Shown: piece by piece, positions 1 through 54,953 of the stretch | Layout: each line of letters starts with the position of its first letter | Numbering within the stretch: position 1 is the stretch's first letter | Origin: an uncultured Alphaproteobacteria bacterium | GTDB taxonomy: Bacteria > Pseudomonadota > Alphaproteobacteria > HIMB59 | DNA length: 54,953 nt | NCBI GenBank assembly: GCA_902529795.1 | Contig: CABZXY010000003.1 | Coordinates: 1-54,953, forward strand | Direction: 5' to 3' | Position numbers and translations under genes: made by a program | The notes under the pieces: model-generated | Told to the model about the DNA's origin: nothing | The model's input: the letters and a program-made list of their open reading frames with translations, nothing else | The model's database searches: none

Positions 1-2
1 GA

Positions 3-986
3 TCATATTTTCTGCTCTTTTCTATGCTGATATAAATTCCAACCAAGAATAGGTATAACCCCAATCATAATACAGAAGGCCAAGACGCTTCCTCTGCCTG
101 AGTCACCACCACCTCTAAACATCCAGTCATACATAAGATTAGCTAAAACTTCCGTTTGCCATTGGCCGTTTGTCATGGCGTAAATGATGTCAAAAACTTT
201 CAAGACTAAAATCGTAATAATTGTCCAAATCACCAAGATTGTTTGTTGAAGGTAAGGGATAATGATAGACCAAAATATTTTTAGCTCACTGGCCCCATCT
301 ATTCTAGCTGCATCTAGGGTTTCACTAGGAATACTTCTCAACGCAGCACTAAAAATTACTAATGCAAGACCGGTTTGTATCCAAATCATAATGGCCATTA
401 AAAATAAATTATTCCATATCGGAATAGTTAGCCATGCTTGTGGTTCAAAGCCCAAGGCTACAATTATAGCATTTAATAAACCTATTTGTTCATCTCCGGG
501 ACCACGATAATCATAAATAAATTTCCAGATAACACCTGCACCTACAAATGAAATGGCCATGGGCATAAAAATTATAGATTTAGCAATCGTACCCCACCAA
601 ATTCGATCGGCAAGATTAGCAATAACTAAACCAAAAAACGTGCTAAGTGTTGGAACTATTAGAAGCCAACCAAAATTATTTAAAATACTTCTTCGAAAAT
701 CAGGGTCTTTGATTGCCCAAGCATAATTTGACCAACCTAGAAATTCTCTTCCTATTTTATCATAAAAACTAAGACGAATAGTTTCAAAAACGGGATAAAT
801 TATAAATACAAACAACACAATAAAAGCAGGTGCAATAAAAATTATCACACGAAGAGAATTTTCTAATTTAAATATCTTGGAAGATCGCTTGCCAAAATAA
901 TCTAAAAGTAAGTTAGAGAGATGAAAAAAAAGAACAAAGACTAATATTCCTACCAAAACTGTTAGAGCTAGAGAAAATATTGTCAT
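3..986 (-). CDS. aglF: Alpha-glucoside ABC transporter permease, AglF-like
   Basis: Inner-membrane permease subunit of a carbohydrate ABC importer (MalF class). The 327-residue protein has an extra N-terminal membrane segment (about residues 5-28), a second near 45-65, then the BPD transporter core. The EAA loop that docks the ATPase is visible as DAARIDGASELKIFW in the C-terminal half. From memory the core resembles AglF of Sinorhizobium alpha-glucoside transporters, including the run ending GGDSGRGS. It is complete: the stop is the reverse complement of bases 3-5. It lies downstream of the binding-protein gene on the same strand, separated by a hairpin, so it belongs to one operon whose second permease, ATPase and probable glucosidase should lie left of the window. 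Substrate is inferred, not shown. Confidence 0.85.
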   Translation of the reverse strand: MTIFSLALTVLVGILVFVLFFHLSNLLLDYFGKRSSKIFKLENSLRVIIFIAPAFIVLFVFIIYPVFETIRLSFYDKIGREFLGWSNYAWAIKDPDFRRSILNNFGWLLIVPTLSTFFGLVIANLADRIWWGTIAKSIIFMPMAISFVGAGVIWKFIYDYRGPGDEQIGLLNAIIVALGFEPQAWLTIPIWNNLFLMAIMIWIQTGLALVIFSAALRSIPSETLDAARIDGASELKIFWSIIIPYLQQTILVIWTIITILVLKVFDIIYAMTNGQWQTEVLANLMYDWMFRGGGDSGRGSVLAFCIMIGVIPILGWNLYQHRKEQKI

Positions 987-1012
987 AAGAAATAATTAGT
1001 AAAGAAATATGT

Positions 1013-1040
1013 AGGGCGAATAAATAAAATTATTCGCCCT
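1013..1040 (-). terminator. Hairpin between aglE and aglF
   Basis: A perfect 11-bp stem (1013-1023 with 1030-1040, arm AGGGCGAATAA) closes a 6-base loop, just after the binding-protein stop codon on the minus strand. There is no clean T-run on the 3' side, so partial termination or protection of the upstream mRNA is more likely than a full stop. The same arrangement follows smoE and phnD in this window. Confidence 0.7.
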
Positions 1041-1054
1041 TAAAAAATTATATA

Positions 1055-2362
1055 TTATTCGCCAGCTTCCCAGCTTGCCTGAATAGCATCAGCAACTTCT
1101 TGAGCTGATTTACCATTAGTGTAGTCAACCATTCCAGTCCAGAATGATCCTGCACCAACCCAGCCCGGCATTAGATCTGATCCATCAAATCTGAATGTTG
1201 TAGCTTGCTGAAGAATCTCATGCAATCCTCTGAATGTATCACTAGCATATTTACTAGTATCAACCCCAGTATGAGGTGTTAAAAAACCACCTTTTTCCAT
1301 GAATCTCTCATGAGCTTCAGGGTGCATCAAGAACTTCATAAACTCAGTAGTAACTCTGTTCATGTTAGTTGCTGTTAAAACAGTACCACCACCTAAAACA
1401 GGCTTTCCTAGATCCTTATCAGCATATGCTGGGAAATAGAAGAAGTCATAGTCTACTCCAGCTTCTAATCCTTCCGGAAAAAACGCAGGAATAAAGCTAG
1501 CTTGTCTGTGCATCATACATTCTGCAGGAGAAGTAAATAGTCCATTAGGAGCATCTCTAAAGTCAGTTGTTGCAACTGCTTTAGCGCCACCATTTACATA
1601 AGAGTCATTTAGAGCAATTGAACCAAAGAAGTCCATCGCTTCTAAAACTCTAGGATCATTAAACTTCATATCATTAGATACCCATTGGTCATATACCACT
1701 GGTGAGTGTGTTCTTAGCATAATATCTTCCATCCAGTCAGTAGCAGGCCAACCTGTAGCGCCACCTGATCCAAGACCAATACACCAAGGAGTATTTCCAT
1801 CTGCTGCCATCTGGTCAGTTAAAGCTAATAACTCTTCCATTGATGATGGTACTTCGTAACCATTGTCTTCAAAGTTATCTGGTGAATACCAAACTAAACT
1901 TTTGACGTTAACTCGATAAAAAACACCATAAAATTTATCAAAACCAGCTGCATCTTTATATGTAGATAGATCTATCCAAGACTGAGCTGCTGCATAATTG
2001 CTTCGAACTAAACTTTCAACATCTGGCCCTAAAGGCTTAAGACATCCAGTTGCTGCTATATTAGCTGCAAGACCTGGCTGTGGGAAGACAGCTATGTCCG
2101 GGGGGCTACCTGCCTGACAGTCAATGTTAATGATTTGTTCAAATTCATCAGAACCTCCATATTCTACAGTAGCACCTGTTGCATTTTCAAATATTGAGAT
2201 TACATCTCTAAACGACTCATCTTCTGGAGCCATCCAAGGACCAAGAATAGTTAAGCTTTCGCCTGATAGATCCGGTCCTGTATAAGCAGAACTTGCATTA
2301 CCAAAGCTTGTAGTAAAAATTGATAATGTAAGTACGCTTACTATTAGTTTAATGAGTTTCAT
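1055..2362 (-). CDS. aglE: Alpha-glucoside ABC transporter substrate-binding protein, AglE-like
   Basis: Periplasmic sugar-binding protein of the extracellular solute-binding family 1. The 435-residue product starts with a signal peptide (about residues 1-24) and continues into the mature domain with PDLSGESLTILGPWMAPEDE, a stretch typical of AglE-type proteins. The ribosome site AGGAGG lies a few bases upstream of the ATG, which fixes the start. It is the first gene of the minus-strand operon, preceded by a LacI-type palindrome (2402-2417) shared with the divergent regulator, and followed by a stable hairpin before the permease gene. This points to strong, sugar-induced expression. The exact ligand (maltose, sucrose, trehalose or another alpha-glucoside) cannot be read from the sequence. 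Confidence 0.87.
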   Translation of the reverse strand: MKLIKLIVSVLTLSIFTTSFGNASSAYTGPDLSGESLTILGPWMAPEDESFRDVISIFENATGATVEYGGSDEFEQIINIDCQAGSPPDIAVFPQPGLAANIAATGCLKPLGPDVESLVRSNYAAAQSWIDLSTYKDAAGFDKFYGVFYRVNVKSLVWYSPDNFEDNGYEVPSSMEELLALTDQMAADGNTPWCIGLGSGGATGWPATDWMEDIMLRTHSPVVYDQWVSNDMKFNDPRVLEAMDFFGSIALNDSYVNGGAKAVATTDFRDAPNGLFTSPAECMMHRQASFIPAFFPEGLEAGVDYDFFYFPAYADKDLGKPVLGGGTVLTATNMNRVTTEFMKFLMHPEAHERFMEKGGFLTPHTGVDTSKYASDTFRGLHEILQQATTFRFDGSDLMPGWVGAGSFWTGMVDYTNGKSAQEVADAIQASWEAGE

Positions 2363-2401
2363 GAAACTCCTCCTTACATAAAATAATAGATCACAGGTTT
2401 T

Positions 2402-2417
2402 ACCAAAACGTTTTGGT
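2402..2417. promoter_or_regulatory. LacI-family operator for the agl operon
   Basis: ACCAAAACGTTTTGGT is a perfect 16-bp palindrome with a central CG, the usual shape of a LacI/GalR operator. It sits in the 82-base gap between the divergent starts of the binding-protein gene (2362) and the LacI-family gene (2445), so one site could control both directions. The assignment to the neighbouring regulator is inferred. Confidence 0.8.
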
Positions 2418-2444
2418 TGTCAAACGAAAATTACACTCTATTCT

Positions 2445-3467
2445 ATGCGTATTATGAATATCATCAAATTAGCCAAGAAACTCAACCTTTCTATCACCAC
2501 TGTATCAAGGGCTCTTGGTGGGTATTCAGATGTTAGTGAAGCAACCAGAAAGAGGGTTATGGACTTCGCCAAAAAACATAATTACAACCCCAACCCATAT
2601 GCAAGCAATTTGGCTTCTCATAAATCTAATGCTGTTGGTTTCGTAATTCCACTTTATGGACTTAATAACAATACCTTAAACCAAATTGCTTATTTCAAAT
2701 TTGTTGCAGGAATGTCATCTAAAATTAATCAAGATAATATTTTGTTCTATATGTTATTTGCTAATAGCGCCAAAGAAGAAATGGACTCTTATAAAAAGTT
2801 AGTAGAGGTCAATAAAGTTAAAAATATTATCATTCATAATGTTCAAACAGATGATAAACGTATTGAATATTTAAATTCAAAAAAAATAAATTTTGTTGCA
2901 TGGGGTAGATCAAGAAAAATAAATTATTCTTGGGTAGACTTGGATAATGAACTTGCTACAGAGCTTATAGTTGACTATCTTTATTCGAAAGGCCAAAAGT
3001 TATTTGCTTTTATTAATGTTTCTGAGAAATATAATTTTGCTCATTTAAGAAAAAAAGGATTTCAAAAGGCATTAAAAAAATATCAAATAAAATTTGATAA
3101 ATCTCTTTATCGAACAACTAGTTTAGAGGATCCATCATTTTCTAAAGAAATCACGATTGATCTTCTTAGAAACAATCCTGAATTAAATTGTATTATATGC
3201 TCCACAGAGTACTCAAGTGTTGGGGCCATTCAGGCTTGTGCAGAATTAAATAAACAAATTGGAGAGGATATCTCTATCATTACTTTTGATGGCCCTGTTG
3301 TAGAGTCGCTCACCAATCCTAAATTAACTGCTATATCACATCCACTTGAAGAGCTTGGGACTAATGCCATTAATATTCTCTTAGGTTCTAAGAAAAAAAA
3401 ACTATCTTCCAATTATTTAGTTAAACCTCATATTATTGAACGAGGTTCTGTAAAATCCCTAATTTAG
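2445..3467 (+). CDS. LacI-family transcriptional regulator of the agl operon
   Basis: DNA-binding repressor of the LacI/GalR family, 340 residues. The helix-turn-helix is at the N terminus (about residues 5-25, KLAKKLNLSITTVSRALGG), followed by the hinge (YNPNPYASNLAS) and a periplasmic-binding-protein-like effector domain ending in the usual ERGSV. An in-frame ATG four codons in is an alternative start; the difference is trivial. It is divergent from aglE with a perfect palindrome between them, so it is most likely the local sugar-responsive repressor (role of AglR) and autoregulated. Its AT-rich coding is similar to the phosphonate region and differs from the GC-richer smo operon. Confidence 0.88.
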   Translation: MRIMNIIKLAKKLNLSITTVSRALGGYSDVSEATRKRVMDFAKKHNYNPNPYASNLASHKSNAVGFVIPLYGLNNNTLNQIAYFKFVAGMSSKINQDNILFYMLFANSAKEEMDSYKKLVEVNKVKNIIIHNVQTDDKRIEYLNSKKINFVAWGRSRKINYSWVDLDNELATELIVDYLYSKGQKLFAFINVSEKYNFAHLRKKGFQKALKKYQIKFDKSLYRTTSLEDPSFSKEITIDLLRNNPELNCIICSTEYSSVGAIQACAELNKQIGEDISIITFDGPVVESLTNPKLTAISHPLEELGTNAINILLGSKKKKLSSNYLVKPHIIERGSVKSLI

Positions 3468-3520
3468 TTATTATCAAATAAGAGATTTATATTCTTAAAA
3501 TCATCCCTATATGATAAGTA

Positions 3521-5326
3521 ATGAGTCAATCTCCGCTTCAGCGTACAGTTAGCCTTTTGGTGCCTTTTTTATGGCCAAAAGATAAAAACTCCATGAAATT
3601 CAGGGTTATTGGTGCTGTTATTTGTTTATTGCTAGCCAAAGCGGCCAATATTGGGACGCCTCCCATTTTGGGCTACGCGGTTGACTCCCTAACAGAACTC
3701 TCTCAAGGCCTTAATGTCTACATGTTAATACCTTTAGCTTTGATTATCTCATATGGAATAGCGCGTGTAGCCGCCTTAGCATTTGGAGAACTAAGAAATG
3801 CCTTTTTCTCTAAAGTCGCTCAAAATGCCATCACCCAATTAACCTTAAATACTTTCAAGCACTTACATTCTTTATCTTTGCAGTTCCATTTAGGAAGACA
3901 AACAGGAGCCTTAAGTAAGTTTATCGATCGAGGAACAAAAGGGGTAAACTTCCTTCTTACCTATGTTCTTTTTAATGTCATACCAACTATCATTGAAATC
4001 TTTTTAGTAGCTGGAATATTAGCTTATATCTATGGATGGAAGTATGCCTTAGTCACTTTAGTAACAATTGGTCTTTATATAATAGTAACTTTTACAGTCA
4101 CACAATGGAGATTGCAATTTCGTCGTCGAATGAATGCCGCTGATAACGATGTGAGTACGAAATTAGTGGATAGTCTTTTAAATTTTGAAACAGTTAAGTA
4201 TTTTAATAATGAGAACCATGAATATCAAAGACTTTTTAAATCGCTCGATCAATATGAAATCGAATCAATTAAAAATCAATATACTTTAAGTTATCTAAAC
4301 ATTGCACAAACTATCGTCATCATGACGGGTATTACGATTATGTTAGTTATGTCTGCATTTGATATCCGAGCTGGAAATTTAACGATTGGTGGATTTGTGG
4401 TAATTAACGCCTACATGCTCCAGCTTTACCAACCACTCAATTTTTTTGGAACGGTTTATCGTGAAATCCGACAATCTTTAACCGATATGGAAAATCTTTT
4501 TACTCTCTGGGAAGAAAAACCCAACCTCACAGATAGTGAGAAAACGCTTCATAAATCAGAAGAGGCTTCTATTCGATTTGAAAATGTCAGTTTTGATTAC
4601 GATGCGAGAAGAACGATTATTCAAAACATCTCCTTTGAAGTTCCCAATGGAAAAAAAGTAGCGCTTGTTGGACCCACAGGTGCTGGAAAATCAACAATTA
4701 GCAGGCTTTTATTTAGATTTTACGATCCTAAAGTAGGTGCTGTTTATGTGAACAATCAAAACATTAAAGATATTTCTCAACAATCATTAAGAAAAATAAT
4801 CGGTGTTGTCCCTCAAGATACTGTGCTTTTTAACGATACGATTTATTACAATATCTCTTATGGCAATCCTGAGGCCACAGAAGAGCAAATTCATGAAGCT
4901 GCTAAGAGTGCAGATATTCACAACTTTGTCATTAACCTACCGGATGGATACCAAACTATTGTAGGAGAAAGAGGTCTAAAACTGAGCGGTGGAGAGAAAC
5001 AGCGAGTAGCAATAGCTAGAGCTATCTTAAAAAACCCTTCCATCTTCTTCTTCGATGAAGCCACATCAGCATTGGATAGTACAACAGAAAAAGAAATTCA
5101 AAAAAACTTACAAACTATTTCTCAAAATCGAACTACTTTAGTTATAGCTCATCGTCTATCAACAGCTGCCGATGCAGATGAAATTTTAGTTCTTGAACAA
5201 GGACAAATTACAGAGCGCGGAACACACAAAGAACTCTTAAGTCGTGATGGTAAATACGCTGAAATGTGGAATAAACAAAAAGATACTCAAGCCGTTCAAG
5301 ACCTTGAGACTAGTGTTTTGTCATAG
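3521..5326 (+). CDS. ATM1-type ABC exporter (heavy-metal/thiol transporter family)
   Basis: A 601-residue half-transporter with an N-terminal six-helix membrane domain (about residues 25-320) fused to an ATPase domain. Visible motifs are Walker A GPTGAGKST (384-392), signature LSGGEKQR (488-495), Walker B IFFFDEATSALD (508-519) and the switch histidine at about 544. The segment NFETVKYFNNE (221-231) is a hallmark of the ATM1/HMT1 subfamily, whose members export glutathione-linked sulfur or metal species and support Fe-S assembly or metal tolerance. It works as a homodimer in the inner membrane. The gene stands alone; its 3' end overlaps the convergent cytochrome gene by 17 bases, so no terminator fits between them. 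Substrate is not readable here. Confidence 0.9.
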   Translation: MSQSPLQRTVSLLVPFLWPKDKNSMKFRVIGAVICLLLAKAANIGTPPILGYAVDSLTELSQGLNVYMLIPLALIISYGIARVAALAFGELRNAFFSKVAQNAITQLTLNTFKHLHSLSLQFHLGRQTGALSKFIDRGTKGVNFLLTYVLFNVIPTIIEIFLVAGILAYIYGWKYALVTLVTIGLYIIVTFTVTQWRLQFRRRMNAADNDVSTKLVDSLLNFETVKYFNNENHEYQRLFKSLDQYEIESIKNQYTLSYLNIAQTIVIMTGITIMLVMSAFDIRAGNLTIGGFVVINAYMLQLYQPLNFFGTVYREIRQSLTDMENLFTLWEEKPNLTDSEKTLHKSEEASIRFENVSFDYDARRTIIQNISFEVPNGKKVALVGPTGAGKSTISRLLFRFYDPKVGAVYVNNQNIKDISQQSLRKIIGVVPQDTVLFNDTIYYNISYGNPEATEEQIHEAAKSADIHNFVINLPDGYQTIVGERGLKLSGGEKQRVAIARAILKNPSIFFFDEATSALDSTTEKEIQKNLQTISQNRTTLVIAHRLSTAADADEILVLEQGQITERGTHKELLSRDGKYAEMWNKQKDTQAVQDLETSVLS

Positions 5327-5777
5327 TCTTATATTTTTTTTGAATAGACTCGGGCCAAACAGATTTAATATATGCTAAGATTGACCAAACATCCTCATCG
5401 CTAAGCTTGTCATTGCCCTGCATTTTTCCTTCATAGTTTTCATTATAAAACTTTAAGCCGTAGCGAATGATATTATATAGTTGCTCTTCACTATGATGCC
5501 AAGTGTGGCCAGTTCCATTTAGGGGTGGGGCATAGTTATGTCCATCTTCATCTAGTGAAGTTTTCCATTTGGGTTGACCTTGTAAGTTATCACCATGACA
5601 AGAGGCACAATGGGTATAGTACAATGCTTTTCCTAATTCTAATTGAGCACTAACTTCCTCTAAAGAGGCACTTGAAGTAACGATTTCCTCTTCTGAGTGT
5701 TTTGATTGGAATAACAGAAAGTATCCACCTACTAAAAGTAAGATGATAATAATGAATAAAATCAGTATTTTTTTCAT
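5310..5777 (-). CDS. Membrane-anchored class I cytochrome c
   Basis: A 155-residue c-type cytochrome. Residues about 4-23 form an uncleaved membrane anchor or signal segment, followed by a short linker and one heme-binding motif CASCH (C57, C60, H61). Met119 in GKMQG is the likely sixth heme ligand. The C-terminal part DEDVWSILAYIKSVWP is the usual last helix of cytochrome c domains. It faces the periplasm and may pass electrons to or from the neighbouring cupredoxin, or serve an oxidase. The start ATG overlaps the CsoR stop as TAATG, so both genes are co-transcribed and should respond to the same metal signal. It converges on the ABC exporter gene with a 17-base overlap. Confidence 0.87.
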   Translation of the reverse strand: MKKILILFIIIILLLVGGYFLLFQSKHSEEEIVTSSASLEEVSAQLELGKALYYTHCASCHGDNLQGQPKWKTSLDEDGHNYAPPLNGTGHTWHHSEEQLYNIIRYGLKFYNENYEGKMQGNDKLSDEDVWSILAYIKSVWPESIQKKYKTMTKH

Positions 5778-6049
5778 TAGGAATTAATTTTTTTAAACAA
5801 ATCCGTAATTTCTTTTATTTTTTTATTTTTTTGAGAAGAGGTGTTAACCGCTGTAATCACACAGCTATTAATATGCTTTTCTAATATATTGTCCTCAAGG
5901 GATTTTATTGCTGAAGTGATCGCTCGGGTTTGCTGGAGAATATCCATACAATATTTTTTCTCTTCGATCATTTTTTCTATTCCACGAAGCTGTCCTTGAA
6001 TGCGATGAATACGATTAATATTTTTAGTATGATCAGGGTTTCTTGACAT
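5777..6049 (-). CDS. csoR: CsoR/RcnR-family copper-sensing repressor
   Basis: All-helical metal sensor of the DUF156 (CsoR/RcnR/FrmR) family, 90 residues. The metal ligands are visible as C34, H59 and C63, with spacing 25 and 4 that matches the Cu(I) triad of CsoR (Cys-His-Cys). RcnR has His and FrmR has Glu at the last position, and Ser2 rather than His fills the first RcnR/InrS ligand place, so copper(I) is the best guess. The repressor would release DNA when loaded. The operator TACT-C7-AGTA lies 16 bases upstream, between this gene and the divergent cupredoxin gene, implying control of both directions including itself and the downstream cytochrome. Confidence 0.88.
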   Translation of the reverse strand: MSRNPDHTKNINRIHRIQGQLRGIEKMIEEKKYCMDILQQTRAITSAIKSLEDNILEKHINSCVITAVNTSSQKNKKIKEITDLFKKINS

Positions 6050-6064
6050 ATTTTATTTATATCA

Positions 6065-6085
6065 ATATACTCCCCCCCAGTATAT
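6065..6085. promoter_or_regulatory. CsoR/RcnR-type operator
   Basis: The site has 7-bp inverted arms ATATACT (6065-6071) and AGTATAT (6079-6085) around seven Cs (6072-6078). Read on the other strand the core is TACT-G7-AGTA, which fits the type-1 operator TACT-G6-N-AGTA known for RcnR-like sensors. It occupies the 57-base gap between csoR and the cupredoxin gene. Binding by the adjacent CsoR is inferred from position and motif. Confidence 0.85.
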
Positions 6086-6106
6086 AAAAAAAAATAGAGA
6101 ATAAAT

Positions 6107-6610
6107 ATGAAAGTAACCCTAATATTTTTATTACTAAGTCTTTTTTCTTTTCAAGCTTATGCCGGTTCCGGTGCTGATGTAGGCAAAGTGGGAGAGGCAA
6201 AAGATGTTCAAAAAGTGATAAGAGTCAAAATGTATGATAATTATTTAAAACCCACCTCTTATAAAATCAAAGCTGGTCAAACTGTAAAGTTTATTGTCGA
6301 AAACAAAGGTCAGTTTGTTCATGAATTTAACATTGGAACAGAGCCCCAACATCTAAAACATCAACTCGAAATGGCAGAAATGACTATGATGGGAATATTA
6401 TACCCTGAGTATATTGATAAGGATAAAATGATGGAAATGGCAAAAATGAACCCTTCAATGAACCATTCTCATGGCAATAGTCTTTTACTTGAACCTGGGG
6501 AAAAGGGAGAATTAATCTGGCAGTTTTCTGATAACCAAGAAATTCTTGTTGCTTGCAATGTTCCTGGCCATTATGAAGATGGTATGGTCAATGAAGTAAC
6601 CATTAGATAA
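6107..6610 (+). CDS. Periplasmic cupredoxin (CopI-like copper protein)
   Basis: A 167-residue type-1 copper protein. It has a signal peptide ending AYA-GS (about residues 1-19), then a cupredoxin fold. The copper ligands are H72 (FVHEFNI), C150, H155 and M160 in ACNVPGHYEDGM. A Met- and His-rich insert (about residues 88-122, with repeated MxxM and HSH) may bind further copper. Proteins of this kind protect the periplasm against copper. It lies directly after the CsoR-type operator, so induction by copper is likely. The next gene (DUF4396) starts 10 bases after its stop, suggesting one transcript. Confidence 0.87.
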   Translation: MKVTLIFLLLSLFSFQAYAGSGADVGKVGEAKDVQKVIRVKMYDNYLKPTSYKIKAGQTVKFIVENKGQFVHEFNIGTEPQHLKHQLEMAEMTMMGILYPEYIDKDKMMEMAKMNPSMNHSHGNSLLLEPGEKGELIWQFSDNQEILVACNVPGHYEDGMVNEVTIR

Positions 6611-6620
6611 CAGATATTAC

Positions 6621-7064
6621 ATGACAACAGCAGTAGCAAATTTTCACTGGAAGTGTAAACACACGTGGAAACGTAGTGCTCATAACACCAAATGGTGTTT
6701 AATTGGTTGTGCTATTGGCGATATGGGAACTATCTTATTTTTTCAAATGACGGGAATTCCTTGGCCGACTTTAGCGATCATGTCACTTGCCATTATTAAT
6801 GGTCTTTTAACGAGCATCGCTTTAGAGACCATTATATTAATGCGACAGCAATTTAATTTTCAACAGGCGATAAAAACCGCGCTAGGTATGAGTTTTATCT
6901 CCATGATATCAATGGAGGTCGCAATGAATATTACTGATGTTCTTTTAACAGGAGGGGCAATGCTGACTTGGTGGGTAGTTCCTATTATGCTTTTTGTGGG
7001 ATTTATCACTCCATGGCCATACAACTATTGGAGATTAAAGAAATTTAATATTGCGTGCCATTAA
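6621..7064 (+). CDS. DUF4396-type integral membrane protein
   Basis: A 147-residue polytopic inner-membrane protein that I match to the DUF4396 family from conserved parts: HTWKRSAHNTKWCLIGCAIGD near the N terminus is followed by a segment with SMEVAMNITD and a terminal PWPYNYWRLKK. About four membrane segments are visible (near 25-45, 52-72, 85-105 and 112-135). Function is not established. Its position between a copper-binding cupredoxin and behind a CsoR-type operator suggests a role in copper handling; His, Cys and Met residues at the N terminus and in the helices would allow metal contact. The next gene overlaps its end by 10 bases. Confidence 0.75.
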   Translation: MTTAVANFHWKCKHTWKRSAHNTKWCLIGCAIGDMGTILFFQMTGIPWPTLAIMSLAIINGLLTSIALETIILMRQQFNFQQAIKTALGMSFISMISMEVAMNITDVLLTGGAMLTWWVVPIMLFVGFITPWPYNYWRLKKFNIACH

Positions 7065-7510
7065 TTAAGCTATCCTTAACTTTTCTTTTTATCTTATTTA
7101 TTACTAACTCAGTTTATGCAGATCAATTGACTGTTACCGATGGAGATACCATCCGTATAGGAGAAGAGCGAATTCGTTTTAGCGGCATTGATGCTCCAGA
7201 ATTAAAACAAACCTGTCTTTACCAAGAGATAGAGTTTAAATGTGGGGAGTTTTCTAAAAATCTTTTAATTAAAAAAATAGCCAATCAACAAGTTAGCTGT
7301 ATTAGAGAAAGTAAAGATCAATACGGAAGAACTCTAGCCGAATGTTTTGTTGGAAAAGAGTCTCTCAGTAGTTATTTAGTAAGAGAGGGTTACGCTTTCG
7401 CTTATCGGAAGTATTCCGACAAATTTATTTTAGATGAAGAATATGCCCAAAGTAAAGGCAATGGAATGTGGAGTATGGAATTTCTTTTTCCATGGGATTT
7501 TAGAAAATAA
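7055..7510 (+). CDS. Secreted thermonuclease-like (SNase) protein
   Basis: A 151-residue staphylococcal-nuclease-family protein with an N-terminal signal peptide (about 1-22, ending VYA-DQ). The SNase core is visible: VTDGDTIRI with the calcium-binding Asp, RFSGIDAPE with the catalytic Arg and Asp/Glu, and QYGRTLAEC with the second catalytic Arg. It should hydrolyse phosphodiesters outside the cytoplasm. The start is GTG and overlaps the DUF4396 gene by 10 bases, so it is translationally coupled; no better ATG exists before the signal peptide. Whether the nuclease has anything to do with copper, or just rides on the operon, is open. Confidence 0.82.
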   Translation: MPLIKLSLTFLFILFITNSVYADQLTVTDGDTIRIGEERIRFSGIDAPELKQTCLYQEIEFKCGEFSKNLLIKKIANQQVSCIRESKDQYGRTLAECFVGKESLSSYLVREGYAFAYRKYSDKFILDEEYAQSKGNGMWSMEFLFPWDFRK

Positions 7511-7532
7511 AATTAATATGCATTTTACTAAA

Positions 7533-7566
7533 TTTTCATAAAACTATCATCTTAACATGGTATTAA
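7533..7566 (+). promoter_or_regulatory. Candidate Pho-box promoter upstream of the RND operon
   Basis: TTTTCAT (7533-7539), spacer AAAA, CTATCAT (7544-7550): two direct 7-mers on an 11-bp period, matching 11 of 14 positions of the PhoB consensus CTGTCAT-n4-CTGTCAT. Exactly 10 bases later comes a possible -10 box TATTAA (7561-7566), the spacing seen at Pho promoters. The ATG follows at 7581. PhoB control is inference. Confidence 0.45.
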
Positions 7567-7580
7567 ACGTACATTAAATT

Positions 7581-9887
7581 ATGAATTTTTTTCCTTCACT
7601 TGCTGACTTTGTTCTCAAAAGAAGAATAATAGTTATTGTTTTTGGCTTTCTAATTGCCTTGTTATTAATGGCAGGTGCGCCTAATATAAATTTTGATACG
7701 GACGCTCGTGTTTTTTTTGATAAGAACAATCCAGATCGTATTGCTCTTGATAACTTTGAAGCTGCGTATTCAAAAGATGACAATCTTGCTTTTGTGTTAT
7801 CTCCAAATGATGGAAATGTCTTTTCAGCTGAAACCTTAAAGGCAGTCGGTCAGTTAACTGAAGACGCATGGCTTCTTCCTTATGTGAGAACTGTAAACTC
7901 CCTAACCAATTATCAAAATAGCTACGCCGAGGATGATAGCCTTGTAGTAGAAGACTTAATAACAGATATCAATAATATTTCTCCTTCTGATATTACTAAA
8001 GCTCAAGAGGTAGCAAATTCTAGAATTGAACTTCAAAACACGTTCATAAACGAAAATAACTCTATTACCCAAGTCAATGTTTTATTTCGACTTCCAGGCG
8101 AAGATGCCATTGTCGAAGTACCTTTTGTCATGGGGGAAGCAGAGAAGTTAAAAGCAGATTTTGAGGATAAAAATCCTAATATTGATGTTCGAATGGTGGG
8201 CTTTGTGCCATTGAATAACCAGTACAGTGAGTCAGGCCAGGACGACACGGCGACCTTGACACCATTAATGTTAATTTTGATATTAGTTGCTGTCGCCATC
8301 ATTTTAAGAAGTGTTATTGGAGTTGGGTTAATATTCATCATTATTATTTTATGTGCCGGTTCGTCCTTAGGCGCGTTGGGATGGTCAGGAACCAATATAA
8401 ACAATGCAACAGTCGTAGCTCCTTTAATGGTGATGACCTTAACTGTGGCTAGTGCAGTTCATATTCTCTCTTCGGTTCGACAAACAATGACAACAACCTC
8501 CGATAGGAATGAATGGGTGAGAACGGCAATTATTGATCATGGCCCCGCCATTACGGTTGCTTGTCTGACGACAGCTATCGGATTTTTATCCTTGAATTTT
8601 TCTATTTCTCCTCCTTTTAGGCAGTTGGGAAATATTGTTTTTGTCGGAGTTATTGCTGCTCTTTTTTATACTTTAACCATGTTGCCAGCGCTGATCAGCT
8701 TACTGCCTCTAAAAAAAATTAATGCTCAGGCCTCAATGGACAAAGGAATGAAAGGCTTAGCAGAGTTTGTTATAAAAAGGAAAAACTTTCTTTTATTTTC
8801 AACCGCCGCTTTAGTTACAGTTCTTATTTTTGGAATTACAAAAATATCTTTAGAAGATGACTTTCTCAGATACTTTGATGAAAAGTATGAACTAAGACAG
8901 TCCATTGATTATTATGAAGAAAACTTTGGTGGTCTTAATGCGCTTGAGTATTCCGTGAACTCGGGTGTAGAAAACGGTATCAACAACCCTGAGTATCTTC
9001 AAAAAGTTAGCGATCTTGTAGAATTTATGAGAAGTCAACCTGAAGTGACCAGTGTGAGATCGTATACAGACGTTGTAAAAAGACTGAACCAAAATTTTAA
9101 TAATGATAATGTGTCCTTTTATAAAATTCCCACTTCAGAACTAGAAGCGGCCCAATACCTTTTTCTCTATGAACTCTCACTAGGTTATGGATTAGACTTG
9201 ACAGATCAAATCAATGTTAATAAATCCGCTCTTCGAGTAACAACCAATGTGGCAAACACCACAACTAAAGAATTTTTAAACCTTGATAAACGTATTCAAG
9301 GATGGTTTGCAGAAAATGCCCCTGAACTCATGACCAAATCCACCGGACCTTCTCAGGTTTTCTCTCAAATTTCTTCTCGAGACGTACCAGCGATGTTGCA
9401 AGGGACAGGGCTGGCTCTCATTGGAATTTCATTTATTATTTTGCTCGTCATTAGAAATGTTAAATACGGGTTGATGAGCTTAATTCCCAATTTACTCCCT
9501 GCCGCCATGGCTTTTGGTTTATGGGGATACTATACCGGAGCCGTAACCTTAGCGGTATCTATCGTTGTCGCGATGACGTTGGGTATTGTAGTTGATGACT
9601 CTGTTCATTTTATGTTGAAATACGCAAAAGCGAGAAAAAAAGGTAAAACACCGGAGGATAGTGTGCGAGAAGCATTCCAAAAAGTGGGGATGGCTCTAAC
9701 AACAACAACTATTGGATTGTTTTTAGGATTTTGTGTTTTGGCTCAGTCTGGATTTGCAGTCAATAAAGATATGGCCCAGTTAACGGCGATTACCGTTGTA
9801 TTTGCCCTTGTGGTGGACTACTTATTATTACCCCCTGTGTTGATCTGGATTGATAATTTTAAACTAAAAAGGAGAGCATCAGCATGA
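7581..9887 (+). CDS. RND superfamily exporter (MMPL/HAE3-type)
   Basis: A 768-residue inner-membrane exporter of the RND superfamily. The N-terminal half has one helix, a large periplasmic loop (about 40-220) and a five-helix block; the second half repeats this plan from about residue 400. The motif DDFLRYFDEKYELRQSIDYYEENFGG opens the second loop and is typical of the HAE3/MMPL branch, which moves lipids or hydrophobic molecules and needs no membrane-fusion partner. The next two genes (a LolA-like protein and an outer-membrane barrel) are joined by ATGA overlaps, giving a possible inner membrane-periplasm-outer membrane route. A Pho-box-like repeat lies upstream. Cargo is unknown; lipids are a reasonable guess. 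Confidence 0.87.
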   Translation: MNFFPSLADFVLKRRIIVIVFGFLIALLLMAGAPNINFDTDARVFFDKNNPDRIALDNFEAAYSKDDNLAFVLSPNDGNVFSAETLKAVGQLTEDAWLLPYVRTVNSLTNYQNSYAEDDSLVVEDLITDINNISPSDITKAQEVANSRIELQNTFINENNSITQVNVLFRLPGEDAIVEVPFVMGEAEKLKADFEDKNPNIDVRMVGFVPLNNQYSESGQDDTATLTPLMLILILVAVAIILRSVIGVGLIFIIIILCAGSSLGALGWSGTNINNATVVAPLMVMTLTVASAVHILSSVRQTMTTTSDRNEWVRTAIIDHGPAITVACLTTAIGFLSLNFSISPPFRQLGNIVFVGVIAALFYTLTMLPALISLLPLKKINAQASMDKGMKGLAEFVIKRKNFLLFSTAALVTVLIFGITKISLEDDFLRYFDEKYELRQSIDYYEENFGGLNALEYSVNSGVENGINNPEYLQKVSDLVEFMRSQPEVTSVRSYTDVVKRLNQNFNNDNVSFYKIPTSELEAAQYLFLYELSLGYGLDLTDQINVNKSALRVTTNVANTTTKEFLNLDKRIQGWFAENAPELMTKSTGPSQVFSQISSRDVPAMLQGTGLALIGISFIILLVIRNVKYGLMSLIPNLLPAAMAFGLWGYYTGAVTLAVSIVVAMTLGIVVDDSVHFMLKYAKARKKGKTPEDSVREAFQKVGMALTTTTIGLFLGFCVLAQSGFAVNKDMAQLTAITVVFALVVDYLLLPPVLIWIDNFKLKRRASA

Positions 9888-10687
9888 AGTATCTAATTTC
9901 GATTATTTTAACTTTAACACTTTCGAATACATCATTGCATGCTCAAACCAATGAAGAAAAGGGTTTAGAGATTATTGAAAAAAGCATTGCTTTAGATGAT
10001 GGCTTCATTGACAGCACCGTGGAAGGTCAAATGGTCCTCAAAGACAAGTCTGGAAATGAGAGTGTGCGAAAATTTAAAAATATGATTTTTGAAGAATTAG
10101 ACTCTACTCTGGGGGATAAAAGTATTATTATTTTCACTGAGCCTCGAGACGTTAAGGGCACCTCTCTTTTAACTCATGCCAACATCGAACCTCAAGATGA
10201 CGACCAATGGTTGTATCTACCTGCTTTGAAAAGAGTCAAAAGAATTTCTTCCTCCAATCGTACAGGTAAATTCGTTTCTTCAGAGTTCTCGTATGAAGAT
10301 TTATCCACTGATGAACCTGAAGATTTTAACTTTACTTGGCTTGAGGAGGGACCATGTCTAATTGAGACTGCTCTTACTTGTCACCTAATCGAAGCTACCC
10401 CTAAAAACAAAAAATCAGGTTACTCCAAAAGATTGATTTATGTTGATACGGAAGAATTCCGCTACCAATCGGTTAAATTTTACAATCGACGTGGCGATTT
10501 AGAAAAAGAACTTCATTTCAAAGATTATCGAAAATACTTAGATAAATTTTGGAGAGCAGACATACTAGAGATGACTAATCTTCAAACAGGAAAATCAACT
10601 GTCATCGCTTGGGACAACTACCAATTTCAAACAGACCTGTCTTTAAATGACTTCAAACCTGAAAAATTAGCCAAAATGGCTAGATGA
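9884..10687 (+). CDS. Outer-membrane lipoprotein-sorting (LolA-like) protein
   Basis: A 267-residue exported protein with a signal peptide (about 1-20, ending LHA-QT). The sequence pattern matches the LolA-like 'outer membrane lipoprotein-sorting' family that accompanies RND exporters: a region with TEPRDVKGTSLLTH, then DDQWLYLPALKRVKRISSSN and FEYEDL-like (SYEDLSTDEPEDF) segments. Such proteins fold as an open beta half-barrel able to hold a lipid in the periplasm. It begins inside the stop of the RND gene (ATGA), with a GGAG ribosome site, and ends inside the start of the barrel gene, so the three are one translational unit. It is inferred to carry the RND cargo across the periplasm. Confidence 0.83.
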   Translation: MKYLISIILTLTLSNTSLHAQTNEEKGLEIIEKSIALDDGFIDSTVEGQMVLKDKSGNESVRKFKNMIFEELDSTLGDKSIIIFTEPRDVKGTSLLTHANIEPQDDDQWLYLPALKRVKRISSSNRTGKFVSSEFSYEDLSTDEPEDFNFTWLEEGPCLIETALTCHLIEATPKNKKSGYSKRLIYVDTEEFRYQSVKFYNRRGDLEKELHFKDYRKYLDKFWRADILEMTNLQTGKSTVIAWDNYQFQTDLSLNDFKPEKLAKMAR

Positions 10688-11862
10688 GTAAGCTTTTATT
10701 TTTCTTCCTCACGCTCTTTAGTTTTAACTCCTTTGCAGAGGTTTACACCGAACAGTACGGTAAAGTTGAGTTGAGCTCCTCGATATTCTTTGAGGATATC
10801 TCAGGTGACAATCGAAAAAATACACTGAACTCCGCCGCACTCGAGTATAATTTTTTTTTTGAAAATAATAGTTTATCAGGAAAATTAAAAGTGAATGCAG
10901 CTTTGTCTGATCCTGAGGCAGCACAAGATATGGACTTTAATGAAGCATACCTGGATTATGCTAATAATGATATTAATGTTTTAGTTGGGAACAATATTGT
11001 TTTTTGGGGAAAAAATGAATTTTACAACCCAGTCGACATAGTAAATTCAAATGATTTTTCTGGGGGGCTAGCGCAAGGAGAGAAAATTGGCCAACCTATG
11101 ATCAATGTAAAAAGATATTTCGATACCAGTGAATTAAATTTATTTATCTTGCCCGCTACAACAAACACTTACCCTACCTCAAAAGTGCGCTCACAATTAG
11201 CTCTTAATATTGACAGTGCCAACACATTTGCTGATGGGGCAAGTAAAAACAATACCGGTATGGCGGCGCGCTGGTCTGGATATATCAATGAGTATGATTA
11301 TGGTTTTTCTTTTTACCAAGGAAACACCAAAGACCCAGCTCTCGTCGTAACTTCTGGCCAACTCGTTCCAAAATATTCTGAGATAACGCAGTTAGGATTA
11401 GATTTACAAGCAACCCGGGGTGATATTTTATATAAAGGAGAAGTGATTTACCGCGATAATCAATACGATTACAGCGGAAATATTAGTGATTACACTAATT
11501 TGATCGTTGGTTTGGAGCAGAGTAATTTTGGTATTTTTGGCCAGAACTGGGATTTGGCCAACATTGTCGAATATGCTTATGACACGAGAGGTTCAAAATC
11601 TCATCACGGATATCAAAACGATGTTTTTTTTGGCGCTCGCCTCGTCTTAAATAATATTGAGGATACGCAGTATTTTATTTCTCTTCAAAATGATTTAGAT
11701 AAAAACACTCGGGCTCTTACATTTAATTATGAAAGTCGATTTTTCTCATTATTTAGAGCTGGAATAGATATCTATCAACCTTTAAATTTAGTGAGTGACT
11801 ATCATCAATCCGCCTTTAAAGATGAAGCCAATCTTAAAATTTATACCAGCTACTCTTTTTAA
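10684..11862 (+). CDS. Outer-membrane beta-barrel protein of the RND operon
   Basis: A 392-residue outer-membrane protein with a signal peptide (1-18, ending SFA-EV) and a C-terminal aromatic end (YTSYSF), the usual barrel-assembly signal. Alternating hydrophobic and polar residues throughout suggest a many-stranded barrel related to DUF1302 or porin-like families; I cannot assign a family with certainty. The motif VGNNIVFWGKNEFYNPVDIV (about 100-119) resembles the conserved part of DUF1302-type barrels. It overlaps the LolA-like gene by ATGA and shares its transcript, so it probably gives or accepts the cargo at the outer membrane. A further secreted-protein gene begins within its last 41 bases. 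Confidence 0.8.
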   Translation: MSKLLFFFLTLFSFNSFAEVYTEQYGKVELSSSIFFEDISGDNRKNTLNSAALEYNFFFENNSLSGKLKVNAALSDPEAAQDMDFNEAYLDYANNDINVLVGNNIVFWGKNEFYNPVDIVNSNDFSGGLAQGEKIGQPMINVKRYFDTSELNLFILPATTNTYPTSKVRSQLALNIDSANTFADGASKNNTGMAARWSGYINEYDYGFSFYQGNTKDPALVVTSGQLVPKYSEITQLGLDLQATRGDILYKGEVIYRDNQYDYSGNISDYTNLIVGLEQSNFGIFGQNWDLANIVEYAYDTRGSKSHHGYQNDVFFGARLVLNNIEDTQYFISLQNDLDKNTRALTFNYESRFFSLFRAGIDIYQPLNLVSDYHQSAFKDEANLKIYTSYSF

Positions 11863-12421
11863 ATTTTTAAATTTATTTTTTATTTTTTTTTGGTCTCTCA
11901 CTGTAAAGGCTGAAGACTTACATCATGACTTTTGCATCGGATATTTCGAAGAAGTTTATTGGTCGTTGGATACTATTGAGGAAGAGGAAGTTCGTGATCA
12001 AATTGCAAGCTTTTTTGATGAATATTTTCCTCACTCTAAGAGACTAAATTTTAATTTGTATTATAACTCTTCGACAAGGCAGTTTATTTTTGATGATCAA
12101 AACACAGACTATAGTCAGTTCATCGAAGTCAATTATCCTAATTTTGAAATAATGCTTTTGGACGCTTATATCAATTTATTTACCCTAGGAGATAATTATT
12201 GTCCTGCCTTTTGGAATGATTGCCCAGAGGAGTCCTTAGATCGTTTTTTTTCAGGAGCTCAAGAATTTAGCGATACTTGGAGGGGCGAAGAGAATGTTTT
12301 AAGTTTTCTTGAAAATGACTTTATAAACAATCAATGCATTTCTCTCCTCAATACTGACATTGATCGAACTCAATTTATTACTGATTTAAATACTCTTATT
12401 AAGGAGTTAACTAAAACTTAA
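11822..12421 (+). CDS. Secreted hypothetical protein, last gene of the RND operon
   Basis: Not recognised. The 199-residue product starts at an ATG inside the barrel gene (41-base overlap); a still earlier ATG at 11795 would add nine residues, but the signal peptide reads best from 11822 (about 1-29, ending VKA-ED). The mature part is acidic and rich in aromatic residues, with six Cys. Conserved-looking stretches are HDFCIGYFEEVYWSLDTI and DRFFSGAQEFSD. The overlap makes it part of the RND-LolA-barrel transcript. Its stop codon abuts the convergent mannitol dehydrogenase stop (12421/12422) with no room for a terminator. A periplasmic accessory role is a guess. Confidence 0.7.
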   Translation: MKPILKFIPATLFKFLNLFFIFFWSLTVKAEDLHHDFCIGYFEEVYWSLDTIEEEEVRDQIASFFDEYFPHSKRLNFNLYYNSSTRQFIFDDQNTDYSQFIEVNYPNFEIMLLDAYINLFTLGDNYCPAFWNDCPEESLDRFFSGAQEFSDTWRGEENVLSFLENDFINNQCISLLNTDIDRTQFITDLNTLIKELTKT

Positions 12422-13915
12422 TTACTTAATATATTTATTAATAGTTTGCTCTACACCATTTTTATAGAGTTCTGTTAACCAGTATGTAAAAGAATTTGCA
12501 AACTGAGTCTTCTGAAAAAGATCTCCATAAACTTCAGATTGTTTTAACCATTCCTCAGGCTTGTTTTTGGACTGCTTTGCGATGGAGTTTAATTTGGACC
12601 ATTGCGGATCGTTAGGTTCAATATTTGTTCCATCTTCTCGAGTTCCTTCACACATTCGAGCCCATAAAGCTTCTACAAGGCTGAGACCCTCGATTGAATT
12701 ATTCTTAGAGAGACCATCGCGAATAGAAGGCGTGATGAACACAGCGTGGCGTGAAGACCCATCAAAAGCAATTCTTCTAATCGTATCTTGAATGGAAGGA
12801 TTGGCAAATCGTTCAGATATCAATTTCAAATAATCTTGCGGTGTTAAACCTGGAACAGGTGATACATGTGGAAGAACATCATTTTGCTCAACTTTCTCTA
12901 AAAGGCTAGTAAGTAGTGGGTTTTTCATCGCATCTCGAACAGTTTCAATATGAAGAAGTTCAGCGGCATTAGCTAAGATCTGGTGACCTGCGTTTAGAAT
13001 TCTAATTTTCTGGTTTTCATAGCCATGAACATTATCAGAGAACTGAACGCCTATTTTTTCCCAAGCAGGGCGACCCGCACAGAATTTATCTTCAATAACC
13101 CACTGTCTGAAATCTTCATGAGAAACAGGAACTAAATCATTAATTCCTAAATTTTTGACAATATTAATTTCTACATCTCCAGTGCGAGGAACAATGCAGT
13201 CCACCATCGCGTTAGGAAATGTGCAATTTTCTTCAATCCAATTGGCTAATTCCAAATTTCTGTTGGTGGCAATTCCTAAAACCACTTGTTTTAATTTATT
13301 TCCGTTTTCAATGAGGTTGTCACAACTTAGTCCAGTAAAAGGGCCAAGACCAGCTTGACGTCTGATATCAAGAGCACTCACCATTGCTCCAAAGGCAGTA
13401 CGAGGACTATCTGGGTTTTCTATATCATGAACTAAATCAGGGTGATCCAATATCAATTCTCCTTTCTCATTAATAAAGTATCCCCCTTCGGTTACTGTTA
13501 AAGACACAATACGAATATTGGGTTGCGACATAGCTTGGATGAGTGGTTGATTATTTTTTTCGACAGCCACATAGTCCATCATCGAACCTACGATTTCACA
13601 TGATCGATTTCCCTCAGGGTCTAGTTCAATTAATGTTGTTAGAAAATCTTGGCTTGCTAACTTCTCTCTCATTGGAATATCGTATTCCGTGACACCAGAT
13701 CCAATGATGGCCCAGTCTAGGTCCATTCCTTTTTGCATCAATCGATGGAGATACCATGAAAGGTGAGCTCGGTGGAAATTTCCTACCCCAATATGAACGA
13801 TACCTGCTTGAAGCTGCGAGCGATCGTAAGTAGGTGTAATGGTGGACCCATTAATCTGAGCCAAGGCTTCATTGTTTAAATCTAAAATTGGAAGTTGTTT
13901 TGAAGTGACAGCCAT
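12422..13915 (-). CDS. mtlK: Mannitol 2-dehydrogenase (polyol dehydrogenase)
   Basis: NAD-dependent long-chain polyol dehydrogenase that oxidises D-mannitol (and often arabitol or sorbitol) to the ketose in the cytoplasm. The N-terminal domain has IVHIGVGNFHRAHLSWYL, the dinucleotide-binding signature. Catalytic residues are visible in QKIRILNAGHQ (K303, N308 and H311), with a partner Asn in SCDNLIENG (N200). Length of 497 residues is normal. The ATG at 13915 shares a base with the smoS stop (TAATG) and is preferred to a GTG four codons upstream. It is the last gene of the smo operon; mannitol and sorbitol imported by SmoEFGK would both end as fructose. Confidence 0.9.
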   Translation of the reverse strand: MAVTSKQLPILDLNNEALAQINGSTITPTYDRSQLQAGIVHIGVGNFHRAHLSWYLHRLMQKGMDLDWAIIGSGVTEYDIPMREKLASQDFLTTLIELDPEGNRSCEIVGSMMDYVAVEKNNQPLIQAMSQPNIRIVSLTVTEGGYFINEKGELILDHPDLVHDIENPDSPRTAFGAMVSALDIRRQAGLGPFTGLSCDNLIENGNKLKQVVLGIATNRNLELANWIEENCTFPNAMVDCIVPRTGDVEINIVKNLGINDLVPVSHEDFRQWVIEDKFCAGRPAWEKIGVQFSDNVHGYENQKIRILNAGHQILANAAELLHIETVRDAMKNPLLTSLLEKVEQNDVLPHVSPVPGLTPQDYLKLISERFANPSIQDTIRRIAFDGSSRHAVFITPSIRDGLSKNNSIEGLSLVEALWARMCEGTREDGTNIEPNDPQWSKLNSIAKQSKNKPEEWLKQSEVYGDLFQKTQFANSFTYWLTELYKNGVEQTINKYIK

Positions 13916-14685
13916 TAGCTCATCCACTGGCCTCCATCCACATTATAAGTTTGGGCTACTACATAATTGGACTCCTCACTGGCAAGGAACATAGCCATCC
14001 CAACCAAGTCACTCGGTAGGCCCATTCGTCCGTAAGGAACTCCTTCACTCACCTCTTTTTTCTTTTGACCCAAGGGTTTTTCCTCATATTTCGCGAAAAA
14101 TGCATCCACGCCGTCCCAGTGCTCGCCGTCCACCACGCCTGGTGAAATGGCATTTACATTAATTTTATGTTTAATCAGGTTTAATCCTGCAGATTGAGTC
14201 AGACTAATCACCGCCGCCTTGGTCGCACAGTACACCGCTACGAACGACTCGCCTCGACGGCCTGCTTGACTGGCCATATTAATGATCTTTCCACCTTTGC
14301 CTCGTTCAATCATCTTTTTAGCAACAGCTTGAAGGGTAAACAGCGTCCCTGACACATTAATATCGAAGACTTGCTGATAGTCTTCTCGTTTAATTTCAGT
14401 AATGGGGGCTGCGGTAAAGATGGCGGCGTTATTAATCAAGATATCAACTCCGCCAAGTTGATCGACCGCGGTATTGACGGCTTGATCAATGCTCTCTTGT
14501 TTGGTGACGTCCATCTCAAGGGCTAGAGCGTTGGGACCTATTTGGTGAGCTGTGCTCTTTGCCTGATCAAAATTAATATCAGCAATGACAACTCGACATC
14601 CCTCTTTCGCAAAGGCTGCAGCAAAAGATTTTCCAATTCCTCTCGCGGCACCTGTTATAAAAACTACTTTATCAAGAAATCGCAC
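13915..14685 (-). CDS. smoS: Sorbitol dehydrogenase, SDR family (SmoS)
   Basis: Classical short-chain dehydrogenase of 256 residues that oxidises sorbitol (L-iditol, galactitol) with NAD. Visible elements are the cofactor motif TGAARGIG (11-18), NNAA (85-88) and the catalytic S139, Y152 and K156 in YCATK. An acidic residue after beta-2 (D36 in IADIN) favours NAD over NADP. The segment with SPGVVDGEHWDGVDAFFAKYE is a signature I associate with SmoS of Rhodobacter sphaeroides. The start overlaps the smoK stop by one base and the end is fused to mtlK by TAATG, so the four are tightly coupled. Product is fructose from sorbitol. Confidence 0.92.
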   Translation of the reverse strand: MRFLDKVVFITGAARGIGKSFAAAFAKEGCRVVIADINFDQAKSTAHQIGPNALALEMDVTKQESIDQAVNTAVDQLGGVDILINNAAIFTAAPITEIKREDYQQVFDINVSGTLFTLQAVAKKMIERGKGGKIINMASQAGRRGESFVAVYCATKAAVISLTQSAGLNLIKHKINVNAISPGVVDGEHWDGVDAFFAKYEEKPLGQKKKEVSEGVPYGRMGLPSDLVGMAMFLASEESNYVVAQTYNVDGGQWMS

Positions 14686-15686
14686 TACTGGCGCTCTCCT
14701 TTTTCATTAAATAAATGCAAACTTTCTTTTTTAGGCTTTAAAAATACTTCTTGGCCTCGATTGAAGCTTTTCTCTCCATCTGCTCGAACGGTGAGGGTCT
14801 CGGCTACGCCACTATCTTGAATATGCAAAAAGGTATCTGACCCCAAACTCTCAGCCATTTTGACAACTCCTTTCCATTCACTCTGCTCTGCGGTGATGGA
14901 AATATGTTCAGGTCGAATACCTACGGAATGTGCTCCTTGTGCTTGAGCCCATGACCCTTCAATAAAATTCATCTTCGGAGAACCAATGAATCCTGCCACG
15001 AATAAATTTTTAGGATTTCGATATAGCTCAAGAGGTGTACCCACCTGTTCGATCACACCATGGTTCATGACTACAATACGGTCTGCCATGGTCATGGCTT
15101 CAACTTGATCATGGGTCACGTAAATCATCGTGGTATTCAAACGCTTGTGTAATTCAGAGATTTCAAGACGCATTCCTACACGCAGAGCTGCATCTAAATT
15201 GGAGAGGGGTTCATCAAATAAAAAAGCAGAGGGTTCACGAACAATTGCTCTTCCTATAGCCACACGCTGACGTTGTCCACCAGATAGTTGAGCGGGTTTA
15301 CGCTCCAAATAATCATTTAAATTCAATACTTCTGCTGCTTTGCGAACCTTTTTATCAATGGCGTCTTTGTCCATTCCCACCATTTTTAACGGGAAGGCAA
15401 TATTCTTATAGACGTTCATATGGGGGTAGAGAGCGTAGGACTGGAAAACCATCGCCAAGCCTCTTTTGGCCGGAGCATCTTGGCTTGCCTCTCTTCCATC
15501 GATTTGAATAGATCCGCTGGTGAGATCTTCAAGACCAGCGATTAATCTTAACAGAGTGGACTTCCCACAACCCGAAGGTCCCACGAAAACCGTAAATTCT
15601 CCATCTTTAATTTCTAGATCTAAGGGTTTGATAACCTGAAGATCTCCGAAGTTTTTGGTTACTTGTTTTAATTCAATAAATCCCAT
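14685..15686 (-). CDS. smoK: Polyol ABC transporter ATP-binding protein (SmoK/MalK type)
   Basis: Cytoplasmic ATPase of the sorbitol/mannitol importer, 333 residues. The nucleotide domain shows Walker [10 protein letters not shown] (36-44), Q-loop near 82, signature LSGGQ (134-138), Walker B FLFDEP (155-160) and the switch region [10 protein letters not shown]. After about residue 240 comes a TOBE domain with SVGIRPEHI, as in MalK and UgpC. It lies 10 bases after smoG and directly before smoS, in the standard smoEFGK-smoS-mtlK order. It may also serve other sugar importers, as MalK-type ATPases often do; no second sugar ATPase is present in the window. Confidence 0.92.
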
Positions 15687-15696
15687 TTTCTCTCCT

Positions 15697-16527
15697 TTAC
15701 TTCACGGCTCCAAAGGTTAATCCGCGCACTAATTGTTTTTGACTAAACCAACCCAAGATCAAGATGGGGGCAATCGCCATTGTTGAAGCTGCACTCAGCT
15801 TCGCAAAAAATAACCCTTCAGGGCTAGAGTAACTAGCAATAAAGGCAGTCAAGGTTCCTGCCTTTGCAGCAGTTAAGTTCAATGTCCAGAACGATTCATT
15901 CCACGCTAAAATTAAATTCAATAAAATAGTGGAGGCAATTCCAGGGATTGCCATGGGAGTGAGCACATAGATAATCTCTTTCCACAAAGAAGCACCATCC
16001 ATCCGAGAAGCCTCTAAGATATCACGAGGAATTTCTCGAAAGTATGTATAGAGCATCCATACAATAATAGGTAAGTTAATCAACATTAAGATGATTACTA
16101 AAGCAAGACGGCTATCCAATAGACCTAATTTAATACAGCCAATATAAATAGGATACAGAACCCCGACGGCAGGAAGCATTTTCGTTGAAAGCATCCACAA
16201 TAAAATATCCTTGGTGCGCTTGGTGGGAACAAAGGCCATCGACCAGGCCGCCGGAACAGCAATTAATATTCCCAGCAAAGTAGAGCCCCCCGCAATAAAA
16301 ATAGAATTCCATAAAAATTTCATATAATCGGATCGCTCCTGAACAATGGCATAATTCTCCAAGGTCCAGTCAAAGAATAAAAACAAGGGTGGGTCGTTAA
16401 TCGCCTGACCTTCTGTTTTAAAACTCGTGAGCACGGTCCAAAGAACAGGAAAGAAAATAAGAAGTCCAATCGTCCAGGCGATGACGGTATTGACCATTTT
16501 TTGTTGATTTTTAACACTTCTAGCCAT
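15697..16527 (-). CDS. smoG: Polyol ABC transporter permease (SmoG/MalG type)
   Basis: Second inner-membrane permease of the polyol importer, 276 residues with about six membrane segments. The EAA loop that contacts the ATPase reads [16 protein letters not shown] in the C-terminal half, and the protein ends GLTFGAVK, as MalG-like permeases do. The start lies one base after the smoF stop, so translation is coupled. It pairs with SmoF to form the channel. Its base composition is visibly less AT-rich than the phosphonate region, in common with the rest of the smo operon. Confidence 0.91.
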
Positions 16528-16528
16528 T

Positions 16529-17407
16529 TTAACTCTCCTTCGCGTCGAGGGATTTACCCACGATCCTCATTAAAAAAATGGCCACGATATTGGCTAATAT
16601 AATGGCATAGACGCCACCCGCCGAGCCTAGTCCTATATTTTGGCTTTCTAAGACACGCTGGAAAATCAAATACGTAAGCGTTTTGGTTCCAAAGGCACCA
16701 GCAGTGGTGACAAAGATTTCAGCAAAAATAGAAAGTAAGAAAATAGTTTGAATGAGAATGACAATAGTGATCGCACGAGAAAGATGAGGGAGAATGATAT
16801 ACCCAAAGCGTTTGGTGTTATTCGCTCCATCCATTTCTGCTGCCTCCAGTTGCTCTCGATCCAAGGATTGAATAGCGGTTAAAAGAATAAGAGTAGCAAA
16901 GGGTAGCCACTGCCAACTCACAATTAAAATAATGGAGCCCATACTAAACTGACTTAGCCACTCGAGGGGCTGGAGTCCAAAAAATCTCCACAGGTGAGCC
17001 AAGATCCCATTGATCGGATCCATAAACATATTCTTCCATACAAGACCCGAGACAGTGGGCATCACAAAGAATGGGGCAATGACTAAGATGCGCACAATCC
17101 CTTGACCCCACATTGGTTGATCAAGAAGTAGTGCTAATAAAACTCCAAAAATAACGGTGATGGCTAAAACAAAACCGACAATAATTAATGTTGTATAGAC
17201 ACTAGGCCAAAAAGAACTTGATGTTACAAAACGAACATAATTATCAAAACCAACCCAACCAAGGTCACCACCTCGAAGAGGAAGATATTTTTTAAAACTA
17301 AAGTAGAGAGTAGTTGTCAGAGGGGCTAGCATCCAGCCCAGCAAAAGAATAACAGCAGGCGCCATCATAAGTCGAGCGACTCCTCGGGAATTGAGCTGAC
17401 TGATCAC
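16529..17407 (-). CDS. smoF: Polyol ABC transporter permease (SmoF/MalF type)
   Basis: First inner-membrane permease of the polyol importer, 292 residues, six predicted membrane segments. The ATPase-contact loop is QLEAAEMDGANNTKRFGYI. The C-terminal helix contains AGGVYAIILANIVAIFLMR, usual in this family. It starts 83 bases downstream of the smoE stop, across a strong hairpin at 17447-17473, so it probably gets less transcript than the binding protein. It forms the membrane channel with SmoG and receives polyol from SmoE. Confidence 0.91.
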   Translation of the reverse strand: MISQLNSRGVARLMMAPAVILLLGWMLAPLTTTLYFSFKKYLPLRGGDLGWVGFDNYVRFVTSSSFWPSVYTTLIIVGFVLAITVIFGVLLALLLDQPMWGQGIVRILVIAPFFVMPTVSGLVWKNMFMDPINGILAHLWRFFGLQPLEWLSQFSMGSIILIVSWQWLPFATLILLTAIQSLDREQLEAAEMDGANNTKRFGYIILPHLSRAITIVILIQTIFLLSIFAEIFVTTAGAFGTKTLTYLIFQRVLESQNIGLGSAGGVYAIILANIVAIFLMRIVGKSLDAKES

Positions 17408-17446
17408 TAGCTATAACCTTTGTATGAATTTGATTAACCTTAAAAT

Positions 17447-17473
17447 AAGAGGGGTAGAAAATCTACCCCTCTT
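17447..17473 (-). terminator. Hairpin between smoE and smoF
   Basis: A perfect 12-bp stem (17447-17458 with 17462-17473, arm AAGAGGGGTAGA) with an AAA loop starts 17 bases after the smoE stop codon. On the minus strand it is followed by TATTTTAAGG, a short T-rich tract, so partial termination is plausible. It may also shield the smoE mRNA from 3' decay. Confidence 0.75.
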
Positions 17474-17490
17474 AAGAAGTGTGTTAGAGC

Positions 17491-18807
17491 TTATCTGTAA
17501 CCAGCAGCTTCCATTGCGTCATTAGTAATCGCCTGAGCTTTTGCTAATGCTTCATCAATGGACTGTTGACCAGCGTATGCAGCTGAGAATTCTTGGCTGA
17601 CATCAGTTGCAATACCAGCAAATTCTGGGATCGCTGCGAACTGAATACCCACGTATGGGCTTGGATCAACTGTTGAATTTAGAGGATCTGCAGACAAAAT
17701 AGACTCTAAAGTCATCTTTGCGAAAGGAATATCCTTGTAGTTAGCATTTTCATAAAGTGAAGTTCTAGCTCCTGGAGGAACGTTTGCCCATCCTTCGTTT
17801 GCTGCTACTAGCTCGATATAAGAGTTAGATGTTGCCCACTCGATAAATTCCTTTGCAGCACCCTCTTTTTGAGTACCAGCTGGGATCGCTAGAGCCCATG
17901 CCCATAACCAGTTTGAGCGCACGCCCATGCCGTTATCAGGTGCTAAAGCAAAACCAACACTGTCAGCTACAGTAGAGTCATTAGGATTAGTGACGAAAGA
18001 TGCAGCTACTGTTGCATCAATCCACATACCACATTTACCCTGTTGGAATAAAGATAGGTTTTCGTTGAAACCGTTCGTTGCATATCCTGCTGGACCTGCA
18101 TCAGACATCATGTTCACAAAGAAGTTTAATGTATCTGACCACTCACGTGTATCGAACTGAGCGTTCCAGTCTTCATCAAACCATCTTGCACCAAAAGAGT
18201 TTGACATTGCTGTGATGAACGCGCCGCCTTCACCCCAACCCGCTTTACCTCTTAGGCAAATACCGTTGATGTCATTATCTCTGTCAGTCATTGCACGAGC
18301 TGCTTTGGCAATGAAGTTCCATGATGGAGCATCCGGCATTTCTAAGCCAGCTTTTTTCATTAGGTCAGTTCTGTACATCACCATGGAGCTCTCACCGTAG
18401 AAAGGTGCAGCGTATAAAGTACCCTCATGGGATAAACCACCAGCCATCGCTGGTAATAAGTCACCGACATTGTAGTCAGCAGATAGATCGTCTAAAGGAA
18501 CTAACCAACCGTTAGCACCCCAGATTGGTGTTTCGTACATACCAATAGTCATGATATCAAAAGCACCACCCTTAGTTGTGATATCAGTTGTTACTCTTTG
18601 ACGAAGTACGTTTTCTTCTAAAGTTACCCACTCAACTTTATGGCCAGTCTTAGCTGTAAAGTCGTCAGTTAAACCTTGCATACGGATCATATCGCCGTTG
18701 TTCACAGTCGCGATTGTGAGAGTCGTAGCATGACTTCCTGCATAGGTAACACTTGCAGTTAGCGATAATGCCAATACTGCAGATGAGATTAATTTTGTTA
18801 TTCTCAT
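17491..18807 (-). CDS. smoE: Polyol ABC transporter substrate-binding protein (SmoE)
   Basis: Periplasmic binding protein for sorbitol/mannitol, solute-binding family 1, 438 residues. A signal peptide spans about residues 1-23 (ending TYA-GS). Mature-domain features include TIATVNNGDMIRMQGLTDDF and the region GKCGMWIDATVAAS, both typical of SmoE-like proteins. An ideal ribosome site (AGGAGG) lies 6 bases before the ATG. The gene follows its LacI regulator on the same strand, with an inverted-repeat operator in the 81-base gap, and is followed by a strong hairpin. Substrate is assigned from the linked polyol dehydrogenases. Confidence 0.92.
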   Translation of the reverse strand: MRITKLISSAVLALSLTASVTYAGSHATTLTIATVNNGDMIRMQGLTDDFTAKTGHKVEWVTLEENVLRQRVTTDITTKGGAFDIMTIGMYETPIWGANGWLVPLDDLSADYNVGDLLPAMAGGLSHEGTLYAAPFYGESSMVMYRTDLMKKAGLEMPDAPSWNFIAKAARAMTDRDNDINGICLRGKAGWGEGGAFITAMSNSFGARWFDEDWNAQFDTREWSDTLNFFVNMMSDAGPAGYATNGFNENLSLFQQGKCGMWIDATVAASFVTNPNDSTVADSVGFALAPDNGMGVRSNWLWAWALAIPAGTQKEGAAKEFIEWATSNSYIELVAANEGWANVPPGARTSLYENANYKDIPFAKMTLESILSADPLNSTVDPSPYVGIQFAAIPEFAGIATDVSQEFSAAYAGQQSIDEALAKAQAITNDAMEAAGYR

Positions 18808-18848
18808 GTTGTCCTCCTAATTTTAGATAAGTCAATTCAATAATAGAT

Positions 18849-18885
18849 TTTTACTCGCGTCAATATTAAATTGACACGCGTAAAA
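18849..18885. promoter_or_regulatory. LacI-type operator upstream of smoE
   Basis: Two near-mirror 16-base arms, 18849-18864 and 18870-18885, each carry a CGCG core (TCGCGT and ACGCGT) flanked by TTTTAC/GTAAAA and meet around a 5-base spacer. The ACGCGTaaAA half resembles the site upstream of the regulator gene (19940-19956). It occupies the gap between regulator and smoE, so it probably is the repressor site. A terminator is less likely because no T-run follows on the minus strand. Confidence 0.65.
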
Positions 18886-18888
18886 TAC

Positions 18889-19923
18889 TTAAGCAGAGTC
18901 GCGGAGGACTAATTTGGCGGAATACAAGGTTTCTGTACGCTTTTTTGATTTACCCCCGTTGTTGATAAGTTCAAATAAGGCCAGTGCGGCATTATCCGAT
19001 ACAGTATGATAATCATGGGCGGCCGTTGTTAAAGGGGGAGAGGTAAATCGAGAGTAGGGACTGTCATCACATCCTGCTACCCTTAAATCACAATTTTTAG
19101 TTTTTCCTACTTTGACCCCCATCTCACTGCAGGCGGATAAAAAACCAATAGCAAGGCGGTCGTTACTACACAGGATGGTGTTAGTGTCCATTCCATTTTC
19201 TCGTAAAAGTTTTAAGGCGCCTTGACGCCCAATCTCTTCGAACTCCCATCCGGTCCCCTCTATTTTAATCACCTGCGGTTTGAGTTTTAAAGACTCCATA
19301 ATTTTTAAATAGGCCTCTCTTCTTTTATTGGCGTTGGGGTTTGCCGGGTAGCGCATTTCAAAAAAACTAGGAGCGCTTCCCGTGCTATTTAGGTACTCAA
19401 CTGTTTGGGAAACAAAACTATAGTTATCCGATCCAATAAAGGCTGCACCTAATCCTTCAATGTTACTATCAAACAAAATAGTGGGAACATTTTTACAGAA
19501 CTTTTCAATTTTGTTTTTATCCGAACTTCGACGACCTAGTGGTGCCATTAACACACCCGCAGGTTTTAAAGAGCGAAGCGTATCGAGAATTGCATTTTCT
19601 TGAGCTTGTTCTCCATGGGAAGAAAATAAAAAGGGAGTGTATCCTACATCAATACAACGTCGCTCTAAGTTTCTGGCAATTTCAGCAAAGAAAGGGTCAG
19701 AGACATAAGGCACCACGATACCTATATTCTTTGTAAGCTGACGGTTTTGATTGATGGCATAAAAATTAGGATAGTAATCATACTTTTCTAAAGCCGCTTC
19801 GATTTTTGATTTTAAACTTTCACGAACGCTGGAGGGATCATTAAAGAACTTGGAGATAGTCGGTCTGGATATCCCGCTCGCCTGAGCGAAATCCTCCATA
19901 TTTTTAATCTTCATTTTAACCAT
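18889..19923 (-). CDS. LacI-family regulator of the smo polyol operon
   Basis: A 344-residue LacI/GalR-type repressor. The helix-turn-helix is at residues about 6-27 (NMEDFAQASGISRPTISKFF), where Lys-Phe replaces the common Arg-Val after the recognition helix start. The hinge is YYPNFYAINQNRQLTKN, and the effector domain begins with IGIVVPYVSDPFFAEIARN. The gene is on the same strand as and just upstream of smoE, with ACGCGT-centred sites both in front of it and in front of smoE, which suggests autoregulation and polyol-induced relief of repression. Polyol as effector is inferred from context. Confidence 0.88.
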   Translation of the reverse strand: MVKMKIKNMEDFAQASGISRPTISKFFNDPSSVRESLKSKIEAALEKYDYYPNFYAINQNRQLTKNIGIVVPYVSDPFFAEIARNLERRCIDVGYTPFLFSSHGEQAQENAILDTLRSLKPAGVLMAPLGRRSSDKNKIEKFCKNVPTILFDSNIEGLGAAFIGSDNYSFVSQTVEYLNSTGSAPSFFEMRYPANPNANKRREAYLKIMESLKLKPQVIKIEGTGWEFEEIGRQGALKLLRENGMDTNTILCSNDRLAIGFLSACSEMGVKVGKTKNCDLRVAGCDDSPYSRFTSPPLTTAAHDYHTVSDNAALALFELINNGGKSKKRTETLYSAKLVLRDSA

Positions 19924-19939
19924 ATTTCCAAAAAATGGA

Positions 19940-19956
19940 TTTTAACGCGTGTAAAA
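19940..19956. promoter_or_regulatory. LacI-type operator upstream of the smo regulator gene
   Basis: TTTTAACGCGTGTAAAA contains the palindrome ACGCGT with AT-rich, roughly mirrored flanks. It sits 16 bases upstream of the regulator start on the minus strand. A further half-like TTTTACACAC follows at 19974-19983. The shared core with 18849-18885 supports an autoregulated LacI circuit. Confidence 0.6.
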
Positions 19957-20049
19957 ATATTAAACAAGAATACTTTTACACACAATTTTTTGATGAAGTC
20001 TCTAAATTATAGGTAGAACCGGGGATACTATGTCGTATATAATAAGACA

Positions 20050-20262
20050 ATGGGATGGTGGATTGGAGAAGAGGAAAAGCGAGAGGAATCAAGCCTTCCG
20101 TACGCCAAATGCAGTGAATGTGGTGATTATAAAGAGGTTTCCAAGAAATATCTCAATAAAATGACTGAGGAGATGGTTACTATTTGCTATGACTGTGGAA
20201 AGCAACGCTATATCGAGTCCTTAATGGTCGTCTCAGCCATTGATGGGTTTGACGATCTTTAA
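20050..20262 (+). CDS. Small four-cysteine (zinc-ribbon-like) protein
   Basis: Not assigned to a family. The 70-residue acidic protein has two knuckles, CSEC (21-24) and CYDC (46-49), 21 residues apart, which should bind one zinc (or an iron). The N terminus MGWWIGEEEKREES is unusual in its paired tryptophans. No clear ribosome site precedes the ATG. It stands alone between the divergent smo regulator and the convergent nitrilase gene. A similar-sized CxxC/CxxC protein is encoded at 48816-49031; the two share only the Cys pattern and length by eye. A DNA/RNA or protein-binding role is a guess. Confidence 0.65.
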   Translation: MGWWIGEEEKREESSLPYAKCSECGDYKEVSKKYLNKMTEEMVTICYDCGKQRYIESLMVVSAIDGFDDL

Positions 20263-20278
20263 CTTAATCTATTTAATT

Positions 20279-21247
20279 TTACTGAACTGGTTTTTTTCTA
20301 CTTTTATCTATGGTCAGATTAAAAACATCGGGTCTAGAATAATGGCCTGTTGCATCAAATCTTCTTCGAGAAGCTTTTGACAAAGAAATATCTATATCGC
20401 TATATAAAATTCCTTTTTCTTGATGGAGTGGTCCAGCATGCAAACCACCGAAGGGTTTATAAATCACCGCATCACCGCAATTAATCCACTCATCTTTATT
20501 TGGATAGATATGATCTTTATGAGGCATGTCTTCTGGCAAATCAGAAGCCTGAATGGCAGTTGCTGAACTAATAACCCAACAACCTCCTTCTCGAGATATA
20601 TGATTCATTGTGGAAAGCCAGGGTTCGCCCTCATCCCACGTGGGAGCAATATAAATATCAATATTTTGAGCATATAAAGAATATCTGGCGAGGGGCATGT
20701 AGTTTTCCCAACAAGCTAATGTGCCTATTCTTCCAACAGAAGTTTCTACGACATTCAATCCATTGCCGTCTCCTGGACCCCAAACCATACGCTCAGGATT
20801 TGTGGGCATTAATTTTCGATGGTTGTTTAAGATAGAGCCATCACTATTAATGATGATGATCGAACAATAAAGTGTCGACCCACTTACTTCTCCGTCAATT
20901 TCTTGGTAACCAGCAACGATGACAGCTTTATTTTTCTTTGCAGCATCTTGAAGGGGTTTCATATGACCCTTTGAAAGATTGACTGAATTCGCTTGCGAGA
21001 TTTTAAACAAGTCATCAGTTAAACTCATTTCACTACCAGGTTTTAATCTCCAAACATATTCTGGGTAACCTGGAAACCAAGTTTCAGGGAATACAACTAA
21101 TTTTGATCCTTGCTCAGCAGCAGTTTCAATAAGCTTCACCCCAAGCTCAATACTTTTAGTTAGGTTGAGATATTCGGGCGGTTGTTGAATGACAGCGACT
21201 TTTACCGGCTTATTTTCACTGTCGTTACTTTTATGATCAGCTACCAT
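20279..21247 (-). CDS. Nitrilase-family carbon-nitrogen hydrolase
   Basis: A 322-residue member of the nitrilase superfamily (branch 1, nitrilase/cyanide hydratase-like). The catalytic triad is visible: E55 in VVFPETWFPGYP, K145 in NNHRKLMPT and C179 in TLACWENYMPLARY. The tail after each motif fits true nitrilases that hydrolyse organic nitriles to acids and ammonia, more than amidases. It acts in the cytoplasm. The gene is not in an obvious operon: it converges on the small Cys protein and is divergent from the 5'-nucleotidase gene. A nitrogen-scavenging role is plausible; the natural nitrile is unknown. Confidence 0.87.
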   Translation of the reverse strand: MVADHKSNDSENKPVKVAVIQQPPEYLNLTKSIELGVKLIETAAEQGSKLVVFPETWFPGYPEYVWRLKPGSEMSLTDDLFKISQANSVNLSKGHMKPLQDAAKKNKAVIVAGYQEIDGEVSGSTLYCSIIIINSDGSILNNHRKLMPTNPERMVWGPGDGNGLNVVETSVGRIGTLACWENYMPLARYSLYAQNIDIYIAPTWDEGEPWLSTMNHISREGGCWVISSATAIQASDLPEDMPHKDHIYPNKDEWINCGDAVIYKPFGGLHAGPLHQEKGILYSDIDISLSKASRRRFDATGHYSRPDVFNLTIDKSRKKPVQ

Positions 21248-21393
21248 TAGAAGTCATATTATATAATAAATAATAGGTTAGCCCATGATAAATTCATTGG
21301 CTTAAGATGTAAATTTAATTGAAGGAGAATGAATTAATAAAAATTACAAATTTTCTTAATATTGATTTCACAATAATAATTTTACTTCTTTGG

Positions 21394-23187
21394 ATGTTTA
21401 AAAAAATATTTAAAGGAGTAATTCCGTTTTTACTATTATTGATTCCAAGTTTGGTATCAGCTGAAAAATTAACAATTCTTCATATTAACGACCATCACTC
21501 TCACCTAGAAGCTAACAGCAGAATGGGTTTAGATTTAGATGGTGAGTCAACAAGAACAAAATCTGGTGGATTTCCTTCTGTTGTGACCAAGATCAAAGAA
21601 TTGCGATCAGAAAACCCTAATTCGCTTACGCTTCATGCTGGAGACGCAACGAGCGGTACGTTGTATTTTACCTTATTTGAAGGGGAGGCTGACGCAGCTT
21701 TAATGAATTCTGTGTGTTTTGATGCCTTTGTGGTAGGTAATCATGAGTTCAATAATGGTGATCAAGGCTTAGTAACTTTCCTTGATTACCTCAAAGAGGG
21801 AAATTGCCAAACTCCAGTTCTTGGAGCGAACGTTCAACCTGAGGTTGGCGCTTCTCCTTTAGCGATGTCATCCGCAAATGATTATCTTCAGCCGTATACA
21901 ATTGTCGAGCGCAACGGAGAGAAAGTTGGAATTATCGGGATCGTGATCTCCAAAAAAACAAAAATGTCCTCCAACCCCAATGACACGACAATGTTTTTAG
22001 ATGAAGTTACAACAGCACAACAGTATGCTGATGAACTCAACTCACAAGGAGTAGATCGAGTAATTCTTCTTTCTCACTACGGTTACGATAACGACTTGGC
22101 TCTCGCCCAAAACACATCGGGTATTGATATTATTGTTGGGGGTGACTCCCACAGTCTTTTAGGAGACTTTGGTGATATAGGATTAAAACCGAGTGGCTCG
22201 TATCCAACCATGGTCAGTGACGCATCTGGCAATGATGTTTGCGTTGTAACTGCATGGCAGTACTCACAAATCGTAGGAGAATTGCACGCCGAATTTGATG
22301 GTCAGGGAAATATTACGTCTTGTGTGGGAACGCCCCATATGATGCTGGCTGACTCGTTTAAAAGAAAGAACGCAGATGGGGAAAGAGTTGAAATTGAAGA
22401 GGGTTACCGTGATGCTGTTTACAGTGTGATTAAAGTGAACCCATCCTTATCCATCGTTGAGCCAGATGCGGACGCCCAAGCTCTACTAGCTAGTTATTCC
22501 TCTAAAATCGATGAATTTAGTTCTGAGGTCATTGGCACCGTAAGCGAGGATCTTTGTTTAGAGAGAATTCCAGGTCAAGGAAAATCTAAAATGTGTGACC
22601 CTTCAAAGACGGCACAGAATGGATCGGATATATCGAATATCGTCGCCCAAGCATTCAGAGAAATGTCAAACTTAAGTGACATCGCTATTCAAAATGGTGG
22701 TGGTACACGTGTTGACGTTGCAGCGGGTGATTACACCCTCGGTGATGCATACACCCTTTTACCTTTCGGGAATACGATTGTCGAATTATCCATGACAGGC
22801 CAAGAAATTAAAAATGTTCTTGAAGATGCTCTGGATTACGCTCTTTCTCCTGATGGTTCAACTGGTGCATATCCATATGCGGCAGGTCTACGATGGGACG
22901 TCGACTCCTCAAAAACAAAGGGTGATCGAATTTCTAATTTAGAATTTAAGGGTAGATCTTACAGTTCCTGGTCAGCACTGAATATGACTCAAATGTATAC
23001 CGTGGCCACGAACAATTATATCTCCAGTGGAAAAGATGGATACCTAACTTTTGGTGACATCTCCAAAGAGGGAAGAGTCGTGGATACATATCTAGGTTAT
23101 GCTCAGTCTTTTGTCGACTATGTCAAGAAGGTAGGAACAATTAATAAACTTCCTCTATCCGAGTATTCCACTCAATCTTTCAAGTAA
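21394..23187 (+). CDS. Periplasmic 5'-nucleotidase / UshA-like metallophosphatase
   Basis: Exported phosphatase that releases phosphate from nucleotides. From the ATG at 21394 the product has 597 residues with a signal peptide (about 1-23, ending VSA-EK); a TTG at 21319 would add a hydrophobic tail in front of it and is not favoured. The N-terminal metallophosphatase domain shows LHINDHHSHLE, HAGDATSGT, VVGNHEFNNGD, LLSHYGYDND and GGDSHSLLGD, which supply the two-metal site. The C-terminal nucleotidase domain has the substrate motif IQNGGGTRVDVA. It lies upstream of the C-P lyase genes and likely belongs to the same phosphorus-starvation response. Confidence 0.87.
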   Translation: MFKKIFKGVIPFLLLLIPSLVSAEKLTILHINDHHSHLEANSRMGLDLDGESTRTKSGGFPSVVTKIKELRSENPNSLTLHAGDATSGTLYFTLFEGEADAALMNSVCFDAFVVGNHEFNNGDQGLVTFLDYLKEGNCQTPVLGANVQPEVGASPLAMSSANDYLQPYTIVERNGEKVGIIGIVISKKTKMSSNPNDTTMFLDEVTTAQQYADELNSQGVDRVILLSHYGYDNDLALAQNTSGIDIIVGGDSHSLLGDFGDIGLKPSGSYPTMVSDASGNDVCVVTAWQYSQIVGELHAEFDGQGNITSCVGTPHMMLADSFKRKNADGERVEIEEGYRDAVYSVIKVNPSLSIVEPDADAQALLASYSSKIDEFSSEVIGTVSEDLCLERIPGQGKSKMCDPSKTAQNGSDISNIVAQAFREMSNLSDIAIQNGGGTRVDVAAGDYTLGDAYTLLPFGNTIVELSMTGQEIKNVLEDALDYALSPDGSTGAYPYAAGLRWDVDSSKTKGDRISNLEFKGRSYSSWSALNMTQMYTVATNNYISSGKDGYLTFGDISKEGRVVDTYLGYAQSFVDYVKKVGTINKLPLSEYSTQSFK

Positions 23188-23193
23188 ATTAAT

Positions 23194-23877
23194 TTATTTT
23201 AGCCCGTGATTTTCACGGGCCACACTCTTATTGAAATTAAGTAAACTTTTATAATCTTTCAATTTGACTTCATTGTATATAAATAAGTTTGAGTAATTTT
23301 TATTTTTATAGGTGTATCGGAATATTTTTTTTACTCCTGCAGCTTTTGCGGATTTGATACCGGCATCAGAGTCTTCAATGACCACCACATCTGTCGGTTT
23401 GAGGTTAAGTTTTTTGCAAGCCATTTTATAGCCATCAGGGCTAGGCTTTGGTTTCACGTTATTTTTACAAGAAATAATGAAAGAAAAATATTGATTGATA
23501 TTATGATATTTTAATACTTTAAGGACGCGTTCTTTTTTGGCATTTGTAACAATCGCTTTAGGTTGACTAATCATCCCGAGAGTTTTTTTTAGGTTTGGAA
23601 ACAAAGAGGGAGTATTTTCAAAATATTCGTCCACTAAAAAATCGTATTCTCTGAGTATTTCATTTATTGTTTTCTTAGATTTTATATTCGGAAAATGTTT
23701 GTTAAGAATACTAATTACTGGTGTTCCGATAAGGTGGTGATATGTGATAAATTTTTCGAATTTCATGTTAAATTTTCTAAGGCATTTTTTTAAAATGTAA
23801 AAGCGTTTGGGCTCTGAATTAATTATTACGCCATCAAAATCAAATAGATAAGCCTTAAATATTTTTTCTTTCTTCAT
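23194..23877 (-). CDS. HAD-superfamily hydrolase (beta-phosphoglucomutase/phosphatase-like)
   Basis: A 227-residue haloacid-dehalogenase-like enzyme with a helical cap of the beta-PGM/phosphonatase subclass. Motif I is LFDFDGVIINSEP (nucleophile D13 and D15), motif II is AIVTNA (the Thr near 110), motif III Lys is in KPKPSPDGY and motif IV is VVVIEDSDAGIKSAKAAG. It could be a sugar-phosphate phosphatase. It is divergent from phnG, 62 bases away, so a role in phosphonate or phosphate metabolism is possible, but it lacks a clear phosphonatase (PhnX) Lys signature. Its last ten codons contain the hairpin that probably ends transcription of the convergent nucleotidase gene. Strongly AT-rich coding. 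Confidence 0.82.
   Translation of the reverse strand: MKKEKIFKAYLFDFDGVIINSEPKRFYILKKCLRKFNMKFEKFITYHHLIGTPVISILNKHFPNIKSKKTINEILREYDFLVDEYFENTPSLFPNLKKTLGMISQPKAIVTNAKKERVLKVLKYHNINQYFSFIISCKNNVKPKPSPDGYKMACKKLNLKPTDVVVIEDSDAGIKSAKAAGVKKIFRYTYKNKNYSNLFIYNEVKLKDYKSLLNFNKSVARENHGLK
23202..23220. terminator. Hairpin at the convergent 5'-nucleotidase/HAD junction
   Basis: GCCCGTGA (23202-23209) pairs perfectly with TCACGGGC (23213-23220) over a 3-base loop. It lies 14 bases after the nucleotidase stop and inside the last codons of the convergent HAD gene. There is no long T-run on either strand, so it may act as a weak two-way terminator. A near-identical stem (GCCCATGA) is at 39348-39368. Confidence 0.55.
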
Positions 23878-23900
23878 AAAAACAAAATTAAATTTTACTC

Positions 23901-23933
23901 TTTAACAATTATTTAACTTATCTCTTTTATATT
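23901..23933 (+). promoter_or_regulatory. Candidate promoter of the C-P lyase operon
   Basis: A direct repeat TTTAACA-ATTA-TTTAACT (23901-23918, 11-bp period) is followed after 9 bases by TATATT (23928-23933), a good -10 box. The GTG start of phnG is 6 bases further on, so the mRNA may be leaderless. The layout is that of a Pho promoter, but the repeat matches the PhoB consensus poorly, so the regulator is uncertain. Confidence 0.35.
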
Positions 23934-23939
23934 AATTTA

Positions 23940-24365
23940 GTGTTAAGGCCGGAGTGGATTTCAATTTTCTCAAAAACAAATGAAAGTCTTCTCAAAAACT
24001 CACTTGATCATATAAACTTTAAAGAGAACTATGATGTTTTATTGGGCCCAGAGATTGGCTCAATTATGATCCAAGGAAGAGCAGGAGGAACCGGTGATAA
24101 ATTTAATTTAGGAGAGGCTACACTTACTAAATGTATTGTAAAATTTCAGGAAAAAACTGGCTATTCTTATCATTTAGGTAGAAATCTCATCAAAAGTGAG
24201 TATGGAGCTATTCTTGATGCATTGATGCAAATCGAGAGCTACCACTCAAAACTGTTAATTTACGTCAAAGAATTTCAAGAACAAATACAAAAAGAAAAAA
24301 TTAAAATTATTGCTGACTCTAGTGAGAGTAAAGTCGATTTTTTTACTATGGTTAGAGGGGACTAA
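23940..24365 (+). CDS. phnG: C-P lyase subunit PhnG
   Basis: Subunit of the PhnGHIJ core complex, which with PhnI makes the 5'-triphosphoribosyl phosphonate from ATP and an alkylphosphonate. The 141-residue product begins RPEWISIFSKTNESLLKNSL, aligning with the known N terminus, and carries the conserved MIQGRAGGTGDKFNLGEATLTKC (about 43-65). The start is GTG at 23940, which places the conserved N terminus correctly; no ribosome site is evident and the -10-like TATATT is 6 bases upstream. It is the first gene of phnGHIJKLM. The following phnH starts 5 bases after its stop. Confidence 0.93.
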   Translation: MLRPEWISIFSKTNESLLKNSLDHINFKENYDVLLGPEIGSIMIQGRAGGTGDKFNLGEATLTKCIVKFQEKTGYSYHLGRNLIKSEYGAILDALMQIESYHSKLLIYVKEFQEQIQKEKIKIIADSSESKVDFFTMVRGD

Positions 24366-24370
24366 TTTTT

Positions 24371-24943
24371 TTGGAGCACGTCGGCTTTAAAAATAAAACA
24401 TTTGAGTCTCAAGAGGCTTTTCATTTAATTTTACAGGCTACCGCAAACCCAGGAAAAAAAGTTAAATTTATGAATCATAATTATTCTCAAGAGGATCTTC
24501 ACATCTCATCTGTTAACATCATCTTTACACTATTGGATCTTGACACAAATGTATTCATTCAAAGCGCTCAAGAAAACATTATTTCTAACTTTATTAAATT
24601 ACATACCGGCTCACCAATTACTAAAAATAAAGTGGAGTCTGATTTTGCTATTATTACCCATGGTGATTTAGACTTTGAATCTTTTAATGATGGGCTAGAT
24701 CAATACCCTGATAAGTCCACTACAATCATAATTCAAATTCAAAGTATGAGCGAAGGAGAAGATTTTGTACTTTCTGGACCTGGTATTAAAAATTCAAATC
24801 AAATCACTTTAAGAGGAATTCCTCATAATTTTAAAGAAAAAATAAACTCCAACTCTTCAAAATTCCCACGAGGTGTTGATATTTTTTTAACCTGTAATGA
24901 TGAGCTTATCTCCTTACCTCGAACTATAAAGATAATTAACTAA
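24371..24943 (+). CDS. phnH: C-P lyase subunit PhnH
   Basis: Structural subunit of the C-P lyase core complex, 190 residues, homodimer in the known complex. Recognisable parts are ESQEAFHLILQATANPGK near the N terminus, LHTGSPITKNK in the middle and FPRGVDIFLTCNDELISLPRT near the C terminus, which matches the PhnH ending. The start is a TTG five bases after phnG; no ATG is near and the N terminus fits, so a rare start codon is likely. Its stop overlaps the phnI ATG (TAATG). Confidence 0.92.
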   Translation: MEHVGFKNKTFESQEAFHLILQATANPGKKVKFMNHNYSQEDLHISSVNIIFTLLDLDTNVFIQSAQENIISNFIKLHTGSPITKNKVESDFAIITHGDLDFESFNDGLDQYPDKSTTIIIQIQSMSEGEDFVLSGPGIKNSNQITLRGIPHNFKEKINSNSSKFPRGVDIFLTCNDELISLPRTIKIIN

Positions 24944-26034
24944 TGTATGTAGCGGTCAAAGGAGGAGAAAAAGCTATAAAAAGTTCAATTGAGCTTCTTG
25001 AGCAAAAACGAAAACATATCTCTTCTAATCAAGATATTAATATTAGCCAGTTAATAGAACAGCTTAGTTTTGCAGTTGACCGTGTGGTCTCAGAGGGATC
25101 TTTGTATGATAAGAACTTATCTGCCCTATCCATTAAGCAAGCCCAAGGAGATTTGGTAGAAGCGATCTTTATTTTAAGAGCTTATAGAACAACGTTGGAG
25201 AGATTTTCTTACAGTGTTCCGATTGATACCAGTTCAATGACTTTAAAAAGGAGGATATCTGCAACATATAAAGATATTCCCGGAGGTCAGATATTAGGAC
25301 CGACATTTGATTATACACATAGACTCCTCGATTTTTCGCTGCTTAATGGAAAAGAAACATCCAACAAAAAAAATAATCCAACGAGTAACGATAATGTTTT
25401 TTTTCCAAGAGTAATGGAATTCTTGAACAATGAGGGATTGATGGAAAAAGAAATAGAAAAATTAAAGTCTAGGCCTTTTGATATTACCCGAGAGCCCATG
25501 AAATTTCCTGCATCTAGAGATCAGTGGCTTCAAATCTTGTCCAGAAGTGATGAGGGATTTTTGTTAGGGTTATCGTATTCTGCAATCAGAGGATTTGGCA
25601 GCAAAGGAACTCATCCTTTTGTCGGTGAAATACGATACGGTTTTGTTGAAGTCAAAATATATCCTGAAGAACTAGGGTTTGAAATTTGTGTTGGTGAAAT
25701 TGAGGTATCAGAATGCGAAATGGTCGATCAATTTGAGGGAAGTAAAAAAATAGCCCCACAATTTACTCGAGGTTACGGCCTTACTTTTGGTTATAACGAA
25801 AGAAAAGCCATGTCTATTTCTATTATTGACAGAGCACTTAAGAGTGAGGAATATGGAGAAGAAATTAAATTTCCCATTCAAGATCAAGAATTTGTGCTTT
25901 ATCACTCTGATAATGTGGAGGCCCAAGGATTTGTCTCGCACCTCAAACTCCCCCATTACGTAGATTTTCAAGGAGAGCTAAATCTCATCAGAGAATTAAG
26001 AAAAAAAATTTTGAAAGAGAACAAAGATGATTGA
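24943..26034 (+). CDS. phnI: C-P lyase subunit PhnI (nucleosidase/phosphonate transferase)
   Basis: PhnI displaces adenine from ATP with the phosphonate, together with PhnG, H and L. The 363-residue product starts MYVAVKGGEKAI, the invariant PhnI N terminus, and includes VRGFGS-like AIRGFGSKGTHPFVGEIRYG and the DRAL segment near the C terminus. Length matches the family (about 350-370). It starts at the TAATG junction with phnH and overlaps phnJ by 8 bases, so the order G-H-I-J is translationally coupled. Confidence 0.95.
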   Translation: MYVAVKGGEKAIKSSIELLEQKRKHISSNQDINISQLIEQLSFAVDRVVSEGSLYDKNLSALSIKQAQGDLVEAIFILRAYRTTLERFSYSVPIDTSSMTLKRRISATYKDIPGGQILGPTFDYTHRLLDFSLLNGKETSNKKNNPTSNDNVFFPRVMEFLNNEGLMEKEIEKLKSRPFDITREPMKFPASRDQWLQILSRSDEGFLLGLSYSAIRGFGSKGTHPFVGEIRYGFVEVKIYPEELGFEICVGEIEVSECEMVDQFEGSKKIAPQFTRGYGLTFGYNERKAMSISIIDRALKSEEYGEEIKFPIQDQEFVLYHSDNVEAQGFVSHLKLPHYVDFQGELNLIRELRKKILKENKDD

Positions 26035-26857
26035 TGGTTTCAATTTTGCCTATTTGGATGAAGCCACTAAAAGGATGATCCGAAGAACCATATTAAAAGC
26101 TATTTGCATACCCGGTTATCAATGTCCATTTGGAGGTAGGGAGATGCCCCTCGCTTATGGTTGGGGGACTGGAGGTATTCAAGTGACGGCTTCAATCATT
26201 GGCATTAATGACACGCTCAAAGTCATTGATCAGGGAGCGGATGATACTACCAATGCCATATCCATTAAAAATTTTTTCAAAAAAGTATGTAAAATTGAAA
26301 CAACTGAAGATACTGAAAAGGCTACCATCATCCAAACGAGACATAGGATCCCAGAAAAAAAATTATCAGAAAATCAAATTCTTGTTTATCAAGTCCCTCA
26401 ACCAGAACCTTTACGTCGCTTAGAGCCAAAAGAACAAGAAACCCGCAAACTTCATGCATATGAAGAGTATGCCTTGATGCATGTGAAGCTTTATGAAGAA
26501 ATATCTCACTTTGGATCTGTGATAAAAACATATGCCTATCCGGTTAGAACAAATAAAAGATATATCACTGACCCCAGCCCGACACCTAAATTCGATAACC
26601 CAAAGATGGACTTTATGGAAGCGCTCCAATTGTTTGGCGCAGGCAGAGAAAGAAGAATTTATGCGATCCCTCCCTATACAAGTGTTCAAAGTTTAGATTT
26701 CGAAGATCACCCTTTTCAAATTCAAACTTGGGACGAGCGCTGTGATATTTGTGGCTCCAACAACAGTTATCTGGATGAAATTATAATAAACGATAAGGGA
26801 GAGAAAAAATTTATTTGCTCTGATACGAATTACTGCGAGAAAAATTTAAAAACATAA
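26027..26857 (+). CDS. phnJ: C-P lyase radical SAM subunit PhnJ
   Basis: Radical S-adenosylmethionine enzyme that breaks the C-P bond, giving the 1,2-cyclic phosphate and an alkane (methane from methylphosphonate). The product of 276 residues holds the Cys cluster C239-x2-C242-x21-C264-x5-C270, the same spacing as E. coli PhnJ (241, 244, 266, 272), so the iron-sulfur cysteines and the thiyl-radical cysteine are all present. The radical glycine is G30 in PGYQ. An extra Cys (C33) replaces a Val right beside it, a small oddity. It overlaps phnI by 8 bases and abuts phnK. Methane release from methylphosphonate by this organism is therefore expected. Confidence 0.96.
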   Translation: MIDGFNFAYLDEATKRMIRRTILKAICIPGYQCPFGGREMPLAYGWGTGGIQVTASIIGINDTLKVIDQGADDTTNAISIKNFFKKVCKIETTEDTEKATIIQTRHRIPEKKLSENQILVYQVPQPEPLRRLEPKEQETRKLHAYEEYALMHVKLYEEISHFGSVIKTYAYPVRTNKRYITDPSPTPKFDNPKMDFMEALQLFGAGRERRIYAIPPYTSVQSLDFEDHPFQIQTWDERCDICGSNNSYLDEIIINDKGEKKFICSDTNYCEKNLKT

Positions 26858-27640
26858 ATGATAGTTAAAGACAAGATTTTAGAGGTAAAAAATTTAACTC
26901 ACTATTATGGTGAACAGGTGGGCTGTGAGGATATTTCTTTTGATTTATATCAAGGAGAAATACTAGGCATAGTCGGTGAGTCAGGCTCGGGTAAAAGCAC
27001 GCTGTTAAAATGTCTTTCAGGTCAAATTTCTCCATCTCAGGGAATGATAAATTTTTGTATTGATAAATCCCAACCTTTACAGGATTTATGTAAAATTTCA
27101 GAGCAGAAAAAAAGATCGCTTATGAGAAAAGAGTGGGGGATCGTTCAACAAAACCCAAGAGACGGTTTGAGGCTGAGAGTCAGCGCAGGGGGGAATATTG
27201 CAGAGAGAATTATCAACGAGGAAATTAAGAATTACTCCAAAATTCGAAATAAAGCCTTGGAATGGATGGATAAAACAGAAATGGAAAAATCTCGAATTGA
27301 TGATTTTCCCGTAAATTTTTCAGGAGGGATGCAACAAAGACTTCAGATTTCTAAAATCTTATCCTCTAATCCCAAGCTCGTATATATGGATGAACCCACA
27401 GGAGGGTTAGATGTTTCAGTTCAGGCTAAATTGCTCGATACTATTACCATAATTGTCAGAGACTTGAACGTTTCCATGATAATCGTCTCTCATGATCTTG
27501 CGGTTGTGAAGTTTTTAACCGATAAGCTATTAGTAATGAAAAGTGGCAAGGTCGTTGAAAGTGGTTTAACAGATCGAGTATTGGATGACCCCCAACACTC
27601 TTATACACAATTACTTACTTCATCAATTTTACAAGTATGA
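26858..27640 (+). CDS. phnK: C-P lyase ATP-binding protein PhnK
   Basis: ABC-type ATPase that binds the C-P lyase core (on PhnJ) rather than a membrane channel. The 260-residue protein has Walker A GESGSGKST (about 40-48), signature FSGGMQQRLQI, Walker B LVYMDEPTGGLDVSVQ and an IIVSHDLAVV switch. The ending PQHSYTQLLTSSILQV is like oligopeptide ATPases, to which PhnK is related. The ATG directly follows the phnJ stop (TAA ATG), and the end overlaps phnL by ATGA. Confidence 0.93.
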   Translation: MIVKDKILEVKNLTHYYGEQVGCEDISFDLYQGEILGIVGESGSGKSTLLKCLSGQISPSQGMINFCIDKSQPLQDLCKISEQKKRSLMRKEWGIVQQNPRDGLRLRVSAGGNIAERIINEEIKNYSKIRNKALEWMDKTEMEKSRIDDFPVNFSGGMQQRLQISKILSSNPKLVYMDEPTGGLDVSVQAKLLDTITIIVRDLNVSMIIVSHDLAVVKFLTDKLLVMKSGKVVESGLTDRVLDDPQHSYTQLLTSSILQV

Positions 27641-28332
27641 ACCCCTCCATCAAAACAACAAACCTGCAAAAAACTTTTACGCTTCACAATCAAAACTCAA
27701 CAGAATTGAAAGTGTTGAAAAATATTAATTTTTCAATATCACCTGGTGAATGTGTAGCGCTCACGGGCAAATCAGGAACAGGAAAATCTACTTTTTTAAG
27801 GATGCTCTACGGTAATTACCTTCCAACTGCTGGATCAATTGAGATTTTATATAACGACACTTACTTCGATTTAATGAATTGTTTAGAACATCAAGTTATC
27901 TATTTAAGAAAGCATGCTATTGGATATGTCAGTCAATTTTTAGTTGTCATTCCGAGAGTATCAACATTTGATATCGTTTCAAATACGCTTAAACAACAAA
28001 ATACATTGGAAGATAACTCCAACGAAAAAATTTCTCACCTACTGGAAACACTTAATATCAAAAAAAATATGTGGCATCTTCCTCCCATGACATTTTCGGG
28101 AGGTGAGCAACAAAGAGTAAACATTGCCAAAACATTTATAGGTAATTATCCCATACTTTTTTTAGATGAGCCCACATCGGCCTTGGACAAAGAAAATACA
28201 GAAATTGTCTTAGAATTAATTAAATCTAAGCTTAATAAAAATGTAGCAATAATCACTATCATACATGATGCAACCATTAGAAATCAAATTTGTACAAGGG
28301 AATTTAATTTAGAAAATTTTACAGAAGTATGA
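27637..28332 (+). CDS. phnL: C-P lyase ATP-binding protein PhnL
   Basis: Second ABC-type ATPase of the C-P lyase system, 231 residues; it forms a hetero-assembly with PhnK on the core complex. Motifs: Walker A GKSGTGKST, a distinctive IGYVSQFLVVIPRVSTFDIV after the Q-loop (typical of PhnL), signature FSGGEQQRVNIAKTFIG and Walker B PILFLDEPTSALD. It overlaps both neighbours by ATGA, so it is translated with phnK and phnM. Confidence 0.93.
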   Translation: MNPSIKTTNLQKTFTLHNQNSTELKVLKNINFSISPGECVALTGKSGTGKSTFLRMLYGNYLPTAGSIEILYNDTYFDLMNCLEHQVIYLRKHAIGYVSQFLVVIPRVSTFDIVSNTLKQQNTLEDNSNEKISHLLETLNIKKNMWHLPPMTFSGGEQQRVNIAKTFIGNYPILFLDEPTSALDKENTEIVLELIKSKLNKNVAIITIIHDATIRNQICTREFNLENFTEV

Positions 28333-29465
28333 TCATCACGAACGCAAATATTGTAACACCAGAAAACAATTTTATTGGCTCGTTGGAGTTCGAATCCGAT
28401 TTCATGAGTATATCGGACAGCAACCACCATGGATTGGGAGCATTGGATTTCGAAGGGGACTATCTTTTGCCTGGTTTTATTGAATTACACACTGATAATC
28501 TTGAAAAACACTTTGTTCCAAGACCCAAAACTTTCTGGCCAAACAAACTCTCTGCAGCCTTAGATAATGATCGAGACATTATCGGCTCGGGTATCACAAC
28601 TGTGTATGATGCAATCTCCATAGGAAGTTATACCCGTGCTAAGAACGAAATTGTGCATGATGTGATTAATGCAGTTGATGAGGGCATCAAAAAAAATATT
28701 TTTAAAGCAGATCATTTCATCCATTTGCGATGCGAGCTATCAGACCCTGATTTATTAGAAAATATTGAAAAATATAGTGATAACCAAAATGTTTGTTTTG
28801 CCTCTTTGATGGACCACACGCCAGGTCAAAGACAGTGGCAAAATAAAGAAAAAATGATCGAGTTCTATAAGAAAGATAATGTTGTTATTTCTAGTGGAAA
28901 TATTGGAATTGACGAGGATTTGATCCGTTCCAATGATATAGCCATGAAAGCAGAAAGAGAAAATAGACCTAAGGTTGTGGATATTTGGAAATCTCGAAAA
29001 ATTTTAATGGCAAGCCACGATGACACAACGGAAGACCATGTCATCGAAGCTAATGACTACGGTATCAAAATTGCAGAATTTCCTACAACTATGACTGCCG
29101 TTAAAAAAGCGAAAGATTTAAAAATGACTAACATTCTTGGTGCACCAAATTTTATTCGCAACATGTCTCATTCTGGAAATGTTTCAGTGAATGAAATTTT
29201 CCAAGAAGACCCATCTTTTGTGGATGCCTTATCATCCGATTATGTGCCATCTAGTTTACTTCAAGCTGTTTTTAAGCTTTTCAATCAAGGGCATAGCATT
29301 AGTAAAGCTGTTAGTTATGTCACTAAAAATCCTGCTTTGATTTTATCTTTGGAGCACCTAGGTGAAATTAATGAGAAAAAAAAATCTGATTTTTTAAGAG
29401 TTGCTCTTATTAATAATACCCCATTGATTAAAGAGGTTTATAAATCAGGAAAAAGAGTCGCCTAA
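28329..29465 (+). CDS. phnM: Triphosphoribosyl phosphonate diphosphohydrolase PhnM
   Basis: Metal-dependent amidohydrolase-fold enzyme that removes pyrophosphate from the triphosphoribosyl phosphonate to give the PhnJ substrate. The 378-residue protein shows PGFIELHTDNLEKHFVPRP (metal-binding HxD with the PhnM-specific extension), FASLMDHTPGQRQW, MASHDDTTEDHV and GAPNFIRNMSHSGNVS. Domain length is normal. It is the last gene of the unit; phnN and phnP, which usually follow the next steps, are not in the window. A 89-base gap separates it from phnC. Confidence 0.94.
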   Translation: MIITNANIVTPENNFIGSLEFESDFMSISDSNHHGLGALDFEGDYLLPGFIELHTDNLEKHFVPRPKTFWPNKLSAALDNDRDIIGSGITTVYDAISIGSYTRAKNEIVHDVINAVDEGIKKNIFKADHFIHLRCELSDPDLLENIEKYSDNQNVCFASLMDHTPGQRQWQNKEKMIEFYKKDNVVISSGNIGIDEDLIRSNDIAMKAERENRPKVVDIWKSRKILMASHDDTTEDHVIEANDYGIKIAEFPTTMTAVKKAKDLKMTNILGAPNFIRNMSHSGNVSVNEIFQEDPSFVDALSSDYVPSSLLQAVFKLFNQGHSISKAVSYVTKNPALILSLEHLGEINEKKKSDFLRVALINNTPLIKEVYKSGKRVA

Positions 29466-29554
29466 GTTCGTAACACAAACTTAACTTTTTTTTAATCAAA
29501 AATATTTATTTGAAATATACGTTCTTGTCATAGACCTAATTGAAGCGGCTCAAA

Positions 29555-30358
29555 ATGATTGAAATAAAAAATTTAAACAAATACTTTGGCTCAAATCATG
29601 CGGTTAAAAATGTAAATATTACCATTCAAGAATCAGAGATGATTGGCATCATTGGCCGGTCCGGTGCAGGAAAATCCACTCTTCTTCGAATTATGAACCG
29701 CCTAACTGAGGAGAGTTCTGGTGAGATTATCGTTGATGGTCAAGATATAACTAAACTTAACAAAAAAGATAAAAGAGCATGGCAAAAAAGCTGCGCGATG
29801 ATATTTCAACAATTTAACCTTGTTCCAAGACTAGATGTCCTGACAAATGTTGTTTTGGGAAGACTGAATGTTCAACCAACCTTTAAAGGAGCCCTCAAGT
29901 TATTCACTAAAGAAGAAAGAGTAGACGCTCTTCTCGCTCTTGATGAACTCGGCATGTCTCAAACAGCTCTTCAAAGAGCTGAAACGCTATCAGGCGGACA
30001 ACAACAACGAGTAGCAATTTGTAGAGCGATGATGCAAGACCCAAAAATGATTCTGGCAGATGAACCTATCGCTTCCCTCGATCCTTTAAATGCTCGTCTG
30101 GTAATGGAGTCTCTTAGAAAAATTCACGAAGAGAAAAAAATGACTGTAATAGCAAACCTTCATACTCTCGATACGGCCAAACACTATTGTGACAGAATTA
30201 TAGGGATGAGCTTAGGAGAAGTAGTTTTTGACGATGTGCCCTCCAAGCTGACAGATCAACTTGCTAAAGAGATCTATGGTGCTGAGGCTGATGAAGCCTT
30301 TGAGGCCTCACTTACATCAACAAGTTTGGGGACTACCCAAAAGGCAGAAGCAAGTTAA
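29555..30358 (+). CDS. phnC: Phosphonate ABC transporter ATP-binding protein PhnC
   Basis: Cytoplasmic ATPase of the phosphonate importer. From the ATG at 29555 the product has 267 residues and starts MIEIKNLNKYFGS; a TTG five codons upstream is possible but adds nothing conserved. It holds Walker A GRSGAGKST, MIFQQFNLVPRLDVLTNV, signature LSGGQQQRVAICRAMMQ and Walker B MILADEPIASLDP. The VNIT-type opening and the long insertion with NVVLGRLN are PhnC hallmarks. It heads phnCDE1E2; a possible promoter lies in the AT-rich gap after phnM. Confidence 0.92.
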   Translation: MIEIKNLNKYFGSNHAVKNVNITIQESEMIGIIGRSGAGKSTLLRIMNRLTEESSGEIIVDGQDITKLNKKDKRAWQKSCAMIFQQFNLVPRLDVLTNVVLGRLNVQPTFKGALKLFTKEERVDALLALDELGMSQTALQRAETLSGGQQQRVAICRAMMQDPKMILADEPIASLDPLNARLVMESLRKIHEEKKMTVIANLHTLDTAKHYCDRIIGMSLGEVVFDDVPSKLTDQLAKEIYGAEADEAFEASLTSTSLGTTQKAEAS

Positions 30359-30405
30359 TGCATTTGTCTCAAAGCCTTAGGGCAAACTTTATTAAGGAGA
30401 ATAAC

Positions 30406-31359
30406 ATGACACTTATAAGAACCGTGATCACAATGTTTGCTATCTTTGTGGGTAGTAACGCATTTGCTGGTGGTCACTACGATGGTCCAAAAATGGACTT
30501 AAACGCAATGACTGGGAAGACGTCATTTAACCTTGGTCACCTAGGTGATGAAGCGGCACAAGACATTATTGCAAGAAACCAATGCTTAGACTACTACGTC
30601 GAATCTGCATTTGGTGTCCCAGCAAAAACTTTTACCTTTAAAGACTATGCCGGAACTATGCAGTCTATGCTTGGGGGTAACCTTGACTGGACATGGTTTG
30701 GTGCATCAGGATACGCTGGTATGTATCTGGAAGACCCAACAGCTGTCGTTCCAATTATGACTAGAATGCAACCTACGGGTGATCTTGGTTACTACTCTGT
30801 AATGGTAGCAAGAGCTGACTCTGGTATCACATCTATCGAAGATCTAAAAGGAAAACACTTAGGTTTCGCAGATCCTAACTCTACTTCCGGTTACTTAATT
30901 CCTTCAATCGAACTACCTGAGCAAGGTATTGATATGGACTCTTATTTCTCAGAGACCTCTTTTAATGGTGGACACGAGAACAATGTTCTAGCAGTGTTAA
31001 ACGGTGACGTTGACGCTGGTGTAACATGGGTATCTGGTGTTGGTGAATGGGAAGAGGGTTACTCATCAGGTAACTTAAGAAGAATGGTTGAGAAAGGTAT
31101 CTTAAATATGGATGATATCGTTCAAATTTGGTCTTCAAAACTTATCCCTAACGGTCCGCTAGTAATGCCAACTAATCTTCCAGTAAGAGCTCACCAGGTT
31201 TTTGTTGGAATGATGCAGTGGATGCATGAAAACGATCCTGAGTGTTCAGAAAACGTTGCAAACGGCGTCGTAAGAGCATGGGTTCCTGTTGACCACTCTT
31301 TCTACGAGACAATTGTGGCTGCAAGAAAAGCAAAAATTGAGGCTCAAAAAAGTAATTAA
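30406..31359 (+). CDS. phnD: Phosphonate ABC transporter substrate-binding protein PhnD
   Basis: Periplasmic phosphonate-binding protein, 317 residues. The start at 30406 is supported by a ribosome site AAGGAG and by a signal peptide (about 1-21, ending AFA-GG); a longer reading frame begins at 30358 but would put 16 residues before it. The mature domain has WTWFGASGYAGMYLE, LKGKHLGFADPNSTSGYLIPS and a conserved VWSSKLIPNGPL-like segment (IWSSKLIPNGPLVMP), as in the PhnD/PtxB family that binds 2-aminoethylphosphonate or methylphosphonate. It is followed by a real terminator hairpin before phnE. Confidence 0.92.
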   Translation: MTLIRTVITMFAIFVGSNAFAGGHYDGPKMDLNAMTGKTSFNLGHLGDEAAQDIIARNQCLDYYVESAFGVPAKTFTFKDYAGTMQSMLGGNLDWTWFGASGYAGMYLEDPTAVVPIMTRMQPTGDLGYYSVMVARADSGITSIEDLKGKHLGFADPNSTSGYLIPSIELPEQGIDMDSYFSETSFNGGHENNVLAVLNGDVDAGVTWVSGVGEWEEGYSSGNLRRMVEKGILNMDDIVQIWSSKLIPNGPLVMPTNLPVRAHQVFVGMMQWMHENDPECSENVANGVVRAWVPVDHSFYETIVAARKAKIEAQKSN

Positions 31360-31370
31360 ATAATAATTTA

Positions 31371-31407
31371 AATAAGGTGGGATATTTACATCTCACCTTA
31401 TTTTTTT
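31371..31407 (+). terminator. Intrinsic terminator between phnD and phnE1
   Basis: AATAAGGTGGGA (31371-31382) pairs with TCTCACCTTATT (31391-31402), a 12-bp stem with one G-T pair and an 8-base loop, and leads into seven Ts (31401-31407). It is the best intrinsic terminator in the window. As phnE1 starts just 4 bases later, it probably acts as an attenuator that lowers permease expression relative to PhnD. Confidence 0.85.
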
Positions 31408-31410
31408 GAT

Positions 31411-32316
31411 ATGAACTCAACTAAATCTATACCCGATCATATTCAAAAAATAGACAATGATCTGTTAAAGCTGGAGAGAGCAAAAAGAAACTACTCTTTT
31501 CTCTCTATTGGGATAGTGATTTTAGTTTGTTATTTGGGTATCAGCGTTTCGGAAAATAGTAACGCTGGGAGTTTCGCAAGGGGTATCAGCAGTTTTTTTG
31601 ACTACCCAGTTGATATTATATCTGAAGCGTATCAATCTGGATTTAGTTTCTACGGATTAATCATCAAATACATTCCTGTTTTAATTGAAACCATCAATAT
31701 GGCTGTATTTTCTACTACTGTTGGTTTTATTGGTGGTTTAATTTTTAGTATATTTTCTGCAAGAAATTTAATTAAAAACCCGACTGTTATTTTTTGGGTC
31801 CGCAGACTCATGGACGTTTGTAGAGCGTTTCCTGAGCTTGTGATCGCTTTATTATTTTTATATTTGATGGGAAAATCAGCTCTGCCAGCCGTTATTGCAA
31901 TCTCCATCCATACCGCTGGCGCGCTGGGCAAGCTCTTTTCTGAGGCTGTGGAAAATTGTGATATGAAACAAATAGAAGGACTAGAGTCTGTTGGAGCAAA
32001 ATGGATTATGCGAGTAAGATTTGGCATCATCCCTCAAGTATTTCCCATCCTTTTATCATACACTCTCCTTCGTTTAGAGATCAATGTTCGTGCTTCAACT
32101 ATCCTTGGATTTGTGGGGGCAGGAGGAATTGGTGAAATTTTATCGAAAAATATTCAATGGAAATATGGTGCAGATATTTGTGCTGTAATTCTCATACTAG
32201 TACTTACCATCACAGCAATTGATTATCTCTCTAGGTATTTTCGAGGGATCTTGATTGGCGACGGAAAAAAAGGTTTGGGTTTCGGTGCAAAAATTTTACC
32301 AGGAAAGAATGAATAA
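31411..32316 (+). CDS. phnE: Phosphonate ABC transporter permease PhnE1
   Basis: Inner-membrane permease of the phosphonate importer, 301 residues with about six membrane segments. The first helix (about 29-47) follows a charged N terminus. The ATPase-contact loop is seen in EAVENCDMKQIEGLESVGAKW followed by RFGIIPQVFP, and GFVGAGGIGEIL marks the last helices; both are PhnE signatures. It begins 4 bases after the attenuating terminator and ends in a TAATG overlap with the second permease, so the two are made together as a heterodimer. Confidence 0.92.
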   Translation: MNSTKSIPDHIQKIDNDLLKLERAKRNYSFLSIGIVILVCYLGISVSENSNAGSFARGISSFFDYPVDIISEAYQSGFSFYGLIIKYIPVLIETINMAVFSTTVGFIGGLIFSIFSARNLIKNPTVIFWVRRLMDVCRAFPELVIALLFLYLMGKSALPAVIAISIHTAGALGKLFSEAVENCDMKQIEGLESVGAKWIMRVRFGIIPQVFPILLSYTLLRLEINVRASTILGFVGAGGIGEILSKNIQWKYGADICAVILILVLTITAIDYLSRYFRGILIGDGKKGLGFGAKILPGKNE

Positions 32317-33716
32317 TGAGTGATGTATCAATTCCTTTAAGAGATAGAATTTATCAAGATAACATTCACGTCTTTGAAACCGCTTCCAAAAAAGCAAAAC
32401 AAACCGGTATTATCTTTACTGTAGTCGTCCTTTACTTTCTTTTTGCCTTTTTTTCATTGGGCGTCGACAAGATTGCAGAGAAATGGAATCCTGAACGAGC
32501 GAGCTTCCTTGCTTTGGATATTTATGCGCATAAAGATCACTTTAAAATGCCTTGGAAAAAAACTGAAAATAAACTCCAAATAACTTTAGAGGGCAATCTT
32601 CGCCAAGAGTATAAAGTTACCCCAGAGTGGGCTGAGAAATCAGATGACAATAAATGGACAGTAACTTTTAAAAATGGTGGCAAAGTTGATGCCTACTATT
32701 TTCCTGATAACCCTTTAGCAGGTTACGCTGTTATGTACGATTTCCCTGGAGTGGAAGAAATATTCACTTTTAGAATTAATGAGGATAAAAGACCTTATGT
32801 GGAAGGATATGAGGACCGAGTTGAAGAATTACCAGGATTTATTCGACAAACCAAAAATAAGCTTGAGGTAAGACCCTCTCTTTTTTCAAGAATTCAATTT
32901 ACAAAATCAAAAATTGAAATTCATCGTTTTAGTAGAGGATGGAAATATTTTTGGTTTGATAACAATGGCCCACTCGACGGATACTCACTATTTGGGGCTC
33001 TGAGTAAAATCTTTAGTGGAGATAGAATTGTTGAAGAGATGTCTAACGCTAAGTTGATTTGGGTAGAGTTCACAGAAAATGAATTATGGCAACATGGTAA
33101 GGCCTGGTACGCACTGCTTGAGACGATTATCATGGCCTTCATGGGAACACTGATTGCTATGTTAGTGGGTTTTCCCCTCGCTTTTTTAGCAGCTTATAAT
33201 ATTACCCCTTTGGCAGGTGTAAGGTTTGCGGTAAGAAGACTTTTTGATTTTTTAAGAGGAATAGACTTTTTGGTTTGGAGTTTAATTTTCTTGAGAGCAT
33301 TTGGCCCAGGGCCCTTTACTGGTATCTTTGCCATCGCCTTTACAGATACGGGCACTCTTGGAAAATTAATGTCTGAGGCTATTGAGAATACAGAAAAAAA
33401 TCAAAAAGAAGGTGTTGAGTCAACTGGTGCTAATAAGACCCTTCAAAATAGATTTGGTATTATTCCACAGATTCTTCCCGTTTTCATATCTCAATCTCTT
33501 TACTATTTGGAATCAAATACTAGAGGGGCGGTTATCATTGGTGCGATGGGTGCTGGTGGTATTGGCTTACAATTTTTAGGGGCCTTACAAACAGGTACTG
33601 ATTTTGAAAATGTAGCTTATTACACCGTCCTTGTTGTTAGCGTTGTAATTGCCATGGATATGTTTTCAGCTTGGCTTAGAAAAAAACTCATCGTTCCTTT
33701 CGGACAATTTGGATAA
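32316..33716 (+). CDS. phnE: Phosphonate ABC transporter permease PhnE2 with large periplasmic insert
   Basis: Second permease, 466 residues, much longer than the usual 260-300. A first helix (about 31-49) is followed by a polar domain of roughly 215 residues (50-264) before the normal permease core starts near ALLETIIMAFMGTLIAML. That segment is beta-rich by eye, with repeated patterns like NKLQITLEGN, KWTVTFKNGG and FRINEDKRP, and would lie in the periplasm. The core holds the EAA loop (IENTEKNQKEGVESTGANK) and GAMGAGGIGLQFLG. Extended PhnE proteins are known in alphaproteobacteria. The insert may contact PhnD. The gene starts in the phnE1 stop. Confidence 0.9.
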   Translation: MSDVSIPLRDRIYQDNIHVFETASKKAKQTGIIFTVVVLYFLFAFFSLGVDKIAEKWNPERASFLALDIYAHKDHFKMPWKKTENKLQITLEGNLRQEYKVTPEWAEKSDDNKWTVTFKNGGKVDAYYFPDNPLAGYAVMYDFPGVEEIFTFRINEDKRPYVEGYEDRVEELPGFIRQTKNKLEVRPSLFSRIQFTKSKIEIHRFSRGWKYFWFDNNGPLDGYSLFGALSKIFSGDRIVEEMSNAKLIWVEFTENELWQHGKAWYALLETIIMAFMGTLIAMLVGFPLAFLAAYNITPLAGVRFAVRRLFDFLRGIDFLVWSLIFLRAFGPGPFTGIFAIAFTDTGTLGKLMSEAIENTEKNQKEGVESTGANKTLQNRFGIIPQILPVFISQSLYYLESNTRGAVIIGAMGAGGIGLQFLGALQTGTDFENVAYYTVLVVSVVIAMDMFSAWLRKKLIVPFGQFG

Positions 33717-33762
33717 ACACATGTTTAATAATTTTTTAATAATTAAAAATTATAATATATTT

Positions 33763-34179
33763 ATGAAAAAATTAGTTTTGTTATTCCTTTTATTTTCTTT
33801 TAACTCTTTTGCAAACGATCATGGTGAAAAAACAGATGAAGGTTTGATTATTCTAGATGAAAAAACTGCAGAAAATCAAATGGCAGGTTCTGCTGAGGAT
33901 ACCGACGCTGTCTTTGAAAAAAACTTGGCAAATTGTACTGACCTAAAAGTCGCCATGCTAAGAGGCAAACTACTTTTAGATATGAATAAAGCCTGCACCC
34001 AGGCTAAAGATGTTGCTTTGGAAAAGTTGGAAGAAGGTATTAAGCTTTGCTCAGAGGGTAATAGCTTTATGGCTCAAATGACGTTACAAGAAGGTATCGA
34101 CGCAGCTGTTAAGGGAAATATATCCGGAAGAGATCTAACTGGGAAAGATTGTTCCGAGTTTGATATTACAATTAATTAA
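33763..34179 (+). CDS. Secreted hypothetical protein downstream of phnE2
   Basis: Not recognised. From the ATG at 33763 the 138-residue product has a clean signal peptide (about 1-18, ending SFA-ND); longer readings only add bases inside phnE2. The mature protein is small, acidic and helical by composition, with four cysteines spaced as two pairs (in LANCTDLK, NKACTQAK, IKLCSEGN and GKDCSEFD), likely giving two disulfides in the periplasm. It lies 46 bases after phnE2 on the same strand and may end the phosphonate transcript, though a functional link is unproven. Confidence 0.7.
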   Translation: MKKLVLLFLLFSFNSFANDHGEKTDEGLIILDEKTAENQMAGSAEDTDAVFEKNLANCTDLKVAMLRGKLLLDMNKACTQAKDVALEKLEEGIKLCSEGNSFMAQMTLQEGIDAAVKGNISGRDLTGKDCSEFDITIN

Positions 34180-34186
34180 GAATTTT

Positions 34187-35074
34187 TTACTGAAGATTTA
34201 ATAGTTCTAGAACTTTTTGAACACTTCCCTCATGGTAGGAGGCGTGCTGAGGCTTCAATTCCAAATTTAAATTTAGATGGTCGGGAAAACTATTGTCAGT
34301 AAAAATTTTATCAAAATTAATATCACCCCATCCCAAAGGTAAATGCAGGTCGCCTAATCCATAAGAAACTTCCTCGGTGGAGTAATAGGGCTGAAACGTT
34401 TTTAATTTCCCAAAAGAGTCATGAATATGAACGTGTTCGGCATAAGGAGCAATCGCATTAATTTCAGAGAAAAAATCTAAATTTAGCCAATTGGAATTAA
34501 TATAAGCATGAGAGATGTCTAAACAGGCACGAAGATTTTTGTGATCAATTTTGCTAATTTGGTTGGAGAGCTCTGAAGGGGTGGGGCCGTAATGTTTAGG
34601 GGTTACACAAAATATGGTTTCTGTTGCAATTACAACATTATGTTTCTCGGCGTACTCAGCTAATTCACTATACGCATCTTGCTGTTGTGACATCAAAGAT
34701 TGGTAAACGTCTTTATTTTCAAAATCCTCAATCTTACAAATCCCAAAATGAGTAACTAGGTGTGAGGCATTAATTTCTGCTGAAACCTCGATATCTCTTT
34801 TAATAATTTCTTTGTGCATTTCGAGATGGTCCGTATCAAATAAATTGGCGGAGAGTTCACCATGAACGCTGTAATCTAATTCTTGGGATAACAGTGATTG
34901 CTTCAGTAATCTGAGTTCATTTTGATTGATTTTTTGTCCGACAATCACATTAGTTGAACAGATGGGCACCTCGATCGAGGTCACACCGAAACTTCTAACT
35001 CTTTCTATTTGTGAGTTAAAGGAGAGTATATTTTCTTTTTCACATTGAATCGTGAAACCTACTTTTTTAACCAT
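34187..35074 (-). CDS. TIM-barrel sugar-phosphate isomerase/epimerase family protein
   Basis: A 295-residue member of the xylose-isomerase-like/AP-endonuclease-2 fold. Conserved metal-site features are visible: HGELSANLFD, SHLVTHFGIC, IATETIFCVTPKHYGPTPSELS, ACLDISHAYIN and AEHVHIHDSFGK, then LPLGWGDINFDKIF and NLELKPQHASYHE at the end. These supply the His, Glu and Asp residues for two metals. The family includes sugar and inosose isomerases and endonuclease IV; the substrate cannot be told. It lies 59 bases downstream of an MFS transporter gene on the same strand, so import followed by isomerisation of one compound is likely. Confidence 0.8.
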   Translation of the reverse strand: MVKKVGFTIQCEKENILSFNSQIERVRSFGVTSIEVPICSTNVIVGQKINQNELRLLKQSLLSQELDYSVHGELSANLFDTDHLEMHKEIIKRDIEVSAEINASHLVTHFGICKIEDFENKDVYQSLMSQQQDAYSELAEYAEKHNVVIATETIFCVTPKHYGPTPSELSNQISKIDHKNLRACLDISHAYINSNWLNLDFFSEINAIAPYAEHVHIHDSFGKLKTFQPYYSTEEVSYGLGDLHLPLGWGDINFDKIFTDNSFPDHLNLNLELKPQHASYHEGSVQKVLELLNLQ

Positions 35075-35133
35075 TTAACAATGTTAATCAGTAATGTTAA
35101 ATTAGTGTGAATTTTCAATGAACTAAAAAAAAA

Positions 35134-36306
35134 TTATTTTTTTTTCTGATAAATAATGCTTATTAATTTATAAGTTCCAAGTGATGCGATAATTGTTAAA
35201 CACATCATTAATACGATTGTAATGTTGTATCCAAAAAATCCCCATAAAATAGATACAAGAAAAGGTCCCATCGCATAGGTGCTTATTCTTATACTGCTCA
35301 TGTATAGGGCCGTCTTTCCAAAATTTGTTGTTCCAAATATTTCTTTTTGAATGAGAGGAGAAATAATGGAGTCGATACCAAATATGGCCCCTTGAAGGCA
35401 CATATACAATATTGGTAAAAAAATAGCGGTTTCTGAAAATAGTAACATAATCAAACAAGCCACTAAAATAAATTCCCCAAAAAATCTAATATGGAGGTTT
35501 TTGATTTTTTTTGGAACAATATTGATAAGGACCCTCCCGGCCACTTGAGAGGGACCGAGTAAAGACATTATAAAGACTCCAAAGCTATTAGAATAATTTT
35601 TTTCAATTAGTATAGGGATTGTATGAGTGACTAGTGCAGCATGATTAAAGCCGATAAAGGTAATAGGGATCAAAATTAAATAAAATCGATAGTCTAAGTA
35701 AATTTTTTCATAATTGACATTCTCTACTCTTGTCACCTCAGGGAGTTTATTTTTTCGAATAAAATAGATACCCAAAAAATTACAAGGAATTCCAATTAAT
35801 AAAGCTATTAAAAAAAATATTTCGACTACAAATTTCCAGTCCCCCATTGTTAAAAGAAAACTACTTAATGGAAAGGTAATAGTACTTGCAAACCCAGCGA
35901 TGAGCGTAACAATCGTAATGTATTTTCTTGGATTATTTTGAATTCTAATCGTGAGAAACGAAAAACAAATATCATACCCAAGCCCCGCAGAACTCCAACC
36001 AATTAATATCCAAGAAAGAGCAAAAATATAAAAATTATCAAATGTAATTTGAAGAAAAAGCCCTATTAATAAAACAAATCCAGATATTGTCATTAAGATA
36101 TGAGTTTTATCTTGATCGAGGTATTTCCCAATAAAAGGGCTAGTTACCGCATGTAATAATAAGCCAAAGGTAAAAATCATAGTGAGAGTAGAAATAGGTT
36201 GAGTTAGAACGCTATTCCACTCCAATAGTAAAGACGGGAAGAGATACCACGTACATCCATAGAAAACTGTTTGGGCAACGCCCAATAATAAAGCAGGTAG
36301 AATCAT
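35134..36306 (-). CDS. MFS transporter (OxlT-like organic anion/sugar family)
   Basis: A 390-residue inner-membrane carrier of the major facilitator superfamily with about twelve helices. The first half holds the loop FGLLLHAVTSPFIGKYLDQDKT between helices 2 and 3, a relative of the MFS GxxxDxxGRR motif; the second half repeats it as LLGPSQVAGRVLINIVPKK. The start and first residues (MILPALLLGVAQTVFYGCT) resemble the OxlT/NarK-like branch. It is upstream of the isomerase gene and likely shares a transcript; its substrate may be a sugar acid or polyol. Divergent from the small hypothetical gene at 36353. Confidence 0.82.
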   Translation of the reverse strand: MILPALLLGVAQTVFYGCTWYLFPSLLLEWNSVLTQPISTLTMIFTFGLLLHAVTSPFIGKYLDQDKTHILMTISGFVLLIGLFLQITFDNFYIFALSWILIGWSSAGLGYDICFSFLTIRIQNNPRKYITIVTLIAGFASTITFPLSSFLLTMGDWKFVVEIFFLIALLIGIPCNFLGIYFIRKNKLPEVTRVENVNYEKIYLDYRFYLILIPITFIGFNHAALVTHTIPILIEKNYSNSFGVFIMSLLGPSQVAGRVLINIVPKKIKNLHIRFFGEFILVACLIMLLFSETAIFLPILYMCLQGAIFGIDSIISPLIQKEIFGTTNFGKTALYMSSIRISTYAMGPFLVSILWGFFGYNITIVLMMCLTIIASLGTYKLISIIYQKKK

Positions 36307-36352
36307 GGGATGTAATAAAACTTTAACTAACGTATGTGAATGTAATATTAAA

Positions 36353-36652
36353 ATGGTACCAAATATTTCTAGATTAACAAAAAATATTTTTGCCCTAGTT
36401 GTTTATGTAAAAAAAAGAAATGCCTTTTTAGGAATTGATGATCCTATTTATCATCAATTTAATGAAAAATTCATTCAAGACTTAATTAATAAGGACCAGT
36501 TTAATTTTCATAATTTAATATGGAATAAGCATGCAATTTTATTAAATGATTTAAATCACCCTCAATACTTTATAAAAGAATATTCAAATACAATGATATC
36601 TGTTATGACCGATGTATATTTATCAGGCTACAGACTTGATACAAAAACTTAA
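36353..36652 (+). CDS. Hypothetical protein, 99 residues
   Basis: Not recognised. Chosen start is the ATG at 36353; an earlier GTG- or ATG-type start at 36305 would overlap the divergent MFS start and adds a Cys-rich tail with no sense. The protein is basic to neutral, rich in Asn, Ile and Phe, with no signal peptide. HQFNEKFIQDLINK and LNDLNHPQYFIKEYSN look like amphipathic helices. It is followed by a 43-residue membrane-protein gene through a TAATG overlap, so the pair is translated together. The pairing suggests they act as a unit, of unknown purpose. Confidence 0.5.
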   Translation: MVPNISRLTKNIFALVVYVKKRNAFLGIDDPIYHQFNEKFIQDLINKDQFNFHNLIWNKHAILLNDLNHPQYFIKEYSNTMISVMTDVYLSGYRLDTKT

Positions 36653-36783
36653 TGATTTTTATTTCCCTAGCTCTTATTTTAGTTGGATTTGTATTAATGG
36701 AAATTATGTCAAGAAGAATAACTAAAATGGAGCTTGAAATGAGGAAGAACATGCAAAATCAAGAAAAATTAAATAAAAAATAG
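36652..36783 (+). CDS. Very small single-span membrane protein, 43 residues
   Basis: A short frame that starts inside the stop of the previous gene (TAATG at 36650-36654) and ends with TAG at 36781. The product has one membrane helix at the N terminus (MIFISLALILVGFVLMEIM), then a charged tail with repeated Met and Lys (SRRITKMELEMRKNMQNQEK) that would form a coiled or amphipathic helix on the inside face. Overlap with the upstream gene is the main support, as nothing is known of it. No homologue comes to mind. Confidence 0.5.
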   Translation: MIFISLALILVGFVLMEIMSRRITKMELEMRKNMQNQEKLNKK

Positions 36784-36855
36784 AAATTATCTAATTTCAT
36801 AAAAATTAAAACATTTGTAAATATTTTCTTAATATTTAAGTGTTACATCTATTTT

Positions 36856-37209
36856 ATGATAAGTTTTATAGATTATATTAAAGCATGGGTAGAAGCGATG
36901 GAGAACAAGAATCCCGAACAACTTGAATCTATTTTACATGATGAATTTCAATGGACTTCACATCACAAATCCTCCCTCCCGATGCAGGTCAGATCTAAAA
37001 AAGAAACTATTGCATGGTGTTTAGAAACAAAAGCAAAATTCCTCGATGCGAAACCACTTTACACAAATGATGACGTATTCGTATTTGTGCAAGATATCGT
37101 CCCACCTGAAGAAAAAAATTCTAAATTTGTGACTATGGATCTTGTAAAAATCAAAAACGATAAAATTCTCTCACATAATCATGTTCGTGGGATTCATCCT
37201 GAGAGTTAA
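36856..37209 (+). CDS. SnoaL-like/NTF2-fold protein
   Basis: A 117-residue protein with the length and pattern of the nuclear-transport-factor-2/SnoaL-like fold: a long N-terminal helix (YIKAWVEAMENKNPEQLESIL), then HDEFQWTSHHKSSLP and a beta-rich rest. It shares by eye an organisation with the protein at 39382-39720 (helix, HDE/DWQFT, 'TNDDVFVF'/'ENDDILVV' strand), suggesting two paralogues within 3 kb. Function (enzyme or binding) is unknown. It is preceded by a 72-base AT-rich gap that likely holds its promoter. Confidence 0.7.
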   Translation: MISFIDYIKAWVEAMENKNPEQLESILHDEFQWTSHHKSSLPMQVRSKKETIAWCLETKAKFLDAKPLYTNDDVFVFVQDIVPPEEKNSKFVTMDLVKIKNDKILSHNHVRGIHPES

Positions 37210-37228
37210 AATTAATATTTTTAAATAA

Positions 37229-37762
37229 TTGATAAAAAAAGGCGATAAAATAGGTGAAATAATTTTACCAGACTCTGAGGGTAATAATTTTCAGCTTACT
37301 AGCACTATTGGAAAAAAAGTCCTATTGACGTTTTATAGGCATGCTTCTTGTGCAATCTGCAACTTAAGAATTAATGAATTTATTAAGCGTTATGATGAAT
37401 TTGGTAATAAATTTACAATGGTAGGAATATTTCATGCACCTAGAGATTTTTTAAAAAAAAATATGAAAAAGCATAAACTTCCTTTTACTGTCTTAGCTGA
37501 TGAAAAATTTGAGTATTTTAAAAAATTTAATGTAGAAAAATCATATTTAAAACTGATTTTAGCCTTTATTCTCAAACCTCATAAGTTCTTCTTAGCAGGT
37601 TTAAAAGGTTACTTACCAGTTCAATTTAAAGGCTATCTCACAATAGTTCCTGTTGATGTCCTTATTGATGAAAATGGAATTGTAAAAGACGTCTATTATG
37701 GAAAAAGCGATATCGCCGATCACATGTCATTTGAAAAAATTAAGTCTTTTTCCAATAGTTAA
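37229..37762 (+). CDS. Peroxiredoxin/AhpC-TSA-like thioredoxin-fold protein
   Basis: A 177-residue redoxin-family protein. The opening IKKGDKIGEIILPDSEGNNF and LLTFYRHASCAICNLRINEF are typical of the AhpC-TSA class, with a C-x2-C redox pair (CAIC) in place of a single peroxidatic Cys. PFTVLADEKFEYFKKF and PVDVLIDENGIVKDVYYGKS complete the fold. It may reduce peroxides or act as a disulfide exchange factor. The start is TTG at 37229, 19 bases after the previous gene, with no ATG in range. A middle insert (LAFILKPHKFFLAGLKGYLPVQFKG) is long and hydrophobic, possibly membrane-touching. Confidence 0.75.
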   Translation: MIKKGDKIGEIILPDSEGNNFQLTSTIGKKVLLTFYRHASCAICNLRINEFIKRYDEFGNKFTMVGIFHAPRDFLKKNMKKHKLPFTVLADEKFEYFKKFNVEKSYLKLILAFILKPHKFFLAGLKGYLPVQFKGYLTIVPVDVLIDENGIVKDVYYGKSDIADHMSFEKIKSFSNS

Positions 37763-37777
37763 AAATATTAAAAATTT

Positions 37778-38011
37778 TTAAGATTTCTTTTTTTGGGTAG
37801 CCTTAGATGAAGACTTCTTTTTTTTTGTCACTTTTTTTTTGGGAGATGGGACTTTTGTTTTTTTCTTTTTGGCTTTTTGTTCTTTTGGTTTTTCTTCTAT
37901 TTGGGTATCACTGGGGGAAGAAACCTTTGGAGTTGACTTTCTATTTTTAATAAAAATCCAAAAAATGAAACCTACCAAGCCAACTATAACAATTAATAAT
38001 AAAGGATCCAT
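37778..38011 (-). CDS. Membrane-anchored lysine-rich small protein
   Basis: A 77-residue protein with one N-terminal membrane helix (about 4-20, LLLIVIVGLVGFIFWIF) and a long cytoplasmic tail that is mostly Lys with Ser, Thr and Pro (about 27 Lys). The tail resembles histone-H1-like repeats such as PKKKVTKKKK. Such a tail should bind DNA, RNA or anionic lipids, so tethering of the chromosome or ribosomes to the membrane is imaginable. No family is known to me. It is downstream of the small gene 38016-38147, 4 bases apart. Confidence 0.6.
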   Translation of the reverse strand: MDPLLLIVIVGLVGFIFWIFIKNRKSTPKVSSPSDTQIEEKPKEQKAKKKKTKVPSPKKKVTKKKKSSSKATQKKKS

Positions 38012-38015
38012 AGAT

Positions 38016-38147
38016 TTAGTTATGTAACTTTAAATTGAGAGAAATTATTTTTTTGAAATGTGGTGCAATGTATTTTTTAAAAGCTTTATAAGCAAAAAAT
38101 CCAAGTATACATCCAGATATTAAGGCTAGTGTTGTTCCGATGCACAT
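38016..38147 (-). CDS. Very small membrane protein, 43 residues
   Basis: An ATG at 38147 opens a 43-residue frame that ends with TAA at 38016. The N-terminal half is one hydrophobic helix with small residues every third or fourth place ([20 protein letters not shown]), followed by a basic tail ([12 protein letters not shown]). It precedes the lysine-rich membrane protein gene by 4 bases on the same strand, so the two could be co-transcribed. Too short for a firm call; spacing and composition are the evidence. Confidence 0.45.
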
Positions 38148-38237
38148 CTTTTAAATTTACCATATTTAAAATTATTAAAAAGTTTAAGTGATGCTTTTAA
38201 TAAAAAATTCATAAAAAAAATTATATTAAATACAACC

Positions 38238-38882
38238 ATGACTAAGATAATAAAGAAAAAAGGCAATATTCATAAATTAGCTAAACTTACCAAAGTCAAA
38301 ATCGGTCAATGGAATGAGGTATGCGAGAGATCAGTAATTACTGACTCAGAAATTGGTGACTACTCTTATATAATGGAAGACTGTGATATTGCCAATACGA
38401 TCATTGGCAAATTTTGTTCTATCGCAAGAAATGTTAGAATTAATGCAAGTAATCACCCCACATGGCAAATTAGTCAACATCATTGGACCTATCGAACGGA
38501 GTCTTACAAGCTTGGAAAAGACGACAAGGATTTTTTTCAATGGAGAAAAAAAAATGCTGTAATTATTGGCAATGATGTATGGATTGGTCATGGCGCCATT
38601 ATTCTTCCAGGGGTAAAAATATCTGATGGAGCGGTTATTGCGGCCGGTGCTGTCGTCACTAAAGATGTTCCAGCATATAAAATAATTGGCGGCGTTCCAT
38701 CTAAAATTATCAAAGATAGATTTAGCCCGAAATACGTAAAAAAACTTCTCTCAATCGCGTATTGGGATTGGGATCGAAAAATTCTCAAAGCCAGATTGGC
38801 TGATATAAGAAAATTAAATATAGAGAGTTTTATTGATAAATATTACTTTCCAACAGATAAAGATATTAAGAAAACCCCTTGA
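38238..38882 (+). CDS. Hexapeptide acetyltransferase of the phosphonate-metabolism type
   Basis: Left-handed beta-helix acyltransferase, 214 residues, of the CatB/LbetaH group. Hexapeptide turns run from about residue 30 to 75 and again from 108 to 150 ([33 protein letters not shown]). The insert [20 protein letters not shown] and [10 protein letters not shown] is what I know from the family found in phn operons of alphaproteobacteria (phosphonate metabolism transferase, TIGR03308). It would N-acetylate aminoalkylphosphonates before C-P cleavage, a role like PhnO. It lies 4.5 kb from phnE2, outside the operon, which is unusual. Substrate is inferred. Confidence 0.8.
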
Positions 38883-38940
38883 TTGGTTTCATGGACTTAA
38901 GAAATTGAATTTAACCACAATTTTTTTTGCTTCGTTCTTA

Positions 38941-39261
38941 CTAACGATTGTCACCGGAACCTGAGAGTTTCCCACGGTTCACTCTGTCTTGTAATTTGTC
39001 TATGTTTAATTTAGCAATAGACTCCAAATCCCAACCAATATCATCAGCCAATAAGCTGATATACCAGAGACAATCGCCAATTTCAGAGGCGATATCTTTA
39101 CTAACATCTTTAATTTCTGTTTTATCTCGGAGCACTTTTTTTACTTTGTTTGCAACTTCTCCTGCTTCACCTGCTAAACCTAGTGCCGGGTAAACCACTG
39201 CTTTATCTTTTGGGTATATCGCGGTGTTCTTCGCTTGAATTTGATACTCGTTTAATTTCAT
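38941..39261 (-). CDS. MazG-like nucleotide pyrophosphohydrolase
   Basis: A 106-residue single MazG domain, an all-alpha NTP pyrophosphatase that removes unusual or excess (d)NTPs. The metal-binding pattern is visible in GLAGEAGEVANKVKK (E..E) and ASEIGDCLWYISLLADD (E..D). The start ATG at 39261 has a GGAGAG ribosome site upstream; a TTG one codon earlier is less likely. It is a stand-alone gene. Its upstream gap (39262-39381) carries the hairpin that ends the next operon. Confidence 0.83.
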   Translation of the reverse strand: MKLNEYQIQAKNTAIYPKDKAVVYPALGLAGEAGEVANKVKKVLRDKTEIKDVSKDIASEIGDCLWYISLLADDIGWDLESIAKLNIDKLQDRVNRGKLSGSGDNR

Positions 39262-39347
39262 CAATTTAACTCTCCCTACATTGCTAAGACACTTGTTTTT
39301 GTATCATTCCGATTCATATAGATAATATCATCATTTTACTCTTAGAA

Positions 39348-39368
39348 GCCCATGATAGTTTCATGGGC
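39348..39368. terminator. Hairpin downstream of the three-gene barrel/SnoaL operon
   Basis: GCCCATGA (39348-39355) pairs perfectly with TCATGGGC (39361-39368) over a 5-base loop. It lies 13 bases after the stop of the SnoaL-like gene on the minus strand. The stem sequence almost equals the one at 23202-23220. No T-run follows, so it may be a weak or assisted terminator. Confidence 0.6.
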
Positions 39369-39381
39369 CTAAGATGAAAAT

Positions 39382-39720
39382 TTAGTTGGTAGATTTTAAT
39401 GGCGTAGCCCCAGATTCTGTTCTCCATAAAAGCCCATCCTTTTTTAGATGAACCATCATGACAGCTTCTCGGTCACCAGATGCAAAAGTAATGAAATCAT
39501 GAACCACAAGAATGTCATCATTTTCATATAAACATCGTGGGTTTTCTCTCTTCATGTTCTGCATGAACTCCTTCATTTCTTCTTCAGGGCTATCATCGGC
39601 TCGAGTGATGACTTTACCCGAAGAATGAAAAGTAAATTGCCAATCATCATGAAAACAGGATCTGTAAGTTTGCACGTCTTGTTCGCTCCATGATTTTGCT
39701 AATTTATCAAATAACATCAT
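39382..39720 (-). CDS. SnoaL-like/NTF2-fold protein
   Basis: A 112-residue protein with the SnoaL-like outline: helix FDKLAKSWSEQDVQTYRSCFHDDWQFTFHSSGKV, then beta-rich HDFITFASGDREAVMMVHLKKDGLLWRTE. It shares layout with 36856-37209. It is the third gene of a minus-strand set with two small alpha/beta-barrel proteins, 7 bases after the second, so all three are co-expressed. The set may degrade or detect a small molecule; no substrate can be named. Confidence 0.7.
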   Translation of the reverse strand: MMLFDKLAKSWSEQDVQTYRSCFHDDWQFTFHSSGKVITRADDSPEEEMKEFMQNMKRENPRCLYENDDILVVHDFITFASGDREAVMMVHLKKDGLLWRTESGATPLKSTN

Positions 39721-39727
39721 TTAACCC

Positions 39728-40015
39728 CTAGCTTTTGTGATGATTGAGGGTGACTGTTCCTACTTTAGTTTCAATCGATACCCTTGAGGATTCATCAATA
39801 CTCAACCTTTTTGCTCTTGCTTCATCTGCTTTTTGCATAGTTTGCTCATCAGGGTAAAGCGTCACTGCCATTACTGTGGTCTCATTGAGACGCGTAAATA
39901 AAAGCTGGGAGGCATCGGGAAATTCCTGTGGTGCATTATTGACATAGTCTTGCTCTCGAGTATCACAAGTCTCTTTAGTGTTCCATTCTATTGTAGTAAT
40001 TCTTGCTATTGCCAT
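39728..40015 (-). CDS. Small dimeric alpha/beta-barrel-like protein, 95 residues
   Basis: Not assigned with certainty. The 95-residue product opens MAIARITTIEWNTKETCDTRE and has the beta-alpha-beta-beta-alpha-beta feel of ABM-like ferredoxin barrels (strand ATITTIEW, helix EQDYVNNAPQ, strand LLFTRLNETTVMAVTLYPDE, helix KADEARAKRL). An ideal AGGAGG ribosome site precedes the ATG. It lies between genes 40029-40337 and 39382-39720, a 13-base and a 7-base gap. The same small size and strong ribosome sites suggest high expression of this set. Confidence 0.6.
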   Translation of the reverse strand: MAIARITTIEWNTKETCDTREQDYVNNAPQEFPDASQLLFTRLNETTVMAVTLYPDEQTMQKADEARAKRLSIDESSRVSIETKVGTVTLNHHKS

Positions 40016-40028
40016 TTTAGTTTCCTCC

Positions 40029-40337
40029 TTAGATTTCTATCAGCATTGTTTCTGGAAAGTTGGTAAACGCCGTATCTGCTATGGGTGTCATTTCCCCAGA
40101 CTCAACATCCACAACTTCTGCTCTTCGTTTGGTCAACTCTTCATCTGATTGAAATTTCTTTAAATGCTCCATGGACTCAAAGTGAATGATGGTATGTAAA
40201 ATTGTTGGATCATCCGCCTGAACTCCTGCAAAAATAAAGTTCATCCCATATTCTTTAATTTTATCACCACTGTCCCGAACCATATCTTTCCAATCTTGGA
40301 AATCTTTGATTAATGTAATTTTACCCTTTACTAGCAT
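40029..40337 (-). CDS. Small ferredoxin-like barrel protein (ABM/DUF3764-like)
   Basis: A 102-residue protein resembling antibiotic-biosynthesis-monooxygenase-like or DUF3764 folds: strand MLVKGKITLIKDF, helix WKDMVRDSGDKIKEYG, strand NFIFAGVQADDPTILHTIIHFESMEHLKKFQ, helix DEELTKRRAEV and a final strand. The AGGAGG ribosome site lies 6 bases before the ATG. It heads a minus-strand operon of three small genes. Monooxygenases of this class act without cofactor on polyketide-like or heme-like substrates; whether this one is an enzyme is unknown. Confidence 0.65.
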   Translation of the reverse strand: MLVKGKITLIKDFQDWKDMVRDSGDKIKEYGMNFIFAGVQADDPTILHTIIHFESMEHLKKFQSDEELTKRRAEVVDVESGEMTPIADTAFTNFPETMLIEI

Positions 40338-40500
40338 TGGTTTCCTCCTTTTTTAATTTGAAACTATTTTAGTTATTTATTCATCCTCATGAAAATAAAA
40401 TCTAAAGTTTCATAAAAAATTCATATTGCCTCGATTGCTGAAATATTGAATTAAGAGTTTTGGGCAAAACTGCTTTTAAGCATCTTTCGTATGTTTTTGT

Positions 40501-40872
40501 ATGTTTAAGTTAATTACAGCTCTTATGTTTTTCCCTGGAGTCCTTCTTTCAAATGAATTGATTTGCCATTCAAATAAAGATCGCAATGGACACTTGAGTT
40601 TTTCTTTCACATCAGAAGGCCTTTCGTTAAATTCGTGTGAAACCAAGCAACAAATCTGTAATTCTGTTGAGTTTAAACACCTTGAAAATCATACCTTTGA
40701 GACTTCAGGATCATTTATTTTTAACGGCAGCCAGTCGGAAACGCTTATTTTTGATGGAACTTTTGAAAATCTGATTGTGAAGACGGATTTCGCTCTGTCT
40801 CGATCTGGTGATCGCTTGAAATCAACCGACATTCAAGCCCAATTTGTTTGTCAAATAGCTAATTCCATTTAA
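40501..40872 (+). CDS. Secreted hypothetical protein, 123 residues
   Basis: Not recognised. A signal-like N terminus (about 1-17, ending LLS-NE) precedes a compact beta-rich mature part with five Cys (in LICHSN, LNSCETKQQICNS and FVCQIA), which would form disulfides in the periplasm. Repeating strands with phenylalanine, such as HLSFSFTSEG, TFETSGSFIFNG and ESLIFDGTF-like (ETLIFDGTFEN), suggest a beta-sandwich. The next gene starts 9 bases after the stop, so they share a transcript. Role unknown. Confidence 0.6.
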   Translation: MFKLITALMFFPGVLLSNELICHSNKDRNGHLSFSFTSEGLSLNSCETKQQICNSVEFKHLENHTFETSGSFIFNGSQSETLIFDGTFENLIVKTDFALSRSGDRLKSTDIQAQFVCQIANSI

Positions 40873-40881
40873 GATTTCTTC

Positions 40882-41778
40882 GTGCATATTTTCTATCATC
40901 CTGATTATGATATTCCTGTCCCGCCAACGCATCGATTTGTAGGCTCAAAGTTCTCTGATTTATATAATCACCTTCAAACTCAATCGTTTGCATCAAAATT
41001 AAAATTAGGCCAGCCAACTCCAGCTCCCATAGAGCGCATTACTCGAGCTCACTCCTCTTCGTATGTAGAAAAAGTATTAAGCAATGAGTTATCCAAAGAA
41101 GATCTTCGTCTTATTAATCTTCCTTGGTCCGAGCGACTTCGCAATCGTTCCTTTTTAGCTATTGAAGGTACCTACCTAACAGCAAGACAAGCTCTGAAGT
41201 CAGGAATTGCCTGTCATGTGGGAGGGGGAACGCATCATGCCCACCGCGATCACGGTTTGGGGTTTTGTGTTTTCAACGATTTGGGATATACCACCAAAAA
41301 TTTAATTGCTGAAGGCCATGTAGAAAAAGTTTTAATTCTCGACCTGGATGTTCATCAAGGGGACGGCACGATTGATATTTGCCAGGGTGACCCTCACATC
41401 TTTACTTGCTCTATTCACAGTGAGAGTAATTTTCCCTTTGAGAAAAAACAAGGTTGGATGGATATTGGCCTTCCTGCTGGAACAAAAGATGAGGTATATT
41501 TAGATACACTCAGTCAAACACTTCAATCAATTGAACGTTCTCTGACACCCGACCTTGTCTTATTTGATGCGGGAATTGACGTTTATACAGATGATGGATT
41601 AGGGAATTTAGAGCTTAGCATTGAGGGTATTCGAAAAAGAGATCAGTTAGTTTTGGAGCATTATCGAGGCAAGAATATTCCCATAGCCACAGTCATTGGT
41701 GGAGGCTATAGCAAAGACACTCAAGAACTAGCTCACCGACATGGTCTTATTTTTGAGTCAGCGATCAACTATTTATAG
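40882..41778 (+). CDS. Histone deacetylase-family hydrolase (acetoin-utilisation/APAH type)
   Basis: A 298-residue zinc hydrolase of the arginase/deacetylase fold. Catalytic features: HVGGGTHHAHRDHGLGFCVFNDLG (the His pair and nearby Asp), LDLDVHQGDGT (zinc D and H), FDAGIDVYTDDGLGNLELS (zinc Asp) and VIGGGY. In bacteria this family deacetylates small molecules such as acetylpolyamines or acts on acetoin metabolism; class IV-like members are close. The start is GTG at 40882 and the preceding gene ends 9 bases before it. Substrate uncertain. Confidence 0.86.
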   Translation: MHIFYHPDYDIPVPPTHRFVGSKFSDLYNHLQTQSFASKLKLGQPTPAPIERITRAHSSSYVEKVLSNELSKEDLRLINLPWSERLRNRSFLAIEGTYLTARQALKSGIACHVGGGTHHAHRDHGLGFCVFNDLGYTTKNLIAEGHVEKVLILDLDVHQGDGTIDICQGDPHIFTCSIHSESNFPFEKKQGWMDIGLPAGTKDEVYLDTLSQTLQSIERSLTPDLVLFDAGIDVYTDDGLGNLELSIEGIRKRDQLVLEHYRGKNIPIATVIGGGYSKDTQELAHRHGLIFESAINYL

Positions 41779-41810
41779 TTTCTCTATTTTTCAGTAAGAT
41801 AGAAATACCA

Positions 41811-41993
41811 ATGAAAGCAGAGATTATCTTTCCCCTTATTTATATGATTTGTCTGCTCGTTTTAGTGGGACCCAGGTTTCTAGATATGAACTCTAATTTC
41901 AGACAGTTTTTGAGCAATCTTTCCATATGGGCCATCATCGTTTTGGCGCTAGCGACGGGGTATCAGGGATATTTTTATTTTTTGGGTCGTTGA
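41811..41993 (+). CDS. Two-span small membrane protein, 60 residues
   Basis: Not recognised. The 60-residue product has two hydrophobic segments (about 4-22 and 39-56) joined by a polar loop PRFLDMNSNFRQFLSN, so both ends probably lie on the same side. It starts 32 bases after the deacetylase stop and ends just before a hairpin (41998-42016), so it may close that transcript. The preceding ATACC-ATG has no strong ribosome site. Confidence 0.55.
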   Translation: MKAEIIFPLIYMICLLVLVGPRFLDMNSNFRQFLSNLSIWAIIVLALATGYQGYFYFLGR

Positions 41994-41997
41994 GGTG

Positions 41998-42016
41998 AAG
42001 CCCAATGACTGGGCTT
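41998..42016. terminator. Hairpin at the convergent junction 41993/42032
   Basis: AAGCCCA (41998-42004) pairs perfectly with TGGGCTT (42010-42016), with a 5-base loop ATGAC. It lies between the stops of two convergent genes, so a shared two-way terminator is likely, though neither side has a clean T-run. Confidence 0.6.
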
Positions 42017-42031
42017 AACTCAACTTCTTGA

Positions 42032-42247
42032 TTAACGGACTTTGTTGTCGTCTTTATAAAAACGAGGATCGAATTCATTTAACACGACATCTTTAATAGC
42101 TAGAGAGGGCTGAGAAAAATCACAACCGTTAGTTAGCTTTTCAAAAGGGGTATCGATAAGCATCTTTTTTGCTGTCTCTGCAGAGTTAGCTTCAACTTCT
42201 ACTTCGAAGTCATAAGTCTTGCTCATCTTCACTGTGTAAGATTTCAT
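42032..42247 (-). CDS. Hypothetical protein, 71 residues
   Basis: Not recognised. A soluble, charged 71-residue protein: MKSYTVKMSKTYDFEVEVEA forms likely strands, and SAETAKKMLIDTPFEKL a helix, then a tail ending with FDPRFYKDDNKVR. The AGAAAGGAGAG ribosome site before the ATG supports a real start. It stands alone on the minus strand, after a 253-base stretch (42248-42500) where I see no other gene; that stretch is strongly AT-rich and probably holds divergent promoters. Confidence 0.6.
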   Translation of the reverse strand: MKSYTVKMSKTYDFEVEVEANSAETAKKMLIDTPFEKLTNGCDFSQPSLAIKDVVLNEFDPRFYKDDNKVR

Positions 42248-42500
42248 ATTCTCTCCTTTCTTCTTGTTATTTTAACGAAACAAATAGTATGCAGGATTAT
42301 TAAAAAAGAAAGAATTTATTTCCTCTGGTATATTGTATTACAGATACCAACAAATGATTCAATCACTATTGATTTTCAAATCTTTTAAGAAAAACAAAAA
42401 TAGAATTCTTTGCCAATATTTAAATTCTTGCGACATTTTTTGTTCAATAAAATTGAGATAAAAATGAAAAATTTGAAGAAAAATATTAAAATTAAACTTC

Positions 42501-43007
42501 ATGAAAAAACTCTTTGCTCTCATAATACTAGTGTCCAGTATTTCTTGGACTAGCCAAGCTCAACAAGAGGGCTTTCAATCACCTAAGTTAATTGGGGAGG
42601 GTACGCTGAAAGTCTTGATGTGGGAGGTCTATGATTTGCGTTTGTTGACGGATGGAACGCCCTTCTCATGGAATAATAAGTTCATGCTAGAATTTGATTA
42701 CAGCCGCGAATTGAAAAAAGAAAGTGTCATTGATGCCTCTTTAAAAGAATTTAAACTTCAGCCCAATGTGACAGATAAAGAAATCGAAGCCTGGGAAGAG
42801 TATTTAGAGCAAGTCATTCAACCAGTGCAAAAGGGCACAAAAGCAAGCGTTATGTGGGTTCCAGAAGGTCAAATTGTTTTTGATTATGAAGGCTCTCCTC
42901 CCTCAACGATTGAAAATGAAGATTTTGCTCGAGCCTTTCTCAGTATATGGCTCGGTGAGAAAACTTCTCGGCCAAAATTAAGAAGTCAACTTTTGGGGAA
43001 TTCTTGA
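42501..43007 (+). CDS. Chalcone-isomerase-like secreted protein
   Basis: A 168-residue exported protein with a signal peptide (about 1-20, ending AQA-QQ) and the bacterial chalcone-isomerase-like domain. Recognised parts are IGEGTLKVLMWEVYDLRLLTDG, EFDYSRELKKESVIDASLKE and VFDYEGSPPSTIENEDFARAFLSIWLGEKTS. The bacterial members are not flavonoid enzymes; they may bind a lipid or act in the periplasm. It has its own start after the AT-rich gap, where a -10-like AATAAAAT is seen, and no close partner gene. Confidence 0.8.
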   Translation: MKKLFALIILVSSISWTSQAQQEGFQSPKLIGEGTLKVLMWEVYDLRLLTDGTPFSWNNKFMLEFDYSRELKKESVIDASLKEFKLQPNVTDKEIEAWEEYLEQVIQPVQKGTKASVMWVPEGQIVFDYEGSPPSTIENEDFARAFLSIWLGEKTSRPKLRSQLLGNS

Positions 43008-43054
43008 TCTTTGTTTGCTCATTCAAAAATATACTTATGTCGAATTGTAATTAA

Positions 43055-43390
43055 TTGAAACATTTAAAGCAGTTCTTATCAGATTTTAAAATATCAGAAA
43101 AAGAAGCTATCCAAATCTTATATAAAAAAAGCATTTCGAAGAAGGTAGGTAGGCCTAAAAAATATATTAAATATAAAATATTTTTCGAAATACAAAAGAT
43201 TCTATTAAACAAAAAGAAATTATCTGCAAAAAGTGCTGCAGAAATTCTTTTTAAAAGTAAACAGTTTATAAATATACAAAAGTTCTATGGTACTAATATC
43301 ACTAGCTCTAACAGAGTTTATAACCTATATGTTGAAGTTAAAGCTATGAAACCATCAGAATTACAGGGATTACCATCTCTTATAAAATAG
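43055..43390 (+). CDS. Basic DNA-binding-like hypothetical protein with AT-hook-like motif
   Basis: Not recognised. The 111-residue product is very Lys-rich. SISKKVGRPKKYIKYK contains a GRP core flanked by basic residues, as in AT-hooks that bind the minor groove of AT-rich DNA. Flanking helices (LKQFLSDFKISEKEAIQILYKK and KKLSAKSAAEILFKSKQF) look like two repeats of a SAAEIL/EAIQIL element, possibly a helix-turn-helix. The start is TTG at 43055 and is weakly supported. It heads a run of four unrecognised genes (43055-44702). Regulatory role is a guess. Confidence 0.5.
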   Translation: MKHLKQFLSDFKISEKEAIQILYKKSISKKVGRPKKYIKYKIFFEIQKILLNKKKLSAKSAAEILFKSKQFINIQKFYGTNITSSNRVYNLYVEVKAMKPSELQGLPSLIK

Positions 43391-43451
43391 TTACACGAAA
43401 ATAATTTACGGGTTTCGACTTTTTTCAAACTAACCATTAGTGTGCATTGTT

Positions 43452-44039
43452 ATGAAATGCAAAGCTTATTTAGGTCGAGTCATAGTTAAGGTCCGGACAG
43501 AAAAACAAATAGAAGCAAGTCATAAGAATGGCACTAAGGGATTAGGGCCAATTACGCACATCGGAAAGCTGCGCTCATCCATGAATGCATTCAAGCATGG
43601 TGGGTATGCTCATCAATTTGTGACATTGGGAGAGGACCCAAAAGAATTCGAAGTATTCTATCAAGCGATCTTGGATTTCATTCAACCGGATAATATTCTC
43701 GATGAAGATGTCGTCGAACAATTCATTTTTTGTGCTTGGAAGCAAAAGCGATTAGTGATTATTGAAACTGCATCTTTGAGTACGGAGATGCTAGATTATT
43801 ATCGTTCGGATCTTCGACCGGATTATCGTAAAACAAGAAAAATATCTAAAACCTATCTTACGAAAGGATCGAAAGCAGAACTGGGAAAAAACGAGGAACT
43901 GCAGGCAATTGCTTTTAAGTTAGATGTGAACAGTCACCAGAGTTTAGTAGTACTGGAGGAAATTCAAACCCGAACATTTTCAAAGTATCAAAAGCTTTTA
44001 GAAAAAATTTTGGAGATTAAAAAGAGGAGGCATTCATGA
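43452..44039 (+). CDS. Hypothetical protein with KHG-type N-terminal motif
   Basis: Not recognised. From the ATG at 43452 it has 195 residues (a GTG at 43440 would add four). The N-terminal segment GLGPITHIGKLRSSMNAFKHGGYAH matches a motif seen in many bacterial proteins of unknown role (G.T..GK..SS.NA.KHG), some next to mobile or phage-like genes. The rest is helical and charged, with EVFYQAILDFIQP, EDVVEQFIFCAWKQKRL and a Lys-rich end KKRRHS. It ends within the start of 44036-44452 (ATGA), and that start has a strong ribosome site AGAGGAGG. Confidence 0.6.
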   Translation: MKCKAYLGRVIVKVRTEKQIEASHKNGTKGLGPITHIGKLRSSMNAFKHGGYAHQFVTLGEDPKEFEVFYQAILDFIQPDNILDEDVVEQFIFCAWKQKRLVIIETASLSTEMLDYYRSDLRPDYRKTRKISKTYLTKGSKAELGKNEELQAIAFKLDVNSHQSLVVLEEIQTRTFSKYQKLLEKILEIKKRRHS

Positions 44040-44452
44040 GAAAATATCATTGGCTAAAAAGAAGACGTCCTGCATCATACTTAATTAGCGAATACAGCAG
44101 TCAATCAAAATTAGAGGATCGATATTTTCAAGATTCCGGCATTCGATTTGTGCCACCTCCAGCTGAGTTGATTGAACTCCCTGAACTCTTAGAGGAGAGG
44201 GTCGAGATTCGAGTGGACTGTCAGGTATCTGTGGGCGGTTTGTCTTGTAGTGTGGAGGTAGGAGAATTGGGATCAGAGATTTCGGGGAACGAACCCACCG
44301 AACTCTTGAAAAATATGAATAAGGCTTTGCATCCTCGATTTGTTCCGAATGCTCCAGTCTTGTATCACGACCTTAAGTACGGAGGATGGATTGATCCTTA
44401 TGAGTTTCGAGCCAAACCGAAAAAGAAGGAGAAGAAGTTTGAGTATTATTAG
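44036..44452 (+). CDS. Hypothetical protein, 138 residues
   Basis: Not recognised. Starts at the ATGA overlap with the preceding gene. The N terminus is very basic (MRKYHWLKRRRPASY), the middle acidic (IELPELLEERVEIR, EVGELGSEISGNEP) and the end Lys-rich (AKPKKKEKKFEYY). VDCQVSVGGLSCSVEVGEL contains two Cys in a likely beta segment. It belongs to the co-directional run 43055-44702. The coding is less AT-rich than the phosphonate region. No function suggested. Confidence 0.55.
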   Translation: MRKYHWLKRRRPASYLISEYSSQSKLEDRYFQDSGIRFVPPPAELIELPELLEERVEIRVDCQVSVGGLSCSVEVGELGSEISGNEPTELLKNMNKALHPRFVPNAPVLYHDLKYGGWIDPYEFRAKPKKKEKKFEYY

Positions 44453-44702
44453 AGAAGTTCAGGCTTTGTGGGGAGGTTTTACTCCCCAGGGCCTTCATCG
44501 CTTCTACTTATTATTAAGCAGCGATCCTTTTGCTTTGGTTGCGGGGCTTGTTGAAGCCAGCAAAAGTAATCTTCTGTGTGTTCAAAGAAGAAAAGCGAAA
44601 ACTCTCCGGCTTGGCACCTTTGAGGATATTCAATCTGATTTTGTTAATCATGGTCTGTATTCTCCTTATTTTCAGAGTTTTACTGGGAAGGTTGGGACCT
44701 AG
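44439..44702 (+). CDS. Hypothetical protein, 87 residues
   Basis: Not recognised. The most likely start is TTG at 44439, with AAGGAG about 8 bases upstream and a 14-base overlap with the previous gene; ATGs further upstream (44340, 44400) lie deep in that gene. The product includes IIREVQALWGGFTPQGLHRF and LLLSSDPFALVAGLVEASK, with a Cys and a short basic helix (CVQRRKAKTLRLG). It is the last of four unrecognised co-directional genes. A 162-base gap with a possible promoter follows before fadN. Confidence 0.45.
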   Translation: MSIIREVQALWGGFTPQGLHRFYLLLSSDPFALVAGLVEASKSNLLCVQRRKAKTLRLGTFEDIQSDFVNHGLYSPYFQSFTGKVGT

Positions 44703-44864
44703 ATGAGGGTTGGTGAGGACTTGTGCAAAATGAGCATATCTGGCCAGGATTTCTGCTCAAAAGCATTGTATCTATTGACTTTTTTTATCAACAAACAGTT
44801 CATTTTATTGTCTCAATTCCTACTACCCATGAAGGGTTTTTTTGCTATGATCTCGTGCTTAATC

Positions 44865-47204
44865 ATGACCGCGTTTAAAAAAATTGTTGTAATTGGTGCT
44901 GGAACAATGGGCTCAGGTATTGCTGCTCATTTAGCTAACTCGAAGCGTGATGTCGTGTTATTAGATTTAAAGGGCAAAAGCTCTCCTAATCAAATCAGTG
45001 ATCGTGCGATTGATTTGATCAAGAAATCCGACCCTCCATTATTAGTCGAGAAGTCTCGCCTCGAGCATATTAAGCCTGGAAACCTCACCGATGACTTCGA
45101 TCAGATCAAAGATGCAGACTGGATTATAGAGGCTGTCGTGGAGCGCATTGATATTAAACACCAGCTCTACGCTCAAATCGATAAAGTTCGAAACTCCTCT
45201 TCTATCGTCTCCTCGAATACATCGACGATACCGTTATCCGTTTTAACCTCGGAGATGTCCGAGTCTATGAAATCAGATTTTTGTATTACTCACTTCTTCA
45301 ATCCGGTTCGCTTTATGCGATTACTCGAAATTGTCGAAACTCCAGAGGTGAATGCCGAGAAAATGAGTGCGCTTCGAGATTTTTGCAAGAATGAATTAGG
45401 TAAGGGGATTGTGAATTGTAATGACACCCCCGGATTTATTGGAAACCGTATTGGCGTCTACGCGATGCAAGTAGCTATGTACGAGGCTTTGGATCGAGGA
45501 TTGCCTGTTGAGATTGCTGACGCTCTGTTTGGTCGACCGTTGGGTATTCCTAAAACTGGTGTCTTTGGATTATATGATTTGATTGGTATTGATTTGATGA
45601 AGGATGTCTTGGCTTCGTTTAAAAAAGAATTACAGCCGGAGGATCCTTTTATGGAAGTGGTCAAGCCTCATCCTACTGTCGAGGCTTTACTAGCAAAGGG
45701 CTATACTGGTAACAAAGGTCCTGGTGGTTTTTATGAGACCAAAGTGGTGGACGGCGATGAGATCGTCAAAGCACTGAAGACTTCAGATATGAGTTACTAT
45801 GATTTTGATAAGGTGGACTTGCCGCTGGCACGTCGTGTGGAGAAGGAGGGCATCAAAGCTCTTCTCAATGATGACAGCGACTATGGTCAATATGCCTTTG
45901 CCGTTTTCGCTAAAATCATTAATTATAGCGCTTTTTGTGTCCCTGAGGTTTCCTCAAAGATTACCGATATTGATGATGCGCTTCGTATGGGCTTTAACTG
46001 GAATGAGGGCCCGTTTGAATTACTGACTGAGTACGGCATGACAAATTATATTCATCGATTACAAGACTTAGCGATCGAAGTCCCACCACTGTTAGCGACC
46101 ATGTCTCGATTAAAGCAAGAGCCCTACGACTCCACATCTTCGCGTGCCTATAATCACGAGGAGGGAATGAAGTTTATTAACCGAGGCGAGGGAGTTCGCC
46201 GATTAGGGGATCATAAAAAGTATGCCAATGCCTTATCTCGCAATTATGCCTCAACGATTTGGCAGTTCAATGATGATGCCCGCAAGCAGCGCTTGCTGGT
46301 TTGTGAGTTTCACACTAAGGCAAATGCCCTCAATGGCGATGCCATGAAAGTTTTAGAGGAAGCCGTGGAGCGTTTAGAAAATGACGACTACCAAGGTATG
46401 GTTGTATACAACGAAGCAATGAATTTTTCTGCTGGTGCCGATCTGAACACCATGATTGGTTTGGCAGATAAGGAAGATTGGAATGGTATTGATAAATACC
46501 TATCGCACTTCCAGAGTGTTTGCCGAAAAATGAAGTATGCCTCCAAGCCGACTGTGAGTGCGGTTGCAGGATTGGCGATTGGTGGTGGATTTGAAGTGGC
46601 CTGTCAGACTTCTCGCATGGTGGCTCACATGAATTCAACATTAGGATTAGTGGAAACAGGTGTGGGATTAGTTCCCGGTGGTGGAGGTTGTAAGGAATTG
46701 TTATGGCGCTGGACTTCTGATCCTGCTTTTGCGGGTAAATCTGATGAAGCAGCACTAAAGGTCTTTGATATTATCGGCTACGGGTTGATGGCTCACTCAC
46801 CACTGCAAGCGAAAAAGCATAAATTTTTTATTGAGGGTGATGTGATGGTTCTCAATCGTGATCACCTGCTCGTTGAGGCCTTCAAGCAAATTCATGAATT
46901 AAAAGAGGGATACACTCCTCCGGTCAAGCCCACCTTTCAGTTAAGTGGGAAGGAGACCAAGGAGAAGATGCATCAGGTTCTTTTAGATTTGGAGAAAAAA
47001 AGCATTATTTTTGGCTACGATGTGGACATTGGCCTGCATTTGGCAACAGTTTTAAGCGGTGGAGATACTGACCCTTCAAAGACATTAAGCGAAAATGATA
47101 TGTATAAATTAGAGCGACAGTCTTTAATAAATTTAATACAATCCTCAAAGACACGAGATCGTATCCATGCGATGTTGCTGTCGGGGAGGAGACTGAAGAA
47201 CTAA
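44865..47204 (+). CDS. fadN: FadN-type 3-hydroxyacyl-CoA dehydrogenase/enoyl-CoA hydratase
   Basis: Bifunctional beta-oxidation enzyme, 779 residues from the ATG at 44865 (the frame reads on to 44703, but MTAFKKIVVIGAGTMGSG is the true N terminus). Domain order is dehydrogenase first: NAD motif GAGTMGSGIAAHLA, FFNPVRFMRLLEIVETPE, then the C-terminal 3HCDH domain, and the crotonase domain last (KANALNGDAMKVLEEAV, NFSAGADLN, AIGGGFEVACQTSR, LVPGGGG). This order is the FadN type, not the FadB/FadJ one. A -10-like TATGAT lies 13 bases before the ATG, so the leader is very short. It overlaps the acyl-CoA synthetase gene by TAATG. Confidence 0.9.
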   Translation: MTAFKKIVVIGAGTMGSGIAAHLANSKRDVVLLDLKGKSSPNQISDRAIDLIKKSDPPLLVEKSRLEHIKPGNLTDDFDQIKDADWIIEAVVERIDIKHQLYAQIDKVRNSSSIVSSNTSTIPLSVLTSEMSESMKSDFCITHFFNPVRFMRLLEIVETPEVNAEKMSALRDFCKNELGKGIVNCNDTPGFIGNRIGVYAMQVAMYEALDRGLPVEIADALFGRPLGIPKTGVFGLYDLIGIDLMKDVLASFKKELQPEDPFMEVVKPHPTVEALLAKGYTGNKGPGGFYETKVVDGDEIVKALKTSDMSYYDFDKVDLPLARRVEKEGIKALLNDDSDYGQYAFAVFAKIINYSAFCVPEVSSKITDIDDALRMGFNWNEGPFELLTEYGMTNYIHRLQDLAIEVPPLLATMSRLKQEPYDSTSSRAYNHEEGMKFINRGEGVRRLGDHKKYANALSRNYASTIWQFNDDARKQRLLVCEFHTKANALNGDAMKVLEEAVERLENDDYQGMVVYNEAMNFSAGADLNTMIGLADKEDWNGIDKYLSHFQSVCRKMKYASKPTVSAVAGLAIGGGFEVACQTSRMVAHMNSTLGLVETGVGLVPGGGGCKELLWRWTSDPAFAGKSDEAALKVFDIIGYGLMAHSPLQAKKHKFFIEGDVMVLNRDHLLVEAFKQIHELKEGYTPPVKPTFQLSGKETKEKMHQVLLDLEKKSIIFGYDVDIGLHLATVLSGGDTDPSKTLSENDMYKLERQSLINLIQSSKTRDRIHAMLLSGRRLKN

Positions 47205-48829
47205 TGAACCATTTTGAACAGGGGATGCATAAAAATGATGCAAACTTTGTTCCTTTAACCCCCCTTAGTTTTCTCGACCGAATTAAAGACGTCTATCCCG
47301 ATTATGAAGCCCTAATTTATGGCTCCCGCAAATACACTTGGAAGCAAGTCTATGAGCGCTGCACGCAGTTTGCTAGTGCCCTGACAAAAATAGGTGTGGG
47401 TGAGGGTGATGTTGTCTCCGTTATGGCAGCCAATACCCCTGAGCTTTTTGAAGTCCATTATTCTGTTCCAATGACGGGAGGTGTTGTGAACACCATTAAT
47501 ACCCGATTAGACGTTCGAACCGTTGCTTACATTCTCAATCATAGTGATTGTAAAGTTTTTATTGTGGATCGTCAGTTTCAACCTGTTGCTGCCGAGGCTC
47601 TTCTTCAAGTGGAGCGAGATGTAGTTGTTATTGATATTGATGATCAGCAGGCTGGCCTAGGAGATGTCCCAGCTATCGGCGAGCTCGAGTATGAAAGTTT
47701 TTTAAAGACAGGTGATGTGGGATTTGAATGGGTTCGACCCAAAGATGAGTGGCAAGCCATTTCCTTAAACTATACCTCGGGGACCACAGGTAACCCTAAG
47801 GGCGTGGTTTACCATCACCGAGGATCGTATTTGATGTCCATGGGAAGTGTGAGTGCTTGGAATATGCCGAACCGATTAACCTATCTGTATACCGTTCCCA
47901 TGTTTCACTGTAATGGATGGGGCTATCCTTGGACACTCGCGATGCTTCACGCGCGCGTCGTGTTTATCCGCAATATTATCGTCAAAGAAATTTTTGATTT
48001 AATCGATCAGTATCAAGTCACTCACTTTGGAGGAGCACCAATTGTGTTAAATATGATCGCTAATGCCCCTCCAGAAGATCAAAAAGCATTGAAAAATAAA
48101 GTTTATGTGATGACTGCAGGAGCGCCGCCACCTAGTAGTATTCTGTTAAAAATGGAGTCCTTGGGTTTTGAGGTCATGCACGTCTATGGTTTAACCGAGA
48201 CTTACGGCCATGTGGTTCACTGCGCTTGGAATGAGGACTGGAATGATTTGCCTGAAGAGCAGCGCTCTGAGAGAAAATCCTACCAGGGCGTTCGATATCC
48301 TCATACCGAAGTCGTTGCTGTTCTAGATCCAGCTACACTTCAACCCGTCCCAGCCGATGGCTCCACTATGGGCGAAATTATGATCCGAGGAAATACCGTG
48401 ATGAAGGGCTACTATAAAAATGAGGATGCCACTAAAGAGGTAATGAAGGATGGCTGGTTTCACTCAGGTGATCTTGCGGTGATCCATCCTAATGGATATA
48501 TCCAAGTTAAAGACCGCTCCAAGGATATCATCATCAGCGGAGGAGAGAATATTTCTTCAGTGGAAATAGAAAATATCGTCACGAAACATCCTGCTGTTTC
48601 ACTGGCGGCGGTTGTGGCGCGACCTGATGAAAAGTGGGGGGAGACGCCTTGCGCTTTTATTGAGTTAGTGGAAGGACAGCAAGTCGAAGAGGAGGAATTG
48701 AAAAAGTTTTGCCGAGAGCACTTAGCTGGATTTAAAATGCCTAAGACTTTTGTCTTCAAAACACTGCCCAAAACGTCAACGGGTAAAATTCAAAAGTTCG
48801 AACTTCGCGAAGCTGTTAAGCGTCTTTAG
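47204..48829 (+). CDS. Acyl-CoA synthetase (AMP-forming)
   Basis: A 541-residue ANL-family ligase that activates a fatty or other organic acid to its CoA thioester. The P-loop-like motif is LNYTSGTTGNPKGV, followed by MFHCNGWGYPW, VYGLTETYGHV, the D of WFHSGDLAVIHPNGYI, and KDRSKDIIISGGENISSVE, and the C-terminal lysine in PKTSTGKIQKFELRE. The N terminus NHFEQGMHKNDANFVPLTPLSFLDR fits a medium/long-chain type common in marine alphaproteobacteria. It starts inside the fadN stop, so the pair makes a two-step fatty-acid oxidation unit. Substrate chain length unknown; DmdB-like activity cannot be excluded. Confidence 0.88.
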   Translation: MNHFEQGMHKNDANFVPLTPLSFLDRIKDVYPDYEALIYGSRKYTWKQVYERCTQFASALTKIGVGEGDVVSVMAANTPELFEVHYSVPMTGGVVNTINTRLDVRTVAYILNHSDCKVFIVDRQFQPVAAEALLQVERDVVVIDIDDQQAGLGDVPAIGELEYESFLKTGDVGFEWVRPKDEWQAISLNYTSGTTGNPKGVVYHHRGSYLMSMGSVSAWNMPNRLTYLYTVPMFHCNGWGYPWTLAMLHARVVFIRNIIVKEIFDLIDQYQVTHFGGAPIVLNMIANAPPEDQKALKNKVYVMTAGAPPPSSILLKMESLGFEVMHVYGLTETYGHVVHCAWNEDWNDLPEEQRSERKSYQGVRYPHTEVVAVLDPATLQPVPADGSTMGEIMIRGNTVMKGYYKNEDATKEVMKDGWFHSGDLAVIHPNGYIQVKDRSKDIIISGGENISSVEIENIVTKHPAVSLAAVVARPDEKWGETPCAFIELVEGQQVEEEELKKFCREHLAGFKMPKTFVFKTLPKTSTGKIQKFELREAVKRL

Positions 48830-49031
48830 ATTTATTTATATTTTTAAGATCTTTTTCTGCATCGATGATCCTCATGGATTTCAATCTTTTAAAACAATTA
48901 TAGCAAACCATATTTTGGTTATGCTCAATGAGGTTTTGAACTTTTTGAGGAGACATGTGCAGTTCGGATTGTATATATACACCGTCCATCGGTGAGAGCT
49001 CACTCTCGCAGTATTTGCAGGACTCAGCCAT
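48816..49031 (-). CDS. Small zinc-binding-like CxxC/CxxC protein
   Basis: A 71-residue protein with Cys pairs CKYC (5-8) and CYNC (43-46), 34 residues apart, which should bind one zinc. Between them is an acidic, His-containing segment (SPMDGVYIQSELHMSPQ, LIEHNQN), and the end is Lys-rich. It shares its size and Cys-pair plan with 20050-20262, without clear further identity. It is convergent with the acyl-CoA synthetase gene (14-base overlap) and starts 3 bases downstream of the photolyase-like partner gene, so it is likely the last gene of the 50161-48816 transcript. Confidence 0.6.
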   Translation of the reverse strand: MAESCKYCESELSPMDGVYIQSELHMSPQKVQNLIEHNQNMVCYNCFKRLKSMRIIDAEKDLKNINKSKDA

Positions 49032-49034
49032 TGA

Positions 49035-49430
49035 TTAATATCTTAAGTTTTTCTTTACCTTGTTCCAATATTGAAAAAAGCGTTTAGCGGGCTGAAGGTA
49101 ATTATCTGTTGATAAAAAGTAGTCGGGTAGAAGTTCTAAGTTATAATTTTGCTTCATTTTTTGAAAAAGTTCTTGATATATTGGGCGAAATGTCGACTTG
49201 GATATAATGGAGGAGATAGGGTTTTGCCGATGAATTTCTGCAATAATATCAAGGGTTTTGCCCTGATAGGTCTCGGCTCCCGCTTGTTCGGCTAGTTGAT
49301 ATCGATACATCAGAACCTTCTCACTGATTTCATATCCCTCCTGAATTTCTGGGTCAATGATATAGACCGCCTGTCCCTCCAGATGGTCGGGGATGCGCAT
49401 AAATTCATCGTAGAGATAGATTAGGTTCAT
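49035..49430 (-). CDS. Probable separate antenna-like (N-domain) subunit of a split photolyase
   Basis: A 131-residue protein that I read as a shortened photolyase N-terminal domain. It has a Rossmann-like start (NLIYLYDEFMRIPDH, AVYIIDPE), a helix with YRYQLAEQAGAETYQG like the photolyase helix before the V..G.. strand, and a tail (STFRPIYQELFQKMKQNYNLELLPDYFLSTDNYLQPAKRFFQYWNKV) that parallels the stretch leading to FTPFW.AW in photolyases. It starts in the FAD-domain gene stop (ATGA). The partner FAD gene comes first, so the domain order is reversed compared with a single-chain enzyme. This is by-eye homology; structure prediction would decide. Confidence 0.55.
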   Translation of the reverse strand: MNLIYLYDEFMRIPDHLEGQAVYIIDPEIQEGYEISEKVLMYRYQLAEQAGAETYQGKTLDIIAEIHRQNPISSIISKSTFRPIYQELFQKMKQNYNLELLPDYFLSTDNYLQPAKRFFQYWNKVKKNLRY

Positions 49431-50161
49431 AGATTGGGAAATAACCTCGTGCTGATTTCCTCGTAGCTCCCATCAATCTCTTGGTTTTGTTGAGGGTCAA
49501 TGGAAAGGGTTTGATGGCAGTATTTGTGGACGTTTTCCAGATTGAAAATATAGGGCTTGCCGGCAAAGGTGCTGGCAATCCACTGCCAAGAAAAATTATT
49601 ACTAGCAAGATCACCATCGAGTAAATGAGTCATAAAAAATTTAGCACCTGCTTGCCACTTAACTCGGCGGAAGTGAACCACATAAGAGGCTACATACATC
49701 CGGGCGTGATTGTGAAGGTAGCCTGTTTGCTTTAACTCCTCAATAAAAGAGTTGATCACTTGTGTTGGTGTTTCTCCTGTTTCAATATCATTTGGTAGAC
49801 CATCTAAATAGTCACTAGACTTAAAACCTGTTTTGTATTCTTCTACATCTGTCCACAATTGATCGGGGTGATGATAAGCATAGCTTCGCCAAAAATCTCT
49901 CCAAACCAGTTCTTGAATAAATTTTTCACTTTCCTGGAAATTATATTTATCTTGAATGATATTTAGTAATTCTCTGTTTTGAATAATCCCGTGTTTAATG
50001 TGAGGAGACATTTGGGAAATATGCCCATTGAGGAAGTTGCGAGTTTTTGCGTATCGACTTGGATTGAAATTTTGAAATTTTTGAAGTGCATCCTCGCGAG
50101 AGGGCCAAGCGGGCTGGGATGAAGATTGAGGAAATAAATCTTGCTGGCTCTCTATTTTCAT
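49427..50161 (-). CDS. Photolyase/cryptochrome FAD-binding domain protein (no antenna domain)
   Basis: A 244-residue protein that equals only the C-terminal, FAD-binding half of class-I photolyases. Matching blocks are WPSREDALQKF, QELVWRDFWRSYAY (83-96), TGYLHNHARMYVASYVV (146-162) and DGDLASNNFSWQWIASTFAGKPYIFN (182-207); these are the DNA- and FAD-contact blocks in E. coli photolyase (NELIWREFYRH, GWMHNRLRMITASFL, DGDLAANNGGWQWAAST). Trp residues for electron transfer are present. The N-terminal antenna domain is missing, with MKIESQQDLFPQSSS instead. It may repair cyclobutane dimers using light, perhaps with the 131-residue protein next to it. Activity is not proven. Confidence 0.8.
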   Translation of the reverse strand: MKIESQQDLFPQSSSQPAWPSREDALQKFQNFNPSRYAKTRNFLNGHISQMSPHIKHGIIQNRELLNIIQDKYNFQESEKFIQELVWRDFWRSYAYHHPDQLWTDVEEYKTGFKSSDYLDGLPNDIETGETPTQVINSFIEELKQTGYLHNHARMYVASYVVHFRRVKWQAGAKFFMTHLLDGDLASNNFSWQWIASTFAGKPYIFNLENVHKYCHQTLSIDPQQNQEIDGSYEEISTRLFPNL

Positions 50162-50199
50162 TTTTCTTTATACTTTAAGGAAAGATAACTAGACCAGCG

Positions 50200-51066
50200 C
50201 TAGAGATCGAATGTGATTTTCGTCCCTGGGGGGAGTTGAGCAATCTTGGAGATATCCTCACTGGCCATAATAGCAATTTTAGGATAACCACCCGTACAAG
50301 GAATATCACGCATTAAGACAATCGGCTGACCATTGCTTGGAACCTGAATACAACCAGGAAGGATGCCTTCTGATAAAATATCATGAGAAATATGGCTTTT
50401 TAGGGGTTCTCCCTCTAGGCGCAGACCCATGCGATCGCTTTGGGTTGTAATGGTAAAAGTACTGGAGACAAATGTTTGAAGCACCTCATCAGAGAAGTAA
50501 TTCATTTGAGGTCCGGGGTAGACTTTGAAATTTGTTTGTTTGGAAACATACACCTCTTCATTGGATTGAAGTTCCCAAGAGCTAACATCTTTGGATACTT
50601 CAAACTGATCGCCGATTTGAAGGGGTCGATTGATACTGCCAATTTGCGCTTTGGTGTCTGTAGCAAAACTTTGAAGGCAGGACTCTAATCCCAAACCGTT
50701 TTCAAAGGCAATGTAACCGTATACGGAGTCGATGGTGTTATGAATGGTGAGCTCATCTCCCTCAAACAAATTAATACTGGTATAAGGCGCATGTTCAATT
50801 TGAGTATTATTATTTTTTTGGACAAAGATATTACACTGACCGCCCACACTGACTTTAATCGCTCCCTGTACTACTTTCAATGAAGGACCCACATAGGCAA
50901 ATTCTAAAAATTGATTTTGGTGATGAGGAATTACTTTGGCTAAAGCTCGGGGAATACGCTGGTCCATTATTCCACTAGGCGATACCCCAAGATGTTGATA
51001 ATGAAATCGACCCCAGTCTTGGATGGTAAGATACGTTCCTGTTCGAGTGATCTGAAATCTATTCAC
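50200..51066 (-). CDS. pxpC: 5-Oxoprolinase subunit PxpC
   Basis: ATP-dependent 5-oxoprolinase subunit of the biotin-dependent carboxyltransferase-like (KipA) fold, 288 residues. It contains GTYLTIQDWGRFHYQHLGVSPSGIMDQR at the N terminus and SDRMGLRLEG and SEGILPGCIQVPSNGQPIVLMRD further on, all standard for PxpC/KipA. It opens 5-oxoproline to glutamate together with PxpA and PxpB. It begins in the pxpB stop (ATGA) and is the downstream gene on the minus strand. Allophanate hydrolase is another reading of this fold, but PxpA is next door. Confidence 0.9.
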   Translation of the reverse strand: MNRFQITRTGTYLTIQDWGRFHYQHLGVSPSGIMDQRIPRALAKVIPHHQNQFLEFAYVGPSLKVVQGAIKVSVGGQCNIFVQKNNNTQIEHAPYTSINLFEGDELTIHNTIDSVYGYIAFENGLGLESCLQSFATDTKAQIGSINRPLQIGDQFEVSKDVSSWELQSNEEVYVSKQTNFKVYPGPQMNYFSDEVLQTFVSSTFTITTQSDRMGLRLEGEPLKSHISHDILSEGILPGCIQVPSNGQPIVLMRDIPCTGGYPKIAIMASEDISKIAQLPPGTKITFDL

Positions 51067-51782
51067 TTTGAAAACTCCTTGATGATTTCATCAAATGCTA
51101 GATGTTTGGAATGTATTTGTAAAAATTCTTTTTCAGAGATGGACTGAAATTGGACTGTGTCTCCAGGAAGAAATAAAGAGGTTCTGGAGTGCTCCAAGCT
51201 GAAAATATCAAACGGGACCTGGCCTATAATATTCCAACCCCCAGGGGAGACTTTGGGGTAGACGCATGTATGCTCTTTAGCTATGCCTATGGATCGAGCA
51301 GGAATTTGAATTCGAGGTGTGGCTAATCGTGGAGTAATCAGCGAGGAGTCAATATCTCCTAAATAGGGAAAGCCTGGCATGAAGCCAATGTAGTAGGCGT
51401 AGTAAGAAGTACTCGTGTGTTTGGATATAACCTCTTCTTTGCTCAGTCCATGGGTTGCTTGAATAAGCTCACGATCCAAAGCATAGCTATCCTCATAGCA
51501 TGCAGGAATATTCCAATATATTCGGTCTTTTTGAGTTTTTTTTAGATCTGCTTTGGCGAGATTATGTTCAATAGCGTCTTGAGCTTGATTTCGATCCTTG
51601 CCGCTTTGGAAGGCTAGCACAATTTTATTAAAGGAGGGAATAATGTTTAATTGAGGCAGATCAAGATCTTGGAGGAGAGCGTAAACCGCATTGACCTCTT
51701 GGGAGATTTGCTGAGAGCTGTCCGAGCCAAAATCAAGAATTAAACCCAAATCACCGTAATGATTTATTCCTTTGAAAAACAC
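51063..51782 (-). CDS. pxpB: 5-Oxoprolinase subunit PxpB
   Basis: A 239-residue KipI/allophanate-hydrolase-subunit-1-like protein. The hallmarks are IPACYEDSYALDRELI, YIGFMPGFPYLGDIDSSL, PRLATPRIQIPARSIGIA and the SPGGWNIIGQVPFDIF stretch. The start is GTG at 51782, with a -10-like TAAGAT exactly 6 bases upstream, so the mRNA may be leaderless. Its start is only 23 bases from the divergent pxpA start. With PxpC and PxpA it forms 5-oxoprolinase in the cytoplasm. Confidence 0.9.
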   Translation of the reverse strand: MFFKGINHYGDLGLILDFGSDSSQQISQEVNAVYALLQDLDLPQLNIIPSFNKIVLAFQSGKDRNQAQDAIEHNLAKADLKKTQKDRIYWNIPACYEDSYALDRELIQATHGLSKEEVISKHTSTSYYAYYIGFMPGFPYLGDIDSSLITPRLATPRIQIPARSIGIAKEHTCVYPKVSPGGWNIIGQVPFDIFSLEHSRTSLFLPGDTVQFQSISEKEFLQIHSKHLAFDEIIKEFSK

Positions 51783-51805
51783 ATATTTATCTTAATGTAA
51801 TATTG
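51783..51805. promoter_or_regulatory. 23-base divergent gap between pxpB and pxpA
   Basis: Only 23 bases separate the two starts, all A/T-rich. Minus strand: TAAGAT (51794-51789) then 6 bases to the GTG of pxpB. Plus strand: TAATGT (51793-51798) then 7 bases to the ATG of pxpA. If these are -10 boxes, both mRNAs start at or within a base or two of the start codon, and each promoter's -35 region lies inside the other gene. Confidence 0.4.
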
Positions 51806-52576
51806 ATGTCTGTGAATAAAATAAATTTCAACTCTGATTTAGCAGAGCGGGACTTATCTTTTTATCAGTCAGTGGATTTACCTTTAATCGCTCAAATCGA
51901 CTCCGCCAATATCGGATGTCTTTATCATGGGGGAGCAGAAGAGGTCGTTCAAAAAGCTACTCAAGAATGTCATCACCAAGGCGTCTCCATTGGTGCTCAT
52001 ATTTCTTTTTTAGACAAAAATAATTTTGGTAGAACTCCGATGGATTGGAATGAAGAGCTCATTCATAGTCTCATCAATGAACAATTTTCTATTTTATCAA
52101 ATTTAAAAGACCCTCAAATTTCTATTACTCACCTTAAGCCTCACGGTGCCTTAAATAATATGGCTTGCAAAGATCCCGTATTAGCTCAAGTCATCGTTTC
52201 CTATGTAAAACAACACTATCCAGAACTCATAATGTTAGCCCCAGTCCTCAGTGAACTAGCCAAGGCAAGTCAGACTGCGGGACTTGTTACGGCCTTAGAG
52301 GTATTTGCTGATCGAACTTATGAGGATGATGGAACTTTAACTCCGAGATCTATTGAGGGCTCTTTAATCACTGATCCATTACAGGCTAGCAATCATGTCA
52401 AAAATATGATCGAGGAAAAAGCGATCATCAGTCGATCAGGAAAAAAGCTTCCTACTACTTTTAATTCTATTTGTCTTCATAGCGACACCCCAAATAGTGT
52501 TGAAATTTCCAATCAAATTTGCATACTCCTCTGTTCCATGGGAGTACAACAACAAACACTACCTGAATTATTTTAG
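51806..52576 (+). CDS. pxpA: 5-Oxoprolinase subunit PxpA (LamB/YcsF family)
   Basis: A 256-residue subunit of ATP-dependent 5-oxoprolinase. The LamB/YcsF signature is clear: INFNSDLAERD at the N terminus, ANIGCLYHGGAEEVVQKA, GAHISFLDKNNFGR, LKPHGALNNMAC and EVFADRTYEDDGTLTPRS, and the final SICLHSDTPNSVEIS. The ATG at 51806 is preferred over a TTG one codon earlier. It is divergent from pxpBC by only 23 bases, so the whole enzyme is split over two transcripts. The next gene, a cyclotransferase, starts 5 bases after its stop. Confidence 0.92.
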   Translation: MSVNKINFNSDLAERDLSFYQSVDLPLIAQIDSANIGCLYHGGAEEVVQKATQECHHQGVSIGAHISFLDKNNFGRTPMDWNEELIHSLINEQFSILSNLKDPQISITHLKPHGALNNMACKDPVLAQVIVSYVKQHYPELIMLAPVLSELAKASQTAGLVTALEVFADRTYEDDGTLTPRSIEGSLITDPLQASNHVKNMIEEKAIISRSGKKLPTTFNSICLHSDTPNSVEISNQICILLCSMGVQQQTLPELF

Positions 52577-52581
52577 TCAAT

Positions 52582-53079
52582 ATGAACAAGTTTTTTTTCT
52601 ACGGCACTCTTCGATCTATTCCTATTTTAGAGGCTGTAATTGGCCATAAATCAGACTATTTAGAGTTCATCCCAGCCTTTGCGCCTCGTAGTGAGCTTCG
52701 TTTTGTTATTAATGAAACTTTCCCCGTCATCGTCTTTAATGATATTTATGTTGGCGTCCACGGAACTCTCGTGAAGGGTTTAAATGGTGAGGATATTAAT
52801 CGTATTTTGTTTTTTGAAGATGTGGAATTTACCCCCCAACAAATCGATCTAGAAATAAATGGTGAAATAGAGCAGGCAAGCTATTTCTCCCAGCAAGGCG
52901 TCAGACCTTCAGATGAGCCTTGGTCCTTTGATGAGTGGCAACAAAAAGATGAACGCCTTTCTGTCATCACTGCTGAGCTTTGGATGGAACTCTATGATAA
53001 GTACTCGGCGGAAGAGGCCGATCGTTACTGGAATGATGTCAAACAAGCAGCATTAAAAAAATTTCAATCTGAGAGATGA
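52582..53079 (+). CDS. Gamma-glutamylcyclotransferase-like (AIG2/GGACT) protein
   Basis: A 165-residue AIG2-like protein. The substrate-loop motif FFFYGTLR (about 4-11) is diagnostic, and EDVEF (about 94-98) gives a Glu in the region of the catalytic one. GGCT-fold enzymes release 5-oxoproline from gamma-glutamyl peptides or amines. The gene follows pxpA by 5 bases, and pxpA makes the enzyme that opens 5-oxoproline to glutamate, so product and consumer are encoded together. The C-terminal WSFDEWQQKDERLS extension is similar to alphaproteobacterial members. Exact substrate unknown. Confidence 0.8.
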   Translation: MNKFFFYGTLRSIPILEAVIGHKSDYLEFIPAFAPRSELRFVINETFPVIVFNDIYVGVHGTLVKGLNGEDINRILFFEDVEFTPQQIDLEINGEIEQASYFSQQGVRPSDEPWSFDEWQQKDERLSVITAELWMELYDKYSAEEADRYWNDVKQAALKKFQSER

Positions 53080-53633
53080 GATATTTTCTTTCAATATTAA
53101 TTTTTATTTTTTCTTTAATTTTTTCTTCAGCGTATGCAAGTGAGTCTGCTTGGAGTTTATTAGAAGAGGGTGGGAAGATCATCTTTATCCGCCATGCCTA
53201 TGCGCCTGGTGGTGGTGATCCTGATAATTTTGTTATCGAAGATTGCTCTACACAAAGAAATTTAAAACAACAAGGAATTGATCAGTCGATTTCCATGGGT
53301 CAAGAATTTTCAAAAAGGGATATACCTATTCAACAAGTATACTCCTCTCAGTGGTGTCGGTGTAAAGACACTGCTTCCTATGCCTTTGGCGATTACCAAG
53401 AACTCAGTTCGCTTAATTCAACATTTGAAGGGAAGTATCGCCAAAACCATCAACGCCAAATAAAAGAACTCAAAGAATTGATTGCTCGATGGGATGATAC
53501 TGATGGCAATTTAATACTGGTAACCCATTACGTGATTGTTGGAGGCGCTCTCGGATATTATCCAAGCTCTGGTGAATTAGTCATTACGGATAAAAGCTTA
53601 GAGGTATTGAATAGTATTAAAACTAAGTACTAG
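53076..53633 (+). CDS. Periplasmic histidine phosphatase
   Basis: A 185-residue phosphatase of the histidine-phosphatase (phosphoglycerate-mutase-like) superfamily with a signal peptide (about 1-21, ending AYA-SE). The catalytic His is H40 in FIRHAYAPGGGDPDNF; the second His is H151 in ILVTHYVIVGG; Arg39 and an Arg/Cys-rich WCRCKDTASYAF helix support it. It overlaps the cyclotransferase gene (ATGA), so it may be part of the pxpA transcript, and converges on the HupE-like gene (4-base overlap). It may add to phosphate scavenging; substrate unknown. Confidence 0.85.
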   Translation: MRYFLSILIFIFSLIFSSAYASESAWSLLEEGGKIIFIRHAYAPGGGDPDNFVIEDCSTQRNLKQQGIDQSISMGQEFSKRDIPIQQVYSSQWCRCKDTASYAFGDYQELSSLNSTFEGKYRQNHQRQIKELKELIARWDDTDGNLILVTHYVIVGGALGYYPSSGELVITDKSLEVLNSIKTKY

Positions 53634-54751
53634 AAAAAGACTCGCTCAAAAAACCAGTAAATTCCAATTAATCCAATGACTAAGGAAAAAGGGATTTGAA
53701 TTGCTTTTCGATACCACAGTTGTTTTGAGGGATAAAACATCAAGAGATAGGCCAAAACTACTAATCCAATCTGAGCAATTTCTACACCAATATTAAAGGA
53801 GAGTAGACTTAAGATTAATTGTCCGGTCGGAAGACCTATATCTTCCAAGACAAAAGCAAACCCTAAACCATGAATTAATCCAAAAAAGAAAATAACAGCA
53901 TATCGAATGATATTTGAATTAGATCTGAACTTGTCCTGTCGTTGGAAAATATTTTCAAAAGCAACATAGCCAATGGATAAAGCAATTAAAGGCTCAATAA
54001 TGGAGGCGGGGATAAAGACCAGCTTTAAGCTCGCCAAAATAAGAGTTAGAGAATGAGCTAGGGTAAACATTGTCACTTGCCATAAAAGGGGTTTTAATTT
54101 GACAGCAAAAAAGAATACCCCAAATATAAAGAGAATATGGTCAAGCCCTTTGGGCACGATGTGTTCAATTCCTAAGATAATATATTCTACTATTATTTGT
54201 GACACAGTCGCATTGCTTTGGGATGAAAGTTCAGCTGATATTTCACCTGGCTGAAGGTAAGTTGAAAAAATCATATTTTCCTTTTTGATATCTTCAAATT
54301 GCCGAACAACAACAGGACCAAGCTCAGTAACAAATTGAATAGTAAATTCGTTTTCATTAAGTGGAATTACGGTTTTGAGGTTGGTATCTCGAGGGTATTC
54401 AGGATTGATATCTTGATCAATCATTACATCAACTAAGTTTAGAGATGAAGAACCTGAAAATCCGTTAATAATTATTTGATCTTGAAATAAATTCCAATTT
54501 TGTTGAATGTCTTGCTTTAATTCCTCTTCGTTCTTTTCTCGATACTGATCATAAAGTTCTGCCTGAGGGGAGTCATTGGTATCTTGATATTTTGAGGCAT
54601 CTACACCTGCCAAGACTTGCTCGGCATTGATCTTAAAATCAATTGATGCCTGACCATCAGCAATGATAAGATCAATTATGGCTGGTTTGATTTCATGGGA
54701 GTTGATTGTTGATGAGAAAAAGAAAAGTATTGCAAACCACCATCCCCGCAT
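53630..54751 (-). CDS. HupE/UreJ-family membrane protein
   Basis: A 373-residue protein with a signal peptide (about 1-18, ending INS-HE), a periplasmic domain of roughly 170 residues and a C-terminal block of six or seven helices that matches the HupE/UreJ-type family (HupE_UreJ_2), seen in GIEHIVPKGLDHILFIFGVFF and HSLTLILASLKLVF and the FFFGLIHGLGFAFVLEDIG stretch. His residues in HxxxDH-like places could bind nickel or cobalt. Start ATG at 54751 (a TTG six codons upstream is rejected because of the signal peptide). The overlapping divergent gene on the right also resembles a metal-related DUF4198 protein. Confidence 0.82.
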   Translation of the reverse strand: MRGWWFAILFFFSSTINSHEIKPAIIDLIIADGQASIDFKINAEQVLAGVDASKYQDTNDSPQAELYDQYREKNEEELKQDIQQNWNLFQDQIIINGFSGSSSLNLVDVMIDQDINPEYPRDTNLKTVIPLNENEFTIQFVTELGPVVVRQFEDIKKENMIFSTYLQPGEISAELSSQSNATVSQIIVEYIILGIEHIVPKGLDHILFIFGVFFFAVKLKPLLWQVTMFTLAHSLTLILASLKLVFIPASIIEPLIALSIGYVAFENIFQRQDKFRSNSNIIRYAVIFFFGLIHGLGFAFVLEDIGLPTGQLILSLLSFNIGVEIAQIGLVVLAYLLMFYPSKQLWYRKAIQIPFSLVIGLIGIYWFFERVFF

Positions 54752-54758
54752 AGGTACT

Positions 54759-54953
54759 ATTTTTATCAAATTTTATGGCTATTTTCTTTGTCTTTTTTTA
54801 TCTGTCTTTGCTTTAGGTCATTTAAAAGCTCATGAATTTTGGATAGAGCCAACACAATACACCCCAAGTGATAATAAATTAGAGGGTCATCTTCGAGTAG
54901 GTCAGAATTTTGATGGTATGGCTTTGATGTATAATGAGAATGACTTTGAGACT
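54759..54953 (+). CDS. DUF4198-like secreted protein (partial, 5' end only)
   Basis: A reading frame runs through the window end without a stop. It translates to a hydrophobic signal segment (IFIKFYGYFLCLFLSVFALG) and HLKAHEFWIEPTQYTPSDNK, then LEGHLRVGQNFDG, which is the N terminus of the DUF4198 family (AHEFWIEP is the usual start of the mature part). The start codon is uncertain: no ATG, GTG or TTG is close in frame, only ATT (54759) or ATC (54765). It is divergent from the HupE-like gene by a few bases, and both may belong to a nickel- or cobalt-uptake set. Confidence 0.55.
   Translation, partial: MFIKFYGYFLCLFLSVFALGHLKAHEFWIEPTQYTPSDNKLEGHLRVGQNFDGMALMYNENDFET

Follow-up and report, generated by a model that had tools for sequence, protein, structure and literature searches.

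Gene content of the block upstream of fadB

The window (54,953 nucleotides) comprises all of contig C3, which belongs to a partial genome of 961 kb from a HIMB59-clade marine alphaproteobacterium; the labels SAR11, HIMB59, HIMB5 and IMCC9063 attached here to genomes are presumptive, being based in part on class and genome size. The block under study lies between its left neighbour, a chalcone isomerase-like gene (42501..43007, + strand; Pfam PF16036, E 1.2e-13), and a fadB-like core gene (44868..47204, + strand) with same-genus and same-order matches. Four ORFs running in the same direction had been described here, and all four were found on the + strand. The overlap noted between them was confirmed for the second and third, termed KHG and ORF3, where ATGA at 44036-44039 is shared by the KHG end and the ORF3 start, as it also is in G033. 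The GC content was 0.25 for the first ORF (TTG start), 0.38 for KHG, 0.43 for ORF3 and 0.42 for ORF4, with 0.374 for the whole window, in agreement with the statement that the last two are less AT-rich than the first. The proteins had been held to lack a recognisable function, and profile searches bore this out (Pfam and NCBIfam, none above cut-off; PHROG, none credible). No tRNA genes were found in the window, no recombinase-like ORF was present in the block as judged from the ORF list and Pfam, and an Rfam scan of the block gave no credible match.

The first ORF (43055..43390, + strand), AT-rich and with a GRPKK core, reads as a decayed gene piece from another mobile element. A TAA at 43052-43054 immediately precedes its TTG start and an in-frame ATG is found five codons earlier at 43037; the stretch 43037..43054 (+ strand) probably represents the lost start, and no ribosome site was visible before the ORF. 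Its sole clear relative was a protein from genome G056 (34 % identity, E 4.7e-8), which is 118 aa in length, begins with ATG, and has several extra N-terminal residues compared with the TTG ORF. Because this relative precedes an HTH_17 protein and then a 678-aa prim-pol (both families assigned by Pfam), the source of the TTG ORF was likely a satellite or plasmid-like element. AT-hook membership (PF02178) scored 12.8 bits, below the Pfam cut-off of 17.4. The G056 locus (L223:5985-8634, in a genome of the sister family), with its AT-hook-like protein, HTH_17 protein and prim-pol in sequence, resembles a satellite or integrated plasmid.

The fourth ORF (44439..44702, + strand) is not a gene; it is the shadow of a 45-aa gene on the minus strand (44514..44651, MINKIRLN...NQSKRIAA, with an AAGGAG site) that is resident in the fadB upstream region and lies outside the pair. 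The fourth-ORF frame was interrupted by an in-frame stop in both of the nearest copies, G018 and G038; in comparisons among G000, G038 and G018 the minus-strand ORF showed 7, 10 and 9 synonymous codon differences and 0 non-synonymous ones. Of 100 genomes searched with the conserved 45-aa peptide, 8 gave a match, and in seven same-genus genomes the match lay immediately before fadB. In G023 the same gene (KIRLN...NQSKRI) precedes a photolyase-like gene, by reading of the translation. A truncated large terminase was considered for the fourth ORF (PHROG E 0.06, with a Walker-like stretch) and rejected, as relatives have the frame interrupted and the coding strand is the minus one. Frames not conserved in relatives had been named as the outcome that would make the ORFs non-coding, and this held for the fourth ORF only.

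KHG (43452..44039, + strand; 195 aa from the ATG, with a longer GTG reading from 43440) and its partner gene ORF3 (44036..44452, + strand; 138 aa) are the first and second genes of a mobile pair. The KHG protein has an N-terminal GP.T..GK..SS.NA.HG domain, the remainder being mostly helical by prediction, and ORF3 ends in a C-terminal tail, W[IV]DP[YF]E..K..YY. Structure prediction of KHG, recommended at the outset, yielded this mostly helical model at low confidence (pLDDT 60.6, pTM 0.34), and the models were poor overall (pLDDT 37.8 for the other). Against solved structures there was no match for KHG, and ORF3 and the related partner proteins gave chance-level matches only.

KHG matches were obtained in 2/51 other same-genus genomes and 0/48 from the other family. 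The two were G033 (63 %) and G040 (58 %, frame broken). Isolates AG-337-M07 and AG-897-E09, whose records (loci L005 and L006) bear the title uncultured Alphaproteobacteria, supplied close matches to the protein. Since dN was low while the synonymous distance was large or saturated between the window and L005 (KHG, dN 0.28 and pS 0.79, saturated; ORF3, dN 0.27 and dS 1.5), KHG and ORF3 are, from their codon changes, genes long kept by purifying selection. When G033 was compared with G040 (L005 versus L006), the pair had low dS values, 0.19 in KHG and 0.05 in ORF3, whereas fadB had 0.89 and the small ORF immediately upstream 2.8; the pair has moved or recombined later than its surroundings. ORF3 remnants keeping only the 3' end were found before fadB in G034, G032 and G041. 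Two frames, KHG and ORF3, stand as genes, the TTG ORF is a remnant and the fourth ORF is spurious; a reading of the block as a four-gene system is not supported, since KHG and ORF3 alone form a conserved pair.

The fadB site as a defence-rich hotspot

The fadB-like gene forms the right border of a variable region. It was matched in 48/52 and 16/23 of the genomes searched, the four genomes without a match being members of both search sets, and its upstream region was compared in 41 loci (window included, four of them short). A 70-aa gene, c0, was present in 23 of the 41 regions; in 6/41 no other gene lay closer to fadB, the distance being 284-330 bp, while elsewhere there was variable cargo, amounting to kilobases in other loci. 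Nine of ten cargo proteins scanned with padloc matched at E <= 1e-4, a 119-aa protein of G033 being the one without a match at that threshold; the matches were to DrmA and DrmB in G016, type I restriction and methylation in G010, DruA and an MzaB-like protein in G028, a GajB-like helicase in G034, and Mokosh-like or PDC models in G021 and G048. With Pfam, eight of ten cargo proteins matched at E <= 0.001 and two did not, the matches including type III restriction (G026) and Z1 (G017). G033, which has an intact pair, carries DrmA and DrmB homologues and, by reading of the translation, a C5 methyltransferase-like gene.

Content differs at this one core site, and an empty or near-empty form exists, c0 being nearest to fadB in the six regions mentioned. 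In G029, a same-genus genome assembled as a single contig of 1,410,127 bases, the chalcone isomerase-like gene ends 110 bp before fadB. The fadB upstream region is a flexible genomic island and a defence-rich insertion hotspot (DISARM, restriction, Druantin-like, Gabija-like and Mokosh-like systems). The block or its remnant ends at the fadB upstream region in G033, G040, G034, G032 and G041, and the pair or remnant lies at the right end of the hotspot in the six genomes in which either was found. G029 and G038 lack the pair between the chalcone isomerase-like gene (CHI) and fadB; their flanks differ as well, so that the exact ends cannot be fixed.

Metagenomic islands at matching positions across HIMB59 genomes have been described, one of them with a BREX-like system (PMC10734472); the island section of that paper describes neither the fadB site nor the KHG-partner pair, and it leaves two islands unassigned. 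Islands of SAR11 and Methylophilaceae are likewise treated in PMC7318151 and PMC10872708. Among the open-licence papers listed in searches for the pair or its motif, none was seen to describe it.

The cassette in the SAR11-like family

For a search of the phylum the KHG profile was widened with viral-contig relatives, and 15/398 genomes were matched, the own genome included. Among them was G458 (1.21 Mb), in which a small ORF, KHG and the partner lie at the end of a DrmA-DrmB (DISARM) island, before core genes. In the SAR11-like family of G458, KHG was found in 18/297 genomes at 22 places, one genome having as many as three; 20 of the 22 places were fetched as regions, plus G458, leaving out G609, and L290 and L292, which gave no KHG ORF, were excluded from the table of contexts. 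In 16 of the 19 contexts with a KHG ORF, another ORF (a fragment in one case) starts within the last 44 bp of KHG or at most 9 bp beyond it. The core genes to the right vary, being rmuC or rmuC-sbcB in seven contexts (Pfam confirmation in L274 only, the other six by reading of translations), an integrase about 1 kb off in four, and others in the rest. In most of these contexts the gene to the left is something other than a defence gene. At L276:4891-7461 a ResIII-Mrr type restriction gene lies directly left of the KHG cassette. Flanking repeats were essentially absent, apart from an AT-rich direct match of 15 bases in L274 and an inverted match of 12 bases in L279.

A profile of the partner, built from an alignment without L005, L006 and L285, was searched against the same 297 genomes and found 18 places in 16 genomes. 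Sixteen lie directly after a KHG match, one consists of halves at contig ends (G561), and one is a lone, weak match in G780 (E 9e-4) that is probably due to chance; the pairing with KHG is strict. ORF3 of HIMB59 matched the SAR11-like partners with a score of 39.2 (E 5.6e-6), compared with 22.2 for the best of 200 column shuffles, and it is the tail, W[IV][DN]P[FY]E..K..YY, that carries the match.

Upstream of KHG in eight SAR11-like cassettes there is a structured leader, R1. It contains a conserved CTTAA stretch, and four of the eight pairs of its stem have changes on both sides that preserve pairing. A search with the R1 model, under strict filters by which weak copies may be missed, found it in 9/227 genomes, every one at a KHG cassette (L274, L275, L276, L278, L279, L281, L283, L284 and L247); the ninth genome, G458, was outside the training set. 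Neither the window pair nor the two other HIMB59 copies (L005 and L006) had a match to R1 nearby, and R1 matched no Rfam family at gathering score.

The original prediction's mobile-element module is borne out by the patchy distribution, the chromosomal neighbours that vary by genome, and the discordant divergence. The suggestion that the module had been domesticated finds no support, as the pair is broken or cut down to its 3' end in several relatives.

The KHG motif and possible roles of the pair

Searching viral contigs with a DNA pattern for GP.T..GK.....NA..HG picked out 81 of them (L137-L217), from which 60 non-redundant loci were analysed. The viral motif proteins often precede terminase, portal and head genes, and the gene following them is often about 600 aa in length; when 87 downstream proteins were scanned, many matched head and packaging families, among them 12 with a match to phrog_2 (terminase large subunit) and 11 to phrog_30703 (portal). 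Four small-terminase PHROGs were matched by 12, 7, 3 and 1 of the 60 motif proteins (multiple matches per protein being possible), unnamed phrog_26872 by 22/60, and unnamed 6177 by 6/60. By motif and gene context these two unnamed families look like small terminases.

The cellular KHG set aligned with the phage set at 98.7-99.5 % probability over 49 N-terminal columns (about 45 residues), although the phage set had been chosen by its motif, so that the motif match alone is weak evidence and the weight lies in the gene context. Outside the motif the similarity of KHG to the phage set vanishes (probability 0.3 %). The window KHG had no PHROG match, and viral scans with single sequences and with three sequences gave no relatives. 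Against 50,697 phage records the SAR11-like KHG and partner had no match with the limit set at E 1; with a limit of E 10 the window KHG gave one weak match, and the L005 KHG gave five weak matches to phage records. KHG shares its N-terminal residues, GP.T..GK..SS.NA.HG, with phage proteins at the small-terminase position (PHROG 9231, 1889, 509 and the unnamed 26872 and 6177) but differs from them in the rest of the protein, unrelated by profile, and in having no adjoining large terminase. No terminase, portal or capsid genes were seen in the listed translations around the pair. A true small terminase was considered for KHG and rejected, given the contrary context (not directly before a large terminase or portal gene) and the unrelated C-terminal part. 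The description of the block as DNA-associated is plausible, as judged from the N-terminal motif held in common with the phage proteins.

The same motif occurs in widespread cellular hypothetical proteins, on plasmids of Picosynechococcus, Marivivens and Gemmobacter and in other proteobacteria. Many of these, like KHG, have a central E...VE...W..RRL...E region, while their C-terminal parts differ. Some of the genes lie near integrases, primases or restriction-like genes; no partner with a YY tail was seen by eye near them in the contexts read.

The explanation that we favour, by a small balance of probability, is that KHG and its partner are a mobile two-gene cassette at the core-gene edge of a defence-rich island that may meddle with phage packaging. 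Its parts differ in strength: we consider the anatomy of the pair, its mobility and its island-edge position to be very probable; a phage or satellite origin, the likeliest one, is about evenly balanced; and interference with the packaging of an infecting phage's DNA, though the likeliest role, is improbable on present grounds. On this explanation KHG would bind DNA via the N-terminal domain common to the small-terminase-position proteins, its predicted long helices may oligomerise, and the partner would act with it through the conserved aromatic tail; the pair could then meddle with such packaging, whether in defence or to help the island move.

Alternatively, the cargo of the island could include the pair as an independent system, either anti-phage defence or toxin-antitoxin, whose terminase-like motif is only an old DNA-binding domain. 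The two genes overlap, are patchy and sometimes broken, reach three KHG copies in one genome, lie beside DISARM in G033 and G458 and a ResIII/Mrr-type restriction gene in G585, and occupy a fadB site that is rich in defence genes. But neither protein matches a family in the libraries searched (Pfam, NCBIfam, PHROG), the position at core-gene edges is more regular than that of random cargo, and ordinary genes lie to the left of several copies; we regard this alternative as somewhat improbable. Less probable again is an accessory to a tyrosine recombinase, a directionality or end-binding factor that aids island entry and exit. Near KHG relatives, an integrase lies 16 bp away in G480, overlaps in G255, and follows on the right at some 1 kb in L275, L276, L278 and L285 (Pfam Phage_integrase was tested in L276, L285, L248 and L121), and annotated recombinases occur near KHG on two plasmids; against this, the translations read for HIMB59 and for the rmuC site showed no recombinase beside the pair, and there are no flanking repeats of note.

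The broken KHG of G040, the ORF3 3' ends left alone in G034, G032 and G041, and the TTG ORF without its start would all be expected of a dead prophage scrap decaying by deletion. We consider this very unlikely for the pair, since the codon changes between the window and L005 indicate strong constraint over a saturated synonymous distance, and since the pairing, tail and leader are conserved across SAR11-like genomes.

TerS has a role in phage-inducible chromosomal islands. The cassette resembles such islands and satellites in placing a small-terminase-like protein on a chromosomal island (PMC6092414), but it differs from them in that the pair itself comes with neither an integrase nor a replication module, and attachment repeats are lacking there too. 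The combination of an integrase and a replication module with a terminase-like gene, by which a satellite would be recognised, was not found in the block, the prim-pol and HTH_17 genes accompanying only the TTG-ORF relative in G056. Tycheposons are similar as island elements of streamlined marine bacteria; their tRNA border and tyrosine recombinase (PMC10872708) are both absent here, the window having no tRNA gene and the block no recombinase-like ORF.

Returning to the packaging cassette, a bolder view, highly improbable in our estimate, is that defence islands of SAR11 and HIMB59 spread free of an integrase through an edge cassette that diverts the phage packaging motor. KHG (small-terminase-like) and the partner (as helper) would mark the island edge, the leader would serve as a packaging or control site, and the phage motor would load adjoining island DNA, which would recombine into the flanking conserved core genes.

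The bacteria of the SAR11 and HIMB59 groups are abundant in the ocean, their genomes are small, and they have known flexible islands, which raises the question of how islands pass between cells. Recurring as it does at island edges, sometimes beside defence systems, the gene pair gives a concrete handle on island movement, and the SAR11-like form of the pair offers a specific leader to test. The analysis also suggests a naming for two unnamed PHROG families (26872 and 6177), and it shows that a motif common at the phage small-terminase position persists in cellular islands.
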